The notes below the pieces were generated by a model that was given only the letters and a program-made list of their open reading frames with translations, searched no databases and was not told where the DNA came from. This document shows, one piece after another, positions 1-64,000 of a stretch of 64,000 nucleotides of DNA (its first letter is position 1; every line of letters begins with the position of its first letter). A program made the translations under genes and the position numbers. Origin of the DNA: an uncultured Eubacteriales bacterium (GTDB lineage Bacteria; Bacillota; Clostridia; Christensenellales; CALVMC01); contig CASFOZ010000003.1 in the NCBI GenBank assembly GCA_949296455.1, forward strand, positions 62,001 to 126,000, written 5' to 3'.

Positions 1-3000
1 TTATTACTTTTAAACGGCGGTTCCAAGAGTTTAACTATACCGCTGTCGTAATCTACAAGTTTTTCGGCAGTATTCAAAGCGATATCTCTTTTTTCGTTAT
101 CGGTAATATCGCTAAAAGCCGAAAAACTCTGAGTTAAAATATCCGTTTTACATACAACAGAAGTTTCCTGACCTAAGATTTCCCCTTCATCGGTAATACA
201 GCGGATAAATCTGTCACCCGTAAAACTTTTATTGACAGCATTTTTTAATCTCGTAGCACATTCGATATAAAATGGTTTTTTATCGTACGGAATATAAGGC
301 AAAACTTCATTTATTACTTCATAACAAAACATGGAAAGCCATACGCTTTCTCCCTTTCCGCTTTTGCCCACATTATCCAAACCGTCGTTCCAATCACCTG
401 TACCTATAAGCAATAATCCGTTTTCGCCAAATTTTAGAGCACTGTCCAAAGCTTTCAGAATATGCTCGGTTAATGTAAACCTTTCAGTGCTCGTTTGCGG
501 AATTTCCAATCTCGAATACTCGTTTGAACTTAACGGAAGAGATTTTAAGTATTCTATTTTATTATCGAAAATAGAATAATCTCCCGTATGTTTAACATAA
601 TCGATTGCTACATATGGCAAAAACAACTTATCGTCAGAAATTCTTGTTCTTACTCCGAATTTTTCCGGGTGCCACCAATGCATAACATCTCCTTCTTCAT
701 ATTGATGAGATGCACAAAGAAGTATATGTTTTTTCACCACTTCGGTATCACTGTATATTATTGCCAAGCAGTCCTGAAGCTGGTCTCTAAATCCGAACGC
801 TCCGCCTGCCTGGTAGTAACCGCATCGCCCGTTAAATCTGCTGCTTATTATCTGATACATTAACCAATCGTTAAAAATTATATCCAATCCTTTATTTTTT
901 GTATCTATTTTAAATTTGTTTAGGTTATTGAAATAATTTAATGTAATATTTTTTTCCTTTTCAATATCTTCCCGAGTTATACTGTTTATCAAATTGTATT
1001 CTTCCGATACGAGAAAATAAAATTTCTTTTTATTTCCCTTTCCCATAGTTACATTATAACGTGCGGCAAAAGCAGGTTTTGAATAGGCTTTATTTTCATC
1101 AAAATAAGCGACCTCGCTTCCGTGATACCTGCTTTTAATATTAAATATATTCGTTATAAGTTCGCCGTCAAACACTCGTCCGAAAGCCTTGTTTCCGTTT
1201 AAAATATTTTCCGCTTGTAATATGTCGCCTATTCCGGTCAGATATACAAAATCGTTTTTTCGCCAATTTAAAACAGTATCGAAAGAAAAAATTAAATCGA
1301 TATTTCTTTTTTCAAAACTGCTGTTAGTTACCGTTACTTCATAAACAGCAACTTTTCCGTCGCAAATATGGTATTTAGACATACGGGAATATATTCCGTT
1401 AATATTATTGTAAAAACTGGTTATTCCCCTCATATGAAGAGTCTTTCCTTTATTGTAGCCTTTATTGATTCGCCATGCTCTGTTCTTTTCGGTTATAACG
1501 ATTTGTTCTGAAGGATAATCTTTAACAGGGTCGTTATTCCAACTACTGAATTTGTTTTCCCGAGAATTTTCAAAATAAGTGTAGCCACCGCCGTTTTCCG
1601 TAACAACGCTGCCTCCGTGCTTCATGCAAAAAACATTTGAAAAAGGCAATAACGGAATACTGTCGATTTCATATCCGCCTTCCACAAAACCGCCATTTGC
1701 AGAAGGATATTCTACTCTGCCCCTTATCTCTCTTTCCTCAATTGTTCCGCTGAAATCTTTTTTGCCTCCTCGAATATTCGGATACAAATATTCTCCGTCT
1801 TTATGAATTTCCAAAAACGCACATTTAATAATCGCATTGACCTCTTCAGACATTAATTCTTTAGTATTAATAAGAGTTATCCCTTCGGGATTGCAATCCG
1901 TCTCATCTATAATCGAGACTAAATTTTTATATATATCCTTATAATAACCTTCTTCCTCGCTGTATGTTATAACTAAATGAAAATTTTTAATACATTTCTT
2001 TATTATTTCACAAGCTCCGAGCAGTTCTTTAAAAAAACAGTCGTCCAATCTCGATGAATAGTTAAATAAAACATATTTACTTATATCGAACCCGAGAACG
2101 GCTTTTAACATTTTTCGTTTTTCTTTATAAAAAACAAGTTGCTCTTTTTCGTGTTGCAAATAAAGCATTCCCGTTAAAATATATTGTTTGATTCTTCCCG
2201 CCCTCAAAGATTTTATAAATTTCCCGGATTGAGTAATTGAATTAATTTTAATTGCTTCTTCGGCATAAGCGTCGAAATTTTCCGAAGCGGCTTCGGTTAT
2301 ATCGGAATATAATTTTTCCTTGTCGTTATTCCCCGAAATAATAACAGAAAATTCCGATTTACAGCCCGGCCCTACGGTTAAATTGCCTTTAAAAGCAAAA
2401 CAAGGTTCGAGAACATCTCCAAAACTTGCGTTTTTCCTTTCTTCTTTAAATAAAAATTCAGGAGATTTTTCATCTCGCAATCTTCCTAAAAAATTAAATC
2501 TGTTTGTTTCGAATTCAATATTTTCTAAATTTTTGACAGTCAAAGACGCAAATTCGGAATTAGACCCGTCTAAACTTCTTTTTTCCGCAATAACGGTTTC
2601 TCCGCCATTAAATTTTTCTGTTTTTATAAACATTTTCTTAAAAACCTTATGGGAATATTGCTCATCGTCGGAAGACAGAATAAGTTCACTATAAAAAAAT
2701 ATTTCATACTTTTTAGCCTTATCGCCGTCATTTCCTATTCGTATTTTTCTTACTTCTCCTTTAAAGCAAGGCGGAACACTTACACTCATTGAAATATTTT
2801 CGGGAATATTTTCAAACAAAACCTCTTCGTCGGAAAATCTGCATCCGAAATCATTTGGATTTTCTCTTATAGGCGCAAATGTAGGCGTTATGATTTTACC
2901 GTTTTCCAAATCTTTTAAATAAATAAAACTGCCGAAATTCTGAAATTCATCGTTTTCGTAAACATTTAACATTATATCGTCGAAACACGAATACCCGCAT

Positions 3001-6000
3001 CCGCTGTCGTCTAAAACAACCGAATACAATCCGTTCGAAAGTATGTTCGCTCTCGGAAAAGATTTTATTCCTTTGTATACAGCGGAATATCTTTCGACTT
3101 CGTCCTCGTATACAAAATCAGACTTGTCGTTTTTTCCGAATCTGGTTACGGGCTGCCTTTCGGTCAATATTAACTTTGACGAACTCATAGCATAGTCTTC
3201 GTTAAAATATTTCTTTATGCAGTCGTTTTTAAGAAAATTTGCTATGGCGCACAATATCATTCCTTGATGGTGAGCCATATAAGTTTCTATCTTATTTTTG
3301 CCTTTGCTGAAATCTATCGATTCGTAAAATCCATACTTGCCGTACATTCCGCATTCTTTAAGTTTTCTCATATTGTCGATTACTTTATCGGAATTGTATT
3401 TTAACGCAAGTATACTGCTGTAAGGTGAAATAACGCATTTGTCGAATTCCGAACGCAACGAAAGAACCCTTAAACCGAAAGCACGATATTGATAATTCAT
3501 ATTCAAATCGAATTTATAATAACACGATTCGCCTATCCCGAATATTCCGTTACATTTTTTCCTATACTGCAGTTTCAGTACATTATTTACGGTATTGTAA
3601 AGCATTGATTTTTTAGGAGTATCCAAAAACAATTCAGGCATAAAGTATTCGAACGCAGTTCCGCTCCACGAAATGAGAGTGTTACCAAGGCATGAAACAC
3701 ATTGTCTTGAAAGATGAGTCCAATTATCTGTGTTTTGCGAAATTGCCGTAAATATATACGATAATAATCTGGATTCCGACGCAAGTAAATCATACATTCC
3801 GCTATACAATCCGCTGTCTTCGTTAAAACCTATTCTGAACAATTTTGTATTAGCGTCATACATAGCATTTATATCCGTTTCATTTATTATTTTATTTACT
3901 ATTTCATAATACTCAAGCTGTCCTTTCTTTTTCAAAAAACCTTTTAATGTTATCAGAGCAGCAATAAAATTCGCACTATCAACGCTTGACACAAATCTCG
4001 GTTTCAGTACTTCAAAAGTTTCCGTATTGTACCAATTGAATAAATGTCCCTTCCATTTATCCAATTTTAATACCGTATCGATTGTCCTTTTAATCCTTTC
4101 AGTAGCAACCGCTTCGGAAATTATTCCGAGTTCGCAAGCCGAAATTTCACTGAGCAAAGAAAATCCTATATTGGTCGGAGAAGCGGCTTTTCTTTTTCCC
4201 TTCATTGGTTTAATCTGGTAGTTATCGCATACCAAATTATTTCCGTCATACATTTCAAAAAAATATCTGTAAGTTTTTTGAGCAGTTTCCAAAAGCAATT
4301 CTTTATCGCTTTCGTTGACGGTAAAATTATCGTAATCTTTTTTACCCGCAAAATAAACTAAAACCGAAACAACCGTAAAAACAAAAGAATATAAAGTTGC
4401 CCATAAACTCATTGAAAATATGCTTATTACGGCATTTATCAAAACCGACGGCAATATCATAAAAAAGTGTTTGGCAAATTTATTTTTTCCTTGAAAAAAG
4501 CTGTAAGTTTTCCACTGCAATAAATTTTTTTTAGTAATTAACATTCTTGTTAATGTTACAAAAAAAGTAGCAATTCCTCTAAGCGCAAAAAACGGAAGCA
4601 TAAATAATTTATAGAAATATTCAAAAATTATATCCGTCAAATCTTTCAAAACATATCTGGCTCTTACATTTTTTATGCTTATAATTTTATCGATAATCAT
4701 AATCAAAAAAGGAATTGAAAGTGAAACAAAAGCAGAAACGGCAACAACCCAATCCGCCATATAAAGACTTATACAAAACATAAGCCATACTGCCGATAAA
4801 GAAAGAACATTCATTGCATTTGAAAATATGATATATTTATAAAAACCCGAAATTGTATTTTTTATTTTGTCTCCGTTCTTGTTTTTTACTTTATTAAATA
4901 CATACGGAAGAAGTTGAACATCTCCTCTTTCCCATCTTTTTTGTCTAGACATATCGGAAACAAAGGTATCGGGTGCGTCTTCATAAACCTTATCACGAAG
5001 AAGCCCCGTATTCATTATCGCTCCTTCTATTATATCGTGACTTAATATGCGTCCGTCAGGAAGCACTCCTTCCAATTTATCATACATACTTTTGAGTCTT
5101 ATAATACATTTCCCGCAATAAATGCTTTTTCTGAAACGCCCGTAATAATAGTCGCTGTAATTATTGTAATTTTCAAATCCGGTTTCGTTTTTGAATTTTC
5201 TCGAATAAGGAGTATTTTCCGACGATAAATCGTATCTTCCGTTAAAAACCAATAAGTCGTAATCCTTATTCAAAGGATGAGAAATAGTATTGACCGCAGA
5301 CATTACGCTTCCCGGAAGAAGTTGATTGTCGGCATCGAGTAAAATAAGATAAGAAGGATTAGACATATTATTTTTAACGAAAATAAAATTATCGTTGTTG
5401 CCGTTTATCAAAAGGTCGGCAAGATTCATAATCGCCCCTCTTTTGCGTTCATATCCGCAATAGCAATTCTCACCTTTAATTCTTTTTCTTATAAAGAAGG
5501 AAAAATCGTCAGATAAAGTAAGATTTTTAAATTTTTCAAGAATTACAGTATCGTCATCGGCAATTTCTTTATCGGACGGTTTTAAGTCGCACAGCAAAGC
5601 GTAATTTATATTTTTACCGCAATTTACTGAATGTAATTTTTTTAAATGCTCCAAAGCCTTGTTAAACGAACTTATATCCGAAATCAATTCGGATACGACT
5701 ACCATTGTTTTAGCGTCGTCAGGAACGCAAGTATAATCCATTTTAGGAATAGGCATTTTTTGTTTTTTAGGCGAAAATCTAATTACAATACATTCAGCCG
5801 GTTTTAAAAATGCAATAAAGGCAAGTAAACCACAAATAACAGAAACTGCTATATTTTGAGCAAAAAGTCCTGTTATTACGGCACAAATAGCGGCAAATAT
5901 TATATTTAAAGCTATAAAACAGAATACTTTAAATTTATCGGGCGCTTTCAAAGGAAGACACTTATCGTCTTTTATATATGCTTTGGTTTGTTTTGTAAAT

Positions 6001-6998
6001 ATAAATAATAGTTTTGAAATATCCTCTCCTGTCTTAAGAGAAAATTCAGATAGCTTTTTACTTAAATAAAGTTCGTTTACTCCCGTTCTTAAAGATAAAT
6101 CGGATATTTTTTCAAGATATGCGTTTTTTGTCAGACTGTCGGCTTGTTTATAAGAAATCAAATCTTCGAGTTTTTGGTCTATCGAGGAAAACTTTTCTAT
6201 ACCGTAATTAAATATATTTTCCGTAGCGCTTATAGAATTAATTACGGATTTAACGGTAACGCAATATTCAACGAGTTTTGCCGTAAATTCATATTCCAAA
6301 TTATCAATATTTACGGAAGATAGGGATTCGGCTTTTTCTTTAAAACTTTTATCGTGTTTTAACAAGTAATAAAGATAACTTTGACTTGTTAATTTGCTTT
6401 TAATTATTTTACCGCTGTCGGCATCTTCTTTGTTTTTTAAAAAAACAGAAGACCTTGCCGAAATTTCAGCCGCCTTGATAATTAAAGCAATTATTATTGC
6501 TTTTTTAAGCATACACAGTTCTTTATATGTTAAAACAGTAATGCTGTTATAAGCATCGATAAGTTCTTTTACTTTCTCATATTCTAAATTATAATTAAGT
6601 CCTTCTACTATAAGCCGTGCAAATGCTAAAATTCTAGGCTGATTTTTAATATGAGGAAGATTTTTAAATTCGTTTATACCGCTTTTACAAATATATTTTT
6701 TTAAAAGATAATTGTTTTCATAAAGCCACTTTTCGAAATCGTAAACTTCTGATTTTAATCTTATTTTTTTTGATATGGCTCTGTACCCTTTTGTTATATC
6801 TTTCCGTATACTGCTTATATCGATACCGTATCCCGCCTTTTCAAAAGATTTGCTTTTAAGAGCGAGAGATTTTACGGCGCTAATCAAATTTCCTTTCTCG
6901 GCTATTTGTAAAGGAAAACTGTTTTTTCTGGTTTTAAGTTCAATAAACAGTATAAATGTCAGTAACAACACTAAAAATATCAATATACCGTATAACAT
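1..6998 (-). CDS. Cyclic beta-1,2-glucan synthase-like GT84/GH94 protein (3' end beyond window)
   Basis: An open frame of 2332 codons runs uninterrupted from an ATG at 6998 (GGAGG 4 nt upstream) to the window edge. Domains in order: an N-terminal membrane helix (residues 3-18); a region without a recognised domain; a hydrophobic block near 355-400; a glycosyltransferase domain with LLDADNQ near 554 and the QKRW (QxxRW-type) motif near 684; several membrane helices to about 900; a glucoamylase-like segment; and a C-terminal GH94 phosphorylase domain with GAFGFRDQLQD and the catalytic-Asp motif GTGDWNDGL near 2200. The last visible residues, LVDYDSGIVKLLEPPF, still fit GH94, so perhaps 400-500 residues are missing (family members are about 2800 aa). 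NdvB-type proteins polymerise UDP-glucose into beta-1,2-glucan, trim it by phosphorolysis and cyclise it at the inner membrane. Family assignment is firm; cyclic product in this organism is inference. Confidence 0.9.
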   Translation of the reverse strand, partial: MLYGILIFLVLLLTFILFIELKTRKNSFPLQIAEKGNLISAVKSLALKSKSFEKAGYGIDISSIRKDITKGYRAISKKIRLKSEVYDFEKWLYENNYLLKKYICKSGINEFKNLPHIKNQPRILAFARLIVEGLNYNLEYEKVKELIDAYNSITVLTYKELCMLKKAIIIALIIKAAEISARSSVFLKNKEDADSGKIIKSKLTSQSYLYYLLKHDKSFKEKAESLSSVNIDNLEYEFTAKLVEYCVTVKSVINSISATENIFNYGIEKFSSIDQKLEDLISYKQADSLTKNAYLEKISDLSLRTGVNELYLSKKLSEFSLKTGEDISKLLFIFTKQTKAYIKDDKCLPLKAPDKFKVFCFIALNIIFAAICAVITGLFAQNIAVSVICGLLAFIAFLKPAECIVIRFSPKKQKMPIPKMDYTCVPDDAKTMVVVSELISDISSFNKALEHLKKLHSVNCGKNINYALLCDLKPSDKEIADDDTVILEKFKNLTLSDDFSFFIRKRIKGENCYCGYERKRGAIMNLADLLINGNNDNFIFVKNNMSNPSYLILLDADNQLLPGSVMSAVNTISHPLNKDYDLLVFNGRYDLSSENTPYSRKFKNETGFENYNNYSDYYYGRFRKSIYCGKCIIRLKSMYDKLEGVLPDGRILSHDIIEGAIMNTGLLRDKVYEDAPDTFVSDMSRQKRWERGDVQLLPYVFNKVKNKNGDKIKNTISGFYKYIIFSNAMNVLSLSAVWLMFCISLYMADWVVAVSAFVSLSIPFLIMIIDKIISIKNVRARYVLKDLTDIIFEYFYKLFMLPFFALRGIATFFVTLTRMLITKKNLLQWKTYSFFQGKNKFAKHFFMILPSVLINAVISIFSMSLWATLYSFVFTVVSVLVYFAGKKDYDNFTVNESDKELLLETAQKTYRYFFEMYDGNNLVCDNYQIKPMKGKRKAASPTNIGFSLLSEISACELGIISEAVATERIKRTIDTVLKLDKWKGHLFNWYNTETFEVLKPRFVSSVDSANFIAALITLKGFLKKKGQLEYYEIVNKIINETDINAMYDANTKLFRIGFNEDSGLYSGMYDLLASESRLLSYIFTAISQNTDNWTHLSRQCVSCLGNTLISWSGTAFEYFMPELFLDTPKKSMLYNTVNNVLKLQYRKKCNGIFGIGESCYYKFDLNMNYQYRAFGLRVLSLRSEFDKCVISPYSSILALKYNSDKVIDNMRKLKECGMYGKYGFYESIDFSKGKNKIETYMAHHQGMILCAIANFLKNDCIKKYFNEDYAMSSSKLILTERQPVTRFGKNDKSDFVYEDEVERYSAVYKGIKSFPRANILSNGLYSVVLDDSGCGYSCFDDIMLNVYENDEFQNFGSFIYLKDLENGKIITPTFAPIRENPNDFGCRFSDEEVLFENIPENISMSVSVPPCFKGEVRKIRIGNDGDKAKKYEIFFYSELILSSDDEQYSHKVFKKMFIKTEKFNGGETVIAEKRSLDGSNSEFASLTVKNLENIEFETNRFNFLGRLRDEKSPEFLFKEERKNASFGDVLEPCFAFKGNLTVGPGCKSEFSVIISGNNDKEKLYSDITEAASENFDAYAEEAIKINSITQSGKFIKSLRAGRIKQYILTGMLYLQHEKEQLVFYKEKRKMLKAVLGFDISKYVLFNYSSRLDDCFFKELLGACEIIKKCIKNFHLVITYSEEEGYYKDIYKNLVSIIDETDCNPEGITLINTKELMSEEVNAIIKCAFLEIHKDGEYLYPNIRGGKKDFSGTIEEREIRGRVEYPSANGGFVEGGYEIDSIPLLPFSNVFCMKHGGSVVTENGGGYTYFENSRENKFSSWNNDPVKDYPSEQIVITEKNRAWRINKGYNKGKTLHMRGITSFYNNINGIYSRMSKYHICDGKVAVYEVTVTNSSFEKRNIDLIFSFDTVLNWRKNDFVYLTGIGDILQAENILNGNKAFGRVFDGELITNIFNIKSRYHGSEVAYFDENKAYSKPAFAARYNVTMGKGNKKKFYFLVSEEYNLINSITREDIEKEKNITLNYFNNLNKFKIDTKNKGLDIIFNDWLMYQIISSRFNGRCGYYQAGGAFGFRDQLQDCLAIIYSDTEVVKKHILLCASHQYEEGDVMHWWHPEKFGVRTRISDDKLFLPYVAIDYVKHTGDYSIFDNKIEYLKSLPLSSNEYSRLEIPQTSTERFTLTEHILKALDSALKFGENGLLLIGTGDWNDGLDNVGKSGKGESVWLSMFCYEVINEVLPYIPYDKKPFYIECATRLKNAVNKSFTGDRFIRCITDEGEILGQETSVVCKTDILTQSFSAFSDITDNEKRDIALNTAEKLVDYDSGIVKLLEPPFKSN

Positions 6999-7097
6999 AT
7001 TTCCTCCGATATTATTAAAAGTCTTTCCAAAAAGTTTCCATATATACAGAGAAGAAAAATAATACCGATGGTTTTATTGAATTTTATCAATCGGATA

Positions 7098-7126
7098 TTG
7101 ACAAAAATCAGAATATGTGTTAAGAT
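7098..7126 (+). promoter_or_regulatory. sigma-A promoter of rnpB
   Basis: TTGACA at 7098-7103 and TAAGAT at 7121-7126 are separated by 17 bp. The expected transcription start, about 7 nt downstream, coincides with the 5' end of helix P1 of the RNase P RNA at 7134. Confidence 0.8.
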
Positions 7127-7133
7127 TTTTTTC

Positions 7134-7449
7134 CAAGTTAACCGGACGGTCGCATAGAAATATGAGGAAAGTCCGAGCACCGCAGGGCAAGACGCAGGCT
7201 AACTACCTGTAAAGGCGACTTTAAGGAAAGTGCAACAGAAATAAACCGCAATTTTTGCAAGGGTGGAAAGGCGGAGTAAGAGCCCACCGGTTCTTTGGCG
7301 ACAAAGAACGCTATGTAAACCCCGTCTGGTGCAAGATAGGAGATAAAAACGATTGCCCGTCGTCTCCGCTGTATCGCTTGAGCGCACTGGCAACTTTGCG
7401 CCTAGACAGATGACCGTCAAATACAGAACTCGGCTTACAGATTAACTTG
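7134..7449 (+). ncRNA. rnpB: RNase P RNA
   Basis: Catalytic RNA that removes 5' leaders from pre-tRNAs. The 5' CAAGTTAA (7134-7141) pairs with the 3' TTAACTTG (7442-7449) to form P1. The universally conserved blocks appear in order: GAGGAAAGTCC, GTGCAACAGAAA, AGGGTGGAAAGGC, GAGCCCACCG, TAAACCCC, and the 3' block AGATGACCGTC...ACAGAACTCGGCTTA. At about 316 nt it is shorter than many versions but complete. It is divergent from the glucan synthase gene and convergent with sigK. Short reading frames crossing it on either strand are not genes. Confidence 0.96.
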
Positions 7450-7451
7450 AA

Positions 7452-7485
7452 GAAAAGGAAACGGTATCCGTTTCCTTTTCTTTTT
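7452..7485 (+). terminator. rnpB intrinsic terminator
   Basis: A perfect 13-bp stem (7452-7464 with 7468-7480) around a TAT loop is followed by five T residues. It starts 3 nt after the P1 helix of rnpB. Confidence 0.92.
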
Positions 7486-7542
7486 AATGAATAATTGACT
7501 GATTGATTTAATTAATTTTATTAGAAAATATATTCAAAAGTT

Positions 7543-8244
7543 TTATAAATATAAATCTTGTTTCTTTATGTAATCTCTTATTTTATTAATTGCCTTTTTT
7601 TCTATGCGTGAAATATATGAACGTGATATTCCGTAGTTTGAAGCTACTTCTCTTTGCGTAAGTTCTTCTCCCCCGTTAAGACCGTATCTGAGACAAATTA
7701 TCTCATATTCTCTTTTATCCAAAACTTTTTTCAAAGCATTTATGAGATTGTCTTTTATAATGTTGGTTTCCACTTCGTTTATTACAGAATCCTGTTCAAA
7801 ACTCAATAAATCAATTAAACTTATTTCGTTTCCTTCCTTATCCACTCCTACCGATTCGTGTAATGAAACATTTGCCTTAGTCTTTTTATTTGCTCTTAAC
7901 GTCATAAGAATTTCGTTTTCAATACACCTTGCCGCATAAGTGGCAAGCTGAGTACCCTTTCCCATCTTATAAGTATTGATAGCTTTTATAAGACCTATAG
8001 AACCTACTGAAATCAGTTCGTCCTGGTCGGGATAATTAGCATATTTTTTTGCGACATGCACAACAAGTCTCATATTGTGATTGATAAGAATTTCCTTTGC
8101 TTTTTCATCGCCCTGTTCGAGAAGTTCAAGATACTCCCTTTCCTTTTCTGCCGACAACGGTCTCGGAAAAGAATCTTTGTTTTCGACATAAGACGAAAAA
8201 AGCATTATATTGTTTATAAAATTAATAAAACTTTCCAGCAACAT
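7543..8244 (-). CDS. sigK: RNA polymerase sporulation sigma factor SigK (pro-sigma-K)
   Basis: Late mother-cell sigma factor that directs coat and spore-maturation genes. The 233-aa protein has a hydrophobic N-terminal pro-sequence of about 20 residues before the SYVENKDSFPRPLS segment, matching the site cleaved by SpoIVFB in known pro-sigma-K. Then come region 2 ([39 protein letters not shown]), the VSLHESVGVDKEGNEISLIDLL block characteristic of SigK, and the region 4 helix-turn-helix (TQREVASNYGISRSYISRIEK). The gene is uninterrupted, so there is no skin-type element here. GAGGTG lies 6 nt before the ATG. In Bacillus sigK is far from sigE/sigG; here it lies within 4.2 kb of them. Confidence 0.93.
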   Translation of the reverse strand: MLLESFINFINNIMLFSSYVENKDSFPRPLSAEKEREYLELLEQGDEKAKEILINHNMRLVVHVAKKYANYPDQDELISVGSIGLIKAINTYKMGKGTQLATYAARCIENEILMTLRANKKTKANVSLHESVGVDKEGNEISLIDLLSFEQDSVINEVETNIIKDNLINALKKVLDKREYEIICLRYGLNGGEELTQREVASNYGISRSYISRIEKKAINKIRDYIKKQDLYL

Positions 8245-8320
8245 AAAAGCACCTCGAAAAAGACTTTAACATTATATGAGGCGCCTTAAATTTTATTGCA
8301 TGTACACTTTAAAATAAATT

Positions 8321-9136
8321 TTATTTAATTTCAAAGGTTTTTTTATTAAGATAATTAAGTTTACTTTCGACAGGAAATTCAAAAGAAAGTTTTACGGCGG
8401 TTAATTGTTGTTTTTTAAATTTTTCTCTTCGATTTATTTCTTCGATTCCGTATTTTCCGTCACCTAAAATAAAGTGTCCTATATAGGCAAAATATGCTCT
8501 TATCTGATGAGTCTTACCGGTATGCAAAATTATTTCAATTAATGTATTGTTACCTTTGCTTTCGATTATTTTATATTCGGTAATTATTTTAACACTACCT
8601 TTTACTGGTTTATCGAAAATCTTAACTTTGGAAAGTTCGGGATTTTTTAAAAGATACGCAGTAGCCGTTACGTTATCTTCTTTTAATTTTCCGTAAACCA
8701 AAGCCCTATACACCTTTCTTACTCTGTTTTCTTTGAATGCTTTAATTATTTCATCTCTTGCTTCTTTATTTTTGGAAAATATTAAAAGACCGTCAGTATT
8801 ACGGTCTAATCTGTGACACGGCTCGATATTTAAATCGTTTTTGAAAAGTTTCAATTTTTCCGTAAACTCTTCTTCCGTAAGTATCCCCTTAGGTTTATAA
8901 GCAATTATAATATTTGAATCTTCAAAAATTATGCGGGGTTTAAAACTTAAAGTATAAAAACAAATAATTTCGTCTTTATCGTTTGTCAGCACATCGCTTG
9001 CTATACGATTTCCGTTAATCATTATCTGTTTTTCCCTTATCAATTTCATTGCTTTTGAATATGAAATTTCGGGAAATTTTTCTGTTAAAACTTTTGCAAT
9101 TTTTTTAGGAAAACCGGAGTAAATAAATTTAATCAT
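8321..9136 (-). CDS. RluA-family 23S rRNA pseudouridine synthase
   Basis: Isomerises specific uridines in RNA (usually 23S rRNA) to pseudouridine. The 271-aa protein has an N-terminal S4-like RNA-binding segment (FPEISYSKAMKLIREKQIMINGN, whose length and spacing fit) and then the catalytic domain with HRLDRNTDGLLIFSK, where the Asp of HRLDxxTxG is the catalytic residue, and HTGKTHQIRAYFAYIGHFILGD. The start overlaps the end of nrdR by 8 nt, indicating translational coupling. Which of the RluA/C/D specificities it has cannot be told from the sequence alone. Confidence 0.9.
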   Translation of the reverse strand: MIKFIYSGFPKKIAKVLTEKFPEISYSKAMKLIREKQIMINGNRIASDVLTNDKDEIICFYTLSFKPRIIFEDSNIIIAYKPKGILTEEEFTEKLKLFKNDLNIEPCHRLDRNTDGLLIFSKNKEARDEIIKAFKENRVRKVYRALVYGKLKEDNVTATAYLLKNPELSKVKIFDKPVKGSVKIITEYKIIESKGNNTLIEIILHTGKTHQIRAYFAYIGHFILGDGKYGIEEINRREKFKKQQLTAVKLSFEFPVESKLNYLNKKTFEIK

Positions 9137-9596
9137 TATTTACCTTGTTTTTTAAAACATCGTTTATTTCGTTTAAAAGCGTTGTTATATCTTTGAACTG
9201 TCTATGGACGGAGGCAAATCTGACATATGCAACATCGTCGAGTTCTTTAAGACGGTTCATTACCATTTCTCCGATTTGTTTACTCTGTATTTCCTGTTCG
9301 AGCGTATTGTAAACCTGTTTTTCAATATCGGAAACAAGAGCGTCGATACTTTCAATAGAAACAGGTCTTTTTTCACAAGCTTTCATAACTCCTGATTTAA
9401 TCTTTTTAATATCAAAAGCTTGTCTGTCTCCGTTTTTTTTCACAACCATCACGGGTGTATGTTCTACTGTTTCGTAAGTGGTAAATCTTTTTCCGCATTT
9501 TATACATTCCCTTCTTCTTCGAATAGACATACCGTCTTCACTAAGGCGTGAATCTATTACTTTGCTATCAAGACAACCGCAATATAAACATTTCAT
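9129..9596 (-). CDS. nrdR: Transcriptional repressor NrdR
   Basis: Zn-ribbon/ATP-cone repressor of ribonucleotide reductase genes, responding to ATP/dATP. The 155-aa length is typical. The zinc ribbon is visible as CLYC near the start and CIKC near residue 36 (CIKCGKRFTTYE), followed by the ATP-cone (VVKKNGDRQAFDIKKIKSGVMKACEKRPVS). GAGGT sits in front of the ATG. It lies downstream of ylmC/ymxH, a common Clostridia arrangement, and has its own promoter. Confidence 0.95.
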   Translation of the reverse strand: MKCLYCGCLDSKVIDSRLSEDGMSIRRRRECIKCGKRFTTYETVEHTPVMVVKKNGDRQAFDIKKIKSGVMKACEKRPVSIESIDALVSDIEKQVYNTLEQEIQSKQIGEMVMNRLKELDDVAYVRFASVHRQFKDITTLLNEINDVLKNKVNND

Positions 9597-9614
9597 AAGT
9601 ACCTCTTTTAAAGT

Positions 9615-9643
9615 ATTATATTATAAAAAAGATACTTTGTAAA
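9615..9643 (-). promoter_or_regulatory. Probable sigma-A promoter of nrdR
   Basis: On the minus strand TTTACA (9643-9638) and TATAAT (9620-9615) are separated by 17 bp and are followed by GAGGT and the nrdR ATG. Confidence 0.6.
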
Positions 9644-9661
9644 CCTTTCTTTTCCTTTGAT

Positions 9662-9925
9662 TCAGTTTTCTTTTGAAGGAGTGTTGCACGATAATTCGAC
9701 AAGAATTATGTCGTCGCCTATTTTACTTATATTACGCCAAGGAATAAAGATACTATCGCTTCCTATAATATTTCTGAAAAACTTTTTTTCTCCGGGAACG
9801 ACTATTCCGCTTACCGTTCCGTCGCAGGAAAATGAAATATCGAGTACATGTCCGAGCCGTCTTCCGTCAACGGTATTGACACATTCCTTTTCTCTGAGTT
9901 CGCAAAATGTTAAATCCATTACCAT
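9662..9925 (-). CDS. YlmC/YmxH-family PRC-barrel sporulation protein
   Basis: Small 87-aa protein with a single PRC-barrel fold: FCELREKECVNTVDGRRLGHVLDI, then GTVSGIVVPG and FIPWRNISKIGDDIILV. This matches the YlmC/YmxH group, which regularly follows sigG in spore formers; its biochemical role is unknown. The SD is weak (AGGT). Placement between sigG and nrdR supports the family call. Confidence 0.85.
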   Translation of the reverse strand: MVMDLTFCELREKECVNTVDGRRLGHVLDISFSCDGTVSGIVVPGEKKFFRNIIGSDSIFIPWRNISKIGDDIILVELSCNTPSKEN

Positions 9926-9976
9926 ATATTTACCTACTTTTTTTATTCAATATATGAAAAATATTTCTCTTGTGTT

Positions 9977-10000
9977 ACAAAAAAAGCGTCTTACGACGCT
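9977..10000 (-). terminator. sigG terminator
   Basis: On the minus strand, AGCGTC (10000-9995) and GACGCT (9990-9985) flank a GTAA loop and are followed by a run of T residues (9984-9978). The stem overlaps the last base of the sigG stop codon. Confidence 0.75.
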
Positions 10001-10767
10001 TAAAATGTTTTTTTGACTTTTTCCAAAGCATTTTTTTCAAGTCTAGAAACCTGAGCCTGTGATATCCCTATTTGTTCCGATATTTCAATTTGTGTTTTAC
10101 CTAAAAAATATCTTAAATAGATTACCGCCTTTTCACGATACGGCAAGTCTTCGAGTGCGTCCCTTAATGCTACTTTTTCAGTCCATTTATCATCGTTGTT
10201 ATTGTCATCGTTGATTTGTTCCATTAAAAGTATGGCATCCTCTCCGTCGTTATAAACAGGTTCATATAAAGAAACCGGGTCGCTTATTGCGTCTAAAGCG
10301 CAACACACTTCGAATTCGGAATAACTTATATCTTCCGCTATTCTTCTTATAGAAGGATTTGTTTGCGTTTCTTTGGAAATTCTTTCTTTTGCCTGCAAAG
10401 CTTTATATGCAATATCTCTCAGCGACCTGCTTACCTTTAAAGAAGAGCCTTCTCGCATGAATCTTCTTATTTCGCCAATTATCATAGGTACCGCATAAGT
10501 TGAAAAGCGAAGGTTAAGAGCTGTATCGAAATTATTTATCGCCTTTATCAATCCTACACAACCGACCTGAAATAAATCATCACTTGAAAACTTGTTGTTT
10601 GAAAATCGCTGAATTATAGAAAGGACTAATCTTATATTGCTTAAAATCAACAACTCTCTTGCATTTTCGTCACCGTTTTGTGCTTTAACAAGGTATTCGT
10701 TACATTGTTTGTTTGTAAGTTTAGGTAACTTTCGGGTATCTAAACCGCAAATATTTACTTTACGCAT
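10000..10767 (-). CDS. sigG: RNA polymerase sporulation sigma factor SigG
   Basis: Late forespore sigma factor. The 255-aa protein begins with the SigG signature VNICGLDTRKLPKL and has LRLVLSIIQRF-like (IRLVLSIIQRF), DDLFQVGCVGLIKAI and FSTYAVPMIIGEIRRFMRE in region 2, SRSLRDIAYKAL and DAISDPVSLYEPVYNDG in region 3, and IEISEQIGISQAQVSRLEK as the region 4 HTH. GGAGG precedes the ATG. It is separated from sigE by 174 bp that contain a candidate sigma-F promoter, as expected for a gene switched on in the forespore. Confidence 0.95.
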   Translation of the reverse strand: MRKVNICGLDTRKLPKLTNKQCNEYLVKAQNGDENARELLILSNIRLVLSIIQRFSNNKFSSDDLFQVGCVGLIKAINNFDTALNLRFSTYAVPMIIGEIRRFMREGSSLKVSRSLRDIAYKALQAKERISKETQTNPSIRRIAEDISYSEFEVCCALDAISDPVSLYEPVYNDGEDAILLMEQINDDNNNDDKWTEKVALRDALEDLPYREKAVIYLRYFLGKTQIEISEQIGISQAQVSRLEKNALEKVKKTF

Positions 10768-10813
10768 ATAGCCTCCAAATATGTAGTAAAATGCAAATAT
10801 CTGCGGATAATAC

Positions 10814-10842
10814 TATTTTTCGCCATAAAAGGAAAAATATAC
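10814..10842 (-). promoter_or_regulatory. Candidate sigma-F promoter of sigG
   Basis: On the minus strand GTATA (10842-10838) matches the sigma-F -35 consensus GYWTA. After 14 bp, GCGAAAAATA (10823-10814) matches 8 of 10 positions of the GGHRARMHTR -10. The location fits known sigma-F control of sigG, but AT-rich DNA makes chance matches likely. Confidence 0.4.
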
Positions 10843-10879
10843 CAAAATTATTTAAATTTGATAACTTAGGTATATTTTT
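10833..10879. repeat. 11-bp inverted repeat upstream of sigG
   Basis: AAAAATATACC at 10833-10843 and GGTATATTTTT at 10869-10879 are perfect inverted copies separated by 25 bp. One arm overlaps the candidate -35 element of sigG. It could be an operator or chance in AT-rich DNA. Confidence 0.5.
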
Positions 10880-10941
10880 TAAATTTAAACAACTTAATAA
10901 TGATTGAAAATCTTATTTGATTATTATAAAATTTAATACAA

Positions 10942-11661
10942 TTAAACCATTTTTGCAATTTCTTTTTTGAGATTAGTTAGTATCTTTTTTTCCAGCCTCG
11001 AAATATAAGACTGCGATATATTCAGCATATCGGCAATTTCTTTCTGTGTTTTTTCTTCCTGTCCTAAAAGTCCGAATCTCATTTTTATTATTTCTCTTTC
11101 TCTTTCCGACAATTTATCGAATGACTTCCAAAGTATTTCCTTTTCTACATTGTTTTCAATATCTTTATAAACACTGTCTGCTTCGCTGCCTAAAATATCG
11201 CTTAACAATAAAACATTTCCTTCCCAATCTACATTTAAAGGTTCATCAAATGAAACTTCACTTTTAAGTTTGGAAGTTTTTCTCAAAAACATAAGTATTT
11301 CGTTTTCGATACATCTGCTTGCATAGGTTGCTAATTTTATATTCTTATTGTTATCGAAAGAATTAACGGCTTTAATAAGTCCTATTGTCCCAACCGAAAT
11401 TAAATCTTCTATATCGGCTTTGGAATTTTCAAATCGTTTTGCTATATATACAACTAATCTTAAATTGTGTTCGATTAATTTCGTTCTTGCGTTCTCATCT
11501 CCCGACGAAGCGAGTTCTATGGCTTCTTTTTCTTCTTCGGGACTAAGCGGAGACGGAAGAGCTTCGCCTCCGCAGATATAATTTACTAAATTTTCTTTTT
11601 TTCTTCCTAAATTGAAAAACGATAAAATGCTTTTCCAGATTTTTTTTATAAACGAAAACAT
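10942..11661 (-). CDS. sigE: RNA polymerase sporulation sigma factor SigE (pro-sigma-E)
   Basis: Early mother-cell sigma factor. The 239-aa protein carries an N-terminal pro-region with an amphipathic membrane-associating helix ([16 protein letters not shown]), then [17 protein letters not shown] as in known SigE, region 2 ([48 protein letters not shown]) and the region 4 HTH ([21 protein letters not shown]). AGGAGGG precedes the ATG. It lies 24 nt downstream of spoIIGA, which encodes the protease that removes the pro-region. Confidence 0.95.
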
Positions 11662-11685
11662 ATTTCCCTCCTTAAATTTCCTTTC

Positions 11686-12474
11686 TCAACACATTTCTGA
11701 ATGTAATAAAATTTTGAAATTTTTAAATTTATTTTTAGATATTCCGGCGGTTACATTACTGTATTTTTCTTCGAAATTATCTCTTAAAATTCTAATTTCG
11801 TTTATTTCCAATGATTTCATAGTTTGTTGTCCGCCCACGGTTTTCACTGAAAGGGTACCGACTTTTAATACATTTTCTTTTAAAATTTCTTTTCCGAAGT
11901 TTTTATCCAAAACCACTGCCGGAAGTCCGAATTTATCATACAGTTTATTTCCGCTATCGTAAAATCCGTCGCATTTATACTCTTTCTTTCCGACCTTGAT
12001 AATAACTTTCGAATTGGAATTTATTTTAATGTTTTTAATATAATTCAATATTTTCTTAACTGTAAAAATTACGAACATTCCCGCTAAAGCCCCTAATGCG
12101 GGAACAATACTGTTTTGATTTAAAAAATTAAATCCGTCTTTAATTCCGTAATTTAATCCGCAACAAGCGATAACCAATCCGCCTGCAAGAAAGGTATATG
12201 AAACAAATACAATCAATGAAAACAAATATTGTTTGAAATTTTTATATTTCGCATATACTGCGCACATTAAAAAAGCAAGACCTACTTTTATCAGAAATAA
12301 ATATCCGCCGTCTCCTAAATAAGGCATAGCTACTGCAAAGGCTGTTCCGATAAGACACGAAAGAATAATCCTTAATTTATTTAACTCGACTTTTAAGGTT
12401 AAAATAACGGCATAAATCAAAAAATAATTGACAAGCAGATTATTTAAAATAACTGCTTCTATATATACAGTCAT
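11686..12474 (-). CDS. spoIIGA: Sigma-E processing peptidase SpoIIGA
   Basis: Membrane aspartic protease that cleaves pro-sigma-E in the mother cell after a forespore signal. The 262-aa protein has about five N-terminal hydrophobic segments (residues 1-130), starting with the family-typical VYIEAVILNNLLVNYFLIY, then a cytoplasmic protease half with the catalytic DSGN motif (CDGFYDSGNKLYD). It lies directly upstream of its substrate gene sigE and downstream of ftsZ, the usual order. There is no Shine-Dalgarno before the ATG; a TAAAAT hexamer ends exactly 6 nt upstream (see findings). Confidence 0.93.
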   Translation of the reverse strand: MTVYIEAVILNNLLVNYFLIYAVILTLKVELNKLRIILSCLIGTAFAVAMPYLGDGGYLFLIKVGLAFLMCAVYAKYKNFKQYLFSLIVFVSYTFLAGGLVIACCGLNYGIKDGFNFLNQNSIVPALGALAGMFVIFTVKKILNYIKNIKINSNSKVIIKVGKKEYKCDGFYDSGNKLYDKFGLPAVVLDKNFGKEILKENVLKVGTLSVKTVGGQQTMKSLEINEIRILRDNFEEKYSNVTAGISKNKFKNFKILLHSEMC

Positions 12475-12486
12475 AAAAATATTTTA
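12472..12486 (-). promoter_or_regulatory. Start region of spoIIGA: TAAAAT 6 nt from ATG, no SD
   Basis: TAAAAT on the minus strand (12486-12481) is followed by six nucleotides and the ATG at 12474. The -35 position (about 12509-12504, AAGTAA) matches poorly, which would fit an activator-dependent promoter. No Spo0A box was recognised here. Confidence 0.4.
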
Positions 12487-12545
12487 TTATCTAAATTGAA
12501 ATTTTACTTTCCTTTTATGTCTTAAAATATAAATTTTTAAAATAA

Positions 12546-12571
12546 AAAACGCACTTTTTAAAGTGCGTTTT
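12546..12571 (-). terminator. ftsZ terminator
   Basis: AAAACGCACTTT at 12546-12557 pairs with AAAGTGCGTTTT at 12560-12571 and ends in T residues on the minus strand. It lies 20-50 nt after the ftsZ stop and separates ftsZ from spoIIGA. The symmetric flanks could also work in the other direction. Confidence 0.8.
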
Positions 12572-12593
12572 ATATATTTGAAATTGACTTTAA

Positions 12594-13748
12594 TTATTTA
12601 TCTTTATTTCTTTGCAGAGCTCTTATAAAAGGAGGAAGTTTGTCAAAATTAAGTCTTCCGTTTTCCACTGCTCTCTGTTTGGGCGGAGAATAGGATTCTT
12701 CTTCGTCTTCGATATATGAAACCGAAGCCGGCTCTCTTCTGACTTCATTTTCAGGTTTAACTTCCGGAATTTCCTGCTGAATAGTTCCCGAAACAGCGTT
12801 TCCGAATCTTGTAGCAATAACTGTTACCGAAACTTTGTCCCCGAAATGGCTGTCAATTCCGGCTCCGAAAATAATATTTGCGTTATCGTCGAGAACTTCT
12901 TTTATTTGATCGCAAATTTCGGCAGCTTCATTCATGGTAAAGTCTACGCCGCCCTGACAAGAAATAATTGCGGCTTTTGCACCTTCGATTGAAGTTTCCA
13001 ATAAAGGACTTGCAACGGCTTTTCTTACCGCTTTTATTGCTCTGTCCTCGCCTTCCGCTAAGCCGAATCCGATATGGGCAAGACCTGCGTTAGAAATAAT
13101 TGTTTTTACATCGGCAAAGTCGAGATTGACCATAGAAGGTATAGAAATTAAATCGGATATACCTTGAATACTCTGTCTTAAAACATCGTCGGCAACCTGG
13201 AAGGCTTCAACCAAGGTAACCGATTTAGGAAGAATGGAACGAAGTTTGTCGTTAGGAATAACAAGAAGTGTATCGACATACTCTGCAAGTTTTCTTATTC
13301 CCATTTCCGCATTGGCAGCTCTTGTGGAACCTTCGAAAGAGAAAGGCTTTGTAACTATCGCAATAGTTAAAATACCCATTTTTCTTGCGATACTTGCGAC
13401 AACGGGTGCAGCACCCGTTCCGGTACCACCGCCCATGCCGGCGGTTATAAACAATAAATCGGTATCTTTAAGATATTCGGTAATTTCGTCTTTACTTTCT
13501 TCTGCAGCTTGCTGACCGATAAGCGGATCTGCTCCTGCGCCGAGTCCTCTTGTAATGGCTTGTCCTATCTGAATTTTTTTGTTGGCCTGCGACAAGTAAA
13601 GAGCTTGTTTATCGGTATTAATCGAACAAAACTCCGCAGTAGTAATATTTGCGGTAATCATTCTGTTGACAGCGTTGTTACCGCCTCCGCCTATACCTAT
13701 GACTTTAATTTTTGTAACATTAAAATTAGGCGTCTTTAAATCCTCCAT
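12594..13748 (-). CDS. ftsZ: Cell division protein FtsZ
   Basis: Tubulin-like GTPase that forms the Z-ring. The 384-aa protein has IGIGGGGNNAVNRM at the N-terminus, the tubulin signature GGGTGTGAAPVVA near residue 105, IPNDKL, and the T7-type loop NLDFADVKTI. A variable linker (about 315-360) leads to the conserved C-terminal peptide, here LPPFIRALQRN, which binds FtsA and other partners. AGGAGG lies in front of the ATG, and the gene is 11 nt downstream of ftsA, so the two are cotranscribed. Confidence 0.98.
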   Translation of the reverse strand: MEDLKTPNFNVTKIKVIGIGGGGNNAVNRMITANITTAEFCSINTDKQALYLSQANKKIQIGQAITRGLGAGADPLIGQQAAEESKDEITEYLKDTDLLFITAGMGGGTGTGAAPVVASIARKMGILTIAIVTKPFSFEGSTRAANAEMGIRKLAEYVDTLLVIPNDKLRSILPKSVTLVEAFQVADDVLRQSIQGISDLISIPSMVNLDFADVKTIISNAGLAHIGFGLAEGEDRAIKAVRKAVASPLLETSIEGAKAAIISCQGGVDFTMNEAAEICDQIKEVLDDNANIIFGAGIDSHFGDKVSVTVIATRFGNAVSGTIQQEIPEVKPENEVRREPASVSYIEDEEESYSPPKQRAVENGRLNFDKLPPFIRALQRNKDK

Positions 13749-13759
13749 TGTTTTTCCTC

Positions 13760-14911
13760 CTAAATGAATTTGAGTAATTTAGTAATAATATTTTCTTTTT
13801 CAATCGACCTACCAGATATATCGAGCATTCCCATAGTTGTCGATAGTGAAGGCTTATTATACATAGGAATATTTGAAGCAATTATTTCGACAGGTCTTCT
13901 CACTACTTTTGAAAGTTCGTCTTTTGCTCCTCTAATGTTGCTTATTCCCCCGCCTGTAAGATTCATAACTATATAACGGGGACATTCGTATTTGAAAGCA
14001 GCCATAGCCTCGTTAATGCAGACGCCGAGACTGCCTATTACCTCTGCAACGATTTCGTTTACTTCCTCGACGAGAAAATCATATCTTTCACCCTGATATT
14101 CGACAGAATAAACTTCGTTATCCGAAGGTTGAAGACTTAGATTGCAAAGAGATTTAAGTTTTGCGGCAATATCGAAATCTATTTCAAATCTTTCCATAAG
14201 TTCGGCGATAATATTTCCACCGCCGAAAGAGAAAGAAATCATATCCATAAGTCCGTCGCCTCTTATAAGCATAACGCTGGTGCTTATGTAACCGATATCT
14301 GCAAGAAGAGCGAATTTATCTCTTCTAATAGGTTGAAATAGGTGCATAGCCTCAGCCCAACAAGACGAAGAAAACTCTCTCTTTTTAATACCGAGTTCAT
14401 CTAATATGATATTTATAGTATTAAGGAACATATCGTCGCAAAGTGCGTAAGAAATTAAACCTTTTATTTCATTGCAAACCATTCCTACCGGATTAATGAG
14501 TCTTTCCGAGCCGTTTAAAATGAAATAAATCTGAGAACAATTTATCGGGGTATAGCCCGGGTAATCGTCAAACTTGTTACCTAAGCTATATAAATATTCA
14601 ACATCTTTTTCGCTTATTTTATGAGCTTTGAGAAAGGTATTTTTAACTTCTCTGCAAACAATCTGAGTAAACTCGCCGGGTACGCCTACGAAAAACTTTT
14701 TAATCTGAACTCCTGCCTGATTCTGAGCTATACTCATAGCGGTAATGATAGAGGATTTCAAATTTTCAGGTTCGAAAAACTCTCCATTGGAATATCCCGC
14801 ATAAGGACACTGCCCTAAACCTTTTACATAGTAAATATCGCTGTCGTTTTTTTCACCGATTAAAACCGTGATGCTTTTCGACCCGATATCCAGAACCGCA
14901 ATATCAGCCAT
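13760..14911 (-). CDS. ftsA: Cell division protein FtsA
   Basis: Actin-like membrane tether for FtsZ. The 383-aa protein has the phosphate-1 loop VLDIGSKSITVLIGE at the N-terminus, a central SHS2-type 1C domain, LLADIGYISTSVMLIRGDG and LTGGGISNIRGAKDEL as phosphate-2 and adenosine motifs, and a short amphipathic C-terminal helix (KENIITKLLKFI) suited to membrane targeting. AAAGGAG precedes the ATG. A strong promoter lies directly upstream, so ftsAZ can be transcribed apart from the long cluster. Confidence 0.95.
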   Translation of the reverse strand: MADIAVLDIGSKSITVLIGEKNDSDIYYVKGLGQCPYAGYSNGEFFEPENLKSSIITAMSIAQNQAGVQIKKFFVGVPGEFTQIVCREVKNTFLKAHKISEKDVEYLYSLGNKFDDYPGYTPINCSQIYFILNGSERLINPVGMVCNEIKGLISYALCDDMFLNTINIILDELGIKKREFSSSCWAEAMHLFQPIRRDKFALLADIGYISTSVMLIRGDGLMDMISFSFGGGNIIAELMERFEIDFDIAAKLKSLCNLSLQPSDNEVYSVEYQGERYDFLVEEVNEIVAEVIGSLGVCINEAMAAFKYECPRYIVMNLTGGGISNIRGAKDELSKVVRRPVEIIASNIPMYNKPSLSTTMGMLDISGRSIEKENIITKLLKFI

Positions 14912-14939
14912 TAAAACTCCTTTCTTTTATAGTTATTTA

Positions 14940-14968
14940 ATTATAATATAAAAGAAAACACTTGTCAA
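14940..14968 (-). promoter_or_regulatory. Strong sigma-A promoter of ftsA-ftsZ with Spo0A-box-like sites
   Basis: On the minus strand TTGACA (14968-14963) and TATAAT (14945-14940) are 17 bp apart, a perfect consensus. On the plus strand CTTGTCAAA covering the -35 matches 8 of 9 positions of the Spo0A box TTTGTCRAA. An opposed TTTGTCG lies immediately upstream, so the pair forms a TTGTC-N4-GACAA inverted repeat. Promoter is firm; Spo0A control is inference. Confidence 0.8.
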
Positions 14969-15037
14969 ACGACAAATTATAATATTTTAATATAGAATTT
15001 TCGTAGATATACAAAATATTAAATCGATATAAAAAAT

Positions 15038-15081
15038 ATTATTGAGCAAAATTTCTTTAAGCAAAATTTATTATTGAGCAA
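15038..15081. repeat. Small direct repeat at the 3' end of ftsQ
   Basis: ATTATTGAGCAA occurs at 15038-15049 and 15070-15081, 32 bp apart. The second copy spans the ftsQ stop codon region, and AGCAAAATTT is also shared. This looks like a local duplication of the ftsQ tail into the ftsQ-ftsA spacer. Confidence 0.6.
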
Positions 15082-15853
15082 TATCTCTGTTTATTTGATG
15101 TACCCAGCCTTTATCGGAACCTTGCCAGATAAGATATCCGAATTTCTTCTGACTGTCGTTAAGATTATTTTGAAATACTGAATAACAACTTGCGAATTGA
15201 TTGTAAATCGAAGTTTCGTCCTGAATATTCTGAAACAAGAAGGTTATACCCTGTCTTGTTTTCAAATCGATATATCCGTCACTGTTAAAGGTAATGCTTT
15301 CAAAAAAGCCTGCAAAACCTTTTTCTATAAAATTAAATTTTTCTGCCGAGGAAATTATATAACCTAAAACTCCGCCTGTGCTGTCGGGAAGTTTATACGA
15401 AATCAGTTCGCTGGCTTTTTTCGTAGTGTCATTGATTATAAAATTTTTAAGAAGAACGATATCGTCGGTTTTTGTTAAATCGGTAAAAGTGTTCAATACT
15501 TTAAGTTCTTTATCCAAAGCAAGATAAACTCCGTTATATTCGAGTGCGAATACTTCTACTCTTTTTGAAATTTTAATTTCCACCGTATTGGGAAAATATC
15601 TGCTGACAGAATCGACTTTTATTAAAGGAAAAGCCGCTTCGATATTTTCGATAACTTTACTTTCGCTTAAAGAGAATATACTCAGTCCTAACTTGATATT
15701 TGAACTTTCTATAATTTCGCTTTCAGAATAAACGAGCTCCGAACTTGTATTGACTACATTTATTTTGGAAACGACAAAAACAGCACAGAACAAAACAAGT
15801 ATTAATACCAAAACGGCTAAAACAGAAAATATAATTATTAATCTTTTGTTCAT
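15071..15853 (-). CDS. ftsQ: Cell division protein FtsQ/DivIB
   Basis: Bitopic divisome protein that bridges early and late septal components. The 260-aa protein has one N-terminal membrane helix (residues 4-28), followed by a POTRA-type domain (VSKINVVNTSSELVYSESEIIE, then VIENIEAAFPLIKVDSVSRYFPNTVEIKISKRVEV) and the extracellular FtsQ/DivIB core. The gene starts 17 nt after murA with a weak SD. The position just before ftsA is conserved. Confidence 0.9.
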   Translation of the reverse strand: MNKRLIIIFSVLAVLVLILVLFCAVFVVSKINVVNTSSELVYSESEIIESSNIKLGLSIFSLSESKVIENIEAAFPLIKVDSVSRYFPNTVEIKISKRVEVFALEYNGVYLALDKELKVLNTFTDLTKTDDIVLLKNFIINDTTKKASELISYKLPDSTGGVLGYIISSAEKFNFIEKGFAGFFESITFNSDGYIDLKTRQGITFLFQNIQDETSIYNQFASCYSVFQNNLNDSQKKFGYLIWQGSDKGWVHQINRDIAQ

Positions 15854-15869
15854 TTTCGTTTTATCTCGA

Positions 15870-17120
15870 TTAAACTTTTATTATCTCCGCTCCGAGTTTC
15901 GCAAGATTGTCTTCGAAATTTTCATATCCTCTTTCGATATGGTAAATATCGTTTACGGTAGTAAGTCCCTGTGCGCTTAAAGCAGCAATTACAAGAGCCG
16001 CTCCTCCCCGCAAATCTTTTGCATAAACATCGGCACCGCTCAACCTGTCTACCCCGTTAACAACTGCCATTCTGCCTTCTACAACTATATCGGCACCCAT
16101 TTTAATAAGCTCGGGTACATGGTTGAATCTAGTTTCGAAAATGTTTTCGACTATTTTCGTCGTACCTTTGCATACGCAAGACAATGCCATAAGCTGTGCT
16201 TGCAAATCCGTAGGAAAACCGGGATAATACATTGTTTCGACTTTCCCGAGAGAATTCAGTCTCCCGTCAGAGCTTATTATTATTTTATCATTTAATGAAG
16301 TTATTTTGCAACTGTTTTTATTGAGTTTGGAAGTAAGAGAAAATATATGTTCGGGATTAACATTATCGATTTCTATCTCACCGCCGCAAACCGCACCCGC
16401 TATAAGATAGGTTCCTGCCGATATGCGGTCGGAAATAGGAACATGTTCACCGCCGTGTAATTTCTTTACTCCTTCGATTTCTATTATACTGCTTCCGGCA
16501 CCTTTTATTTTAGCGCCCATTTTGTTAAGAAGATTTTGAAGGTCAACTATTTCAGGTTCTTTTGCGGGATTTCTTACGGTAGTTTTACCTTCCGCCATAA
16601 CGGCAGCCATCATTATATTTTCGGTAGCCCCTACGCTGGGAATATCGAGTTGAATATCGGCGCCTTTTATTTTATCGACGCTGCAATATATGTAACCGTA
16701 TTTTTCTTCGATTTTTATATTTAGTTCCTGTAATGCTTTAAGGTGAATATCTATAGGTCTTAATCCTATATCGCAGCCGCCCGGATAAGCAATTTTCGCT
16801 TTTCTGCATCTTGTCAGAAGAGAACCCATAAGAAACAGCGAGGAGCGAAGTTCCTTTGCAAGGTCAATGGGAATTTCGTTACAGAACATATCGCTGCTGT
16901 CTAAAATTATGGTATCTTTTTGGTGAGTTACTTTACAGCCTAAATTTACTATTATTTTGCACATATTCCGAACATCTGAGATTTCGGGACAATTATGTAT
17001 TATTACGGGCTCATCCGTCAATAAGCAAGTAGCAAGAAGCGGAAGTACGGAATTTTTCGCTCCGTTTATGTTTACCTTTCCGTATAATTTTTTTCCGCCG
17101 TTTATTATATATTTACTCAT
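15870..17120 (-). CDS. murA: UDP-N-acetylglucosamine 1-carboxyvinyltransferase
   Basis: First committed step of peptidoglycan synthesis: enolpyruvyl transfer from PEP to UDP-GlcNAc in the cytoplasm. The 416-aa protein has GKVNINGAKNSVLPLLAT at the N-terminus, YPGGCDIGLRPIDIH with the PEP-binding cysteine targeted by fosfomycin, and a C-terminal DLRGGAALVIAALSAQG. An in-frame TTG at 17135 exists, but GAGGAG 7 nt before the ATG at 17120 decides the start. In related clusters murG, murB or murC occupies the ftsW-ftsQ interval; here it is only murA. Confidence 0.95.
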   Translation of the reverse strand: MSKYIINGGKKLYGKVNINGAKNSVLPLLATCLLTDEPVIIHNCPEISDVRNMCKIIVNLGCKVTHQKDTIILDSSDMFCNEIPIDLAKELRSSLFLMGSLLTRCRKAKIAYPGGCDIGLRPIDIHLKALQELNIKIEEKYGYIYCSVDKIKGADIQLDIPSVGATENIMMAAVMAEGKTTVRNPAKEPEIVDLQNLLNKMGAKIKGAGSSIIEIEGVKKLHGGEHVPISDRISAGTYLIAGAVCGGEIEIDNVNPEHIFSLTSKLNKNSCKITSLNDKIIISSDGRLNSLGKVETMYYPGFPTDLQAQLMALSCVCKGTTKIVENIFETRFNHVPELIKMGADIVVEGRMAVVNGVDRLSGADVYAKDLRGGAALVIAALSAQGLTTVNDIYHIERGYENFEDNLAKLGAEIIKV

Positions 17121-17168
17121 AACCGTACTCCTCAAAGAAAGTGAATACTACATACTATGGCGAAAAAT

Positions 17169-18284
17169 TTATTTGTGTGATTGAGCGCAAACTGCCTGTA
17201 AAATGCCCACTGACGCCATAAAACAGATTAAAGACGAACCGCCCGAACTTATGAACGGCAAAGGCACGCCGGTAGGCGGTATCATTCCGCTTACGACGCA
17301 AAGATTAATTACAGTCTGAACTGCGATAACCGCCGTTACTCCCGTTGCGAGATAGCATGAAAATCTTGTTTTTGCATTGATTGCTATTTTTATTCCTCTG
17401 TAAATAATAATTACAAAAGCGATAATTACCAATAAAGCTCCGAAGAGACCTAATTCTTCGCAAATTATGGAAAAAATAAAATCCGATTCGGAAAAAGGAA
17501 GGAATAGATATTTCTGACGGGAATTAAAAAGACCTAACCCGAAAAATCCACCCGAACCGATTGCGTAATATGATTGAATAAGCTGATACCCTTCTTGAAG
17601 AGGCGAAGCCCAAGGGTCCATAAAAGCAAGCAGTCTTTTAAGTCTGTAAGGCTCGGCAATAATAAGCACGGGAATAAGCGCCAAAACAGGCAGCACCAAA
17701 AGAGCGATTTTTTTAAAGTTTATTCCCGCAACAAGAAGCATTATGAATGTCACCGCAAGCACGCACAAGGTAATGCTCATATTCGGTTCCAGCATTATGA
17801 GAAGACAAGTAACTGCGCTTGCGCCTATTACTGCAAGGATATTTTTCCACTTGTTTCCGTCTTTATCGGAAAGAAAGGAAGCAATAAAAAAAACTAAAAG
17901 AAATTTTGCAAATTCGGAAGGCTGAACGGTAAACAGTCCCAAATTAATCCAACGCTTTGCGCCGTAATTTTCAACACCTATTACAGGAATGAATACCAAT
18001 GAAAGCAATATGTAGGAAACGATAAGATAAATCCATTTATATTTTTTAATTTTATCGGTATTGCATCTTCCGACGAAAAACATAATAATAAAACCTGCGA
18101 CAAAGGCAGCCGCTTGTTTCGAAACATAATAAAATTCACCGAGTCCGTCCCTTATCGCCGAATAACTGCTTGCACTGTAAAGAATAACGAGTCCGAAAAG
18201 ACATAATAAAGTTACCGTATAGAATAAAGTTTTGTCGGCTATATAACTTTTTTTTAAATCAAACGGTTTTTTACTAAATTGCAA
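17169..18284 (-). CDS. FtsW/SpoVE/RodA-family lipid II polymerase
   Basis: SEDS-family peptidoglycan glycosyltransferase that works with a class B PBP. The 371-aa protein has ten or so hydrophobic segments and family motifs GAKRWINLGLFTVQPSEFAK, GYQLIQSYYAIGSGG, FSESDFIFSIICEELG and GVPLPFISSGGSSL. The probable TTG start at 18284 (AAAGGGG 9 nt upstream) overlaps murD by 31 nt. In Bacillus spoVE occupies this exact place; with no second copy in view, FtsW versus SpoVE cannot be decided. Confidence 0.92.
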   Translation of the reverse strand: MQFSKKPFDLKKSYIADKTLFYTVTLLCLFGLVILYSASSYSAIRDGLGEFYYVSKQAAAFVAGFIIMFFVGRCNTDKIKKYKWIYLIVSYILLSLVFIPVIGVENYGAKRWINLGLFTVQPSEFAKFLLVFFIASFLSDKDGNKWKNILAVIGASAVTCLLIMLEPNMSITLCVLAVTFIMLLVAGINFKKIALLVLPVLALIPVLIIAEPYRLKRLLAFMDPWASPLQEGYQLIQSYYAIGSGGFFGLGLFNSRQKYLFLPFSESDFIFSIICEELGLFGALLVIIAFVIIIYRGIKIAINAKTRFSCYLATGVTAVIAVQTVINLCVVSGMIPPTGVPLPFISSGGSSLICFMASVGILQAVCAQSHK

Positions 18285-19588
18285 AATGCCGTACCCCTTT
18301 CCTTATAATCGGTATATCTGTCGAAACTCGAAGTGGAAGGCGAAAAAAGTATATTCGATATATTTTCCGTCTCTCCTGCCTCAATCACGCATTCTTCAAG
18401 GTCGGAAAAGCACTTCATATTTTTAAATCCTGCCCTGAGTCCGTCTTTTTTGATAAGATATTTGTTATCACCGACAAGATAAATGTACTTTATATTATTG
18501 GGTAAATTTTTGAAGAAATCTAAATACCCTATTCCCTTATCATAACCGCCCATAATAAGTAATGTGGGTCCTTCCATCATACGGCAAGCGGCAAGAGTTG
18601 CTCCGATATTCGTCCCTTTCGAATCGTTATAATAATTAACGCCTTTAATTTTTGCTATGTTTTCGATACGGTGTCTTGGCGGAGTAAATTCTTTCAGACA
18701 TTCTTTGATTGTGAAATTATCGAAATTAAGTATTTTTGCAGCGCAAATAACGGATAAAGCGTTTTCGATATTGTGTCTGCCTTTAACCCTTATATCTTCT
18801 ATTGCGCAAACGTATTCTTCCATTGCTTTGAGATTTCTTTTGAAAAATATTTTCCCGTCTTTTACGTAAGCGCCTTTTACCTTTGAACTTATTGAAAAAT
18901 AATAAACGGAAGCGTTGCAAATTTTTGAAATTTTTCTGCATTCGGAATCATTGTAATTGAATATACCGTATTCCTTTTTTGTCATATTCTGAAAAAGTCT
19001 GGCTTTGCAATTTACATAATTTTCAAATGTGTGATGCCTTTCTATATGGTCACAGGATATATTTAAAAGAATTCCTATCATAGGTTTGAAATTATAACAG
19101 CTTTCAAGCTGAAAACTCGAAACTTCTATGACAGGAACTTTCGTTTCGGAACCGTTCAACGCCACTTCCGTAAAAGGCAATCCTATATTTCCGCATGCTA
19201 CGGCGTCTACAGAAGCCGATTTAAGCAATTTTTCTGCAAGAAGAGTAGTTGTAGTCTTACCGTTGGTTCCCGTGACCGCTATTATATTTTTATCGAGGAT
19301 ACGATATCCTAATTCTATTTCGGAGATAACCGGTATCAATTTTTTCCTTGCTTCGATTATAATCGGAGTATCTAAAGAAACACCCGGACTTACAACAATA
19401 TGGTCGATATCGGCAATTGCATCTTTTACCGTCAATTCGCTGCGATTTATAACTCCCGTTATTTTCTCATCGGGAAGTTTATCGTCATATATGTAAGTAT
19501 TGATTCCGTATTTATTTAAAAGTTTAACGGACGATTTGCCGCTGAGACCTAGTCCAACGACAAGTACATTATGGAAATTTTCAAGCAT
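18254..19588 (-). CDS. murD: UDP-N-acetylmuramoyl-L-alanine--D-glutamate ligase
   Basis: ATP-dependent addition of D-Glu to UDP-MurNAc-L-Ala. The 444-aa protein has the N-terminal Rossmann VVGLGLSGKSSVKLL, the Mur-ligase P-loop VTGTNGKTTTTLL near 108, NISCDHIERHHTFENY, the PPRHRIE motif, and YNDSKGTNIGAT in the C-terminal domain. GAGGAT precedes the ATG. It starts 7 nt after mraY and its end overlaps the following ftsW/spoVE gene. Confidence 0.96.
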   Translation of the reverse strand: MLENFHNVLVVGLGLSGKSSVKLLNKYGINTYIYDDKLPDEKITGVINRSELTVKDAIADIDHIVVSPGVSLDTPIIIEARKKLIPVISEIELGYRILDKNIIAVTGTNGKTTTTLLAEKLLKSASVDAVACGNIGLPFTEVALNGSETKVPVIEVSSFQLESCYNFKPMIGILLNISCDHIERHHTFENYVNCKARLFQNMTKKEYGIFNYNDSECRKISKICNASVYYFSISSKVKGAYVKDGKIFFKRNLKAMEEYVCAIEDIRVKGRHNIENALSVICAAKILNFDNFTIKECLKEFTPPRHRIENIAKIKGVNYYNDSKGTNIGATLAACRMMEGPTLLIMGGYDKGIGYLDFFKNLPNNIKYIYLVGDNKYLIKKDGLRAGFKNMKCFSDLEECVIEAGETENISNILFSPSTSSFDRYTDYKERGTAFCNLVKNRLI

Positions 19589-19595
19589 AATATCC

Positions 19596-20603
19596 TCACA
19601 GTAAAAAAGCCGAAATTGTTACAAGAGCCGCTATTAAGGTTATTATGGTATAAAAAGAAACTATTTTGCTTTCGGCAATTCCTTTACTCTGCAAATGATG
19701 GTGAAAAGGCGCCATTAAAAAAACTCTTTTACCTTTACTTACCTTAAAATAAACTACTTGTATAATTACTGATATGCAGGATACTACATACATTATTCCT
19801 AATATTAAAATTATAAGCGGATTTTTTGTAAATACCGCCAAAGTTGAACAAACTCCGCCTAACGCAAGCGAGCCTGTATCTCCCATAAAAACCAAAGCGG
19901 GACAAGAATTGAACCACAAAAACGCAAGAAGCCCTCCGAAAACAGCACCTGAAAAATACAGTAACGAATTATATTCTTTTGCAAAAAGAGTCATACCGTT
20001 CTGCTCGGCTTCTGCAACCGTGAAAAATATAATCACAATAAATGTTCCTATATAAACAAGACTTACCGAACTAGCAAGCCCGTCAAGTCCGTCCGTTAAA
20101 TTTACTGCATTCGTAAGTGCGATAAATATAAGAAAAGTAAAAGGTATATACCACCAACCTAAATCGAAAGTAATATCTGTAAAAGGAATATTTATAGAAC
20201 TTCCTATATATCTGTTATAGTAACAAAACAGAGTTACGATAATACCTATGCCTGCTTGTCCTATAACCTTCTGATATGCTTTAAGTCCTAAATTCTGTCT
20301 GAACTTAACTTTAAGAAAATCATCGAGGAATCCCAATAAACCGTAAGCGAACATAGTAAGCGCCGCAATCAATGAAAGTCTGTCGGAATAACCGAAAATC
20401 AAAGTAACAATAAAAGCGGGAATAATAAAAATTATTCCGCCCATAGTAGGAGTTCCGCTTTTACTTTTATGAAGTTCAACATACTGCAAAAGCGGCTGAT
20501 TGGCTTTAAGACGAGCCATAAGTCTAATGACAAAAGGAGCAATAATCATTGCCAAGGCAAAAGACATAATAACGCATATGAAAAATTTTATATAATCAAT
20601 CAA
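19596..20603 (-). CDS. mraY: Phospho-N-acetylmuramoyl-pentapeptide-transferase
   Basis: Integral membrane enzyme that transfers phospho-MurNAc-pentapeptide to undecaprenyl phosphate, giving lipid I. The 335-aa protein has about ten membrane segments and the motifs KSGTPTMGGIIF, FLDDFLKV (Asp-rich), NAVNLTDGLDGLA, GDTGSLALGG and APFHHHLQSKG. The best start is TTG at 20603 with GAGGGG upstream. It lies between murE and murD as usual. Confidence 0.97.
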   Translation of the reverse strand: MIDYIKFFICVIMSFALAMIIAPFVIRLMARLKANQPLLQYVELHKSKSGTPTMGGIIFIIPAFIVTLIFGYSDRLSLIAALTMFAYGLLGFLDDFLKVKFRQNLGLKAYQKVIGQAGIGIIVTLFCYYNRYIGSSINIPFTDITFDLGWWYIPFTFLIFIALTNAVNLTDGLDGLASSVSLVYIGTFIVIIFFTVAEAEQNGMTLFAKEYNSLLYFSGAVFGGLLAFLWFNSCPALVFMGDTGSLALGGVCSTLAVFTKNPLIILILGIMYVVSCISVIIQVVYFKVSKGKRVFLMAPFHHHLQSKGIAESKIVSFYTIITLIAALVTISAFLL

Positions 20604-20616
20604 TTCTGCCCCTCTG

Positions 20617-22056
20617 TCAAATTCTGTTTTCTATTAAATTACGTACGGTTTCCAAATCGCTGTAAGGAATTTTTTCACCTGAAATTTCAATATATTCTTC
20701 TGCGCCTTTTCCGGCAATAACTATAACATCGCCTGAGGAAGCTTCTTCGTATGCTTCTAAAATAGCGCTTGTTCTGTCGGTAACGGTTTTATATTTCTTA
20801 TCGATTATTCCACTTTTTATCTGATTTATAATCTCCTCAGCATTTTCGTTTCTTGGATTATCGGAAGTTAAAATTATTTTATCGGCAAACTCTTCGGCTA
20901 TTTTACCCATTATAGGACGCTTGGTTTTATCTCTGTCTCCGCCGCAACCGAAAACCGCAATAAGATTATTTTCGGTAATTCTTCTTGCTGCGCCGAGCAG
21001 ATTTTTGAGTCCGTCGGGAGTATGAGCATAGTCCACTATAAATTTTATTCCGTTATATGTAAAGACATTGAATCTACCGTTTACAAAGGGAAATTTTTCT
21101 ATACTGTTAATTATGTTTTCAAGTTTCAGTCCCATGGCTCTTGCAGTGGTAATCACCGCCAAAATGTTATAAATATTAAATTCCCCGTAAAGTTTGCTTT
21201 TAACATCATAAAGTTCATCCATTGCGTTTACAAGAAATTCGCTTCCGTCTTCGGTATATTTTATATCCATAGCAAAACAATCGGAAGGTGAAAATATCCC
21301 GTAAGTCAGATAAGGTAATTTGCATAAAGAAACAATTTCCCTTCCCGTTTCGTCGTCATTGTTAATTACGCAAAATTTAACAGAATCGGGATTGAAAAAA
21401 GAACACTTTACCTTTTTATATTTTTCCATTGTTTTGAAAAAGTCCAAATGGTCCTGAGTCAGATTGGTAAAAATCCCGTAATCGCATTTAATTCCGTAAA
21501 GTTTATTAAAGAAAATAGCATGTGCCGAAAGTTCGGTAATTACAACTTGCGCCCCTTCTTTTTTCATTTCATAAAGAAGTTCGTTAAACTCCATAGGGTC
21601 AGGTGTTGTAAGCTGTGCGCTTTTAAACTTTCCGCATATTTCGTTACCAATCGTACCTATAAGTCCCGTCTTCATTCCGTTATCTTTAAGCACGAAATTC
21701 AGTAAATGAGAAACAGTGGTTTTGCCGTTTGTTCCTACAACAGCGGTAATTTTAAGATTTTTAGCGGGATTTCCGAAAAAGTTTTCGGCGACAAGAGCAT
21801 AGGCTTTTCTGATATTTTTAACTTTTATAAAAGGAATATTTTCTTCCGAAATATTTTGAGCCATAACCGCTGCGGCTCCATTGTTTAAAGCAGTTTTAAT
21901 ATTGTTAACCGCCTGCGTTCCATTTTTCAGACATACGAATAAATCGTCTTTTTTTATTTCGTTGCAGTTATGTTTTATTCCTTTTATTTTTAATTTTTCG
22001 TCAACGGTATTTTTTTCGCAATTTACATTAAATAAAAGTTCCTTTAAAGTTTTCAT
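20617..22056 (-). CDS. murE: UDP-MurNAc-tripeptide synthetase (meso-diaminopimelate-adding)
   Basis: Adds the third stem-peptide residue. The 479-aa protein has the P-loop VVGTNGKTTVSHLL near 110, ELSAHAI, NLTQDHLDFF, VDYAHTPDGL and, near the C-terminus, TSDNPRNENAEEII. The DNPR motif is typical of meso-DAP-adding MurE rather than lysine-adding enzymes. A frame extension to 22074 exists, but GGAGG 5 nt before the ATG at 22056 lies inside that extension and decides the start. Confidence 0.95.
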   Translation of the reverse strand: MKTLKELLFNVNCEKNTVDEKLKIKGIKHNCNEIKKDDLFVCLKNGTQAVNNIKTALNNGAAAVMAQNISEENIPFIKVKNIRKAYALVAENFFGNPAKNLKITAVVGTNGKTTVSHLLNFVLKDNGMKTGLIGTIGNEICGKFKSAQLTTPDPMEFNELLYEMKKEGAQVVITELSAHAIFFNKLYGIKCDYGIFTNLTQDHLDFFKTMEKYKKVKCSFFNPDSVKFCVINNDDETGREIVSLCKLPYLTYGIFSPSDCFAMDIKYTEDGSEFLVNAMDELYDVKSKLYGEFNIYNILAVITTARAMGLKLENIINSIEKFPFVNGRFNVFTYNGIKFIVDYAHTPDGLKNLLGAARRITENNLIAVFGCGGDRDKTKRPIMGKIAEEFADKIILTSDNPRNENAEEIINQIKSGIIDKKYKTVTDRTSAILEAYEEASSGDVIVIAGKGAEEYIEISGEKIPYSDLETVRNLIENRI

Positions 22057-22163
22057 ATTTACCTCCGATTTCATTAATTCTTTTGTAAATATTTCCTTTC
22101 AAAGGAACTTTTCTTTCGTTAAGTATTTTATTTTAAATTAAACCCGATAATAATCGAAATTAT

Positions 22164-24074
22164 TTAACCGCTCGCTTTTATCAAAACAACGCTGTTTACG
22201 CTTATTTCGCTCTGAGGCGCCGGAAATTGATAAGAAATAGTTCCGATATCCCCGTCAAGCTCATATTGCAAACCTAACTCTTTTAATTTTAAAATAGCCT
22301 GCGTAATACTCAATCCTCTTAAATCAGGCATAACGATTTTTTTACCTAAATTTGCAAGGTCTTCATCGGTATATACTGCTTCTATATTTTTATAAGCAAA
22401 AATATTTTTAAATATTTCCCCGACGTATGGCGCAGCCACTATACTGCCGTAATAGGCACCGTTGCTAGGTTCGTCAACAATCATAAGTGCTATATATTGA
22501 GGATTATCGGCAGGTGCAAATCCTATAAAAGACGATATGTATTTTCCCTGTGCGATAACTCCGTTTTCGTATTTTTGCGCTGTACCCGTTTTCCCGCCTA
22601 TCCTATAACCTTCTACATATGCGTTTTTACCGCCACCGTTTTTTACAACCCCTTCTAATATGGTCCGCATTGTTTCGCTGGTTTTTGCGCTTACGGTAGA
22701 ATTCCTTATAGCAGGCGAATTTTTATACGCTACTTTCGAATTGCTTGTAATTTCGCTCATTATGTAAGGCGTCATTAAATTTCCGCCGTTTATAACCGAA
22801 GCTGCCGCCGTAATAAGTTCGATAGGAGTAACCGCAATAGCCTGACCGAAACCTATTCTTGCAAGGTCTACGGTTTTTACCGCACTTTCGTCTATAACTA
22901 TACCGCTCGCTTCGCCTATTGCGTCTATGCCGGTTTTTGAACCTATTCCGAATTTTTTAAGATATTCGTAAAAAGTTCTTGTTCCGACAGTCTGTGCAAT
23001 ATCCATAAAAAGGCAGTTGCAGCTGTTTTCTACACCCTCGCTGAAAGTCTGACTTCCGTGCCCGATTGTTCTCCAACATTTTATTCTTTGTCCGTCCACA
23101 ATACGGTAACCGGGACAGTACACACTGTGATTAAGATTAAATTTACCGCTGTCAAGTCCTATCGCAGAAGTCAGAATTTTAAAAGTCGAACCCGGTTCGT
23201 ATGCGTCGGAAATAATTGTGTTTCTCGACCCTTCGAAAAGTAATTCAAGATTATCTCTCGGTAAATTATTCAAATCGAAACTCGGAGCGCTTGCAAGTGC
23301 AAGTATTTCTCCGGTATTAGGATTCATAATAATACATTTTGCGCTTTTCGCATTGTGCGCTTCGAGTGCTGTTTTAACGGCATTTTCGGCAAAACTCTGA
23401 ATATAATAATCGATTGTAAGAGTTGCGTTCATTCCGTCAATGGCAGGTAAATATGTAGTGGTACTCCCGTCCAACTCCTTTCCTACAAGGTCTGTCTCGG
23501 TTAACGCCTTTCCGTTAACGCCTTTAAGATAATCGTTATAATATTGTTCTATACCCGACTGTCCTACCCCGTCGCTGCTGGTAAAACCTAACACCTGTGT
23601 CAAAAAATCACCGTAAACGTAATAACGGTTAATATTCTGCGAGAAATATATACCTGCTAAATTTTTATCCGCAATTTCCTGCATTACGCTTTTTTCTATC
23701 TTTTTTGCTATTGTTACTTCCGATACACCGGTTTTATTTACCTTTTCCCATATTTTATCGTAATCTGTATTTAATGCGGTAGCAAACAAATTGGCGACGG
23801 CCGAACGGTCTTCTATGGCGTTAGGTCTTATATAAACATCGTAAAGAGTGGAACTGTCTGCAAGAACCACTCCGTTTCTGTCGGTTATTAAGCCTCTTTT
23901 TGCAGTCAGCGGGAGGTCACGCATCCATTGTTCCGCAGCTTTTACCTGCAAAGCTTCGGCTTGAAAAATTTGCAGATAAATAAGTCTTCCAAAAACCGCC
24001 GCAAATAAAAAAGTTATTAATATTACTATTATTAATAACCTTTTTCTTATGTTAAATTGGGAGAAATTATGCAA
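22164..24074 (-). CDS. Class B penicillin-binding protein with PASTA domain (FtsI/SpoVD-like)
   Basis: Transpeptidase that crosslinks septal or spore-cortex peptidoglycan. The 636-aa protein has one N-terminal membrane helix (about 12-32), the PBP dimerisation domain (GLITDRNGVVLADSS), SxxK in EPGSTFK near 300, SCN in ENSCNCLF, KTGTAQK near 520, and a single C-terminal PASTA domain (MPDLRGLSITQAILKLKELG). One PASTA domain is the SpoVD arrangement, but with no second PBP here it may serve division too. The start is TTG at 24074; the SD overlaps the preceding stop codon and is 12 nt away, longer than ideal. Confidence 0.93.
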   Translation of the reverse strand: MHNFSQFNIRKRLLIIVILITFLFAAVFGRLIYLQIFQAEALQVKAAEQWMRDLPLTAKRGLITDRNGVVLADSSTLYDVYIRPNAIEDRSAVANLFATALNTDYDKIWEKVNKTGVSEVTIAKKIEKSVMQEIADKNLAGIYFSQNINRYYVYGDFLTQVLGFTSSDGVGQSGIEQYYNDYLKGVNGKALTETDLVGKELDGSTTTYLPAIDGMNATLTIDYYIQSFAENAVKTALEAHNAKSAKCIIMNPNTGEILALASAPSFDLNNLPRDNLELLFEGSRNTIISDAYEPGSTFKILTSAIGLDSGKFNLNHSVYCPGYRIVDGQRIKCWRTIGHGSQTFSEGVENSCNCLFMDIAQTVGTRTFYEYLKKFGIGSKTGIDAIGEASGIVIDESAVKTVDLARIGFGQAIAVTPIELITAAASVINGGNLMTPYIMSEITSNSKVAYKNSPAIRNSTVSAKTSETMRTILEGVVKNGGGKNAYVEGYRIGGKTGTAQKYENGVIAQGKYISSFIGFAPADNPQYIALMIVDEPSNGAYYGSIVAAPYVGEIFKNIFAYKNIEAVYTDEDLANLGKKIVMPDLRGLSITQAILKLKELGLQYELDGDIGTISYQFPAPQSEISVNSVVLIKASG

Positions 24075-24083
24075 TTTTAAGTT

Positions 24084-24710
24084 TTACCCTCCTACAACGC
24101 TTTCAATAAACTTGCAAAAACCGTCGAACCAGTCTAAGTTACTTTCAGCGCTGCTTTGTTCCTGGGTAGGTTGAACGCTTTCAACCGTTTGGCTCTCGCC
24201 GTTAACGGTCGCCACCATCATATCTTCCAGATTTGTAGGAATTGCCGGAAGACTTTCAATAACCTGTGCGTCGACATACTGATTTTGAGGTACAACAGTA
24301 GTTCCCGCAAAAGAAGTTGAAATAATAACCGTTAACAATATAGCCACCACAAGAATGTAAATCAGCAGCATAGCAAACTTTTGAACATTGCTGATATTTT
24401 TATCGTTTACCGAAGAAACGGATTTCTTTTGTAAACGAAAGTCCTGCAAAGATTTACTGTTTGTACTAGTATATGTGCGTTCTTGCGGTATATTCCTTTG
24501 AAGCCTGTCATATAAATCGCTTTCATAATCGGTCATTCTTTTTTCCGAACCGACCGAACTTTCATAGCCGTAAGTGGAATCTGTATCGTATTTATCGGAA
24601 ATATCGTTTTCGTTATCGTAATACGCATCGAAATTATTGAGCGAATTAAGATTGGCATATCCGCCATATCTTTCCTGCTCGGTATTGATTTTTCTTCTCG
24701 TCATTACCAT
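24084..24710 (-). CDS. One-pass membrane protein in the ftsL position
   Basis: Not recognised by sequence. The 208-aa protein has a polar, Tyr/Asp/Asn/Ser-rich cytoplasmic N-terminus of about 110 residues, one membrane helix (112-131, LLIYILVVAILLTVIIS) and an outside tail of about 75 residues rich in Gln, Ser and Glu. It sits exactly where ftsL lies (rsmH - ftsL - PBP) and shares the bitopic topology, but FtsL is usually about 100-120 aa with a coiled-coil after the helix, which is not seen here. AGGGGG precedes the ATG. FtsL-like scaffold is inference from position and topology. Confidence 0.75.
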   Translation of the reverse strand: MVMTRRKINTEQERYGGYANLNSLNNFDAYYDNENDISDKYDTDSTYGYESSVGSEKRMTDYESDLYDRLQRNIPQERTYTSTNSKSLQDFRLQKKSVSSVNDKNISNVQKFAMLLIYILVVAILLTVIISTSFAGTTVVPQNQYVDAQVIESLPAIPTNLEDMMVATVNGESQTVESVQPTQEQSSAESNLDWFDGFCKFIESVVGG

Positions 24711-24714
24711 AAAT

Positions 24715-25656
24715 TTATTCCCCCTTGATTATTTGAGCTATTCTTAATTTTGCGCTTTGCGCTCTTTTATTTTCCGTACATTCCCTTACGGAAGGAAGCA
24801 AAGGTTTTTTTGTTATTATTTCTATTTCCTTTCTTTTATTACAAACGCACACCGGTGCGTTTTTATCACATATACAATTACATTCAAGATATTTAAAAGC
24901 ATTTTTAACGGCTCTGTCTTCCAAAGAATGAAAACTTATAATACACAGTCTTGCTTTGTTTTTCATTTGTCTTGCTATACCGATAATAAAATCTTCAAGA
25001 CCTTTAAGTTCGCCGTTTACTTCTATTCTTACGGCTTGGAATACCTTTTTACAAGGATTACCAGCTTTTCTCTTTACCGATTCCGGTAAACATTTATCTA
25101 TTATCGCTGCAAGTTCAGCCGTAGTATCTATGCTTTTAATTTTTCTATATTCAATAATTTTAGAAGCTATTTTTTTTGCAAAACTTTCTTCCCCGTATTC
25201 ATAAAAGATTTTAACGAGTTCCTCTTTTGAATATTCGTTTATAACTTCTTTTGCCGAAAGACTTTGTCTTCTATCCATTCTCATATCCAAAGGAGCGTCT
25301 TTGATATATGAAAAACCTCTTTCAGCATTATCAATCTGATAAGACGAAATTCCCAAATCGATAAGTACGCCGTCCGGTTCTATACCGTTATCCTTTAAAT
25401 AAGTTAAAGAATTTTTGAAATCGTCTCTTATAAAAGTTATTTTATCCGAATATTTTTCAAGGTGCTTTTTGCAATAATCTATTGCATCTCCGTCTTTATC
25501 GTAACCTATCAATCTTCCTTTTTCGTCAAGTTTTTTAAGGATTTCACTGCTGTGTCCTCCACCGCCTAAAGTTAAATCGAGATAGGTTCCGTCAGGTTTT
25601 ATATTAAGACCGTCGATACATTCTTTCAGCAGAACCGGTTTGTGTGAAAACTCCAT
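24715..25656 (-). CDS. rsmH: 16S rRNA m4C1402 methyltransferase RsmH
   Basis: SAM-dependent N4-methylation of C1402 in 16S rRNA. The 313-aa protein starts HKPVLLKECIDGL, with the SAM loop YLDLTLGGGGHSSEIL, DGVLIDLGISSYQID, ERGFSYIKDAPLDMRMD and CIISFHSLEDRAVK. The ATG overlaps the mraZ stop by one base. It is the standard second gene of the cluster. Confidence 0.97.
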   Translation of the reverse strand: MEFSHKPVLLKECIDGLNIKPDGTYLDLTLGGGGHSSEILKKLDEKGRLIGYDKDGDAIDYCKKHLEKYSDKITFIRDDFKNSLTYLKDNGIEPDGVLIDLGISSYQIDNAERGFSYIKDAPLDMRMDRRQSLSAKEVINEYSKEELVKIFYEYGEESFAKKIASKIIEYRKIKSIDTTAELAAIIDKCLPESVKRKAGNPCKKVFQAVRIEVNGELKGLEDFIIGIARQMKNKARLCIISFHSLEDRAVKNAFKYLECNCICDKNAPVCVCNKRKEIEIITKKPLLPSVRECTENKRAQSAKLRIAQIIKGE

Positions 25657-26051
25657 TAATCTTCAACCTTATCAAGACCGTATAATTTTTCAAACTCTTC
25701 TGCACTGTATAAAACGATTTTATTAAACAAACCTACGAAAACGATGTCTTTTTTTATTTTGGCATAGTTTCTGAGATTTTCGTTGAGTACGAATCTTCCT
25801 TGTGCGTCTTCAATAATTTCTTGCACGTTTACCATAAATCTAACGGCTTTTTTCATTGATTCGGCATCTTTTTCAGATTGATTTTTAATATCTTCGAGAT
25901 AAGTTTCGGCTTCCGAATTAGAATAAATTCTGAGTTCACCGAACTTTCCCGGCATAATATAAGGTTTTTCGCCAAGCTCCTGTCTGAGTTTAGCGGGAAG
26001 TCTTATTCTGAACTTATCGTCCATTTGCAATCTGTAATGACTTGCAAGCAT
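25656..26051 (-). CDS. mraZ: Transcriptional regulator MraZ
   Basis: AbrB-like DNA-binding protein that autoregulates the division/cell-wall operon. The 131-aa protein has the paired SpoVT/AbrB-like repeats: YRLQMDDKFRIRLPAKLRQELG (first) and VQEIIEDAQGRFVLNENLRNYAKI (second). AAGGAGG precedes the ATG. It is the first gene of the operon, and three 10-bp-spaced TGGTT boxes overlap its promoter. Confidence 0.96.
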   Translation of the reverse strand: MLASHYRLQMDDKFRIRLPAKLRQELGEKPYIMPGKFGELRIYSNSEAETYLEDIKNQSEKDAESMKKAVRFMVNVQEIIEDAQGRFVLNENLRNYAKIKKDIVFVGLFNKIVLYSAEEFEKLYGLDKVED

Positions 26052-26082
26052 AAGTAACCTCCTTGTTTAACCTTATGTAGAA

Positions 26083-26124
26083 ATTTTAGCATAAAATTTA
26101 ACCATTTTCAACCACTATTAACCA
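26083..26124 (-). promoter_or_regulatory. mraZ promoter with three MraZ-type operator repeats
   Basis: On the minus strand TTGAAA (26111-26106) and TAAAAT (26088-26083) are 17 bp apart. TGGTT occurs three times at exactly 10-bp intervals (26124-26120, 26114-26110, 26104-26100), with the middle copy covering the -35 and the last inside the spacer. MraZ is known to bind tandem TGGG-type repeats at this period; here the core is TGGTT. Autorepression is inferred. Confidence 0.8.
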
Positions 26125-26221
26125 TTTTTGCGTTCATTTTAAACTTTTTTTGGGATTTTAATAACTTTTTTATTAAAATTATCTTTAATTTTTCCGAACT
26201 TAAAACAAATGTTTCAAAAAA

Positions 26222-26255
26222 ACAAAAAATACGCCTTAATTGCGTATTATTTTTC
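26222..26255 (-). terminator. Terminator after the metallophosphoesterase gene
   Basis: On the minus strand AATACGC and GCGTATT (26248-26242 with 26234-26228) form a stem followed by a T-rich run. It insulates the mraZ promoter region. Confidence 0.75.
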
Positions 26256-26289
26256 GTGTTTATTTTATAAAATCTTTTAAAATATAATA

Positions 26290-26982
26290 TTAATATAGTT
26301 TTATCAGCTTATTTCCCGTTAAATCGCATGAGGTCAGAATATACTTTGTTCCGAACTTATCGACGACCGATTGTGCCCTGCATTGCTTTCCGTGTAGATG
26401 ACCGTAAACTACTTTTTCCACTCCGTATTGCCTTATGGTCATTACAAGTTCGGATGCGTTATAATTCACATCAAAAGGCGGGTAATGAATAAGTACTACG
26501 ACGGTATCATCGGCTTCTTTTATTTTAACGGCTTCATCGAGTGCAAGTTTAAGTCTTCCGACTTCCCTTTTATATATTTTTATGTCGTCAGAAGAACTTT
26601 GTTTCGTAGGAATAGTCCATCCTCTTGTTCCGCAGAAAACGAAATTATTTATTTTTACCGCATTGTTTTGAAGAGGTATTATGCTATCTCCGCAGATATT
26701 TTTTACTTTATTAAGACTTGCCCACCAATAATCGTGGTTTCCCTTTATAATTATTTTTTTCCCGTTTAATTTTTCTATTTCATTCAAATCGGTTTTGGCT
26801 TCTTCGATATTCATAGCCCACGAAATATCGCCCGCAATAAGGACAACATCGTCATTTTTAACTTTGCTTTGCCAATCTTCTTTTATACGGTCGAAATGGC
26901 CTTCCCAATCGCCGCCGAAAACATCCATGGGTTTATCTGTGGAAAATGATAGGTGTAAATCACTTATTGCGAAAACATTCAT
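26290..26982 (-). CDS. Metallophosphoesterase (calcineurin-like)
   Basis: Two-metal phosphoesterase. The 230-aa protein has the family motifs in order: ISDLHLS (residues 6-12), LIAGDISWA, IKGNHDYWW, LIHYPPF and VVYGHLHG, giving the full set of metal-binding Asp, His and Asn. It resembles the stand-alone bacterial phosphohydrolase group, whose substrates are largely unknown. It is a single-gene unit with its own terminator. No SD; TATAAT ends 6 nt before the ATG. Confidence 0.88.
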   Translation of the reverse strand: MNVFAISDLHLSFSTDKPMDVFGGDWEGHFDRIKEDWQSKVKNDDVVLIAGDISWAMNIEEAKTDLNEIEKLNGKKIIIKGNHDYWWASLNKVKNICGDSIIPLQNNAVKINNFVFCGTRGWTIPTKQSSSDDIKIYKREVGRLKLALDEAVKIKEADDTVVVLIHYPPFDVNYNASELVMTIRQYGVEKVVYGHLHGKQCRAQSVVDKFGTKYILTSCDLTGNKLIKLY

Positions 26983-26996
26983 AATTTGATTATACC
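26980..26996 (-). promoter_or_regulatory. Extended -10 promoter abutting the metallophosphoesterase ATG
   Basis: TGGTATAAT on the minus strand (TATAAT at 26994-26989) is an extended -10. Six nucleotides separate it from the ATG at 26982, so transcription should begin at or near the start codon. The -35 is poor, as extended -10 promoters tolerate. Confidence 0.65.
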
Positions 26997-27012
26997 ACGA
27001 CTTAAATTATTT

Positions 27013-27041
27013 AAAAAGCGAAAAGAGGGCTTTTGCCCTCC
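27013..27041 (-). terminator. Terminator after the Cys-rich protein gene
   Basis: On the minus strand GAGGGC and GCCCTC (27040-27035 with 27030-27025) flank an AAAA loop and are followed by TTTTCGCTTTTT. It lies about 30 nt after the stop codon. Confidence 0.88.
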
Positions 27042-27070
27042 TTTCTTAAAATTTATACCTAATATTGCCC

Positions 27071-27718
27071 TTACCTGCAAGTCATATCCGAAGGGAACAG
27101 CGGTAAATCGAAGAAGCTGTCGCAAACTTCTTCTTTAAATTCCTGACAAGGCGGAATAAAACAGTATCCGTAACTCGGAACAAGAAGTTCAACATCCATA
27201 ACCACTTTCATAATTACCGTAGTGCAGCTTGTTATGCTGAAAGCATTACTGCCGGAATACACGCCTTCGGGACTGACTAAGTTAACAACTGCCTCGATTT
27301 CGTAAGGCATTACCGACGGCTGAGCAATATGTAATACTACATCCTTATTAACGGTTATAGTTCCGTTACCTTTACCCTCCGTTCCGTTAGCGTCTACAAA
27401 AACTACTTCTACGGGAATGATTACATCGCATCTGATTCTTGCACAACCGGAACGGTCAGTAAGTTTATCTATTGTCATATTGGTAATCAAACCGTTTGAC
27501 GAAGTGCTTTTTGCGCTTACAAACGTATAAGGTTCAACTAACCCTTGCGGTGTAATATTAGTTAAAGTAACTGTCTGACCGGTTAAAGTTTCTTGTTTTA
27601 CACAGGCGTCGAAAACCTTTTTAGTTTGTATACACACTTTCTCGCATAAACCATTCAGAGGATTGCCGGTAATTAATCCGGGCATTCTATCAGGTCTCAA
27701 ATTGTTTGAAAATGCCAT
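27071..27718 (-). CDS. Conserved-looking Cys-rich protein, possible spore-surface protein
   Basis: Not recognised with certainty. The 215-aa protein has no signal peptide or membrane helix. Its cysteines are clustered: CEKVCIQTKKVFDAC near the N-terminus, GCARIRC near 95, a central single Cys, and YCFIPPCQEFKEEVCDSF plus a penultimate Cys at the C-terminus, with beta-rich, Val/Thr-rich sequence between. GGAGGTG precedes the ATG. A sigma-K-like promoter lies just upstream and a terminator just downstream, so it is a monocistronic, probably sporulation-regulated gene. A spore-coat or exosporium role is inference. Confidence 0.8.
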   Translation of the reverse strand: MAFSNNLRPDRMPGLITGNPLNGLCEKVCIQTKKVFDACVKQETLTGQTVTLTNITPQGLVEPYTFVSAKSTSSNGLITNMTIDKLTDRSGCARIRCDVIIPVEVVFVDANGTEGKGNGTITVNKDVVLHIAQPSVMPYEIEAVVNLVSPEGVYSGSNAFSITSCTTVIMKVVMDVELLVPSYGYCFIPPCQEFKEEVCDSFFDLPLFPSDMTCR

Positions 27719-27748
27719 ATTTTCACCTCCTTGAAAACTATACTAATG

Positions 27749-27777
27749 TATATTATGTCACCGAACACTTAAATGTG
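27749..27777 (-). promoter_or_regulatory. Candidate sigma-K promoter
   Basis: On the minus strand CACA (27777-27774) and CATAATATA (27757-27749) are 16 bp apart, an exact fit to the sigma-K pattern MACM-N15/16-CATANNNTA. The predicted start lies about 22 nt before the SD and ATG of the Cys-rich protein. A sigma-E -10 could look similar, but no good sigma-E -35 is at the right distance. Confidence 0.55.
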
Positions 27778-27959
27778 ATAATATGACGGTTGTTATATGC
27801 AAATCGAAAGCGTAAATCAAAAACGTGAATATTAAATTCATAACGAATAATTATAATAACTATTTTGTAATTTTATATAAAGACGAAAAAAAATTAAAAT
27901 AAAAATATTTAAATTTGGAATAATAAAAATATTTATTTGAATTTATCGGTTTTAAATGT

Positions 27960-28544
27960 TTAATTAATTAAAATTTGTTCGATTCTGTCTAAAAGAAGAT
28001 TTACCCCTTCTTTTTTCAAAGCAGATGTAACTATAATATTATCTGAACCTATTCGTAAAGCAGACGCAATATTCTGAACGGATTTTTTTATTGCTTCCTT
28101 TTTAAGTTTATCGGCTTTTGTCACAACGCAAGTAAAAGGAATATTATAGTGTGAAAGAAAATTTATCATTTTAAAGTCGTTTTCGGAAGGTTCCCTTCTT
28201 ATATCCAAAAGAAGAAATACGTTTTTAAGGTTTTTATTATTTATAAGATAAGCTTCTATCAAAGTACGCCATTTGGCAATTTCGCCTGCCGGAGCTTTTG
28301 CAAAACCGTATCCCGGAAGGTCGACAAGTAAAAATTCTCCGTTTATATCGAAATAATTGACAAGCCTCGTCCTGCCCGGCGTCTGTGAAGTTTTTGCAAG
28401 ATTTCTGTTATTTGTTATAAGATTTATAAGAGAACTTTTACCTACGTTACTTTTCCCGACAATTGCAATTTCCGACTTATTAAAGTCGGAAATTTTAGAA
28501 GGGTCGGCAACCGATATCAAAAATTGTGCTTTTTTTATTATCAT
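27960..28544 (-). CDS. engB: Ribosome biogenesis GTPase EngB/YsxC
   Basis: Essential GTPase in 50S subunit assembly. The 194-aa protein has G1 GKSNVGKSSL (near 30), the G2-region TPGRTR, G3 DLPGYG, G4 TKAD and the G5 region TSALKKEG. Its ATG overlaps the lon stop by 4 nt (ATGA), and the lon-engB pair is a known Firmicute arrangement. Confidence 0.96.
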   Translation of the reverse strand: MIIKKAQFLISVADPSKISDFNKSEIAIVGKSNVGKSSLINLITNNRNLAKTSQTPGRTRLVNYFDINGEFLLVDLPGYGFAKAPAGEIAKWRTLIEAYLINNKNLKNVFLLLDIRREPSENDFKMINFLSHYNIPFTCVVTKADKLKKEAIKKSVQNIASALRIGSDNIIVTSALKKEGVNLLLDRIEQILIN

Positions 28545-30841
28545 ATTCTGTTAAGTGAATTTCTGAACACTGTATTAATATTATCGGCATAAATAATATG
28601 CAACTGGCTCAATACCGATTTCGGAATTTTATCCATATCTTTTTGATTTTCTTCGGGAAGAATTACCGTATCGATACCTGCTCTGTATGCTGCAAGTAAT
28701 TTTTCTTTAAGACCGCCTATCGGAAGAACCTTTCCTCTCAAGGTAATTTCTCCCGTCATTGCAACATTGCTTTTTATAGTTCTTCCGGTAAAGGCCGATA
28801 AAACGGCTGTTGCAATAGTAATACCTGCAGAAGGACCGTCTTTAGGCACTGCACCTTCGGGAACATGAATATGTATATCGGTTTTTTCGAAATCTTTTTC
28901 GTCTATTCCGTAATCTTTAGAATTTGCTTTAATAAGAGAAATAGCCGTTCTTGCCGATTCTTTCATTACATCTCCCAAATGGCCGGTAAGAATAATATCG
29001 CCTTTTCCGTTCATAAGAGTTACTTCTATCGAAAGTGTATCTCCGCCGAAACTCGTCCAAGCAAGACCTGTTGCGCTTCCTACTTCGTCTTTACCGCTGA
29101 CCTTGTTATAATCGTATAAGCGAACTCCTAATAGTTTGCCTAATTCCGTTTCGTCGATAGTAATACTTTTAAGTCTCGGATTTTCTATAACCTTTCTTGC
29201 AATTTTTCTGCAAAGGCTTTTAACCTGTCTTTCAAGACCTCTGACTCCCGATTCTCTAGTATAATAGTTAATCATATCGTTTATTGCTTCATCGGTAAGG
29301 TTAATATCGTAATCTCCTAAACCGTGTTCTTCTTTTTGTTTCGGGAAAATAAAATGTTTCAATATTTCGGCTTTTTCTTCATAAGTATAACCCGTCATTT
29401 CTATAACTTCCATTCTGTCAAGAAGCGGAGGACTTACGGTTTGAAGAGTATTTGCCGTTGCAATAAACAAAACTTTTGAAAGGTCAAAAGGAAGTTCCAG
29501 ATAATTATCTCTGAAAGTTTTATTCTGTTCCGGGTCCAAAACCTCTAAAAGCGCACTCGAAGGGTCACCTTTGATATCGCTGTTGATTTTATCGATTTCA
29601 TCGAGCAGTATTACGGGGTTAACGCTCCCTGCGTTTTTTATGGCAGTGATAATTCTACCCGGCATCGAACCGATATAAGTTCTTCTGTGCCCCCTTATTT
29701 CAGCCTCGTCCTTAACTGCGCCTAGACTTATTCTCGTATACTTACGACCTAAAGCACGGGCAATGGATTTTGCTATACTTGTTTTACCGATTCCGGGAGG
29801 GCCTGAAAGGCATAATATAGAACCTTTATTGGATTTTGCAAGCGCCCTTACCGAAAGATATTCCAAAATTCTTTCCTTTACCTTATCGATACCGTAATGG
29901 TCTTCGTTAAGAATATTTTTTGCCTTCTTGATATCGAAAGTATCTTCGGTTTCTATTCCCCAAGGAAGTTCGAAAACCAAATCGATATAATTTCTTAAAA
30001 TACTTGCCTCAGCCGAAGCAGATTGCATTTTCTGTAACGACTTTATGTGTTTTAATATCTTTGCTTTATTTTCGTCGGTTGTTTTAAGAGAATTTGCTTT
30101 TTCTATAAGTTCTTCTTCATCTTCATCGACATCGCCGAGTTCTTCTCTAATAACTTTAAGCTGTTCTCTCAAATAAAAGTCCTTTTGATTTTTATTGACA
30201 CGCTCATTTATTTTTTTGATTATGGTGCTGTCTATTTTAGCGATTTCAATTTCATTGACAAGAGCTGCGGCAACCATTTCAAGACGGATAAGCATATCTT
30301 CTTCGTCTAAAAATACCTGACGAGGAAAATTGTATAAGATTTCCGCTATTTTATTGGCTTTGGCATTCGGACTTACCGTAGCCATAACGTTTTTATATTT
30401 ATCTCTGCTTATTTTATCGGTTATTCCGGAAAGGTCGGTAAATAACTTTGAAATTTTTCTGTCAAGAGCTTCGAGTTCTATCTCGTTATCGCAAAAATAT
30501 TCAAAAGGCAAAACCTTAGCCTTGTAAAAATCTCCCGAAGGATAACACTCGATAAGTCTTGCAGCATAAACCCCTTCAAGCAAAACCCTTGCTACGTTTC
30601 CAGGAAGTTGTAATATGCTTTTAATCCTGCATACGGTACCGACATTTTCTATATTTGAAAATTCAAGTACTTCTTCTCCGTCGTTAATCTGCCCTGAAAT
30701 AAATACATAGTCTTCGAGTCCGTGGGCATGAATAAGCGCCGCTACCGATTTTTTCCCTGAAATATCGAGATGGGCAACGGTATCCGGAAGTACTACAAAG
30801 TTTTTAATAGTAATTAAATCAAGTTCTTCTGTTTTAATCAT
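28541..30841 (-). CDS. lon: ATP-dependent protease Lon
   Basis: AAA+ serine protease that degrades misfolded and regulatory proteins. The 766-aa protein has the N-terminal substrate domain (1-190), Walker A GPPGIGKTSIAKS near 345, Walker B VILLDEIDKI, arginine-rich sensor region, and the C-terminal protease with catalytic Ser in PKDGPSAGIT and catalytic Lys in GGLKEKLLAAYRAG. No SD precedes the ATG, and a good promoter ends 6 nt upstream of it, predicting a leaderless mRNA. Confidence 0.97.
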   Translation of the reverse strand: MIKTEELDLITIKNFVVLPDTVAHLDISGKKSVAALIHAHGLEDYVFISGQINDGEEVLEFSNIENVGTVCRIKSILQLPGNVARVLLEGVYAARLIECYPSGDFYKAKVLPFEYFCDNEIELEALDRKISKLFTDLSGITDKISRDKYKNVMATVSPNAKANKIAEILYNFPRQVFLDEEDMLIRLEMVAAALVNEIEIAKIDSTIIKKINERVNKNQKDFYLREQLKVIREELGDVDEDEEELIEKANSLKTTDENKAKILKHIKSLQKMQSASAEASILRNYIDLVFELPWGIETEDTFDIKKAKNILNEDHYGIDKVKERILEYLSVRALAKSNKGSILCLSGPPGIGKTSIAKSIARALGRKYTRISLGAVKDEAEIRGHRRTYIGSMPGRIITAIKNAGSVNPVILLDEIDKINSDIKGDPSSALLEVLDPEQNKTFRDNYLELPFDLSKVLFIATANTLQTVSPPLLDRMEVIEMTGYTYEEKAEILKHFIFPKQKEEHGLGDYDINLTDEAINDMINYYTRESGVRGLERQVKSLCRKIARKVIENPRLKSITIDETELGKLLGVRLYDYNKVSGKDEVGSATGLAWTSFGGDTLSIEVTLMNGKGDIILTGHLGDVMKESARTAISLIKANSKDYGIDEKDFEKTDIHIHVPEGAVPKDGPSAGITIATAVLSAFTGRTIKSNVAMTGEITLRGKVLPIGGLKEKLLAAYRAGIDTVILPEENQKDMDKIPKSVLSQLHIIYADNINTVFRNSLNRI

Positions 30842-30876
30842 AAACTAATTATAACGCAAACGAAAAATTTTTGCAA
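30839..30876 (-). promoter_or_regulatory. lon promoter, transcription predicted to begin at the ATG
   Basis: On the minus strand TTGCAA (30876-30871) and TATAAT (30853-30848) are 17 bp apart. Only TAGTTT separates the -10 from the ATG at 30841, placing the expected start on or next to the A of the ATG. No ribosome-binding site is visible. Confidence 0.7.
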
Positions 30877-30943
30877 TAGTAAGCTGAGTTTCTTTTAACA
30901 AAATTTACCTGTCGAACTTTATTTATTTAAACATAAACTTTTA

Positions 30944-30978
30944 AAAATGAAAAAGCCTTTTTTAGGCTTCTTCATTTT
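30944..30978 (-). terminator. Terminator after the peroxiredoxin gene
   Basis: A 14-bp stem with one mismatch (30944-30957 with 30965-30978) is flanked by T/A runs on both sides. It lies about 27 nt past the peroxiredoxin stop. Confidence 0.8.
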
Positions 30979-31004
30979 AAATATTATATCTTATATTTTT
31001 ACTC

Positions 31005-31676
31005 TTACTTCTTTTCCTTTTTAAAACACATAAACCAATCCAAACAATAAGTATCTGCGCTTTTATTTTCCATTCTTTCCTTTGCCGTACCGCAACTGCT
31101 CGCAGTAGGAATTATAACATCGTCTCCGGGACGCCAATCGGCAGGAGTAGCGACATTATCTTTATCGGCTTTTTGAAGTGCAAGAATAATTCTTTTGATT
31201 TCATCGAAATTTCTTCCCGTAGAAAGCGGATAATATAATATTGTTCTGATTACCCCTTTCGGGTCGATTACAAAAACAGCTCTTACCGCTTGTGTGTTTG
31301 ATTGATTAGGTTGTATCATTCCGTATTTTTTTGCAACTTCCATACGGATATCTTCAATCAGAGGAAAGGTAACATTTATGTTCTTTTTATCTTTCCATTC
31401 AAGTTTCTGAATTTTTCTGAGCCATGCAATATGTGCATATAGCGAATCAACGGATAAGCCTACCAATTGAACATTTAAAGCCTTGAATTCGTCTATCATA
31501 GAACCGAAAGTCATAAACTCTGTCGTGCAAACCGGTGTAAAGTCCGCAGGATGCGAAAATAAAATTACCCATTTACCTTGAAAGTCGGAAGGAAATTTAA
31601 TGTTTCCTTGCGTTGTTACTGCTTCGAATTCGGGTGCCTTATCCCCGATAAGCGGCATACGATTTAATTCTTCCAT
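31005..31676 (-). CDS. Peroxiredoxin (Prx6-type)
   Basis: Thiol peroxidase that reduces H2O2 and organic peroxides. The 223-aa protein has the peroxidatic cysteine in HPADFTPVCTTEF (near 45) and AVFVIDPKGVIRTILYYP. Its long C-terminal domain is that of the Prx6 group. Extra cysteines near the C-terminus (SSCGTAK, TYCLDWFMCFKK) could act as resolving cysteines. The frame opens at 31688, but the ATG at 31676 with GGAGG 5 nt upstream is the better start. A palindromic operator covers the transcription start. Confidence 0.93.
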   Translation of the reverse strand: MEELNRMPLIGDKAPEFEAVTTQGNIKFPSDFQGKWVILFSHPADFTPVCTTEFMTFGSMIDEFKALNVQLVGLSVDSLYAHIAWLRKIQKLEWKDKKNINVTFPLIEDIRMEVAKKYGMIQPNQSNTQAVRAVFVIDPKGVIRTILYYPLSTGRNFDEIKRIILALQKADKDNVATPADWRPGDDVIIPTASSCGTAKERMENKSADTYCLDWFMCFKKEKK

Positions 31677-31686
31677 AATTACCTCC

Positions 31687-31745
31687 ATATTTAAGAATAA
31701 TAATCATTCTTAAATATATGATATATTATCGGAATTTTTTGTCAA
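31687..31745 (-). promoter_or_regulatory. Peroxiredoxin promoter with 31-bp palindromic operator
   Basis: On the minus strand TTGACA (31745-31740) and TATCAT (31723-31718) are 16 bp apart. Immediately downstream, 12-bp perfect inverted repeats (31687-31698, ATATTTAAGAAT, and 31706-31717) flank a 7-bp centre and cover the start site. The core fits a 7-1-7 Fur-family layout with one mismatched pair, as in PerR boxes. A PerR-like repressor is therefore likely but not shown. Confidence 0.75.
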
Positions 31746-31787
31746 TAATTTTACTATAAATTTTAAATTTTATTTTTAATTATAAAA

Positions 31788-31805
31788 AAAAGGCTTTCGC
31801 CTTTT
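31788..31805 (-). terminator. Terminator after the TIM-barrel gene
   Basis: AAAAGGC and GCCTTTT (31788-31794 with 31799-31805) form a stem with a 4-nt loop, followed on the minus strand by T residues. It starts 3 nt after the stop codon. Confidence 0.8.
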
Positions 31806-31808
31806 TTA

Positions 31809-32609
31809 TTATAACAGGTTTTTTATTTCATTTTGAAAATGGGAAAGCACTATACCCGGTTCTTCCAAATCGTTAAGCCAACGCTTTAACCATTCAAGCG
31901 AAAGGTACCCTTTATATTTTAAATCGGAAAGAGCTTTAATGGCTTCCTTTAAAGGAACATCCCCTTTTCCGAGCAAAGTGTAAACAAGTTTTTCGTTTTT
32001 GTAAATGCTGTCTTTTATGTGAACGTATTTTACATATTCTCCGATATTGTCAAGAGTAAAACTAACAGTTTCGTTGTTAAAACGGAAAGGATGATGAACA
32101 TCCCATAATATACCTTTATTTTTGCTTTTACAATTTTCCATAAAACTTTTGGCAACGAAACTGTCGCATAAAGCTCCGTTTGTTTCAATAAGCGGAGTAA
32201 CTTTTTTCTTTTTTCCGTATTCACAAAGTGTATTGTAAACTTCGAGCGCTTTTGCGATATCGCAATCTTCTTTATCGATACTCTGAGTACAGAGAACTCT
32301 TACATAAGGAACCCCTAACTTTGAAGCGGTATCTATATACTCTTTGACTTCTTTTTCGGCATTTTCAGAATTACCTGGTTTAGCAAGTTCGGCAGCCGAC
32401 GATAAAATGGATATTTCTATACCTGCATTTTTTAGTTTAGTTAAGGTATCGTTTAAATGTTCTTTATCGAATTCTTTTATTTTAGGAGCGTAAATTTCAT
32501 TGCCTACTCCTCTGATTTCTATACCGTTATATCCTAAATCCTTTGCTGCCGAAAAAATTTCATTAAAAGACCATTTAGGACAAGCTAAAGTAGAAAAAGC
32601 AATTTTCAT
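31809..32609 (-). CDS. Sugar phosphate isomerase/epimerase-like TIM-barrel protein
   Basis: The 266-aa protein is a xylose-isomerase-like TIM barrel (AP-endonuclease-2 superfamily): LACPKWSFNEIFSAAKDLGYNGIEIRG at the start, LIETNGALCD, GILWDVHHPFRF, YVKYVHIKDS and GYLSLEW at the C-terminus. The Glu, Asp, His and Glu metal ligands expected in the fold are present at these places. AAGGAGG precedes the ATG. It lies 17 nt downstream of an acyl-CoA synthetase, but the substrate cannot be predicted. Confidence 0.85.
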   Translation of the reverse strand: MKIAFSTLACPKWSFNEIFSAAKDLGYNGIEIRGVGNEIYAPKIKEFDKEHLNDTLTKLKNAGIEISILSSAAELAKPGNSENAEKEVKEYIDTASKLGVPYVRVLCTQSIDKEDCDIAKALEVYNTLCEYGKKKKVTPLIETNGALCDSFVAKSFMENCKSKNKGILWDVHHPFRFNNETVSFTLDNIGEYVKYVHIKDSIYKNEKLVYTLLGKGDVPLKEAIKALSDLKYKGYLSLEWLKRWLNDLEEPGIVLSHFQNEIKNLL

Positions 32610-32626
32610 AATAATTCCTCCTTAAA

Positions 32627-34288
32627 TTAAGCTGTTTCGATATTTGCGGCTTTTTGAAGATTAAACTTTTCTATTGCCGCTTCACGCATTTTATATTTTT
32701 GTATTTTTCCTGCCGCATTCGTCGGAAAACTTGTAACGAATTCAACATATTTAGGCACTTTATGTCTTGCCATATGACTGAGTACGAACTGTTTGACTTC
32801 TTCTTCGGTCATACTTTCGCCCTTTTTCAAAATTATTGCAGCCATAACTTCTTCCCCGTACTGTTCGGATGGAACTCCAATAACCTGAACATCGGAAATT
32901 TTAGGATGAGTGTATAAAAATTCTTCGATTTCCTTAGGATAAATATTTTCTCCGCCTCTTATAATCATATCTTTTATACGGCCTACGACTTTATAGTAAC
33001 CGTGTTCGTCCACAGTACACAAATCGCCGGTATGAAGCCAACCGTCTTTATCGATAGCAAGAGCAGTCGCCTCAGGCATTTTATAATATCCTTTCATTAT
33101 ATTATACCCTCTCGCACAAAATTCACCGGGCATATTCGGAGCAAGCGTTTCGCCCGTTTCGGTGTCAACTATTTTACCTTCTATTCCGGGAAGCATTTTT
33201 CCTACGGTCTGAACCCTTCTTTCTATACTGTCGTCGGTTGAAGTTTGAGTACAAACAGGAGAAGCTTCCGTTTGTCCGTAAGCAATAGTTATTTCACTCA
33301 TACCCATTTCGTCAATGGTCTGCTGCATTACTTTAACAGGACAAGGAGAACCTGCCATAATACCGGTACGCAGATTAAGTTTATATTTTTTGAAATCAGG
33401 ATGTTCGAGCATAGCTATAAACATTGTAGGAACTCCGTGAAGAGCCGTACATTTTTCGTCCTGAACTGCACCTAAAACATCAAGCGGTCTGAAATAATCG
33501 ACAAGGACAATAGAAGTTGCGTGAGTCACTGCCGCCATAGTCGCAAGGACAAGGCCGAAGCAATGGAAAAGCGGAACGCATATACAAAGTTTGTCTTTAT
33601 CCGTAAATTTCATACAGTCGCCTATACTCTTACCGTTATTGAGAATATTATAATGTGTAAGCATTACGCCTTTTGGAAAGCCTGTCGTTCCGGAAGTATA
33701 CTGAATATTAACTATATCGTCCTTATCGAGCGATAAGGTAATATTATTCAGTTCTTCGTCGGAAATATTCTTTCCGAAATACTTGATGTTTTCGAAAGGA
33801 AGCATTCCATTCGGTCTTAAATCCGTACCTGCAATTACAATTCTTTTCAAGAAAGGCAATTTTTCATTTTCAATATATCCGTCTTTTGCGTCATCTATTT
33901 GAGGACAAAGTTCTCGTACTATTTCAACATAATTACTATCCTTGAATTTATCGAGCATAACGAGCATTTTTGTATCGGATTGTCTTAAAAGATATTCAAG
34001 TTCAAAAACTTTATAATTGGTATTAACCGTAACAAGAACGGCTCCGATTTTTGCCGAAGCAAAAAGTATAATAAGCCATTCCGGAATATTGGTTGCCCAA
34101 ATTGCGATATGGTCGCCTTTTTTGACACCGAGACCGAGCAGACCTTTAGCAACTTCGTTGCATTCGTCGTTAAACTCTTTCCAGGTACGACAGTAATTTC
34201 TTGTGTAGTGCTTAACTGCCGTATCGTCTCTATGCGACACAGCCAAATCGTTAAGAACCTTGCCTAATGTATCGTTTATAAAATTCAT
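32627..34288 (-). CDS. AMP-dependent acyl-CoA synthetase/ligase
   Basis: Activates a carboxylic acid with ATP and CoA through an acyl-AMP. The 553-aa protein has the A3 motif YTSGTTGFPKGVMLTH (near 195), AYGQTEASP (A5), GWLHTGDLCTVDEHGYYKVVGRIKDMIIRGGENIYPKEIEE (A7-A8 region) and the C-terminal catalytic Lys in NAAGKIQKYKMRE. It resembles medium/long-chain fatty acyl-CoA synthetases; chain length is not predictable. AAGGAGAG precedes the ATG. It heads a two-gene operon with the TIM-barrel protein. Confidence 0.92.
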   Translation of the reverse strand: MNFINDTLGKVLNDLAVSHRDDTAVKHYTRNYCRTWKEFNDECNEVAKGLLGLGVKKGDHIAIWATNIPEWLIILFASAKIGAVLVTVNTNYKVFELEYLLRQSDTKMLVMLDKFKDSNYVEIVRELCPQIDDAKDGYIENEKLPFLKRIVIAGTDLRPNGMLPFENIKYFGKNISDEELNNITLSLDKDDIVNIQYTSGTTGFPKGVMLTHYNILNNGKSIGDCMKFTDKDKLCICVPLFHCFGLVLATMAAVTHATSIVLVDYFRPLDVLGAVQDEKCTALHGVPTMFIAMLEHPDFKKYKLNLRTGIMAGSPCPVKVMQQTIDEMGMSEITIAYGQTEASPVCTQTSTDDSIERRVQTVGKMLPGIEGKIVDTETGETLAPNMPGEFCARGYNIMKGYYKMPEATALAIDKDGWLHTGDLCTVDEHGYYKVVGRIKDMIIRGGENIYPKEIEEFLYTHPKISDVQVIGVPSEQYGEEVMAAIILKKGESMTEEEVKQFVLSHMARHKVPKYVEFVTSFPTNAAGKIQKYKMREAAIEKFNLQKAANIETA

Positions 34289-34319
34289 TGGTCCGCTCTC
34301 TCCTTTTTATATTTTTTTG

Positions 34320-34348
34320 ATAATAGCACAAATTTCGAAAATCTGCAA
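34320..34348 (-). promoter_or_regulatory. sigma-A promoter of the acyl-CoA synthetase operon
   Basis: On the minus strand TTGCAG (34348-34343) and TATTAT (34325-34320) are separated by 17 bp, about 30 nt before the ATG. Confidence 0.6.
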
Positions 34349-34574
34349 TTGAAAATAATATAATAATATAACAATAATTTATAAATTTAATAATTATTTA
34401 ATTAAAAAATTATTTAAATAAAAAATTTAAATCAAATTCAATCTGACTTTATAAACTTTACTGATTTTATAAATTTTTAAAAAGATGGAAAGCAATCAGC
34501 AAATTTAATAATTTCAATATGATATTTTAGATTTATTTTTAGTCTTTAATCATAACATCAATTAACAAATAAAA
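34349..34574. other. AT-rich intergenic stretch
   Basis: The gap between the acyl-CoA synthetase and clpX (34289-34594) holds the synthetase promoter at one end and the clpX terminator at the other. In between I see only very AT-rich DNA with simple A/T runs and no reading frame, RNA or strong repeat. Confidence 0.6.
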
Positions 34575-34592
34575 AAAGTCCTTTCGGACTTT
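34575..34592 (-). terminator. clpX terminator
   Basis: AAAGTCC and GGACTTT (34575-34581 with 34586-34592) form a stem with a 4-nt loop and T residues on the minus strand, immediately after the clpX stop. Confidence 0.85.
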
Positions 34593-34594
34593 TT

Positions 34595-35869
34595 TTAAGC
34601 TATATCGGCATTTTTTTGTTTTCGCTCTATGAAAGGCTCCGAATTATTTTCGATACAGTCCTTAGTTATAACAACTTTAACGATATCTTTATCGCTAGGG
34701 ATATCGAACATAACTTTAATCATTGTCTTTTCGAGAATGGATTTAAGGCCTCTTGCACCGGTATTAAGGCTCTGAGCCTTTTTAGCAACGGCGACAAGGG
34801 CTTCTCTGTCTATTTCGAGTTTGACTCCGTCCATTTCAAGTAATTTCTGATACTGTTTAACGATTGCGTTTTTAGGTTCGGTCATTATTTTAATCAGCGC
34901 TTCTTCATTAAGATTATTAAGCCCCACCACTACAGGAACTCTGCCTACGAATTCCGGTATAAGACCGTATTTGATTAAATCTTCCGGTTCGATATCGGAG
35001 TTAATATCTCCGTAATTCATTTTTTCCTTTTTGTCTTTTATTTCGGCTCCGAAACCGAATGTAGAAGCATTTTTTCTTTTATCGATAATTTTTTCAAGTC
35101 CGACAAACGCACCGCCGCAAATAAATAAAATGTTCGTGGTATCGATAGGAATAACTTCCTGTTGAGGATGCCTTCTTCCTCCGTTGGGAGGAACCGAAGA
35201 AACCGTCCCTTCTATAATTTTAAGAAGAGCCTGCTGAACTCCTTCGCCGGATACATCTCTCGTTATAGACATGTTTTCGTTTTTTCTTGCAATCTTATCG
35301 ATTTCATCGATATAAACTATACCGACTTGCGCTCTTTCAATATCGTAATTGGCATTTTGAATAAGTTTAAGAAGAATATTTTCAACATCGTCGCCTACAT
35401 ATCCCGCTTCGGTTAAAGTAGTTGCGTCGGCAATAGCAAAAGGCACATTTAATATAGTAGCAAGCGCTTTTGCAAGCAAAGTTTTTCCGCAACCCGTAGG
35501 TCCGAGCAGAAGCACGTTGCTTTTTTCGACTACGACATCTTTATTGCTGTCCTGAACTTTGTCCAAAGTATTATTTATGCGTTTATAATGGTTATACACC
35601 TGAACTGCAAGAACTTTTTTAGCCTCTTCCTGGTCAATAATGTATTCGTCGAGTTTTTCTTTTATTTCCTTAGGAGATAAAAGATTTACCGTGGTTTTAT
35701 TTTTCTTAGAAAAAGCCGAATCTTTTTCGATAAGTTTATTACAAGTCTCTATACACTGGTCACATAAAAATATACCGTTTGGACCTGCAATCATTTTGTC
35801 GACTTCGCTTTCGCTTTTTTGACAAAACGAACAAACTATTTTTTTGTCCTTGTCTTTGTTATTTTCCAT
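34595..35869 (-). CDS. clpX: ATP-dependent Clp protease ATP-binding subunit ClpX
   Basis: AAA+ unfoldase that feeds ClpP. The 424-aa protein has the N-terminal zinc-binding domain (CSFCQKSE...CDQCIETC), Walker [14 protein letters not shown], Walker [10 protein letters not shown], the pore loop [18 protein letters not shown] and the sensor/C-domain [13 protein letters not shown]. The frame extends to 35950, but conservation of MENNKDK-CSFC places the start at 35869, 17 nt after clpP. The SD is weak and distant, so translation may depend on the upstream gene. Confidence 0.96.
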
Positions 35870-35886
35870 AAAACAGATAACTACCT

Positions 35887-36468
35887 TTAATGATTTTTTA
35901 TTATTCCGTCTATCAACCCGTATTTTAAAGCTTCTTCGGCAGTCATGCAATTATCTCTGTCGGTATCGGCTATAATTTTTTCCAACGGCTGATTAGTATT
36001 TTGAGCGAGTATTTTATTTAATTTATCCTTTGTTCTCAAAATATATTTTGCATAAATTTCTATATCGGAAGCCTGACCTTCTTTGCCGCCGAGAGGCTGG
36101 TGAATTAAAATTTCACTGTTAGGAAGAGAAAATCTTTTTCCTTTGGCACCCGAGCTTAAAAGAAAGGCACCCATAGAAGCGGCCATACCCACGCAAATAG
36201 TAGACACATCGCTTTTGATATAATTCATGGTATCATATATTGCAAGACCTGCGGTAACGCTTCCGCCCGGGCTGTTAATATAAAAATGAATATCTTTTTC
36301 CGGGTCTTTACCTTCAAGATACAGAAGTTCCGCAACTACTATATCGGCAGTCTGGTCGTCAACCTGACCTGTCAGAAATATTATTCTGTCTTCAAGAAGT
36401 CTCGAATATAAATCGTAACTTCTTTCGCCTTTTCCGGTTTGTTCAATAATATACGGTATTAAATTCAT
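35887..36468 (-). CDS. clpP: ATP-dependent Clp protease proteolytic subunit
   Basis: Serine protease that forms the 14-mer degradation chamber. The 193-aa protein begins [19 protein letters not shown], typical of ClpP, with the catalytic Ser in [11 protein letters not shown] (near 97), catalytic His in LIHQPLGG, and Asp in [19 protein letters not shown]. The frame opens at 36501, but GGGAG 7 nt before the ATG at 36468 decides the start. tig-clpP-clpX is a standard gene order. Confidence 0.97.
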
Positions 36469-36502
36469 TTTCGTACTCCCTGATATAATATGCTTGTCCA
36501 TA

Positions 36503-37792
36503 TTACTTTATGATATTTTTAGTTTTAACGAATTTGAGAAGTTTTTCACCGACAATCTTATTTTTAAGATAATCTATCTGACTGTCTTTAAATGTTTTTC
36601 TGAACTCCTCATAATCTTTATTATTGCTTTCGGCAATCTTTTTGATTTCTTTTTCGATATCTTTTTCGGTTGCCGTAATTTTTTCTTTCTTAATAATACT
36701 TTCCATAACCAGCTTATTTAAAACTTGTTTTTTTGCAGGTTTTTCATAACTTTTTTCAAGGTCTTCTTTTGTGGTATTTGTATATTTGAAATACTCTCCT
36801 AAACTCGTTCCCTGGTACATGAGTCTGTACTCGAATTCCTGCATCATGTTTTCAATCTGCTGTTTAATCATAATATCGGGTATTTTCACTTTGGAAAGAG
36901 ATGCTATTTTATCGATAATATTGTTTTCGAGTTCGATATCGGCTTGTTCTTCTTTGAATTTAAGTATTTTATTTTTTATGCTTTTTTTATACTCTGCCAA
37001 AGTATCGAATTCCGAAACATCTTTTGCAAATTCGTCGTTAAGTTCAGGTAATATTTTTTCTCTGATTTCGTTAAGTTTAATTGCAAAAACCGTTTTTTTG
37101 CCTGCAAGCTGTTCTGCATGATATTCCTTCGGAAATTCAAGTTCGATATCTTTTTCTTCGCCTATTTTCATACCTGCAACCTGTTCTTCGAATCCGGGAA
37201 TAAAATTACCCGACCCTAATTCCAAATCCTGATTTTCTGCGGTACCGCCTTCGAATTTAACTCCGTCAACGCTTCCTGAGTAATTAATATTTACAGTATC
37301 GCCTTTTTTACAAGCTCTGTCGGTAACTTCCTGCCATCTTCCTGCAGCATTACGTGCTTTATTTATCTCCTCGTCTACTTCCGAATTTTCTACTTTAACC
37401 TTTTGCTTTTCGAATTCCAAATCGGTATATTGTCCGAGTTCGACTTCGGGCTTTACAACAACGGTTGCTTCGAACTTAACTCCTTTATCGGTTATTTCCT
37501 TAACCTCGACATCCGGGTGGTCAACGGGAACAACGCTGTCTTTTTCTTTTTCCAAAGCTTCTTCGTAATAATCGCTCATAACAAAATCCAAAGCGTCTTC
37601 GTAAAACACTTCTTTTCCGTACATGTTTTCAATCATTTTTTTCGGAGCTTTTCCCGGACGGAATCCTTCTATTTTAAATTTATTTTTTGTTTTTAAATAA
37701 GCTTTATCAATAGCTAATTGCCAATCTTCTTCGCTGACCTCGAAGGTGAACTTAACTCTTTTGTCTTTTAATACTTCCTTTTTGTAACTCAT
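36503..37792 (-). CDS. tig: Trigger factor
   Basis: Ribosome-bound chaperone and peptidyl-prolyl isomerase. The 429-aa protein has the ribosome-binding loop [13 protein letters not shown] in the N-domain (near 43), an FKBP-like domain ([33 protein letters not shown]), and a long helical C-terminal substrate cradle. The frame extends upstream to 37906, but GGAGG 5 nt before the ATG at 37792 decides the start. Confidence 0.96.
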
Positions 37793-37877
37793 TATAACCT
37801 CCATATACAGTCCGCAAAGAATTACCCGGCGGAACAGACATCTATTGTATAACCGTTTATAATTTCGGTTAATAGTT

Positions 37878-37906
37878 ATGATATCATATTTAAACAATAT
37901 AATCAA
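37878..37906 (-). promoter_or_regulatory. Probable promoter of tig-clpP-clpX
   Basis: On the minus strand TTGATT (37906-37901) and TATCAT (37883-37878) are 17 bp apart. The leader of about 80 nt contains a TAACCG-N10-CGGTTA inverted repeat (37853-37874). No CtsR or CIRCE operator was recognised. Confidence 0.45.
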
Positions 37907-37940
37907 ACGAATTTACAAGACAAAAAACAAAGAAAAAAAT

Positions 37941-37965
37941 AAAAAGGTCTTGAAAGACCTTTTTA
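37941..37965 (-). terminator. purL / purine operon terminator
   Basis: AAAAAGGTCTT and its complement AAGACCTTTTT form a hairpin with T residues on the minus strand about 25 nt after the purL stop. Confidence 0.85.
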
Positions 37966-37987
37966 AACAAATCGAAAAAAATCAAAA

Positions 37988-40900
37988 TTATGAAAAATAT
38001 TTTACTCCGCTTTCGAAAATTTTCATATCGTAATTTCCATCAACATTTTTATAAAGATTTTCATCGTATCTTTCACTATGTCCCATTTTTCCTAATATTC
38101 TGCCGTCTGCATTAGTAATACCTTCTATTGCCATCATCGACGCATTCGGATTAAACGGAGAAACCATAGTTGCATTATTTGTAAAATCAACATATTGCGT
38201 TGCAATCTGACCGCAATCGATAAGTTTTTTGAGAATCTGTTCGTTTGCCACAAATCTGCCTTCCCCGTGACTTACGGGAACATTGAAAACTTCTCCTGCT
38301 TTTATTTGTTTGAACCACGGAGATAATGTGCTTGCCACTCTTATTCTTGTTATTGTGCTTACGTGCCTTGAAATATTATTGAAGGTTAAAGTCGCCGAAT
38401 CTTCTTTTAAACTTTCTATTTTTCCGAAAGGAAGCAATCCGAGTTTAACTAAAGCCTGAAAACCGTTACAAATACCGAGCGCTAAACCGTCCCTTACGAA
38501 AAGCAATTCTTCCAATTCTTTTTTGATTCCGAAATTGCGAAAAGCGGTTGCGATAAATTTACCGCTTCCGTCAGGTTCGTCACCGCCGGAAAATCCGCCG
38601 GGGAAAGCGACTATCTGATAGTTTTTCAGCATTTTAGCTATTTCGGAAGCAGAGGCTTCCACCTCTTTTGAGGTTCTGTTTTTTATTACGAATATATCGC
38701 AAACGGCTCCTGCTCTCTCAAAAGCCTTCTTTGTATCGTATTCGCAATTTGTCCCGGGGAAAACCGGAATAAACACTCTCGGTTTTGCAATTTTCTTACC
38801 GTTATAACTTATCGAAGGAACTTCATAAGTTACGGTATGAGCGTCGCCTGAAAAATTACCTTTGGAAGGATATACGTTTTCGAGAGTGCTCTCGAAAGCC
38901 TTTATCGCTTCACCGACCGATAAAGTAAATTCATTACATGAAATTTCTTTCGAGTTATTTATTTTACCGATTTTTTCAGAATACTTTAAAGTTTTATCAG
39001 GTTTTCCTGCAATGTAAATATCGCCGAACGAAGCCTTGAATAAATCATCGTTCATGTTATCGAAATAAAAACCTTTTTCGTTTCCCATACAGCTTTTTAC
39101 GATTGCCGAAACAAGACCGCCTTCTTCGATAACCCCTGCCGCTTTTATTTTTCCTTTATTTATATCTTCGGTAATCGAATCATATAAATTTTCCAATTCG
39201 TCAAAAACAGGAATATTAAACTCGTCTTTCGGAAGTCTTATTAAATAAACTTCCTCATCGTCGCTGAATGTATTTGAAATCAATTTATCTGCGTTTGCGA
39301 TACCTACCGCAAAACTTATCAAAGTAGGCGGAACATCTATATTTTCGAAAGTACCGCTCATAGAATCCTTTCCGCCTATTGCGGCAATTTTCATATTAAA
39401 TTGAGCGTACATTGCGCCAAGGAGCGCCGAAAGAGGTTCTCCCCATCTTTTCGGGTCTTTTCCGAGCTTTTTGAAAAACTCTTGAAGAGTAAGATAAACT
39501 GTACTGAATTTGACTCCCGATGAAATAAGTTTTGAAACAGAAGCTACGATAGAATATATGGCTCCCGTAAACGGTGAGTTTTCATTCAGATAGGGATAGC
39601 AAGCATATGACGAAACGGTTGCAGTATTTGTTTTTCCGAACACAGGAAGTTTAGCCGCCATAACCTGACACGGGGTAAGCTGTCTTTTCCCACCGAACGG
39701 CATAAACACGCTACCTGCGCCGATTGTCGAATCAAAGGTTTCGCCTAAACCTTTTGTAGAACAAACATTCAATCTTGAAAGTTCTTTAAGCAAGGCGTTT
39801 TTATAATCTTTTTTTGCGATATCCGATTTAACATTACAGTTGATTTGATTATAATATACGGAAGTATCGTCGTTTATTACTGCGTCGGTAATTTGTTTAA
39901 CTCCGTTTGTATCAAGGAATTCTCTTTTAATGTTAACAATACACTCACCGTCAAGGAACATTCTCATTCTGCCCAAGTCGGTAACCGTCGCAACGGGCGT
40001 CGCATTTAAATTTTCCTGAGCGGCGAGCGAAATAAATTTATCCACATCTTTTTCTTTTACTACTACCGCCATTCTCTCCTGCGATTCGCTTATTGCAATT
40101 TCCGTACCGTCAAGACCTTCGTATTTTTTAGGAACCTTATCGAGATTGATATCCAATCCGTCGCTTAATTCTCCTATGGCAACGGAAACACCGCCGGCAC
40201 CGAAATCGTTGCATTTAATAATTAAATTTGCAGCATTTTTGTTTCTGAAAAGTCTTTGCAATTTTCTTTCGGTTAAAGGATTTCCCTTCTGAACTTCCGC
40301 TCCGCATTCGGAAACCGATTTTGTCGTATGAGCCTTACTGCTTCCCGTTGCTCCTCCGCAACCGTCTCTTCCGGTATCGCCGCCCAATAAAATAACGATA
40401 TCACCGCTTTCCGGTTTTTTTCGCACTATATTTTCTTTGGGAGCTGCGGCAATAACATATCCCGTTTCGAGTCTTTTCGCCTTGAAATTAGGATGATACA
40501 TTTCGGCAACGGTACCGGTAGCAAGACCTATCTGATTTCCGTACGACGAGAAGCCTGCTGCGGATTTATTACAAATAACTCTTTGAGGAAGTTTGCCTTT
40601 TAAAGTATCTTGAATTTTTTCTCTCGGGTCAGCAGCGCCCGTAACTCTCATTGCCTGATACACATATGTTCTTCCGCTGAGCGGGTCTCTTATAGCTCCG
40701 CCAAGACAAGTAGCGGCTCCTCCGACAGGTTCTATTTCAGTAGGATGATTATGAGTCTCGTTTTTAAACATAACTATCCATTCTTTCTTTTGACCGTCCA
40801 CATCGGCATTGACACGGATACTGCAAGCGTTAATCTCGTCGCTTTCATCGAGATTTTTAAGAAGACCTTCTTTTTTAAGGGCTTTTACGGCAATAGTCGC

Positions 40901-41707
40901 TATATCCATAAGGCATCTGTGTTTGTTTTTTCCTTTGTTTATGTCGGCAAACAATTCTGTATAACAATCCAAAGCCTTCTGAATATGCGGATTGGAACTT
41001 TTAACCGTGATATTTTTAAGTTCGGTAGAAAAAGTGGTATGTCTGCAATGGTCTGACCAATACGTATCAATAACTTTGAGTTCCGTAACCGTAGGAGCAC
41101 GCTTTTCGCTTAGGAAATAGTCACGGACGAAAATTAAGTCGTCTACACTCATAGCAAAGCCCATATTTTTATGATACTCTGCAATTTCGTTATCGTTAAG
41201 CTTAATAAAGGCTTTTAAAACTTCGACCTTTTTGCCTTTCACTCTGTCTTTTTTTAAACTGTCCGGTTTATTGAAAGTACCCTCTCTGCTTTCTACAGGA
41301 TTTATAAGATATTTTTTTATTGAATAAATTTCTTCTTTGGAACAACCTTTAACTGCGTAAATTTTAGCGCACTCTATCAAAGGAGAATTTTTCATTGTAA
41401 GAAGCTGAACACATTGCGAAGCCGAATCGGCTCTTTGGTCGTACTGCCCGGGAAGATACTCGACTACAAATTTATCGTACCCTTCAAGAGCGGGAAGTTC
41501 TTCAAGAAAAACTTCGTCGACAGGTGGCTCGCTGAAAATGGTTTTTAAAGCTTCGGTAAAATCCGGTTCCTCTAAATTTTCCACATCGTAGCGAATAAAT
41601 TCTTTAATTTCACAATCAATATTTAAAAGTTGTTTTAAATCTGCTTTTAATTTTTCTTCTGAAACATTGAAACCGTCTTTTTTCTTTACATAAATTCTTC
41701 TGACCAT
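37988..41707 (-). CDS. purL: Phosphoribosylformylglycinamidine synthase (single-chain PurL-PurQ)
   Basis: Converts FGAR to FGAM with ATP and glutamine, the fourth step of purine synthesis. The 1239-aa protein is the large single-chain form: N-terminal PurS-like region, the synthetase halves with TYWSDHCRHTTF, NETHNHPTEIEP and SAAGFSSYGNQIGLATG, and a C-terminal class-I glutamine amidotransferase with FPGTNCEYD, the nucleophile in LGICNGFQ (near 1080) and the HGEGRF His. GGAG precedes the ATG. It is the last gene of the purine operon. Confidence 0.97.
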   Translation of the reverse strand: MVRRIYVKKKDGFNVSEEKLKADLKQLLNIDCEIKEFIRYDVENLEEPDFTEALKTIFSEPPVDEVFLEELPALEGYDKFVVEYLPGQYDQRADSASQCVQLLTMKNSPLIECAKIYAVKGCSKEEIYSIKKYLINPVESREGTFNKPDSLKKDRVKGKKVEVLKAFIKLNDNEIAEYHKNMGFAMSVDDLIFVRDYFLSEKRAPTVTELKVIDTYWSDHCRHTTFSTELKNITVKSSNPHIQKALDCYTELFADINKGKNKHRCLMDIATIAVKALKKEGLLKNLDESDEINACSIRVNADVDGQKKEWIVMFKNETHNHPTEIEPVGGAATCLGGAIRDPLSGRTYVYQAMRVTGAADPREKIQDTLKGKLPQRVICNKSAAGFSSYGNQIGLATGTVAEMYHPNFKAKRLETGYVIAAAPKENIVRKKPESGDIVILLGGDTGRDGCGGATGSSKAHTTKSVSECGAEVQKGNPLTERKLQRLFRNKNAANLIIKCNDFGAGGVSVAIGELSDGLDINLDKVPKKYEGLDGTEIAISESQERMAVVVKEKDVDKFISLAAQENLNATPVATVTDLGRMRMFLDGECIVNIKREFLDTNGVKQITDAVINDDTSVYYNQINCNVKSDIAKKDYKNALLKELSRLNVCSTKGLGETFDSTIGAGSVFMPFGGKRQLTPCQVMAAKLPVFGKTNTATVSSYACYPYLNENSPFTGAIYSIVASVSKLISSGVKFSTVYLTLQEFFKKLGKDPKRWGEPLSALLGAMYAQFNMKIAAIGGKDSMSGTFENIDVPPTLISFAVGIANADKLISNTFSDDEEVYLIRLPKDEFNIPVFDELENLYDSITEDINKGKIKAAGVIEEGGLVSAIVKSCMGNEKGFYFDNMNDDLFKASFGDIYIAGKPDKTLKYSEKIGKINNSKEISCNEFTLSVGEAIKAFESTLENVYPSKGNFSGDAHTVTYEVPSISYNGKKIAKPRVFIPVFPGTNCEYDTKKAFERAGAVCDIFVIKNRTSKEVEASASEIAKMLKNYQIVAFPGGFSGGDEPDGSGKFIATAFRNFGIKKELEELLFVRDGLALGICNGFQALVKLGLLPFGKIESLKEDSATLTFNNISRHVSTITRIRVASTLSPWFKQIKAGEVFNVPVSHGEGRFVANEQILKKLIDCGQIATQYVDFTNNATMVSPFNPNASMMAIEGITNADGRILGKMGHSERYDENLYKNVDGNYDMKIFESGVKYFS

Positions 41708-41745
41708 ATTATTCTCCGTTATAATTCCGTTTTGTCCTGAATCGA

Positions 41746-43005
41746 TTAGAGTTTAATTCCTATATCCTTTCTGAAATGCATATTTTCAAAATAAATTTTT
41801 TCTATATTTTTATAAGCTTTTTTTCTGGCTTCTTCTATACTGCTTCCCAAAGCCGTAACACCTATAACCCTTCCGCCGTTTGTAAAAAGTTTTCCGTTCT
41901 CGTCTTTTTTTGTACCGGCGTGAAAAAGCAATATATCTTTATCGATATCTCCGATTTTTATTTCGAGTCCTTTTTTATAATTTTTAGGATACCCGCCTGA
42001 TGCCAGAATAACGCATACGGCGCTTTCTTTTTTCCATCTGATATCGGCCTTATCAAGTTTGCCGTCGATAACGCTTAGCACGATATCGGTAAAATCCGAA
42101 TCGAGTCGGGGCAAAATTACCTGTGTTTCCGGGTCGCCGAATCTGGCGTTATATTCTAAAACTTTAATACCGTCGTCTGTAATCATAAGACCGAAATAAA
42201 GAACTCCTTTAAAAGTTCTGCCTTCTTTATTCATTGCGTCAACGGTTTTGAGCATTATGTTTTTATAAACATAATCTTCCATTTGTTTTGTATAACATTG
42301 ACTCGGGCTGAAAGTTCCCATTCCGCCCGTATTCAAACCTTCATCGTTATCGTAAGCCCTTTTATGGTCCTGAGAAGAGACCATGGGAATTATGGTCTTT
42401 CCGTCGCAAAAGGAAAGTACGGTTACCTCTTTGCCTTTCAAAAATTCTTCTATAATAACCTTTTTACCTGCTTCCTTAAATGTTTCGTTCACCATCATAT
42501 CGTAAAGAGCCTGTTTTGCCTCTTCGATATTTTCTGCAATAATTACGCCTTTTCCGAGGGCAAGACCGTCGGCTTTTATAACTATCGGATATTTTTGTTT
42601 TTCAACATACGAAATGGCTTTTTTATAATCTGTAAATTCTTCATAGGAAGCGGTAGGAATACCGTATTTTTTCATAAGTTTTTTAGCAAAACTTTTGCTT
42701 CCTTCTATAATGGCCGCATTCTTTTTTGGACCGAAAACTTTATAGCCTTTATCTTCGAGAAAATCGACAAGACCGCCCGCAAGAGGGTCGTCCGGTGCTA
42801 CGAAAACCAAATCGATATTTTTATGAGCTTCTAAAAATTTAAAAATACTTTCAAAGTCCATTACGGAAATATTTTCGCATTCGGCAATTTCTTCTATACC
42901 GGCATTTCCGGGAATAGCATAAATTTTATTTACCTTAGGACTTTTTTTGAAAGCCCAAACTATTGCGTGTTCTCTGCCGCCACCGCCTATAACAAGTACA
43001 TCCAT
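41746..43005 (-). CDS. purD: Phosphoribosylamine--glycine ligase
   Basis: ATP-dependent ligation of glycine to phosphoribosylamine (second step). The 419-aa protein starts MDVLVIGGGGREHAI and has the ATP-grasp core: PIVIKADGLALGKGVIIA, DEGLNTGGMGTFSPS, LEYNARFGDPETQVILPRL. A TTG at 43017 would add four residues, but GGAG overlaps that extension and the ATG at 43005 is well spaced from it. Confidence 0.96.
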   Translation of the reverse strand: MDVLVIGGGGREHAIVWAFKKSPKVNKIYAIPGNAGIEEIAECENISVMDFESIFKFLEAHKNIDLVFVAPDDPLAGGLVDFLEDKGYKVFGPKKNAAIIEGSKSFAKKLMKKYGIPTASYEEFTDYKKAISYVEKQKYPIVIKADGLALGKGVIIAENIEEAKQALYDMMVNETFKEAGKKVIIEEFLKGKEVTVLSFCDGKTIIPMVSSQDHKRAYDNDEGLNTGGMGTFSPSQCYTKQMEDYVYKNIMLKTVDAMNKEGRTFKGVLYFGLMITDDGIKVLEYNARFGDPETQVILPRLDSDFTDIVLSVIDGKLDKADIRWKKESAVCVILASGGYPKNYKKGLEIKIGDIDKDILLFHAGTKKDENGKLFTNGGRVIGVTALGSSIEEARKKAYKNIEKIYFENMHFRKDIGIKL

Positions 43006-43019
43006 AGTATTCTCCAAAA

Positions 43020-44555
43020 TCAGTGTTTAAAATGACGCATACCGCAAAATACCATTGCAATACCGTATTTGTTGCAAGCTTCTATACTTTCGTTATCTCT
43101 TATGCTTCCGCCGGGCTGAATTATAGTCTTAATTCCGGCTTTTGCCGCAAGTTCAACACAGTCTGGAAACGGAAAAAAGGCATCGGAAGCGAGTACTGCT
43201 CCTTTAGTGGGTTTGATTGAATGTTCAATAGCCTGAGCGCAAGCCCATACTCTGTTTGTCTGTCCTGCGCCTATTCCCAAAGTCGTTTTGTCTTTTGCTA
43301 CGACAATGGCATTGCTTTTAGTATGTTTTACCACTTTGTAAGCGAATTTTAAATCTTCTATTTCGCCTTCAGAAGGTTTTGCTGTAGTTACATATTGAAG
43401 TTCTTCCATAAGACGGTCATCGTAATTCTGAACAAGCAGTCCCCCTACGACCTTTTTTATATCGTAACTTTCGTCTTTAATGGGAGAATTGATAGTGGGT
43501 AATTCCAAAAGTCTTATATTGGCTTTTTTCGTTAATATCTCAATAGCTTTTTTCGAAAACGAAGGCGCTATAACTATTTCTATAAATATTTTTGAAATCT
43601 GTTCCGCCGTTTTTTCGTCAATTTCCTTATTTGCCGCAATAATACCTCCGTAAACCGAAACCGGGTCACTCTCATAAGCTGCTTTGAATGCATCGGATAA
43701 AGTATCGGCAACGGCAACTCCGCAAGGATTAGCGTGTTTAACGGCAACGATTGCTGGCTTTTTATCGAATTCACGAAGTAAGTCTAAAGCTCCGTTAGCG
43801 TCATTTATATTGTTGTAGGAAAGTTCTTTTCCGTGAAGCTGTTTTGCCATGGTAAGCGCACCCGGATAAGGAAGTATCTCTTTATAGAACGCAGCGTTCT
43901 GATGCGGATTTTCTCCGTATCTTAAATCCTGACATTTTTCATAAGCAAAAGCGATTTGCTCGGGGAATTTTATTCCTGCTTTTTCTCTTAAATATGCTGA
44001 AATCATACTGTCGTAAACAGCCGTATGCTGAAAGACTTTATACATTAAATAAAATTTCTTTTCAAGACTTACTTCCCCGTTTTTCAGTTCGCTTAATGTA
44101 GAGTCATAATCTTTCGGGTCAACAAGCACAACGACATCCTGATAATTTTTTGCTGCGCTTCTCAGCATTGTAGGTCCGCCTATATCAATATTTTCGATAG
44201 CGTCTTTCAAGGTGCAGTTGTTTTTCATAATTGTTTCCTTAAAAGGATAAAGATTGACTACAACTATATCGATAGTGTTAATATTGAGTTTTTCAAGTTG
44301 ACTCATATGTTCTTTATTGGAGCGGACGGCAAGAAGACCTGCGTGCACATTCGGATGAAGGGTTTTAACTCTTCCGTCAAGACATTCGGGAAAACCTGTA
44401 ATTTCGCTTATTCCTATAACATCGATTTTAGCGTCTTTCAAAACTTTGAGCGTTCCTCCGGTAGAAATGATTTCATAACCTAAAAGTGCTATTTCTCTTG
44501 CAAATTCCACTATTCCTGTTTTATCGGAAACACTTATTAATGCTCTTTTTTTCAT
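43020..44555 (-). CDS. purH: Bifunctional AICAR formyltransferase / IMP cyclohydrolase
   Basis: Last two steps of IMP synthesis. The 511-aa protein has the cyclohydrolase (MGS-like) domain ([34 protein letters not shown]) followed by the formyltransferase domain with the catalytic Lys-His pair ([11 protein letters not shown]), [14 protein letters not shown] and ACAQAIEHS, ending [30 protein letters not shown] precedes the ATG. Confidence 0.97.
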
Positions 44556-44566
44556 ATTATCCTCCG

Positions 44567-45148
44567 TTATTCCTCACATAATTTTTTTACTGCTTCCGGC
44601 AGAAGTCTATGTTCTAATTCGAGTACTCTCTCCTGTAAAATTTCCGGCGTATCGGTATCGTAAACCGGAACTGTTTTTTGCATAATTATTTCACCCGTAT
44701 CGGCATTTTCGTCTACATAATGAACGGTAGCGCCGCTGACGGTATCTCCGCTTTCTATAACCGATTTATGAACTCTTATTCCGTAATAACCTTTTCCGCA
44801 ATGTTTGGGAATAAGCGAGGGATGTATATTTATGATTTTTCTTTCGAAAGTTTTAACTAATTTTTCGGTTAAAATATTAAGGTAACCTGCAAGCACAATT
44901 AAATCAATATCATATTCCTTCAAAACCTTCAATATTTCATCGTCCATCGCATCAAGCGAAGGATAATTCTCTTTCGGAAAAACTTTATACGGAATATTTT
45001 CTTTTATAGCTCTTTCGATTGCGTAAATCCCGTTTTTACTTGCTATTACCAAAACAACCTTACCGTTTATTTCGCCTCTTTTTATGCTGTCGATAACCGA
45101 TTGCATATCGGTTCCCCCGCCTGAAACGAATATGGCTATTCTTTTCAT
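44567..45148 (-). CDS. purN: Phosphoribosylglycinamide formyltransferase
   Basis: 10-formyl-THF-dependent formylation of GAR. The 193-aa protein has [17 protein letters not shown] (phosphate loop), [25 protein letters not shown] with catalytic His, and [15 protein letters not shown] with catalytic Asp. The ATG overlaps the purM stop by 4 nt. Confidence 0.96.
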
Positions 45149-46161
45149 AAAATCACGCCTTCGCCTTTTACGGTTTTTCCTATGATATAAGCCTTTTCGC
45201 CTATATCGTTAAGGAATTTACAAACATCTTTTGCGTCTTTTTTAGAAACGGCAGCCACCATACCTATACCCATATTGAATGTATTGTAAATTTTCTCATT
45301 ATCGATAGAGGCTTTTTTCTGCATATATTTGAACACAGCCGGCACTTCGTAAGAATCGATATCGATTTTTGCCGCTATTCCTTTAGGTAAAATTCGCGGT
45401 ATATTTTCAATAAAACCTCCGCCAGTAATATGAGCAAGACCTTTAATATCGAATTTATCGATAAGACTAAGAATACTTTTTACATAAATTTTGGTAGGTT
45501 CGAGCAAAATATCTGCGGGAGCAGCATTGAGTTCGGGAATAAATTTTAAAAGTTCCTTTTTATCTTCTCCGAAAAGCTTTCTTACAAGAGAATACCCGTT
45601 ACTGTGTATTCCGCTCGAAGCAAGTCCCACAAGCACATCGTCTTCAGAAATTTTTTTTCCGTTGATTACCTTATTTCTTTTTGCTATACCTACGCTGAAC
45701 CCTGCCATATCGTAATCGTCCTGACCGTAAAAACCCGGCATTTCGGCTGTTTCTCCGCCAATGAGTGCGCAACCTGCTTGTACACATCCTTCCGAAACGC
45801 CTTTTACTATGAGGGCAATTTTTTCGGGTATTAACTTGCCTGTTGCAATATAATCTAAAAACAAAAGAGGCTTAGCTCCCTGACACACGATATCGTTTAC
45901 GCACATAGCCACACAGTCTATACCTACCGTATCGTGCTTATCCAAAATAAAAGCATATTTCAGTTTAGTACCGACTCCGTCGGTTCCCGCAACAAGAACG
46001 TCGGAGTCCGGTTTATCGCCAAGAGCGTAAAAACCCCCGAAACTGCCGATATCGCCTATAACGTTTTTGTCATAGGTTTTTTTAACGTATTCTTTCATAA
46101 GACTTACGGCTTTATAACCTGCTTCAACATCGACTCCTGCCGATTTATAATCAATACCCAT
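45145..46161 (-). CDS. purM: Phosphoribosylformylglycinamidine cyclo-ligase
   Basis: Closes the imidazole ring to AIR. The 338-aa protein begins MGIDYKSAGVDVEAGYKAV and has VAGTDGVGTKLKYA, DCVAMCVNDIVCQGAKPLLFLDY, GGETAEMPG and HITGGGFIENIPR. A TTG at 46179 opens the frame earlier, but GGGAG in front of the ATG at 46161 is the better start. Confidence 0.96.
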   Translation of the reverse strand: MGIDYKSAGVDVEAGYKAVSLMKEYVKKTYDKNVIGDIGSFGGFYALGDKPDSDVLVAGTDGVGTKLKYAFILDKHDTVGIDCVAMCVNDIVCQGAKPLLFLDYIATGKLIPEKIALIVKGVSEGCVQAGCALIGGETAEMPGFYGQDDYDMAGFSVGIAKRNKVINGKKISEDDVLVGLASSGIHSNGYSLVRKLFGEDKKELLKFIPELNAAPADILLEPTKIYVKSILSLIDKFDIKGLAHITGGGFIENIPRILPKGIAAKIDIDSYEVPAVFKYMQKKASIDNEKIYNTFNMGIGMVAAVSKKDAKDVCKFLNDIGEKAYIIGKTVKGEGVIL

Positions 46162-46194
46162 ATCGTCTCCCTTTTCCAAAATTATGTAAATCCT

Positions 46195-46692
46195 TTAATT
46201 TTTACTTAATTCGTTTTGAAACGCTTTATCGTCCGCAACGATTTTTTCATTCATTTTAATCTTATAATCCTTGAGTTTTTCGGCAAGTTTTTTGTCTCCC
46301 AAAGCGAGTATCTGAACGGCAAGTAATGCTGCGTTCTCGGCTCCGTTTATGGCAACCGTCGCAACCGGAATTCCTGAAGGCATCTGAACGGTTGAAAGCA
46401 AACTGTCCAACCCGTCCATAGTAGAAGATTTTACCGGAATACCTATAACCGGCAATATCGTGTTGGACGCAAGAACACCTGCAAGATGAGCGGCTTTTCC
46501 TGCCGCTGCAATAATTACGCCGAATCCGTTTTTTATCGCATTTTTTGCAAAGTCGTGAGCAATATCCGGCGTGCGATGCGCAGACATAATTCTGCATTCC
46601 GTTTCTATACCGAATTTTATCAGCGTATCACGGGCAGGCTTTACTGCATCGTAATCGCTTTTACTTCCCATAATTATCGCAACTTTATACAT
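46195..46692 (-). CDS. purE: N5-carboxyaminoimidazole ribonucleotide mutase (PurE)
   Basis: Provides CAIR in purine synthesis. The 165-aa protein has the PurE signature VAIIMGSKSDYD, SAHRTPD and AAGKAAHLAGVLASNTILPVIGIPV. The class I (mutase with PurK) versus class II (carboxylase) type cannot be settled, and purK, purC, purB and purF are not in the window. AGAGG lies before the ATG. Confidence 0.95.
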   Translation of the reverse strand: MYKVAIIMGSKSDYDAVKPARDTLIKFGIETECRIMSAHRTPDIAHDFAKNAIKNGFGVIIAAAGKAAHLAGVLASNTILPVIGIPVKSSTMDGLDSLLSTVQMPSGIPVATVAINGAENAALLAVQILALGDKKLAEKLKDYKIKMNEKIVADDKAFQNELSKN

Positions 46693-46706
46693 ATTCTTTT
46701 ACCTCT

Positions 46707-47897
46707 CTAAAGTGACTGAGCTATTTTTTCGATAAACTGTAAAGAATTCAATCCTTTTACCTGAGCGTTTCCGCTATATAAAGAAATTAAATCTTTTGTC
46801 ATATAACCGCTTTCGATTGTGGAAATTGTGGCTTTTTCGAGTTTATCCGCAAAATCGGAAAGTGCTTTGATTTTATCCAATTCCCCTCTCTTTCTGAGCG
46901 CACCCGTCCAAGCAAAAATCGTAGCAACCGGATTTGTTGAAGTTTCTTCGCCTTTCAAATGCTTATAATAATGTCTTGTAACGGTTCCGTGGGCTGCTTC
47001 GTATTCGAACTTTCCGTCAGGTGAAACCAAAACAGAGGTCATCATAGCAAGAGACCCGAAGGCTGTCGCTACCATATCGCTCATAACGTCACCGTCGTAA
47101 TTCTTGCAAGCCCAAATCATACCGCCAGAACTTCTCATAACTCTTGCGACAATATCATCGATAAGCGAATAGAAATATTCGATACCTGCTTTTTTGAATT
47201 TATCGGAATATTCTTTAATAAAAATTTCATTGAAAATATCTTTGAATGTATGATCGTAAATTTTGCTTATAGTGTCTTTTGCGCCGAACCATAAATCTGT
47301 TTTTTTATCGAGTGCATAATTCATACAGCTTCTTGCAAAACTTGCAATACTTTTTTCGGTATTGAACATACCCATAACTACGCCGGGACCTTTCTCGAAA
47401 TCGAAAACGGGAATACTGTTTTCGCCGTTGATTGTAAGTTCCGCCTTGTCCCCTTTTTTTGCGCTGTATTCCTTACAGCTGTAAATATCACCGTAAGCAT
47501 GTCTTGCTATAATTATCGGTTTTTTCCAATTAGGAACGAGAGGTTTAATTCCTTCGCACAATACAGGACTTCTGAAAACCGTTCCGTCAAGAGCCGCCCT
47601 TAATGTTCCGTTAGGGCTTTTATACATTCTTTTAAGACTATATTCCGTTACACGGTCGGCATTTGGAGTTATAGTTGCGCATTTTACGCCGACTCCGTAT
47701 TTTTTAATCGCCTCAGCCGCTTCCACTGTGACTTTGTCGTCTGTTTCGTCACGGTTTTTAAGTCCTAAATCATAGTATTCGGTTTTTAAATTGACGAAAG
47801 GTTTGATTAAATAATCTTTAATCCACTGCCATAAAATTCTTGTCATCTCATCGCCGTCTAATTCAACAAGCGGCATTTTCATTTCTATTTTTTCCAT
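46707..47897 (-). CDS. icd: NADP-dependent isocitrate dehydrogenase (eukaryotic-like type)
   Basis: Oxidative decarboxylation of isocitrate to 2-oxoglutarate. The 396-aa protein matches the homodimeric, eukaryote-like subfamily: [15 protein letters not shown] at the start, [58 protein letters not shown] and [11 protein letters not shown]. It leads the purine operon, 14 nt before purE, an unusual pairing, and probably supplies 2-oxoglutarate for glutamate synthesis. No SD; TAAAAT ends 6 nt before the ATG. Confidence 0.95.
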
Positions 47898-47932
47898 AGT
47901 AAGATTTTAACATAATGAAGATAAAAAATCAA
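47895..47932 (-). promoter_or_regulatory. icd-purine operon promoter abutting the ATG
   Basis: On the minus strand TTGATT (47932-47927) and TAAAAT (47909-47904) are 17 bp apart, with an upstream TG giving an extended -10. The hexamer ends 6 nt before the icd ATG at 47897. No purine riboswitch or PurR-like leader fits between promoter and gene. Confidence 0.65.
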
Positions 47933-47962
47933 CAACACAACATAATGTAATTAATTATTTAA

Positions 47963-47989
47963 TATAAAAAAAGCGGCGGCGCCGCTTTT
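47963..47989 (-). terminator. ddl terminator
   Basis: AAAAGCGGC and GCCGCTTTT (47969-47977 with 47981-47989) form a GC-rich stem with a 3-nt loop and T residues on the minus strand. It begins within the ddl stop codon. Confidence 0.85.
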
Positions 47990-49106
47990 ATTTTTCTTTT
48001 ATGAATTTAGGATTTATATTCAGTATGTTAGAATCATAACCGTGCAAAAGTTCTTCTTTTTCTTTATTTCTGTAAATGCAGTTATCTATAAGTAAATTAA
48101 TTAAATCCTTAAAGGTTATACCCTGCGGTTCGAACAAATAATATGCAAGAGAACCGGGTATGGAATTTACTTCGTTAACGAATACGTTATCGTCTTTATC
48201 TACAATAAAGTCAATTCTTGCAATACCGCCGAGTTTCAGACCTTTATATATATCCATAGTATAGCGGCGTATAACTTTTGCAATTTCTACTGAAATTTTT
48301 GCAGGACATTCTCTTTTAGGACTGTTTTCATTTTTTGAACCTTGAATATATTTATCTTTGAATGTTAAAAACTCATTGACTTTTACCGGCTTTTCTATAC
48401 AGCTTATAAATACATTCTCCCTACAAGCAAATGCGGCGCAGTTACATTCGGTTATGTTTTCCAGAGCCTTTTCCAAAATTACCGTTTCATCGTACATGAA
48501 CGCCAGTTCCAGCCCCTTTTCCAATTCGCTCTTATCCCGTGAAAAGGTTATTCCTATACTCGAACCTAATTTTGCAGGTTTAACTATAATAGGATAATCG
48601 AGAGATTTTTCTATCTTTTTTATCACTGTATTTTTATTCTTTTCGTAAGCTTTTTTCTCCGCTTCTACAAAATCGATAACCGGCAAACCCATGTTAATAA
48701 AAAGTTTTTTTTGAAGTACTTTATCCATAGTAACGGCACTCGAAGCAACATCGCTTGATATATACGGCAATCTGTTTATTTCGAGATATCCTTGCAGACT
48801 TCCGTCCTCCCCGAGTCCGCCGTGTGCCGCTAAAAGGCAAACATCTATCTTCTTGTAGAAGGAAATTTTTTTGCCTTTCAAAGTATAAATTTTATTTCCT
48901 TTTATAATACATTCGCTAAAATTTTTAATATTGAAATCCGAATATATAGCGAGTGAATTTTGTTTAGGAATATAAAATTTATCTTCTTTAATATAAACGG
49001 GAATCGCAGTGTATTTTTTGTCTATGTTTTCCATTACCTGTGCGGCGGTTATCACGGACACATCGTGTTCGCAAGATAACCCTCCGTAAATTACAGCAAT
49101 ATTCAT
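47988..49106 (-). CDS. ddl: D-alanine--D-alanine ligase
   Basis: ATP-grasp ligase that makes D-Ala-D-Ala for MurF. The 372-aa protein has VIYGGLSCEHDVSVITA, LAAHGGLGEDGSLQGYLE, SAVTMDKVLQKKLF, PIIVKPAKLGSSIGI, GGIARIDFIVD and VNEVNSIPGSLAYYLF. GGAGG precedes the ATG. It lies 11 nt downstream of murF, so substrate supply and use are cotranscribed. Confidence 0.96.
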   Translation of the reverse strand: MNIAVIYGGLSCEHDVSVITAAQVMENIDKKYTAIPVYIKEDKFYIPKQNSLAIYSDFNIKNFSECIIKGNKIYTLKGKKISFYKKIDVCLLAAHGGLGEDGSLQGYLEINRLPYISSDVASSAVTMDKVLQKKLFINMGLPVIDFVEAEKKAYEKNKNTVIKKIEKSLDYPIIVKPAKLGSSIGITFSRDKSELEKGLELAFMYDETVILEKALENITECNCAAFACRENVFISCIEKPVKVNEFLTFKDKYIQGSKNENSPKRECPAKISVEIAKVIRRYTMDIYKGLKLGGIARIDFIVDKDDNVFVNEVNSIPGSLAYYLFEPQGITFKDLINLLIDNCIYRNKEKEELLHGYDSNILNINPKFIKEK

Positions 49107-49117
49107 TTTTACCTCCG

Positions 49118-50707
49118 CTAAATTTCGTCATAATTATCGGGTAAATCATTTTCTATTAAAACCGTATCGCCGGCTTTAAGAATATTTTTAAACTCGCTTT
49201 TCACCTCTTCAAGTGAGTTTTTAATTATAATATTTTCAACATCGAATTTTTCTTCAATAAGAGCGTTATAAATAGGTTTTGTTCGGTTTTTACCTATTAA
49301 AACGACACAGGAACAAACTTTTGCCATTTTTTTGCCTATTTCGTAATTTGTATCGTAATGCTTAAAACCCTGCTCGACAATACCCGGAGTAACGATAATT
49401 TTTCTTCCTTCGAAAAGATTAAGACAATCCAATGCGGAATTGAATCCGTCGCTGTTAGAATTGAAACTGTCGTCGATAACGCATATATCGTTATCTGCGT
49501 CGATAAGTTCCATACGGTGCGGTACGGGCTTCAGAAATTTTATAGCATTTACTATGTTTTCGTTTTTTATTCCTATTTTATGCGCAGCAGCTGCAGACAC
49601 GGCAATATTCAGAACATTATGTAATCCTATTAATTTTGTTCTGCAAAATAAACTTTCATCTTCAATATGTAAAATGAATTCGCTGCCCGTCTTTGTTACG
49701 GTAATCCGGTCTGCGTAAACATCGGCTTTATTTTTTATCGAAACTCCGACCTTGTTCCCTTCATAACACTTATAAATTTCATTTGCATAAGGACTGTCGA
49801 TATTTATAATAAGCGTACCGTTTGACGGTAACATATCGGCTATTTTTTTCTTTTCGTTCACTATATTTTCCTGTGTTTCGAAGCTTTCCAAATGCTGACT
49901 GTTTATACCTGTAAGTATTCCGTATGTAGGTTTGACAAGGTTCATAAGTTCCTCTATATCGCCTTTGTGTCGTGCGCCCATTTCGGCTATAAAAAACTCG
50001 GTATCGCTTTTTAAATCGGAAACCGTCTTACATATACCCATAGGAGTATTGTAACTTTCGGGCGTTGAAAGTACGTTGCGTTCTTCTGAAATCATAGCGT
50101 TGAGTATGTTTTTAACACCGGTTTTTCCGTATGAACCCGTAATACCTATTTTTATTGCAGAACTTTCATTTAAAGTTTTTTCGCACTTTTCAATGTAACA
50201 GCTTTTGATATAATTTTCCAAAGGCTCACATAAATTTACCGCTATCAAAAAATACAACGGAACAAAAAAAGCGAGTATAGGCGCAAAGACAGAAATAAAA
50301 TCCGCATCCGTACTAATCAGTGAAATTACGGAAAATACAACGAAATATATTAAAAGAATTTCCACGAACATTACAACAAAAAGTCTTTTGATTCTGTTAG
50401 TGATTTTAAAAGGTTTTTTACCGCTGTAACTTTTGGAAAAGAATGCAAGATACACACAGCATATTCCGAATATTACCCAATAAAAATAAACCGCATATAC
50501 CCTGTCGGAAATTATACATAGAAAACTTGTAATCAAAGAAAGCACGGTAAGAAGCAAGAAGACGAAATTGAATTTTTCAAAATAAGTCTTATCCTTCACA
50601 CTGAAATCAGGTTTGTATCCGTTAAGCTGTAAAGTGTAAACATATTGCTTTGAAGTTATTAAAACTAAAATCGAAAAAAACAAAGCAAGTAGAAAATTAA
50701 GCAACAT
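49118..50707 (-). CDS. murF: MurF-like Mur ligase fused to an N-terminal membrane domain
   Basis: Adds D-Ala-D-Ala to the UDP-MurNAc tripeptide. The 529-aa protein has about five membrane helices (2-18, 46-67, 73-91, 110-131, 138-158) ahead of a Mur-ligase core with the P-loop GITGSYGKTG (188-197), TPESYNTPMGICKTV, EMGARHKGDIEEL, GINSQHLESF, PVPHRMEL and IDDSFNSNSDGF. Ordinary MurF lacks the membrane part. GGAGGG before the ATG at 50707 decides the start. No other murF is in the window, and ddl follows, which supports the MurF function. Confidence 0.88.
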   Translation of the reverse strand: MLLNFLLALFFSILVLITSKQYVYTLQLNGYKPDFSVKDKTYFEKFNFVFLLLTVLSLITSFLCIISDRVYAVYFYWVIFGICCVYLAFFSKSYSGKKPFKITNRIKRLFVVMFVEILLIYFVVFSVISLISTDADFISVFAPILAFFVPLYFLIAVNLCEPLENYIKSCYIEKCEKTLNESSAIKIGITGSYGKTGVKNILNAMISEERNVLSTPESYNTPMGICKTVSDLKSDTEFFIAEMGARHKGDIEELMNLVKPTYGILTGINSQHLESFETQENIVNEKKKIADMLPSNGTLIINIDSPYANEIYKCYEGNKVGVSIKNKADVYADRITVTKTGSEFILHIEDESLFCRTKLIGLHNVLNIAVSAAAAHKIGIKNENIVNAIKFLKPVPHRMELIDADNDICVIDDSFNSNSDGFNSALDCLNLFEGRKIIVTPGIVEQGFKHYDTNYEIGKKMAKVCSCVVLIGKNRTKPIYNALIEEKFDVENIIIKNSLEEVKSEFKNILKAGDTVLIENDLPDNYDEI

Positions 50708-50709
50708 AA

Positions 50710-51396
50710 TTAACCCTCCGCAAATTTTTGAAGTATAATGGTAAAGTCGCTTAAACATTCTATGTAACAAAAGTGCGAACCGTGAAAAATAATTAATGCA
50801 GAATCCGGAATTTTTTCTTCCATAATTTTTGCCATATATAAAGGCGTGTCTTTGTCCTTATCGCCCCATATAAGAAGAACGGGAATATTTATTTCAGAAA
50901 GCAACGGCGTTAAATCTTCGTTGACGACATTAACGAAGGTTTTTTTCATTACATCGCTTAAAGCATTGTAATCCTGAGAACCGGTTTTAAGCGTTATATT
51001 GAATTTTTTGAAAAATTTATAAGCGCCTACTTTTATCTTGTAACTCAAACCTCTTTTCGGTAATACTCCTGCGCTGTCTGTAAGCAACATTCTTTTTATG
51101 TATGGAAAATTCTGAGAAGCGAGTTTTATTGCCACTCTGCCCCCGAAAGAATGTGCGCAAACAGTGAGATTTTTCATGTCGTAAAACTCAATAATTTCTT
51201 TTACCGCTTCTACATAATCATCGAGACAAAGAGGATTTTCGGGATGTTCCGAATCTCCGAATCCGTAAAAGTCCAATAAAGTTATTCTGTGATTTTGAAT
51301 ATTTCGGGCAACGCCCGTAAAACTGTCGATAGAGCCGCCCCAACCGTGCAAAAAAAGAATGTCGTCTCCCGAACCGAATTGTATATGATTTAAAAT
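50710..51396 (-). CDS. Alpha/beta hydrolase, probable AUU start
   Basis: Alpha/beta-hydrolase fold, about 228 aa, with the oxyanion-region HGWGGSIDSF near the N-terminus, nucleophile elbow CAHSFGGR, an Asp in LLIWGDKDKDTPL, and a C-terminal HGSHFC with the catalytic His. The conventional first start (TTG at 51351) would remove the first strand. In frame just upstream lie ILNHIQFGSGDDILFL residues typical of the family, reached only from an ATT at 51396 that has GAGGTG 7 nt upstream; an in-frame stop at 51405-51403 excludes longer forms. Substrate unknown. Located between rimI and murF. Confidence 0.8.
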   Translation of the reverse strand: MLNHIQFGSGDDILFLHGWGGSIDSFTGVARNIQNHRITLLDFYGFGDSEHPENPLCLDDYVEAVKEIIEFYDMKNLTVCAHSFGGRVAIKLASQNFPYIKRMLLTDSAGVLPKRGLSYKIKVGAYKFFKKFNITLKTGSQDYNALSDVMKKTFVNVVNEDLTPLLSEINIPVLLIWGDKDKDTPLYMAKIMEEKIPDSALIIFHGSHFCYIECLSDFTIILQKFAEG

Positions 51397-51407
51397 TAAA
51401 ATTCACC

Positions 51408-51845
51408 TCAAAGCTCAGCCATCATTACGAGCGCAGTTTTTTTATCTTTATAGTAATTCTTTCGCTCCGAAATAACTTTGAAGCCGAAACTTCGGTATAA
51501 ATTTATAGCGCAGATATTGTCTTCCCGTACTTCGAGAAATATTTTTTTTACATTTGATTTTTTAATCAAATCAAACCCTTCTTTCATCAAAAGTTTAGCG
51601 CAGCCTTGTCTTCTGAAATTTTCCCCGACCGCTATCGAAAGTATTTCCGCCTCGTCTTTTACAATACTTAAAACTATATAGCCTGTTATATCGGTATGAT
51701 TAACGGATTTCAGAATTTTTATATGTGCAAGTTTATAAAGGTCTTTAAATCCTTTTATTCCGAACGAATCGGAAATAGAATCGTCGCATATTTTACTTAT
51801 TTTGCCTAAATCTTTTTCTCTAATTTCTTTTACTGTAAAATTCAC
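51408..51845 (-). CDS. rimI: Ribosomal-protein-alanine N-acetyltransferase RimI
   Basis: GNAT-fold acetyltransferase of 145 aa, with the acetyl-CoA-binding motif VGENFRRQGCAKLLM and the RimI-type ending NICAINLYRSFGFKVISERKNYY. The position after tsaB (ATG overlapping by 4 nt) is the classical place for rimI; in many bacteria it acetylates the N-terminus of ribosomal protein S18, though other targets are possible. Confidence 0.9.
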   Translation of the reverse strand: MNFTVKEIREKDLGKISKICDDSISDSFGIKGFKDLYKLAHIKILKSVNHTDITGYIVLSIVKDEAEILSIAVGENFRRQGCAKLLMKEGFDLIKKSNVKKIFLEVREDNICAINLYRSFGFKVISERKNYYKDKKTALVMMAEL

Positions 51846-52429
51846 CTTTCAAGCTCCCTTTCCGCCTGAGACTTTTTATAATAAGACGGAACCGCATAAT
51901 CAGTGAATTCCTTGCGGGATATTTTATATTCCGAAAGTTCTATTATATTCTCTTTTTTATAAAATTCTTTTTGTTTTAATATTATATCTTTATCGTAATT
52001 TATGTCTTTTTCAGTATATTCGCCGGCTTTAATTTTGTGCAAAGTTGATTTTTCAAATTCCGCACCGTAAAAGTTACCGTTAAGACAATCTATGAATACT
52101 TTGTAATCATATCCCTTAATACGGTCGAATGCCGAAAGCGAAAATGAATCAAGCTCTATTATCTTCTTTCCTGTCGCAAATGCGAATGCGTTTATCGTAC
52201 ATACGCCTAGCCTTATTCCCGTGAAAGAGCCGGGACCTGTATTTACCGCAAAATAATCGATATCGAAAAGTTTCAGAGAACTTTTATTCAATATCTCTTC
52301 AATGGCAGGAAGCAAAATAGCGTTGTGTTTTTTTAATTCATTTTCGAATGTTTTAAAATAAATTCCCTTTTGGCTCTTTAATCCTACAAGAAGCATTTCA
52401 AAGGCGCTGTCGACTGCAAGTATATTCAT
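51842..52429 (-). CDS. tsaB: tRNA threonylcarbamoyladenosine biosynthesis protein TsaB
   Basis: Partner of TsaD and TsaE in making t6A37 on ANN-decoding tRNAs. The 195-aa protein has ILAVDSAFEMLLVGL at the start and YFAVNTGPGSFTGIRLGVCTINAFA, the TsaB signature. It overlaps the tsaE stop by one base and rimI by 4 nt. Confidence 0.94.
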   Translation of the reverse strand: MNILAVDSAFEMLLVGLKSQKGIYFKTFENELKKHNAILLPAIEEILNKSSLKLFDIDYFAVNTGPGSFTGIRLGVCTINAFAFATGKKIIELDSFSLSAFDRIKGYDYKVFIDCLNGNFYGAEFEKSTLHKIKAGEYTEKDINYDKDIILKQKEFYKKENIIELSEYKISRKEFTDYAVPSYYKKSQAERELER

Positions 52430-52842
52430 TATAAAGTCACTCCGTTTATTTCTATTTCTCTTCTATCGTGCGGAAGTATTTTAATTTTTACCGAAATAAT
52501 TTTTCCTTTAAGATTTTTAAACTTATTCCACTCGATTATACAGACTGCGTTTTCGTAAAGGTATTGTCTGAGCCCCAACTCATAGACATCTTCTTCATTT
52601 ACTATTCTGTATAAATCGAAATGATTCACTTTAAATTTCCCGAAATATTCTTTTAAATAAGTATAAGTAGGACTTGTAACGGTTTCCTTGATATTAAGAC
52701 CTTTGCAAATCCCCTTAGCAAGCAATGTTTTGCCGGCTCCCAAATCCCCATCGAGAAGAATAATTTCGCCGCCTTTAAGTTTGGATGCGATTTTTTCTCC
52801 CAATTGCAATGTATCATTTTCATTTTCGCAGAAAAATTTCAT
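52429..52842 (-). CDS. tsaE: tRNA threonylcarbamoyladenosine biosynthesis ATPase TsaE
   Basis: Small ATPase needed for t6A turnover. The 137-aa protein has Walker A LDGDLGAGKTLLAKG, TSPTYTYLKEY, VNHFDLYRI and the CIIEWNKF Walker-B-like segment. It heads the tsaE-tsaB-rimI-hydrolase-murF-ddl gene run, divergent from ribU. No usable SD; TATAAT ends 6 nt before the ATG. Confidence 0.95.
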   Translation of the reverse strand: MKFFCENENDTLQLGEKIASKLKGGEIILLDGDLGAGKTLLAKGICKGLNIKETVTSPTYTYLKEYFGKFKVNHFDLYRIVNEEDVYELGLRQYLYENAVCIIEWNKFKNLKGKIISVKIKILPHDRREIEINGVTL

Positions 52843-52877
52843 GAATCAATTATAACCCTAAGTAAATAATTTAGCAA
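52840..52877 (-). promoter_or_regulatory. tsaE promoter, transcription predicted to begin at the ATG
   Basis: On the minus strand TTGCTA (52877-52872) and TATAAT (52854-52849) are 17 bp apart. The six bases TGATTC separate the -10 from the ATG at 52842. The architecture is the same as for lon. Confidence 0.7.
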
Positions 52878-52896
52878 TTAATTGTAACCCAAACGC

Positions 52897-52925
52897 TTTA
52901 CAAAGCATATATTATGATGTAAAAT
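52897..52925 (+). promoter_or_regulatory. ribU promoter
   Basis: TTTACA (52897-52902) and TAAAAT (52920-52925) are 17 bp apart; the predicted start lies at the first bases of the FMN riboswitch. Confidence 0.7.
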
Positions 52926-52930
52926 TAGAT

Positions 52931-53100
52931 TATTCTTTGGGGCGGAGTGAAAATCTCCACCGGCGGTATAGTCCGCAAGCCTGTATGGCAGAGAAGGGCG
53001 CAATTCCCTCACCGACAGTTAAAGTCTGGATGGTAAAAGAATAAAATTCATATCATTCTTTTATGCCCCTGTTTCAAGGGTTTTTTTATACCCTTAAAGG
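52931..53100 (+). promoter_or_regulatory. FMN riboswitch (RFN element) with expression platform
   Basis: The aptamer (52931-53043) is closed by TATTCTT / AAGAATA and has the conserved RFN blocks GGGGCGGAGTGAAAATC, CACCGGCGGTA, CCGCAAGCC, CAATTCCC, CCGACAGTTAAAGTC and GGATGG. Downstream, CCCTGTTTCAAGGG followed by seven T residues (about 53066-53087) resembles a weak terminator. An alternative hairpin, AAGGGT with ACCCTT, overlaps it and ends near the ribU SD. Known function: binds FMN and shuts off riboflavin transport or synthesis genes. Confidence 0.93.
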
Positions 53101-53109
53101 CGGTGTTTT

Positions 53110-53967
53110 ATGAAAAAGAAATTCTCTCTGAGTACAAGAAAAATTGCTGGAATAGGTATGCTTGCGGCGCTTAGCATAATACTTGTCACATTCATACATT
53201 TTTCTATTTTTCCTGCAGTAAGCTTTCTCGAATATGACCCTGCGGACATACCGATATTTATAGGAACTTTTGTATACGGTCCTACCGTCGGAATAATTCT
53301 TACGATAGTTGTAAGCGTTTTGCAAGGTTTAACTGTCAGCGCAGGAAGCGGCTGGATAGGAATAGTTATGCATATTATTGCGACGGGAAGTTTCGTACTT
53401 ACGGCAGGTTTTATTTATAAATATCATAAAACTCTTAAAGGTGCGATAATTTCTCTTGTATCGGGGTGTCTCGTATGGGTATCGGTAATGATGCTGTGCA
53501 ACCTTGCTTTAACGCCTTTATTCTTTCCGGATTACGATTCGGGATTTAAAACCGTACTTGAACTGTTAATTCCCTTCATTCTTCCTTTTAACCTTATAAA
53601 AGCGGGCGTAAACAGTGTTATAACATTTATACTTTATAAGAGTATGCATAAATTTTTGAAGAAGTATTTTGATGAACCTGAAAAAAGCAATAAGTCCACG
53701 CAATCGGAACAAAATTTTTCTTGCGAGACAAGTGAAAATTCCAAAACCGAAACTCAGAATAATTTGAAAATCAACGAACAAAACGATTTCGAAAAAGAGA
53801 CAGTTACTAATGATGTCGATAACGAAAAGACTCCGGAAATTTTAACGGCTTCCGCAACGGAAAAAAATGAAAATGCCTTTTCGCTTACCGACACAAAAAG
53901 CCGTAACGATGTTAAAAATAATTCTGACAAAAACAAAAATTTAAAAACAGAAAAAAACAGTCTTTAA
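53110..53967 (+). CDS. ribU: Riboflavin ECF transporter S component RibU with long C-terminal tail
   Basis: Substrate-binding membrane subunit that takes up riboflavin with a shared ECF energising module. Residues 1-185 have five to six membrane segments with RibU features (LSIILVTFIHFSIFP, FLEYDPADIPIFIGTFVYGP, GWIGIVMHIIATGSFV). Residues about 190-285 form a polar Asn/Lys/Glu/Ser-rich tail with no hydrophobic part, roughly doubling the soluble portion compared with the usual 185-200 aa protein. AAGGCGG precedes the ATG. The FMN riboswitch upstream confirms the substrate. No ECF ATPase genes are nearby. Confidence 0.93.
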   Translation: MKKKFSLSTRKIAGIGMLAALSIILVTFIHFSIFPAVSFLEYDPADIPIFIGTFVYGPTVGIILTIVVSVLQGLTVSAGSGWIGIVMHIIATGSFVLTAGFIYKYHKTLKGAIISLVSGCLVWVSVMMLCNLALTPLFFPDYDSGFKTVLELLIPFILPFNLIKAGVNSVITFILYKSMHKFLKKYFDEPEKSNKSTQSEQNFSCETSENSKTETQNNLKINEQNDFEKETVTNDVDNEKTPEILTASATEKNENAFSLTDTKSRNDVKNNSDKNKNLKTEKNSL

Positions 53968-54127
53968 AACCTGTAAACGATAAAATAAAATTGTCTGATT
54001 TATTAAAGTATTATTTAATTAAATTAATCGTTAATAATTTAAATTAAATTGAAAAAACGAGTTAAAATGAATTCTGAGCCAAAAAATACTTTAAAACGCA
54101 AAAATCGTATAATTGTCTTTATAAAAA

Positions 54128-54153
54128 ATACCGCTGAATTATTCAGCGGTATT
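54128..54153. terminator. Terminator between convergent ribU and pflA
   Basis: AATACCGCTGAA at 54128-54139 pairs with TTCAGCGGTATT at 54142-54153. Both sides have A/T runs, so it may serve both genes. The pflA stop codon lies within the hairpin. Confidence 0.85.
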
Positions 54154-54855
54154 TAACTTTTTTAAATAGCTGTTAAGTTCATCCAATCTTTCAGCCGATA
54201 ATGCTTTATATCCTTTCAACGGATTATCGATTTTAAGTTTTTCGTATTTTGAAAACCCCATTGTGTGAAAAGGCAAAAGCTCGTATTTTTCCACGCACGA
54301 ATATTTTTGAGTTATGCGAAATATTTTTTCCACAAACTCTTCCCTATCGTTTATACCCGGAATAATTACCGTCCTTATCCAAGTACGAACCTTATGTTTA
54401 TTTGCCTTTTCAAGAAAATCAAGTACCGAATCCAAAGTACAGCCTGCAAATTTCAAATAACTTTCATTATCAGCTTGCTTTATATCGAGAAGCAAATGGT
54501 CGGTAAAATTCAATATATTGTCGGTATGTTCATCAATTATACTTCCCGAAGTATCGAGTGCAGTATTAATTTCTTTCTCTTTGAGCAATCCGAAAAATTC
54601 CTCTACAAACGCACCTTGCAAAAGAGGTTCTCCTCCCGAAAGAGTCACTCCGCCTTTTTCCGAAAAATACGGACGGTATCTTTCTATTTTTTTTACAAGT
54701 TCCTGACTGTCAATAATAATGGCGTCTCCGTTCCATGTATCGGGATTATGACAGCATAAGCATCGTAAATTGCAACCTTTAAGAAAGACTGCAAATCTTA
54801 TTCCTTCTCCGTCAAGAGTAGCGAAACTTTCATATGAGTGGACTCTTGCATTCAT
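54139..54855 (-). CDS. pflA: Pyruvate formate-lyase-activating enzyme
   Basis: Radical SAM enzyme that installs the glycyl radical on PflB. The 238-aa protein has the CxxxCxxC cluster in [13 protein letters not shown], the GGE motif in [22 protein letters not shown] and [12 protein letters not shown]. The ATG overlaps the pflB stop by 4 nt, so the pair is translationally coupled. Requires anaerobiosis. Confidence 0.96.
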
Positions 54856-57080
54856 AATTTTTCGTGGAACGTTCTGTTTATAACTTCCTGTTGCTGATTT
54901 CTGTTAAGCTTATTGAAGTTTACGGCATATCCGCTGACTCTTATTGTAAGATTAGGATATTTACCGGGATTTTCCATTGCGTCAATAAGTTTTTCTCTGT
55001 TGAGAACATTTACATTAAGATGGTGAGCATTTTGTTTAAAGTAACCTGTAAGAACATTTACGAGATTTGACTTTTTATCATCAAGCGTTTCGCCCAAAAT
55101 ATTCGGAGTCAAAGTAAAAGTATTAGATATACCGTCAAGACAAGTGCAGTATTCGAGTTTTGCAACGGAGTTAAGGCTTGCCAAAGCACCCGTAATATCT
55201 CTGCCGTGCATAGGATTTGCGCCCGGTGCAAAAGGTTCTCCTTTTTTTCTCATATCAGGGGTATTGCCCGTCTTTTTACCGTAAACTACATTCGAGGTAA
55301 TAGTCAATATAGACAGAGTATGCTTTGCGTTTCTGTAAGTTTTATTGGATTTTAAATTAGCATAAAAATCTTCCGTTATCCATTTTGCTATCGAATCTAC
55401 CCTGTCGTCATCGTTACCGTATTTAGGGAAATCTCCTTCCACTTCAAAATCGGTAATAAGTCCTCTTTCGTCTTTTATTGCTCTGACTTTTGCATATTTG
55501 ATAGCGCTCAAACTGTCTGTAAGAACCGAAAGACCGCAAATACCGAATGCCATAAGTCTTTCGACGTTTGTGTCGTGTAAACTCATCATAAGTCTTTCAT
55601 ACGCATATTTATCGTGCATAAAATGAATTATATTCAAAGTATTTACATATAGTTTTGCAATTTGTTTACTTTGTTTTTTATAAGCTTCTATAACTTTATC
55701 GTAATCTAAAATTCCTTCGTCGAATACGGGTGATTTTTTTGTTATCTGCAAATTGTAAATTTCGTCACGGCCTCCGTTCAAAGCAAGTAAAAGAACCTTC
55801 GCAAGATTGCAGCGTGCGCCGAAGTATTGCATTTGTTTTCCTGTCTTCATTGCAGAAACGCAGCATGCAATCGAATAGTCGTCACCGTATATAGGACGCA
55901 TAACATCGTCGTTTTCATATTGAATTGAATCCGTTTCGATAGATACTTTTGCACAGAACTTTTTAAAATTTTCCGGAAGTTTATCGCTCCACAAAATCGT
56001 AATGTTAGGTTCGGAACACGTACCTAAATTATATTCGGTATTTAGCATTCTGAAATTGGTTTTTGTTACCATATGCTTAAAATCGGAAGTCAATCCGCCT
56101 TCTGCCGTAGTTACCCAAGTAGGGTCGCCTGCGAAAAGCTCATTGTACTCTTCTGTACGAAGATGTCGTACAAGTCTGAGCTTTAAAACAAAGTCGTCGA
56201 TAATTTCCTGCGCACGGCTTTCGTCAATGGTCCCTTCTTTAAGGTCACGGGTGAAATAAATATCCAAAAACGTTGAAATTCTCCCAATTGAATTTGCAGC
56301 GCCGTTTTGTTCCTTTACTGCGCCGAGATAACCGAAATAAAGCCATTGAACGGCTTCCAATGCATTTGAAGCCGGTCTTGAAATATCGAAACCGTACTCT
56401 TTTGCCATAACTTTAAGTCTTTCCATGAATTCGAGTTGCTTGTATAACTCTTCGGAAAGCCTTATGTTTTCATCGTTCATTGTTTTGGTTGCAAGATTTT
56501 CTTTATCTTTCTTTTTGCATTCAATGAGAAAATCCATTCCATAAAGAGGAATTCTTCTGTAATCGCCTATAATTCTACCTCTTCCGTAAGCGTCGGGCAG
56601 TCCTGTAATTACGCCTGCATGACGAGCTGCTCGCATTTGCTGGCTGTAAACTCTGAAAACTCCGTCGTTATGAGTAGTTCTGTAAGTAAATTCGTCTTTA
56701 ATTTTATCCGAAAGTTTATAACCGTACTGTTCGCAAGCCTTTTCGCTTAATCTTATTCCCCCGAAAGGGTTAACGGCTCTTTTTAAAGGTTTATCAGTTT
56801 GAAGTCCGAAGATAACTTCGTTTTCTTTATCTATATAGCCGGGTTTAAAAGAAAGCAAGGATGAAACATGTTCTGTATCTACATCTAAAACTCCGCCTTT
56901 TTCGGTTTCGAGTTTAAAAAGCTCCTGAACCTTGTCGGAAATTTTTTTCGTTCTTTGAGTAGGTCCTTGAAGAAAACTTTCGTCACCGTCATAAGGGGTG
57001 TAATTTTTACGGATAAAATCCGCTACATCGATATTTGTTTCCCAATTACCGCCGTTAAAATTTCTCCATTCTTTAATCAT
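54852..57080 (-). CDS. pflB: Formate C-acetyltransferase (pyruvate formate-lyase)
   Basis: Glycyl-radical enzyme that converts pyruvate and CoA to acetyl-CoA and formate in fermentation. The 742-aa protein has the adjacent catalytic cysteines in SIACCVSAM (near 404) and the glycyl-radical loop [10 protein letters not shown] (Gly near 715). GGAGG lies before the ATG. Formate feeds formyl-THF pools used by PurN and PurH, which fits the ZTP riboswitch in its leader. Confidence 0.97.
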
Positions 57081-57091
57081 ACAAACCTCCT

Positions 57092-57200
57092 TAAAAACAC
57101 AAAACCATCTAAGCTAAATTTAGCCCAGACGGTCGGCATATACCGCTTCCTGCTCCCCCATAGTAACCTATGTATCCGTCAGTTGCAGAAAGACGCTCAG
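57092..57200 (-). promoter_or_regulatory. ZTP (pfl) riboswitch with overlapping terminator
   Basis: On the minus strand the leader has CTGACGG, a CATAG-GTTA-CTATG hairpin, GGGGAGC, and after a linker the hallmark CCGTCTGGGC (57132-57123). The same CCGTCTGGGC forms the 5' arm of a terminator: 57132-57119 can pair along its whole length (with G-U pairs, apart from the tip loop) with 57118-57105, followed by TTTTGTGTTTTT. Ligand binding should free the transcript to read through, an ON switch. Known ligand of the class: ZTP/ZMP, signals of low 10-formyl-THF. Confidence 0.9.
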
Positions 57201-57223
57201 ATTTTTGAATGTTTTATAGTTTT

Positions 57224-57252
57224 ATTATAACCGTCTTTAATACATTTGTAAA
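57224..57252 (-). promoter_or_regulatory. pflB promoter
   Basis: On the minus strand TTTACA (57252-57247) and TATAAT (57229-57224) are 17 bp apart; transcription should start about 57217, just ahead of the ZTP riboswitch. Confidence 0.75.
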
Positions 57253-57322
57253 GCGATTTTTAATATTTATTCCTATTTTTAATTTTTGCTACTATATATT
57301 ATTTATCAAAAAACAGATAATA

Positions 57323-58018
57323 TTAATTTTCGTCCGATTCAAAATGAGAGATATGTTCGGGTGAATTGATTAATACATCGTTTATATAAAGTCTGAACTG
57401 ACAACCTAAAAATCTTGCCGCTTTTTCACTCATAATCATTCTTTTGAGATAAATCTGAAAGTAATCCATAACGGAAGAACTTTCATTCATATAAAATTTT
57501 GAAGAAATAATCTTATTTCCTTTATCCACAAATACAGAATTTTTAAGAATAGCGTAATTTACTCTGTCGTGAATATCGTTAGCATCGAAATCGTTTCTTC
57601 CTACCCTTGTTCTGTGAGCGTCGCTTTTATCGGCGATAACGACAGCTGCCCCCACAGGATTTACTATTGCGCCTATTTCTTCTTCGTGGTTTCCTATAGC
57701 TGCAATAATAACTCCGATATCTTCAAGCGGCATACCCATTTTTACAAATATAGGATAAAGCAATATTGCTCCCGTTATTCCGTGATTGTTTCGGTTTACG
57801 GAATTTCCGACATCGTGAACGTATCCTGCGATTTTAGCAAGTTCTTGAAGCCGTTCATCATACCCTATTTCTTTTAATATACGATATGCGGTATTCGAAA
57901 CATAACTTGCGTGTCTCAGTCCGTGTTCTGTATAACTCATAGCCGTAAGACAGTCACACGATGCTTTCAGTAACATACTAATTTCTTCGTTATTTTTTAT
58001 ATCTTCAAGCGTAATCAT
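57323..58018 (-). CDS. HD-domain metal-dependent phosphohydrolase
   Basis: The 231-aa protein has an HD-superfamily core: HGLRHASYVSNTAYRIL, YVHDVGN (the HD pair), NNHGITGA, GNHEEEIG and IADKSDAHRTRV, supplying the metal ligands. The following C-terminal part (about 150-231) has no recognised domain. The family hydrolyses nucleotides or cyclic dinucleotides, but no GYP motif is present, so a c-di-GMP role is not supported. AGGTG precedes the ATG. Last gene of the run beginning with the lipoprotein. Confidence 0.82.
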   Translation of the reverse strand: MITLEDIKNNEEISMLLKASCDCLTAMSYTEHGLRHASYVSNTAYRILKEIGYDERLQELAKIAGYVHDVGNSVNRNNHGITGAILLYPIFVKMGMPLEDIGVIIAAIGNHEEEIGAIVNPVGAAVVIADKSDAHRTRVGRNDFDANDIHDRVNYAILKNSVFVDKGNKIISSKFYMNESSSVMDYFQIYLKRMIMSEKAARFLGCQFRLYINDVLINSPEHISHFESDEN

Positions 58019-58035
58019 ATTTTCACCTGCAATTA

Positions 58036-59742
58036 TTATACCATAAATTTATCCGATAAATTCAAACTGTTTATATACTTTTTAAAAATTCCTTCGTTGA
58101 CTTCGAAATCGGGGCAATTTTTTATAGCTTGTTCATAACTATATTCGGAAGAAAGCGCAAGAGCAATGTAAGAAAGGGTTTTATCGGAATACAATTTGAT
58201 TTTAGCGTTATTCATGGCTTTTTCGATTATGCTTACGGCATTTAGAAGTTTTTCTATGGATACAATCTGATTCTGATAATAGAAAAACTGCAAAGCGACT
58301 ATGAAAATTCTGTTCATTTGAGATTTTTCGGGAAGCGGTGAAATATGGGCAATATTAACCTTCCCCAACATATCGTTAAGACAAAGAGAATATTCACCTA
58401 CATTTCCCGTTTTGTAATGATAAACCAATTGAAAAATAATATAGTATTTTATTTGGTCGGGAACGGACGGCGAAGCTATTATGTATTTAAAATAATCTTC
58501 TATTACATAATTTTGTTTTTCGAAAAGCAAATTAACTGCGTTTATGGTATCCTTTTTGTTCGGACAAAGTTTTAATGCAAAATAAAAAATCTTTCTGATT
58601 TGTTCGCTGTTATTAAATTCATCGACAAATTTATCTTCGTTTGATTTTAATAGGTCGAACAATGAAATAAATTGTTCTTCGAGATTTTTAGGATAATTTA
58701 AAGTTATATCGGTTATAAGCGGTTGACTGTCTGATTTCAAAAAATATTCTGCGTAAAACTCACTAGGATAAATATCCCTGTATAGTTTATACATATTCAT
58801 CATTATTTCTTTTGCTTTTTGCTTTTCGCCGCAAAAAGAATATGTAAAAGCAAGAAATTTATTGCTTTCAAAATCGAAATTATCCCCTCTTTCCCATTCG
58901 TCTTTAGCAAAATTCAAAGCCTCGGAAAAGTTACCTGCTTGTAAATTTAAAATTATTCTTCTTTTAGAGTGAACATATCTTTTAAGCTCTTTATAAGAAT
59001 TGATTTTTTCGAGAACTTTTATTAACTCTTCTCTATTATCTTCTGCTACCAAAAGTTCGGCTTTAGCAAAATAAAATTCCGGTGTATCATTAAAATTTTT
59101 TTCCATAAATCGAAGACTTGTGTTTGCAGTATGTAAATCCCCCGATTTAATCAATGTGAAAATATACAATTCGCATGCAAAAGAATTCTTACGGGATAAC
59201 TTTTCAAAATCTTCTAAAACATAATTTAAATTCACATAATCTTTTCTATCAATGCAAGCGCATGATTCCAAAAGCAAATCGGCGGCTTCCTCTTCTCTTT
59301 CCTGACTTAACAGAACTATATCGTCATTTCCGACATTGATAAAATTTTCGAAGAGTCTTTCCATATTTTCGCCGTACTCATCGCTTAAAATGCCACCGTC
59401 TGTTTCTATTTCGTCTGCTTCGAGCGAAAGTTTTCCGAACATCAATTTAGATATGGGAGTATTCGACCCGCTGAGATTCAGTATATAATGAAAAGTACAT
59501 TCCTGAACACTGTAATTATCTGCAATAAGTCTTGAAAGAATTTCGTTTGATTCTCTGAAACAACCCTCGCCCGTCAATATGTCTGCAATTCTTTTCAGAT
59601 AGCGCATCGATATGATTTTATTAGGACAATTTTTAGAGGCAAGATACAAATTATCGAGACAACCGGCAATATCGTTTCTGTCAAAACAATCATCGGCGTT
59701 TTCTTCGTATATTTTATATGATTTTCTGAAATCAATTATCAT
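58036..59742 (-). CDS. TPR-like helical repeat protein
   Basis: Unrecognised 568-aa soluble protein. Its sequence is almost entirely helix-forming with TPR-like pairs, for example DIAGCLDNLYLASKNCPN near the start, CELYIFTLIKSGDLHTANTSL and FKFLAFTYSFCGEKQKAKE-like segments (NKFLAFTYSFCGEKQKAKEI) in the middle. No signal peptide or membrane helix. The start overlaps the hslO end by 11 nt, so translation is probably coupled. It is likely a protein-interaction scaffold; no partner can be named. Confidence 0.7.
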   Translation of the reverse strand: MIIDFRKSYKIYEENADDCFDRNDIAGCLDNLYLASKNCPNKIISMRYLKRIADILTGEGCFRESNEILSRLIADNYSVQECTFHYILNLSGSNTPISKLMFGKLSLEADEIETDGGILSDEYGENMERLFENFINVGNDDIVLLSQEREEEAADLLLESCACIDRKDYVNLNYVLEDFEKLSRKNSFACELYIFTLIKSGDLHTANTSLRFMEKNFNDTPEFYFAKAELLVAEDNREELIKVLEKINSYKELKRYVHSKRRIILNLQAGNFSEALNFAKDEWERGDNFDFESNKFLAFTYSFCGEKQKAKEIMMNMYKLYRDIYPSEFYAEYFLKSDSQPLITDITLNYPKNLEEQFISLFDLLKSNEDKFVDEFNNSEQIRKIFYFALKLCPNKKDTINAVNLLFEKQNYVIEDYFKYIIASPSVPDQIKYYIIFQLVYHYKTGNVGEYSLCLNDMLGKVNIAHISPLPEKSQMNRIFIVALQFFYYQNQIVSIEKLLNAVSIIEKAMNNAKIKLYSDKTLSYIALALSSEYSYEQAIKNCPDFEVNEGIFKKYINSLNLSDKFMV

Positions 59743-60598
59743 TTTTGAATAATCCCGTAACTTTTTCTCTGTCGTAAATATAATTTTTTTCGCAGAATTC
59801 GCATTTGACTTCTATTCTGCCTTCTTTATCTAAAATATCGAAAGCTTCGTCTTTTCCGAGACTTAAAATAACTTCATCGATTTTTTTGTCGCTGCAATCG
59901 CACTCATATTTGAACTTACGGCTTTCCAATTTTTTATAATCGAAATGACCGAAGTATTTTTCAAAAATTTCTTCATAAGAATATTCTTCAATCATTGCTG
60001 AAAAATCTTTGAAATTAGTAAGAATATCTTCAATAACCGTTATTATCTCATCGGGACAATCCGGCATAGGTTCGGCAATCATAGCAAGACTTTTGACTTT
60101 GTCTTCTCTTATTATTTCTCCGCTCACAATAGCGCAAGGACGGTTTTCGGAAGCGGTAAAATAATATGCAAAGTCGCTGTAAATCTGTCCTGTTAAAATT
60201 TTACATTTACTGGAATAAGGCATTTTACCGCCCGTATCTTTAATAATCTGTAAAAAACCGTTTTTACCTAAAACCTTTGCGGTATCATACCCGTTACCCT
60301 TATAATACGAAATATGCGAAGTTTGTGTAAGATAACCTTTCGCTTTCAATGAACCGTTACAAGCCGTTACGATTTTCTGTCCGCAATCGTCGAAAGTCAT
60401 AATAACCGAAAGTTTATCGCTTTTATTTTTAAAGCCGGATGCAGTAAAAACAGTAAGAGTTAAGGTTCTTATTAACTCGGCTGCCGACATTTCCGAAAGC
60501 TTATGAACTTTAATAACATCTTCGGCAAGAGTATCGGCAATTACGAATGTAATTAAAACACGGTCGTTTAAAATCAAATATTTTTCTATACTGTTCAT
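59732..60598 (-). CDS. hslO: Redox-regulated chaperone Hsp33
   Basis: Holdase activated by oxidation. The 288-aa protein has the Hsp33 body (IVSGEIIREDKVKSLAMIAEPMPD-type segment near 165) and the C-terminal zinc switch with CDCS near 240 and CEFC near 273, matching the CxC...CxxC set. The ATG overlaps the preceding membrane-protein gene by 4 nt. Confidence 0.93.
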   Translation of the reverse strand: MNSIEKYLILNDRVLITFVIADTLAEDVIKVHKLSEMSAAELIRTLTLTVFTASGFKNKSDKLSVIMTFDDCGQKIVTACNGSLKAKGYLTQTSHISYYKGNGYDTAKVLGKNGFLQIIKDTGGKMPYSSKCKILTGQIYSDFAYYFTASENRPCAIVSGEIIREDKVKSLAMIAEPMPDCPDEIITVIEDILTNFKDFSAMIEEYSYEEIFEKYFGHFDYKKLESRKFKYECDCSDKKIDEVILSLGKDEAFDILDKEGRIEVKCEFCEKNYIYDREKVTGLFKNDN

Positions 60599-61818
60599 TT
60601 GTTATCGTTACTCTGATTGTTGGTTATTTCTATTTTCATCGAATCGTCGTTTTCAACAGAATTGTTCGAAGGTTGTTGAGTAGGTTTCTTCTTTTTCTTA
60701 TATGGCGGTCTGTAATTCTGATTTTTGTTTTTATTAATAGAATTGTTTTTATTAGGCTGAATATTAACGTTTTCTTTATCGGAATCTTTTACAGATAAAT
60801 CCTTATCCGCAACAGCCTTTTCCGTACCGCCATTGCCCTTTTTGCTATTATTATATTTTGCAGATAAATTATTTTTGTTTTTGTTTTTATTTTCATCTTT
60901 GACGGCAAATGTTTTTTTGTTTGGATTTAATTTCTGTTCGTAAAGCGGCGTAATTATCCCGTCATATTTTGCCTGAGCTAAAGCGGTATACATCAAAGCA
61001 TAAAACGAAAAACCTACAAAGCCCATAAAAATTATAATTATGAAACTCATAAAGGAAATAAAAGATAAAAACAAAAGAGCCGTGGCAATCACAACAATTA
61101 AATCCGCAAGAGGAGTAGTAACAGAAAGTATAGAAGCGTTTTTGATTAAGTCTTTAAAGGAAAATTTGTAATGCACCACAAGCGGACAAAGGTTGACAAA
61201 AAATACAAAAACGGCAAGCGCCAAAAGCGCACAAATTACTATGACAAGATAACTCCACCAAGCTGCGGTTTTCAATACTATAAATTCAAGTTGCATAATT
61301 ATAAGATATGCAAACAAAGCGACAAATCCGCCAAGCAGAGTGAATATGATTATAAATTTCCACCAGTGAAGTTTTATTCCTCTGAAAAAATGTTTTAAAG
61401 TCTTAACATTTGCTTCCCACATAAAATTTCTTGCGCAAAAGAAAAGTCCGCTTGCTCCGAGCCCTGCAAATGTAAAACAAGGAATGGTAAGGAGAAAGGC
61501 AAATTCGAAAACTTCCAAAACCATATATTCCGCATTAGTAGTATCTGTGTTAAGTCCCGGATACCCTAAACCGATATTTCCCATAAGATTAAGGTCTGCG
61601 TTAATCGCATTTACAAGACCGGGAACAAGCCAGAAAAAGATAACGAAAAAAGGTATTAAAAAAACAAGAAAAATAAGATTTATCAATACCAAATCGATAA
61701 AGCGGGTTTTAAATATCCGAAAGAATTCGGAAATCATTCCCCCTTTTCTTTCAACAGCGTTTACTCTTAAATCTTTTTCGGGTGTTATTTTCGAATACAA
61801 CACTTCCCTAATTGACAT
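60595..61818 (-). CDS. DUF624/YesL-like membrane protein with polar C-terminal tail
   Basis: The 407-aa protein has about five to six membrane helices (41-68, 100-128, 151-178, 188-213, 236-275), and the segment FFRIFKTRFIDLVLINLIFL resembles the start of YesL/DUF624 proteins, whose function is unknown. From about residue 297 a low-complexity Asn/Lys/Pro/Gln-rich tail of some 110 residues follows, probably disordered and cytoplasmic. AAAGGAG precedes the ATG. Confidence 0.75.
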   Translation of the reverse strand: MSIREVLYSKITPEKDLRVNAVERKGGMISEFFRIFKTRFIDLVLINLIFLVFLIPFFVIFFWLVPGLVNAINADLNLMGNIGLGYPGLNTDTTNAEYMVLEVFEFAFLLTIPCFTFAGLGASGLFFCARNFMWEANVKTLKHFFRGIKLHWWKFIIIFTLLGGFVALFAYLIIMQLEFIVLKTAAWWSYLVIVICALLALAVFVFFVNLCPLVVHYKFSFKDLIKNASILSVTTPLADLIVVIATALLFLSFISFMSFIIIIFMGFVGFSFYALMYTALAQAKYDGIITPLYEQKLNPNKKTFAVKDENKNKNKNNLSAKYNNSKKGNGGTEKAVADKDLSVKDSDKENVNIQPNKNNSINKNKNQNYRPPYKKKKKPTQQPSNNSVENDDSMKIEITNNQSNDNK

Positions 61819-61829
61819 ATAAAACTCCT

Positions 61830-63095
61830 TTAAATAACTCCGCCCGAATTAATTCTGACATAAGTATCGTCCAATGATTTGATTGTTTCCGTTCCTGCAG
61901 AGTACATAAAAGCCACTCCTGCAAGTTGATTGATTTCTTCTATGCTGCAAGATGCAGACGCCGCTATTGCTCCCTCAACGGCAGTAGAAGAAGCGTCAAC
62001 CGGCGGGTCAAAAAGTATCGAACACATATACCAATCTCTTATAACCGGATGGGCTTTCATAGAGTTGCTTCCGTAGCCCGGATAGTTAATAAGCAAAGTC
62101 TGAACTACACAAGAAGACAAAACTCTGTTTACGATAAGAGAACCGTCTACAAAACTATTATCCGCACGGTAAAATTCCATAGTCATACCACGGCGTTTAA
62201 GTTCGTTGAAACATTCTACAAAAGTATCTGCGGAATTACTGTTTATCGAATTTTTCCCAGACCAGGAAATTATGAAATCCGTAGGCGAAAGTCCGGGAGT
62301 CCCGCCGAGATAAGAATCTATATAGGTAAGTCGTTTAGGTATCTGACTGTATTTAATTTGTTTTTCGGATACAAGTTCGGTAAGAAGGAACATACTCGAA
62401 GTTACCAAAACTCCGCCCATAGAATGACCTGCAAATCTAATTTCTTCCTTTCCGAAATCAGAAGGAAGAAGATTAACTGCACGAATATATTCGGCAACGA
62501 AAAGTTCGGAAATAGAAAAATCCAATGAATATTCACTTTGACCGCCCGAAGAAGTCTTGTAGGTGCCTCCCTTTGCCCAAACCTTAGTTTCAATCTGCAT
62601 AATACCGTCATCGGCGAATTTTTCCCAACTGAAAACTGCGACATTATATCCTTGGTCAAGCCAAATTCTTAAAGTGTTCACCTTTTCCGTATCATAACCG
62701 AAATCAGACCCTTTTGCAATATCGAGCGGAACTTCATACGAGTCACGTTCGGAACTTTCTCCTACCTTTACTCCGTGTGCGTTAATTATGGTAGGCTTGG
62801 AAGTATCTACCAAAGCGGCTCCCTCTGCGGTATCAGCCTTGACATAAACTATTTTTTTATTTACATCGTCCCATTTGGTCCAAAAAAGACCCTGTGTTTC
62901 AAGTTCGGGATTATTTTCATAATCGAGATACACTTCGCTTGCATAATCCTTATATTTATTTGCAATTAGATTTTCGTTAATCTGTTCGTTTGAAAAAACA
63001 GGATACTCGTTATTATTGCACGCAGCGACCGAAATACAAATTATAGTACTGACAAGCATAAGTACAATAAACAAAATAAAGTTTTTCTTTTTCAT
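61830..63095 (-). CDS. Secreted lipoprotein with lipase-like alpha/beta hydrolase fold
   Basis: The 421-aa protein has a lipoprotein signal peptide (KKKNFILFIVLMLVSTIIC, then lipobox SVAAC with the lipidated Cys at 26). The nucleophile elbow is GHSMGG near residue 225. Preceding segments, such as VDTSKPTIINAHGVKVGE and TLRIWLDQGYNVAVFSWE, fit the alpha/beta hydrolase fold. Catalytic Asp and His cannot be fixed by eye. The frame opens at 63119, but MKKK at 63095 gives a proper signal peptide; the SD is atypical (GGGG 10-15 nt upstream). Substrate unknown; expected on the outer face of the membrane. Confidence 0.82.
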   Translation of the reverse strand: MKKKNFILFIVLMLVSTIICISVAACNNNEYPVFSNEQINENLIANKYKDYASEVYLDYENNPELETQGLFWTKWDDVNKKIVYVKADTAEGAALVDTSKPTIINAHGVKVGESSERDSYEVPLDIAKGSDFGYDTEKVNTLRIWLDQGYNVAVFSWEKFADDGIMQIETKVWAKGGTYKTSSGGQSEYSLDFSISELFVAEYIRAVNLLPSDFGKEEIRFAGHSMGGVLVTSSMFLLTELVSEKQIKYSQIPKRLTYIDSYLGGTPGLSPTDFIISWSGKNSINSNSADTFVECFNELKRRGMTMEFYRADNSFVDGSLIVNRVLSSCVVQTLLINYPGYGSNSMKAHPVIRDWYMCSILFDPPVDASSTAVEGAIAASASCSIEEINQLAGVAFMYSAGTETIKSLDDTYVRINSGGVI

Positions 63096-63214
63096 TTTCC
63101 CACTTTCCCCACTTAGCATTAAACTAAGAATATAAATAATTATTTATTATTTTACACAATTTCAAATAAAATGTAAAACAGAATTTTATAAATAGGTAAA
63201 TATTGTTAAATTTA

Positions 63215-63243
63215 TTGACAGGTATTGCATACTATGATAATAT
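63215..63243 (+). promoter_or_regulatory. asd promoter
   Basis: TTGACA (63215-63220) and TAATAT (63238-63243) are 17 bp apart, and the expected start near 63250 coincides with the 5' end of the lysine riboswitch. Confidence 0.78.
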
Positions 63244-63249
63244 GAAAAT

Positions 63250-63475
63250 GCTGATAGAGGAGCGGTAGGCATCAGTAGCTTATGCGGAAAGCCTTGCAAG
63301 AAAGGCGCATAACGCAAAAGGGCCGATACCGCCGAAATAAAACGCTTCTTGACGGCGTTTTGTTGGTTGAAACGGCTAATACCTTTCAACTGTCATCTTT
63401 AATAGATGGAGGACTATGAGCTAATTTAGATGTAATCGAAATTAGTGCATTTCCTTATCGGTAATGCACTTTTTA
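63250..63475 (+). promoter_or_regulatory. Lysine riboswitch (L box) with terminator and antiterminator
   Basis: The aptamer (63250-63421) shows the conserved blocks GATAGAGGAGCG, CATCAGTAGC, GGGCCGATACCGCCGAAAT, GGTTGAAACGGCTAA, TGTCATC and GATGGAGGACTATG. A terminator, AGTGCATT/AATGCACT (63444-63451 with 63463-63470) plus T residues, follows. CTAATTT (63421-63427) and AAATTAG (63439-63445) can form an antiterminator that takes the first bases of the terminator stem. Lysine binding should therefore stop transcription before asd. Confidence 0.94.
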
Positions 63476-63493
63476 TATATTTGGAGGATTAAA

Positions 63494-64000
63494 ATGAAGC
63501 AGTACGACATCGCCGTAGTAGGCGCAACGGGAATGGTTGGCAACAAATTTTTGGAAGTTTTGGAAGAGAGAAAACTTCCCGTAAAAAATTACTATTTATT
63601 TGCATCTAAAAAAAGCGCAGGAAAAGTAATAAATTTTATGGGAAAACCCCATACCGTACTCGAATTAAATAAAGAGAATATATTAAGTCATAAAGCGGAT
63701 TTTGCATTATTTTCGGCAGGAGGCGGAACTTCAAAAGAATTTGCCCCTATATTTGCCGAATACGGTTGTATTGTCATAGACAATTCGAGTCAATGGAGAA
63801 TGGATAAAAATGTTCCTTTGGTAGTTCCCGAAGTTAATCCGGAAGATATTAAAAACAATAAAGGCATAATAGCAAATCCTAACTGTTCAACTATACAGGC
63901 AATGCTACCCTTAAAAGCGCTTGACGATAAATATAAAATCAAAAGAATAGTTTACAGCACCTATCAAGCAGTATCGGGAGCAGGAGTTGCAGGATATAAC
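63494..64000 (+). CDS. asd: Aspartate-semialdehyde dehydrogenase (3' end beyond window)
   Basis: Reduces aspartyl phosphate to aspartate semialdehyde for lysine/DAP, threonine and methionine. The first 169 codons are present: the NADP-binding IAVVGATGMVGNKFLEVLEER, FSAGGGTSKEF, IDNSSQWRMD, VPEVNPED, and the catalytic Cys in ANPNCSTIQ. GGAGG lies before the ATG at 63494. The lysine riboswitch upstream agrees with the function. Confidence 0.96.
   Translation, partial: MKQYDIAVVGATGMVGNKFLEVLEERKLPVKNYYLFASKKSAGKVINFMGKPHTVLELNKENILSHKADFALFSAGGGTSKEFAPIFAEYGCIVIDNSSQWRMDKNVPLVVPEVNPEDIKNNKGIIANPNCSTIQAMLPLKALDDKYKIKRIVYSTYQAVSGAGVAGYN

Follow-up and report, generated by a model that had tools for sequence, protein, structure and literature searches.

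In Escherichia coli, Hsp33 is encoded at hslR-hslO together with a likely protein-quality-control partner. The CxC...CxxC of this protein is a zinc/redox motif. Of 291 genomes of the class Clostridia, whose members are mostly anaerobes, 234 yielded an Hsp33. In the window, which is the whole 64,000-nucleotide stretch of DNA analyzed here, Hsp33 is encoded in a run that also includes genes for a membrane protein, a TPR protein and an HD-domain protein. These four represent, in reduced form, a gene block that is old in Clostridia. The block is real and conserved, and it is a gene neighbourhood built of known folds. No description of it was found in the titles and abstract beginnings of the literature on Hsp33/hslO, yajC/secD/HD domain, DUF624 and MusI.

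The five-gene run in the window

The original prediction described five tightly packed genes with overlaps of 4-11 nt that were probably one operon. All five open reading frames (ORFs) were confirmed on a single strand. They are listed here with a promoter-like site in front of them.

63149..63177, minus strand: promoter-like TTTACA-17-TAAAAT before the lipase-like gene, by pattern match only
61830..63095, minus strand: alpha/beta-hydrolase (lipase/esterase-like) lipoprotein, lineage-specific head gene, by AlphaFold2 (AF2) model and PDB fold matches (ORF 63119..61830, likely start 63095)
60595..61818, minus strand: polytopic membrane protein with a basic tail, MusI/DUF624-like via its orthologs (ORF 61818..60595)
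59732..60598, minus strand: Hsp33 (HslO) redox chaperone, by PF01430 and CxC...CxxC (ORF 60598..59732)
58036..59742, minus strand: diverged TPR protein, ortholog of the block TPR gene, by profile match (ORF 59742..58036)
57323..58018, minus strand: HD-domain phosphohydrolase, by PF01966, with an AF2 model of pLDDT 91.6 (ORF 58018..57323)

From the lipase-like gene to the HD gene, the frames are separated by an 11-base gap, a 4-base overlap, an 11-base overlap and a 17-base gap. Judged from this packing and the conserved gene order, the run likely forms a single operon, as had been proposed. Compared with the sister species of the genus (G001), dN/dS of the five genes ranges from 0.017 to 0.097, and the HD gene is the slowest evolving. 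Promoter-like sites in the region number 33, versus 25.2 (sd 4.3) in shuffled sequences, and terminator-like sites within the run are at chance level, two of them falling within the membrane protein gene on the minus strand.

The genome of the window comprises 1.38 Mb in 19 contigs. The run is flanked by pflB with a ZTP riboswitch on one side and by asd with a lysine riboswitch on the other. The ZMP/ZTP riboswitch (57116-57196) precedes pflB-pflA and is accompanied by a terminator-like hairpin at 57134-57103, while the lysine riboswitch (63247-63424) precedes asd (aspartate-semialdehyde dehydrogenase), which is divergent from the run. Elsewhere in the window, positions 52929-53967 hold an FMN riboswitch followed by a 285-aa protein that matched no NCBIfam family at 1e-20, and positions 49118-51351 hold a murF-like ORF of 550 aa with a TTG start, overlapping another ORF 213 aa long.

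The predicted start of the lipase-like gene at 63095 (MKKKNFILF...) was retained as likely, and the VAAC that follows the N-terminus is presumably a lipoprotein-type motif. The protein has no Pfam family above cut-off, and its profile found no believable relative in the PDB. Its AlphaFold model (pLDDT 78.8) matched lipases and esterases at probabilities of 0.98-1.00, and the predicted alpha/beta-hydrolase fold is present along with the nucleophile elbow GHSMGG. Esterases and lipases score similarly against the model, and a lipid substrate is only putative. Relatives occur at other places in six further genomes. Three relatives, two in tandem at L159:3488-6833 and one at L160:3073-4827, carry GFSLG, GNGVG and GVNVG in place of GHSMGG. 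An SdrD_B-like domain is matched by 2 of 11 aligned lipase-like proteins.

The lipase-like gene stands at the head of the block in only two of the 61 genomes examined in the order, probably Christensenellales (G000, the window genome, and G001). It is therefore a local addition outside the old block, and its proposed membership of the module is not supported. This bears on the earlier suggestion that all five genes make up an envelope or redox stress module. The tight packing of the five genes, the promoter-like site before the first of them and the joint presence of a lipoprotein, a membrane protein and a redox chaperone are consistent with such a module. However, given the restricted occurrence of the lipase and the lack of Hsp33 in 13 of 55 blocks, this explanation is unlikely.

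The remaining proteins of the run were assigned with differing strength. Hsp33 scored 184.6 bits against PF01430 (gathering cut-off 21.4), and the C-terminal CxC...CxxC was present in it and in 34 of 34 Hsp33 proteins scanned. Against the NCBIfam HslO equivalog NF001033 it reached 161 bits, below the cut-off of 244, and it is filed as an Hsp33 family protein rather than as that equivalog, with a predicted oxidation-activated holdase activity. The membrane protein reached 21.4 of 160 bits for MusI, below the curated cut-off, and had no Pfam match; its profile found no believable relative in the PDB. Among its orthologs, MusI_fam was matched by 19 of 23 and DUF624 by 8 of 23 (E up to 0.1). Because its own scores fall under the cut-offs of these families, it is named MusI/DUF624-like only.

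The TPR protein passes no Pfam TPR cut-off, its only Pfam match being ARM_TT21 at 18.5 of 27 bits. A single-sequence search hit 2 of 61 genomes, within the genus only, and would have made it an orphan. That reading was overturned by a TPR profile built from other species, without the window protein, which matches residues 2-562 at E 9e-24. TPR_19 is matched by 24 of 27 ortholog rows (E up to 0.01). The HD protein scored 25.2 bits against PF01966 (cut-off 22). Its residues H36, H68, D69, H79, H111 and D130 are invariant across 42 alignment rows, and we take those of the H...HD...D pattern to be putative metal ligands.

Composition and reach of the conserved block

In the order, the block runs membrane protein (MusI/DUF624-like), class I methyltransferase, Hsp33, TPR protein, HEAT protein and HD protein, with start-stop overlaps common among the genes. 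The 61 genomes comprise G000 and 60 relatives, and the loci of 56 were read, 48 first, picked for Hsp33, membrane-protein or HD hits, and then eight; G007, G022, G025, G028 and G051 were left unread. Profiles were built without gene position, and the rows of a profile match it by construction. A gene is called absent when it gave no hit at the thresholds used within the stretch read, and three of these stretches were short (3.8 kb; seven such in one set read) or ended at contig edges. The TPR gene of G001 was counted by its 90% identity to that of the window.

Two or more members of the block cluster in 55 of the 61 genomes, that of the window among them. Of these 55 blocks, 46 have the TPR protein, the most frequent member, followed by Hsp33 (42), the methyltransferase (40), the membrane protein (36), HEAT (31) and HD (21, including a paralog in G035). 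No member is universal, and every block has the membrane protein, the TPR protein or both. In G030, HD alone was found. Among the 48 loci first read, 31 of 41 Hsp33 loci have the methyltransferase immediately before Hsp33 and 32 of 41 have the TPR gene immediately after it, and TPR precedes HEAT in 22 of 24. G039, from the loci read later, carries the membrane protein, methyltransferase, Hsp33, TPR and HEAT genes in that order. Only G035 departs from this order in the 48 loci: an additional TPR match stands behind its HEAT gene, and what matches HD there is a distantly related paralog encoded on the opposite strand. In L093, a named locus outside the 61-genome set, TPR follows HD instead of preceding HEAT.

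Several other features of these loci were observed. In the blocks of G057 and G004 (L049, L050), HEAT comes directly after Hsp33, and two other genes of 580-630 aa lie downstream, one of which matches the TPR profile weakly (4.9e-5). In G017, the membrane-protein match and Hsp33 are on different contigs. In addition, asd and genes read as dapA and dapB are divergent beside many blocks.

Gene order is kept far beyond the species, so the refuting condition set with the original prediction, an order confined to the species, does not refute it. The membership given there was partly right: four of its genes belong to the old block and the lipase does not, and the block also includes methyltransferase and HEAT genes that could not be seen from the window. 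In the window genome itself, profiles gave no methyltransferase match at E 1e-15 and no HEAT match at E 1e-10, and both genes are absent at this locus in G001, the sole stretch of that genome read.

Searches of 291 genomes of the class gave a TPR match at E < 1e-80 in 36, a few of them cut by contig ends, and 29 of the 36 lie outside the order. In 10 of these 29, from four families, the membrane protein, methyltransferase, Hsp33 and TPR genes are contiguous in this order on one strand (G063, G128, G155, G180, G204, G226, G247, G267, G323 and G338; the membrane protein gene of G155 is cut by a contig end). Among the matches listed, G287 has the membrane protein, methyltransferase and TPR genes with an Hsp33-sized gap. 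The same three genes occur with no Hsp33 found in G078, G101 and G305, with HEAT next in G078. The methyltransferase and Hsp33 lie together with TPR on a separate contig in 10 of the 29, and in five, among the matches listed, TPR has neither alongside. In the class, again among the matches listed, at least 58 methyltransferase-Hsp33 pairs lie within 900 bases on one strand and in one order, three more lie within 1.7 kb, and the two genes are apart in at least 49 genomes. The tally for the 29 genomes outside the order indicates an old block whose members stay together only loosely. Because gene order recurs across the order and the class, it is more than chance.

Hsp33, the repeat proteins and the explanations weighed

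Each of the 42 Hsp33 genes detected in the order adjoins one or more further block genes. The genomes of thirteen blocks, 84-98% complete, gave no Hsp33 (G003, G005, G008, G018, G021, G032, G034, G037, G045, G047, G054, G056 and G059). Five of these loci (G003, G018, G034, G045 and G056) yielded the membrane protein, TPR and HEAT alone. Since all 13 retain TPR, Hsp33 is one optional member of the block.

The same observation weakens the proposal that the TPR protein is a scaffold for Hsp33. If it were a dedicated co-chaperone or scaffold, its usual place immediately 3' of Hsp33 would be readily explained. However, the TPR gene is kept in every block lacking Hsp33, indicating that it is not merely an Hsp33 scaffold, and ten genomes outside the order pair the methyltransferase with Hsp33 while TPR is on another contig. 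A dedicated role of this kind is very improbable.

The TPR gene accompanies HEAT in 29 of the 31 blocks that hold HEAT. HEAT proteins are strongly acidic, with a median net charge of -11 per 100 aa, but the acidity of the TPR proteins, at -3.5, does not exceed that of Hsp33, at -3.4. Since no HEAT match was obtained in the window genome, the argument from charge fails to cover the window. The TPR, membrane protein and HEAT families are loosely conserved, with mean column identities of 25-31%. The membrane protein is the first block gene in 36 of 55 blocks, and its tail in the window has a net charge of +11. Runs of at least four basic residues occur in 20 of 36 such tails and NPKK in 12 of 36. 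Against this, eight of 36 have a net negative charge of at least 9, and three of those eight also hold a basic run.

These features suggest a mechanism in which the TPR protein would act as a hub, a repeat-protein platform that collects client proteins and is usually partnered by the acidic HEAT protein. Where the membrane protein exists, its cytosolic tail may tether the platform to the membrane; since 19 of the 55 blocks showed none, tethering cannot be general. Hsp33 would be co-expressed to hold clients unfolding under oxidation and would have been dropped in some lineages, and the methyltransferase and HD protein would be putative accessory enzymes. This mechanism, taken by itself, is doubtful. 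The best explanation as a whole, combining a reduced block, one operon and the TPR hub, is given a probability of roughly 0.3.

Gene order can persist for shared regulation alone, which counts against a joint mechanism. A conserved operon held together by a shared promoter and expression level, with members freely lost and gained, stands at slightly under even odds. This would fit the lack of a universal member in the 55 blocks and the ability of a lipase to join at the head. It would also fit the occurrence of HD beside secD in Sporomusa ovata (L096:5670-11835), where the order is queA-tgt-yajC-(5-formyl-THF ligase)-HD-secD-secF; gene sizes suggest the same HD-secD arrangement in several other loci. 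In contrast, one gene order recurs throughout the order and in 10 more genomes of the class, and HEAT is nearly always paired with TPR, which counts against this reading.

The TPR-hub reading can be extended to an undescribed Clostridia TPR/HEAT module that docks damaged proteins, is often membrane-tethered and has its own methyltransferase, with the Hsp33 holdase working through it. Because Hsp33 in the order was found only beside members of this module, the redox holdase would act via the module. This extension is improbable.

Comparison with described systems

The MusI family and DUF624 (NF052431, PF04854) are linked to the block through the matches of its membrane-protein orthologs. The window protein differs in that it falls far under the MusI cut-off, adjoins Hsp33 and possesses a long basic tail. 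The block methyltransferase profile matches two class I SAM methyltransferases in the PDB, 3d2l (E 8e-72) and 1y8c (E 9e-67), over nearly their full length. Neither bears a name more specific than SAM-dependent methyltransferase, and nothing in the window genome matched this profile.

For the HD protein, a single-sequence search of the PDB gave no match, while its profile found 2pq7 (E 9e-5), the nearest solved chain by sequence and an unassigned hydrolase. The model resembles 2pq7 in fold at a VIA Z of 13.5 (149 residues, 3.7 A), tied with the C-terminal HD-like domains of PPX/GppA at 13.6 (174 residues, 4.0 A). Unlike these proteins, the HD protein of the window stands alone, and helical folds at such Z may share their arrangement only. 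No role in (p)ppGpp or polyphosphate metabolism is proposed, as PPX/GppA, 2pq7, GlyRS and SAMHD1 lie within about 2 Z units in the comparison with the HD model.

Overall, a block built around Hsp33 and able to outlive it points to the TPR, HEAT, methyltransferase and membrane protein genes as candidate partners, and these offer a handle on a redox-switched chaperone in a mostly anaerobic class. In contrast to hslR-hslO of E. coli, the partners encoded with Hsp33 here are the membrane protein, methyltransferase, TPR, HEAT and HD proteins.
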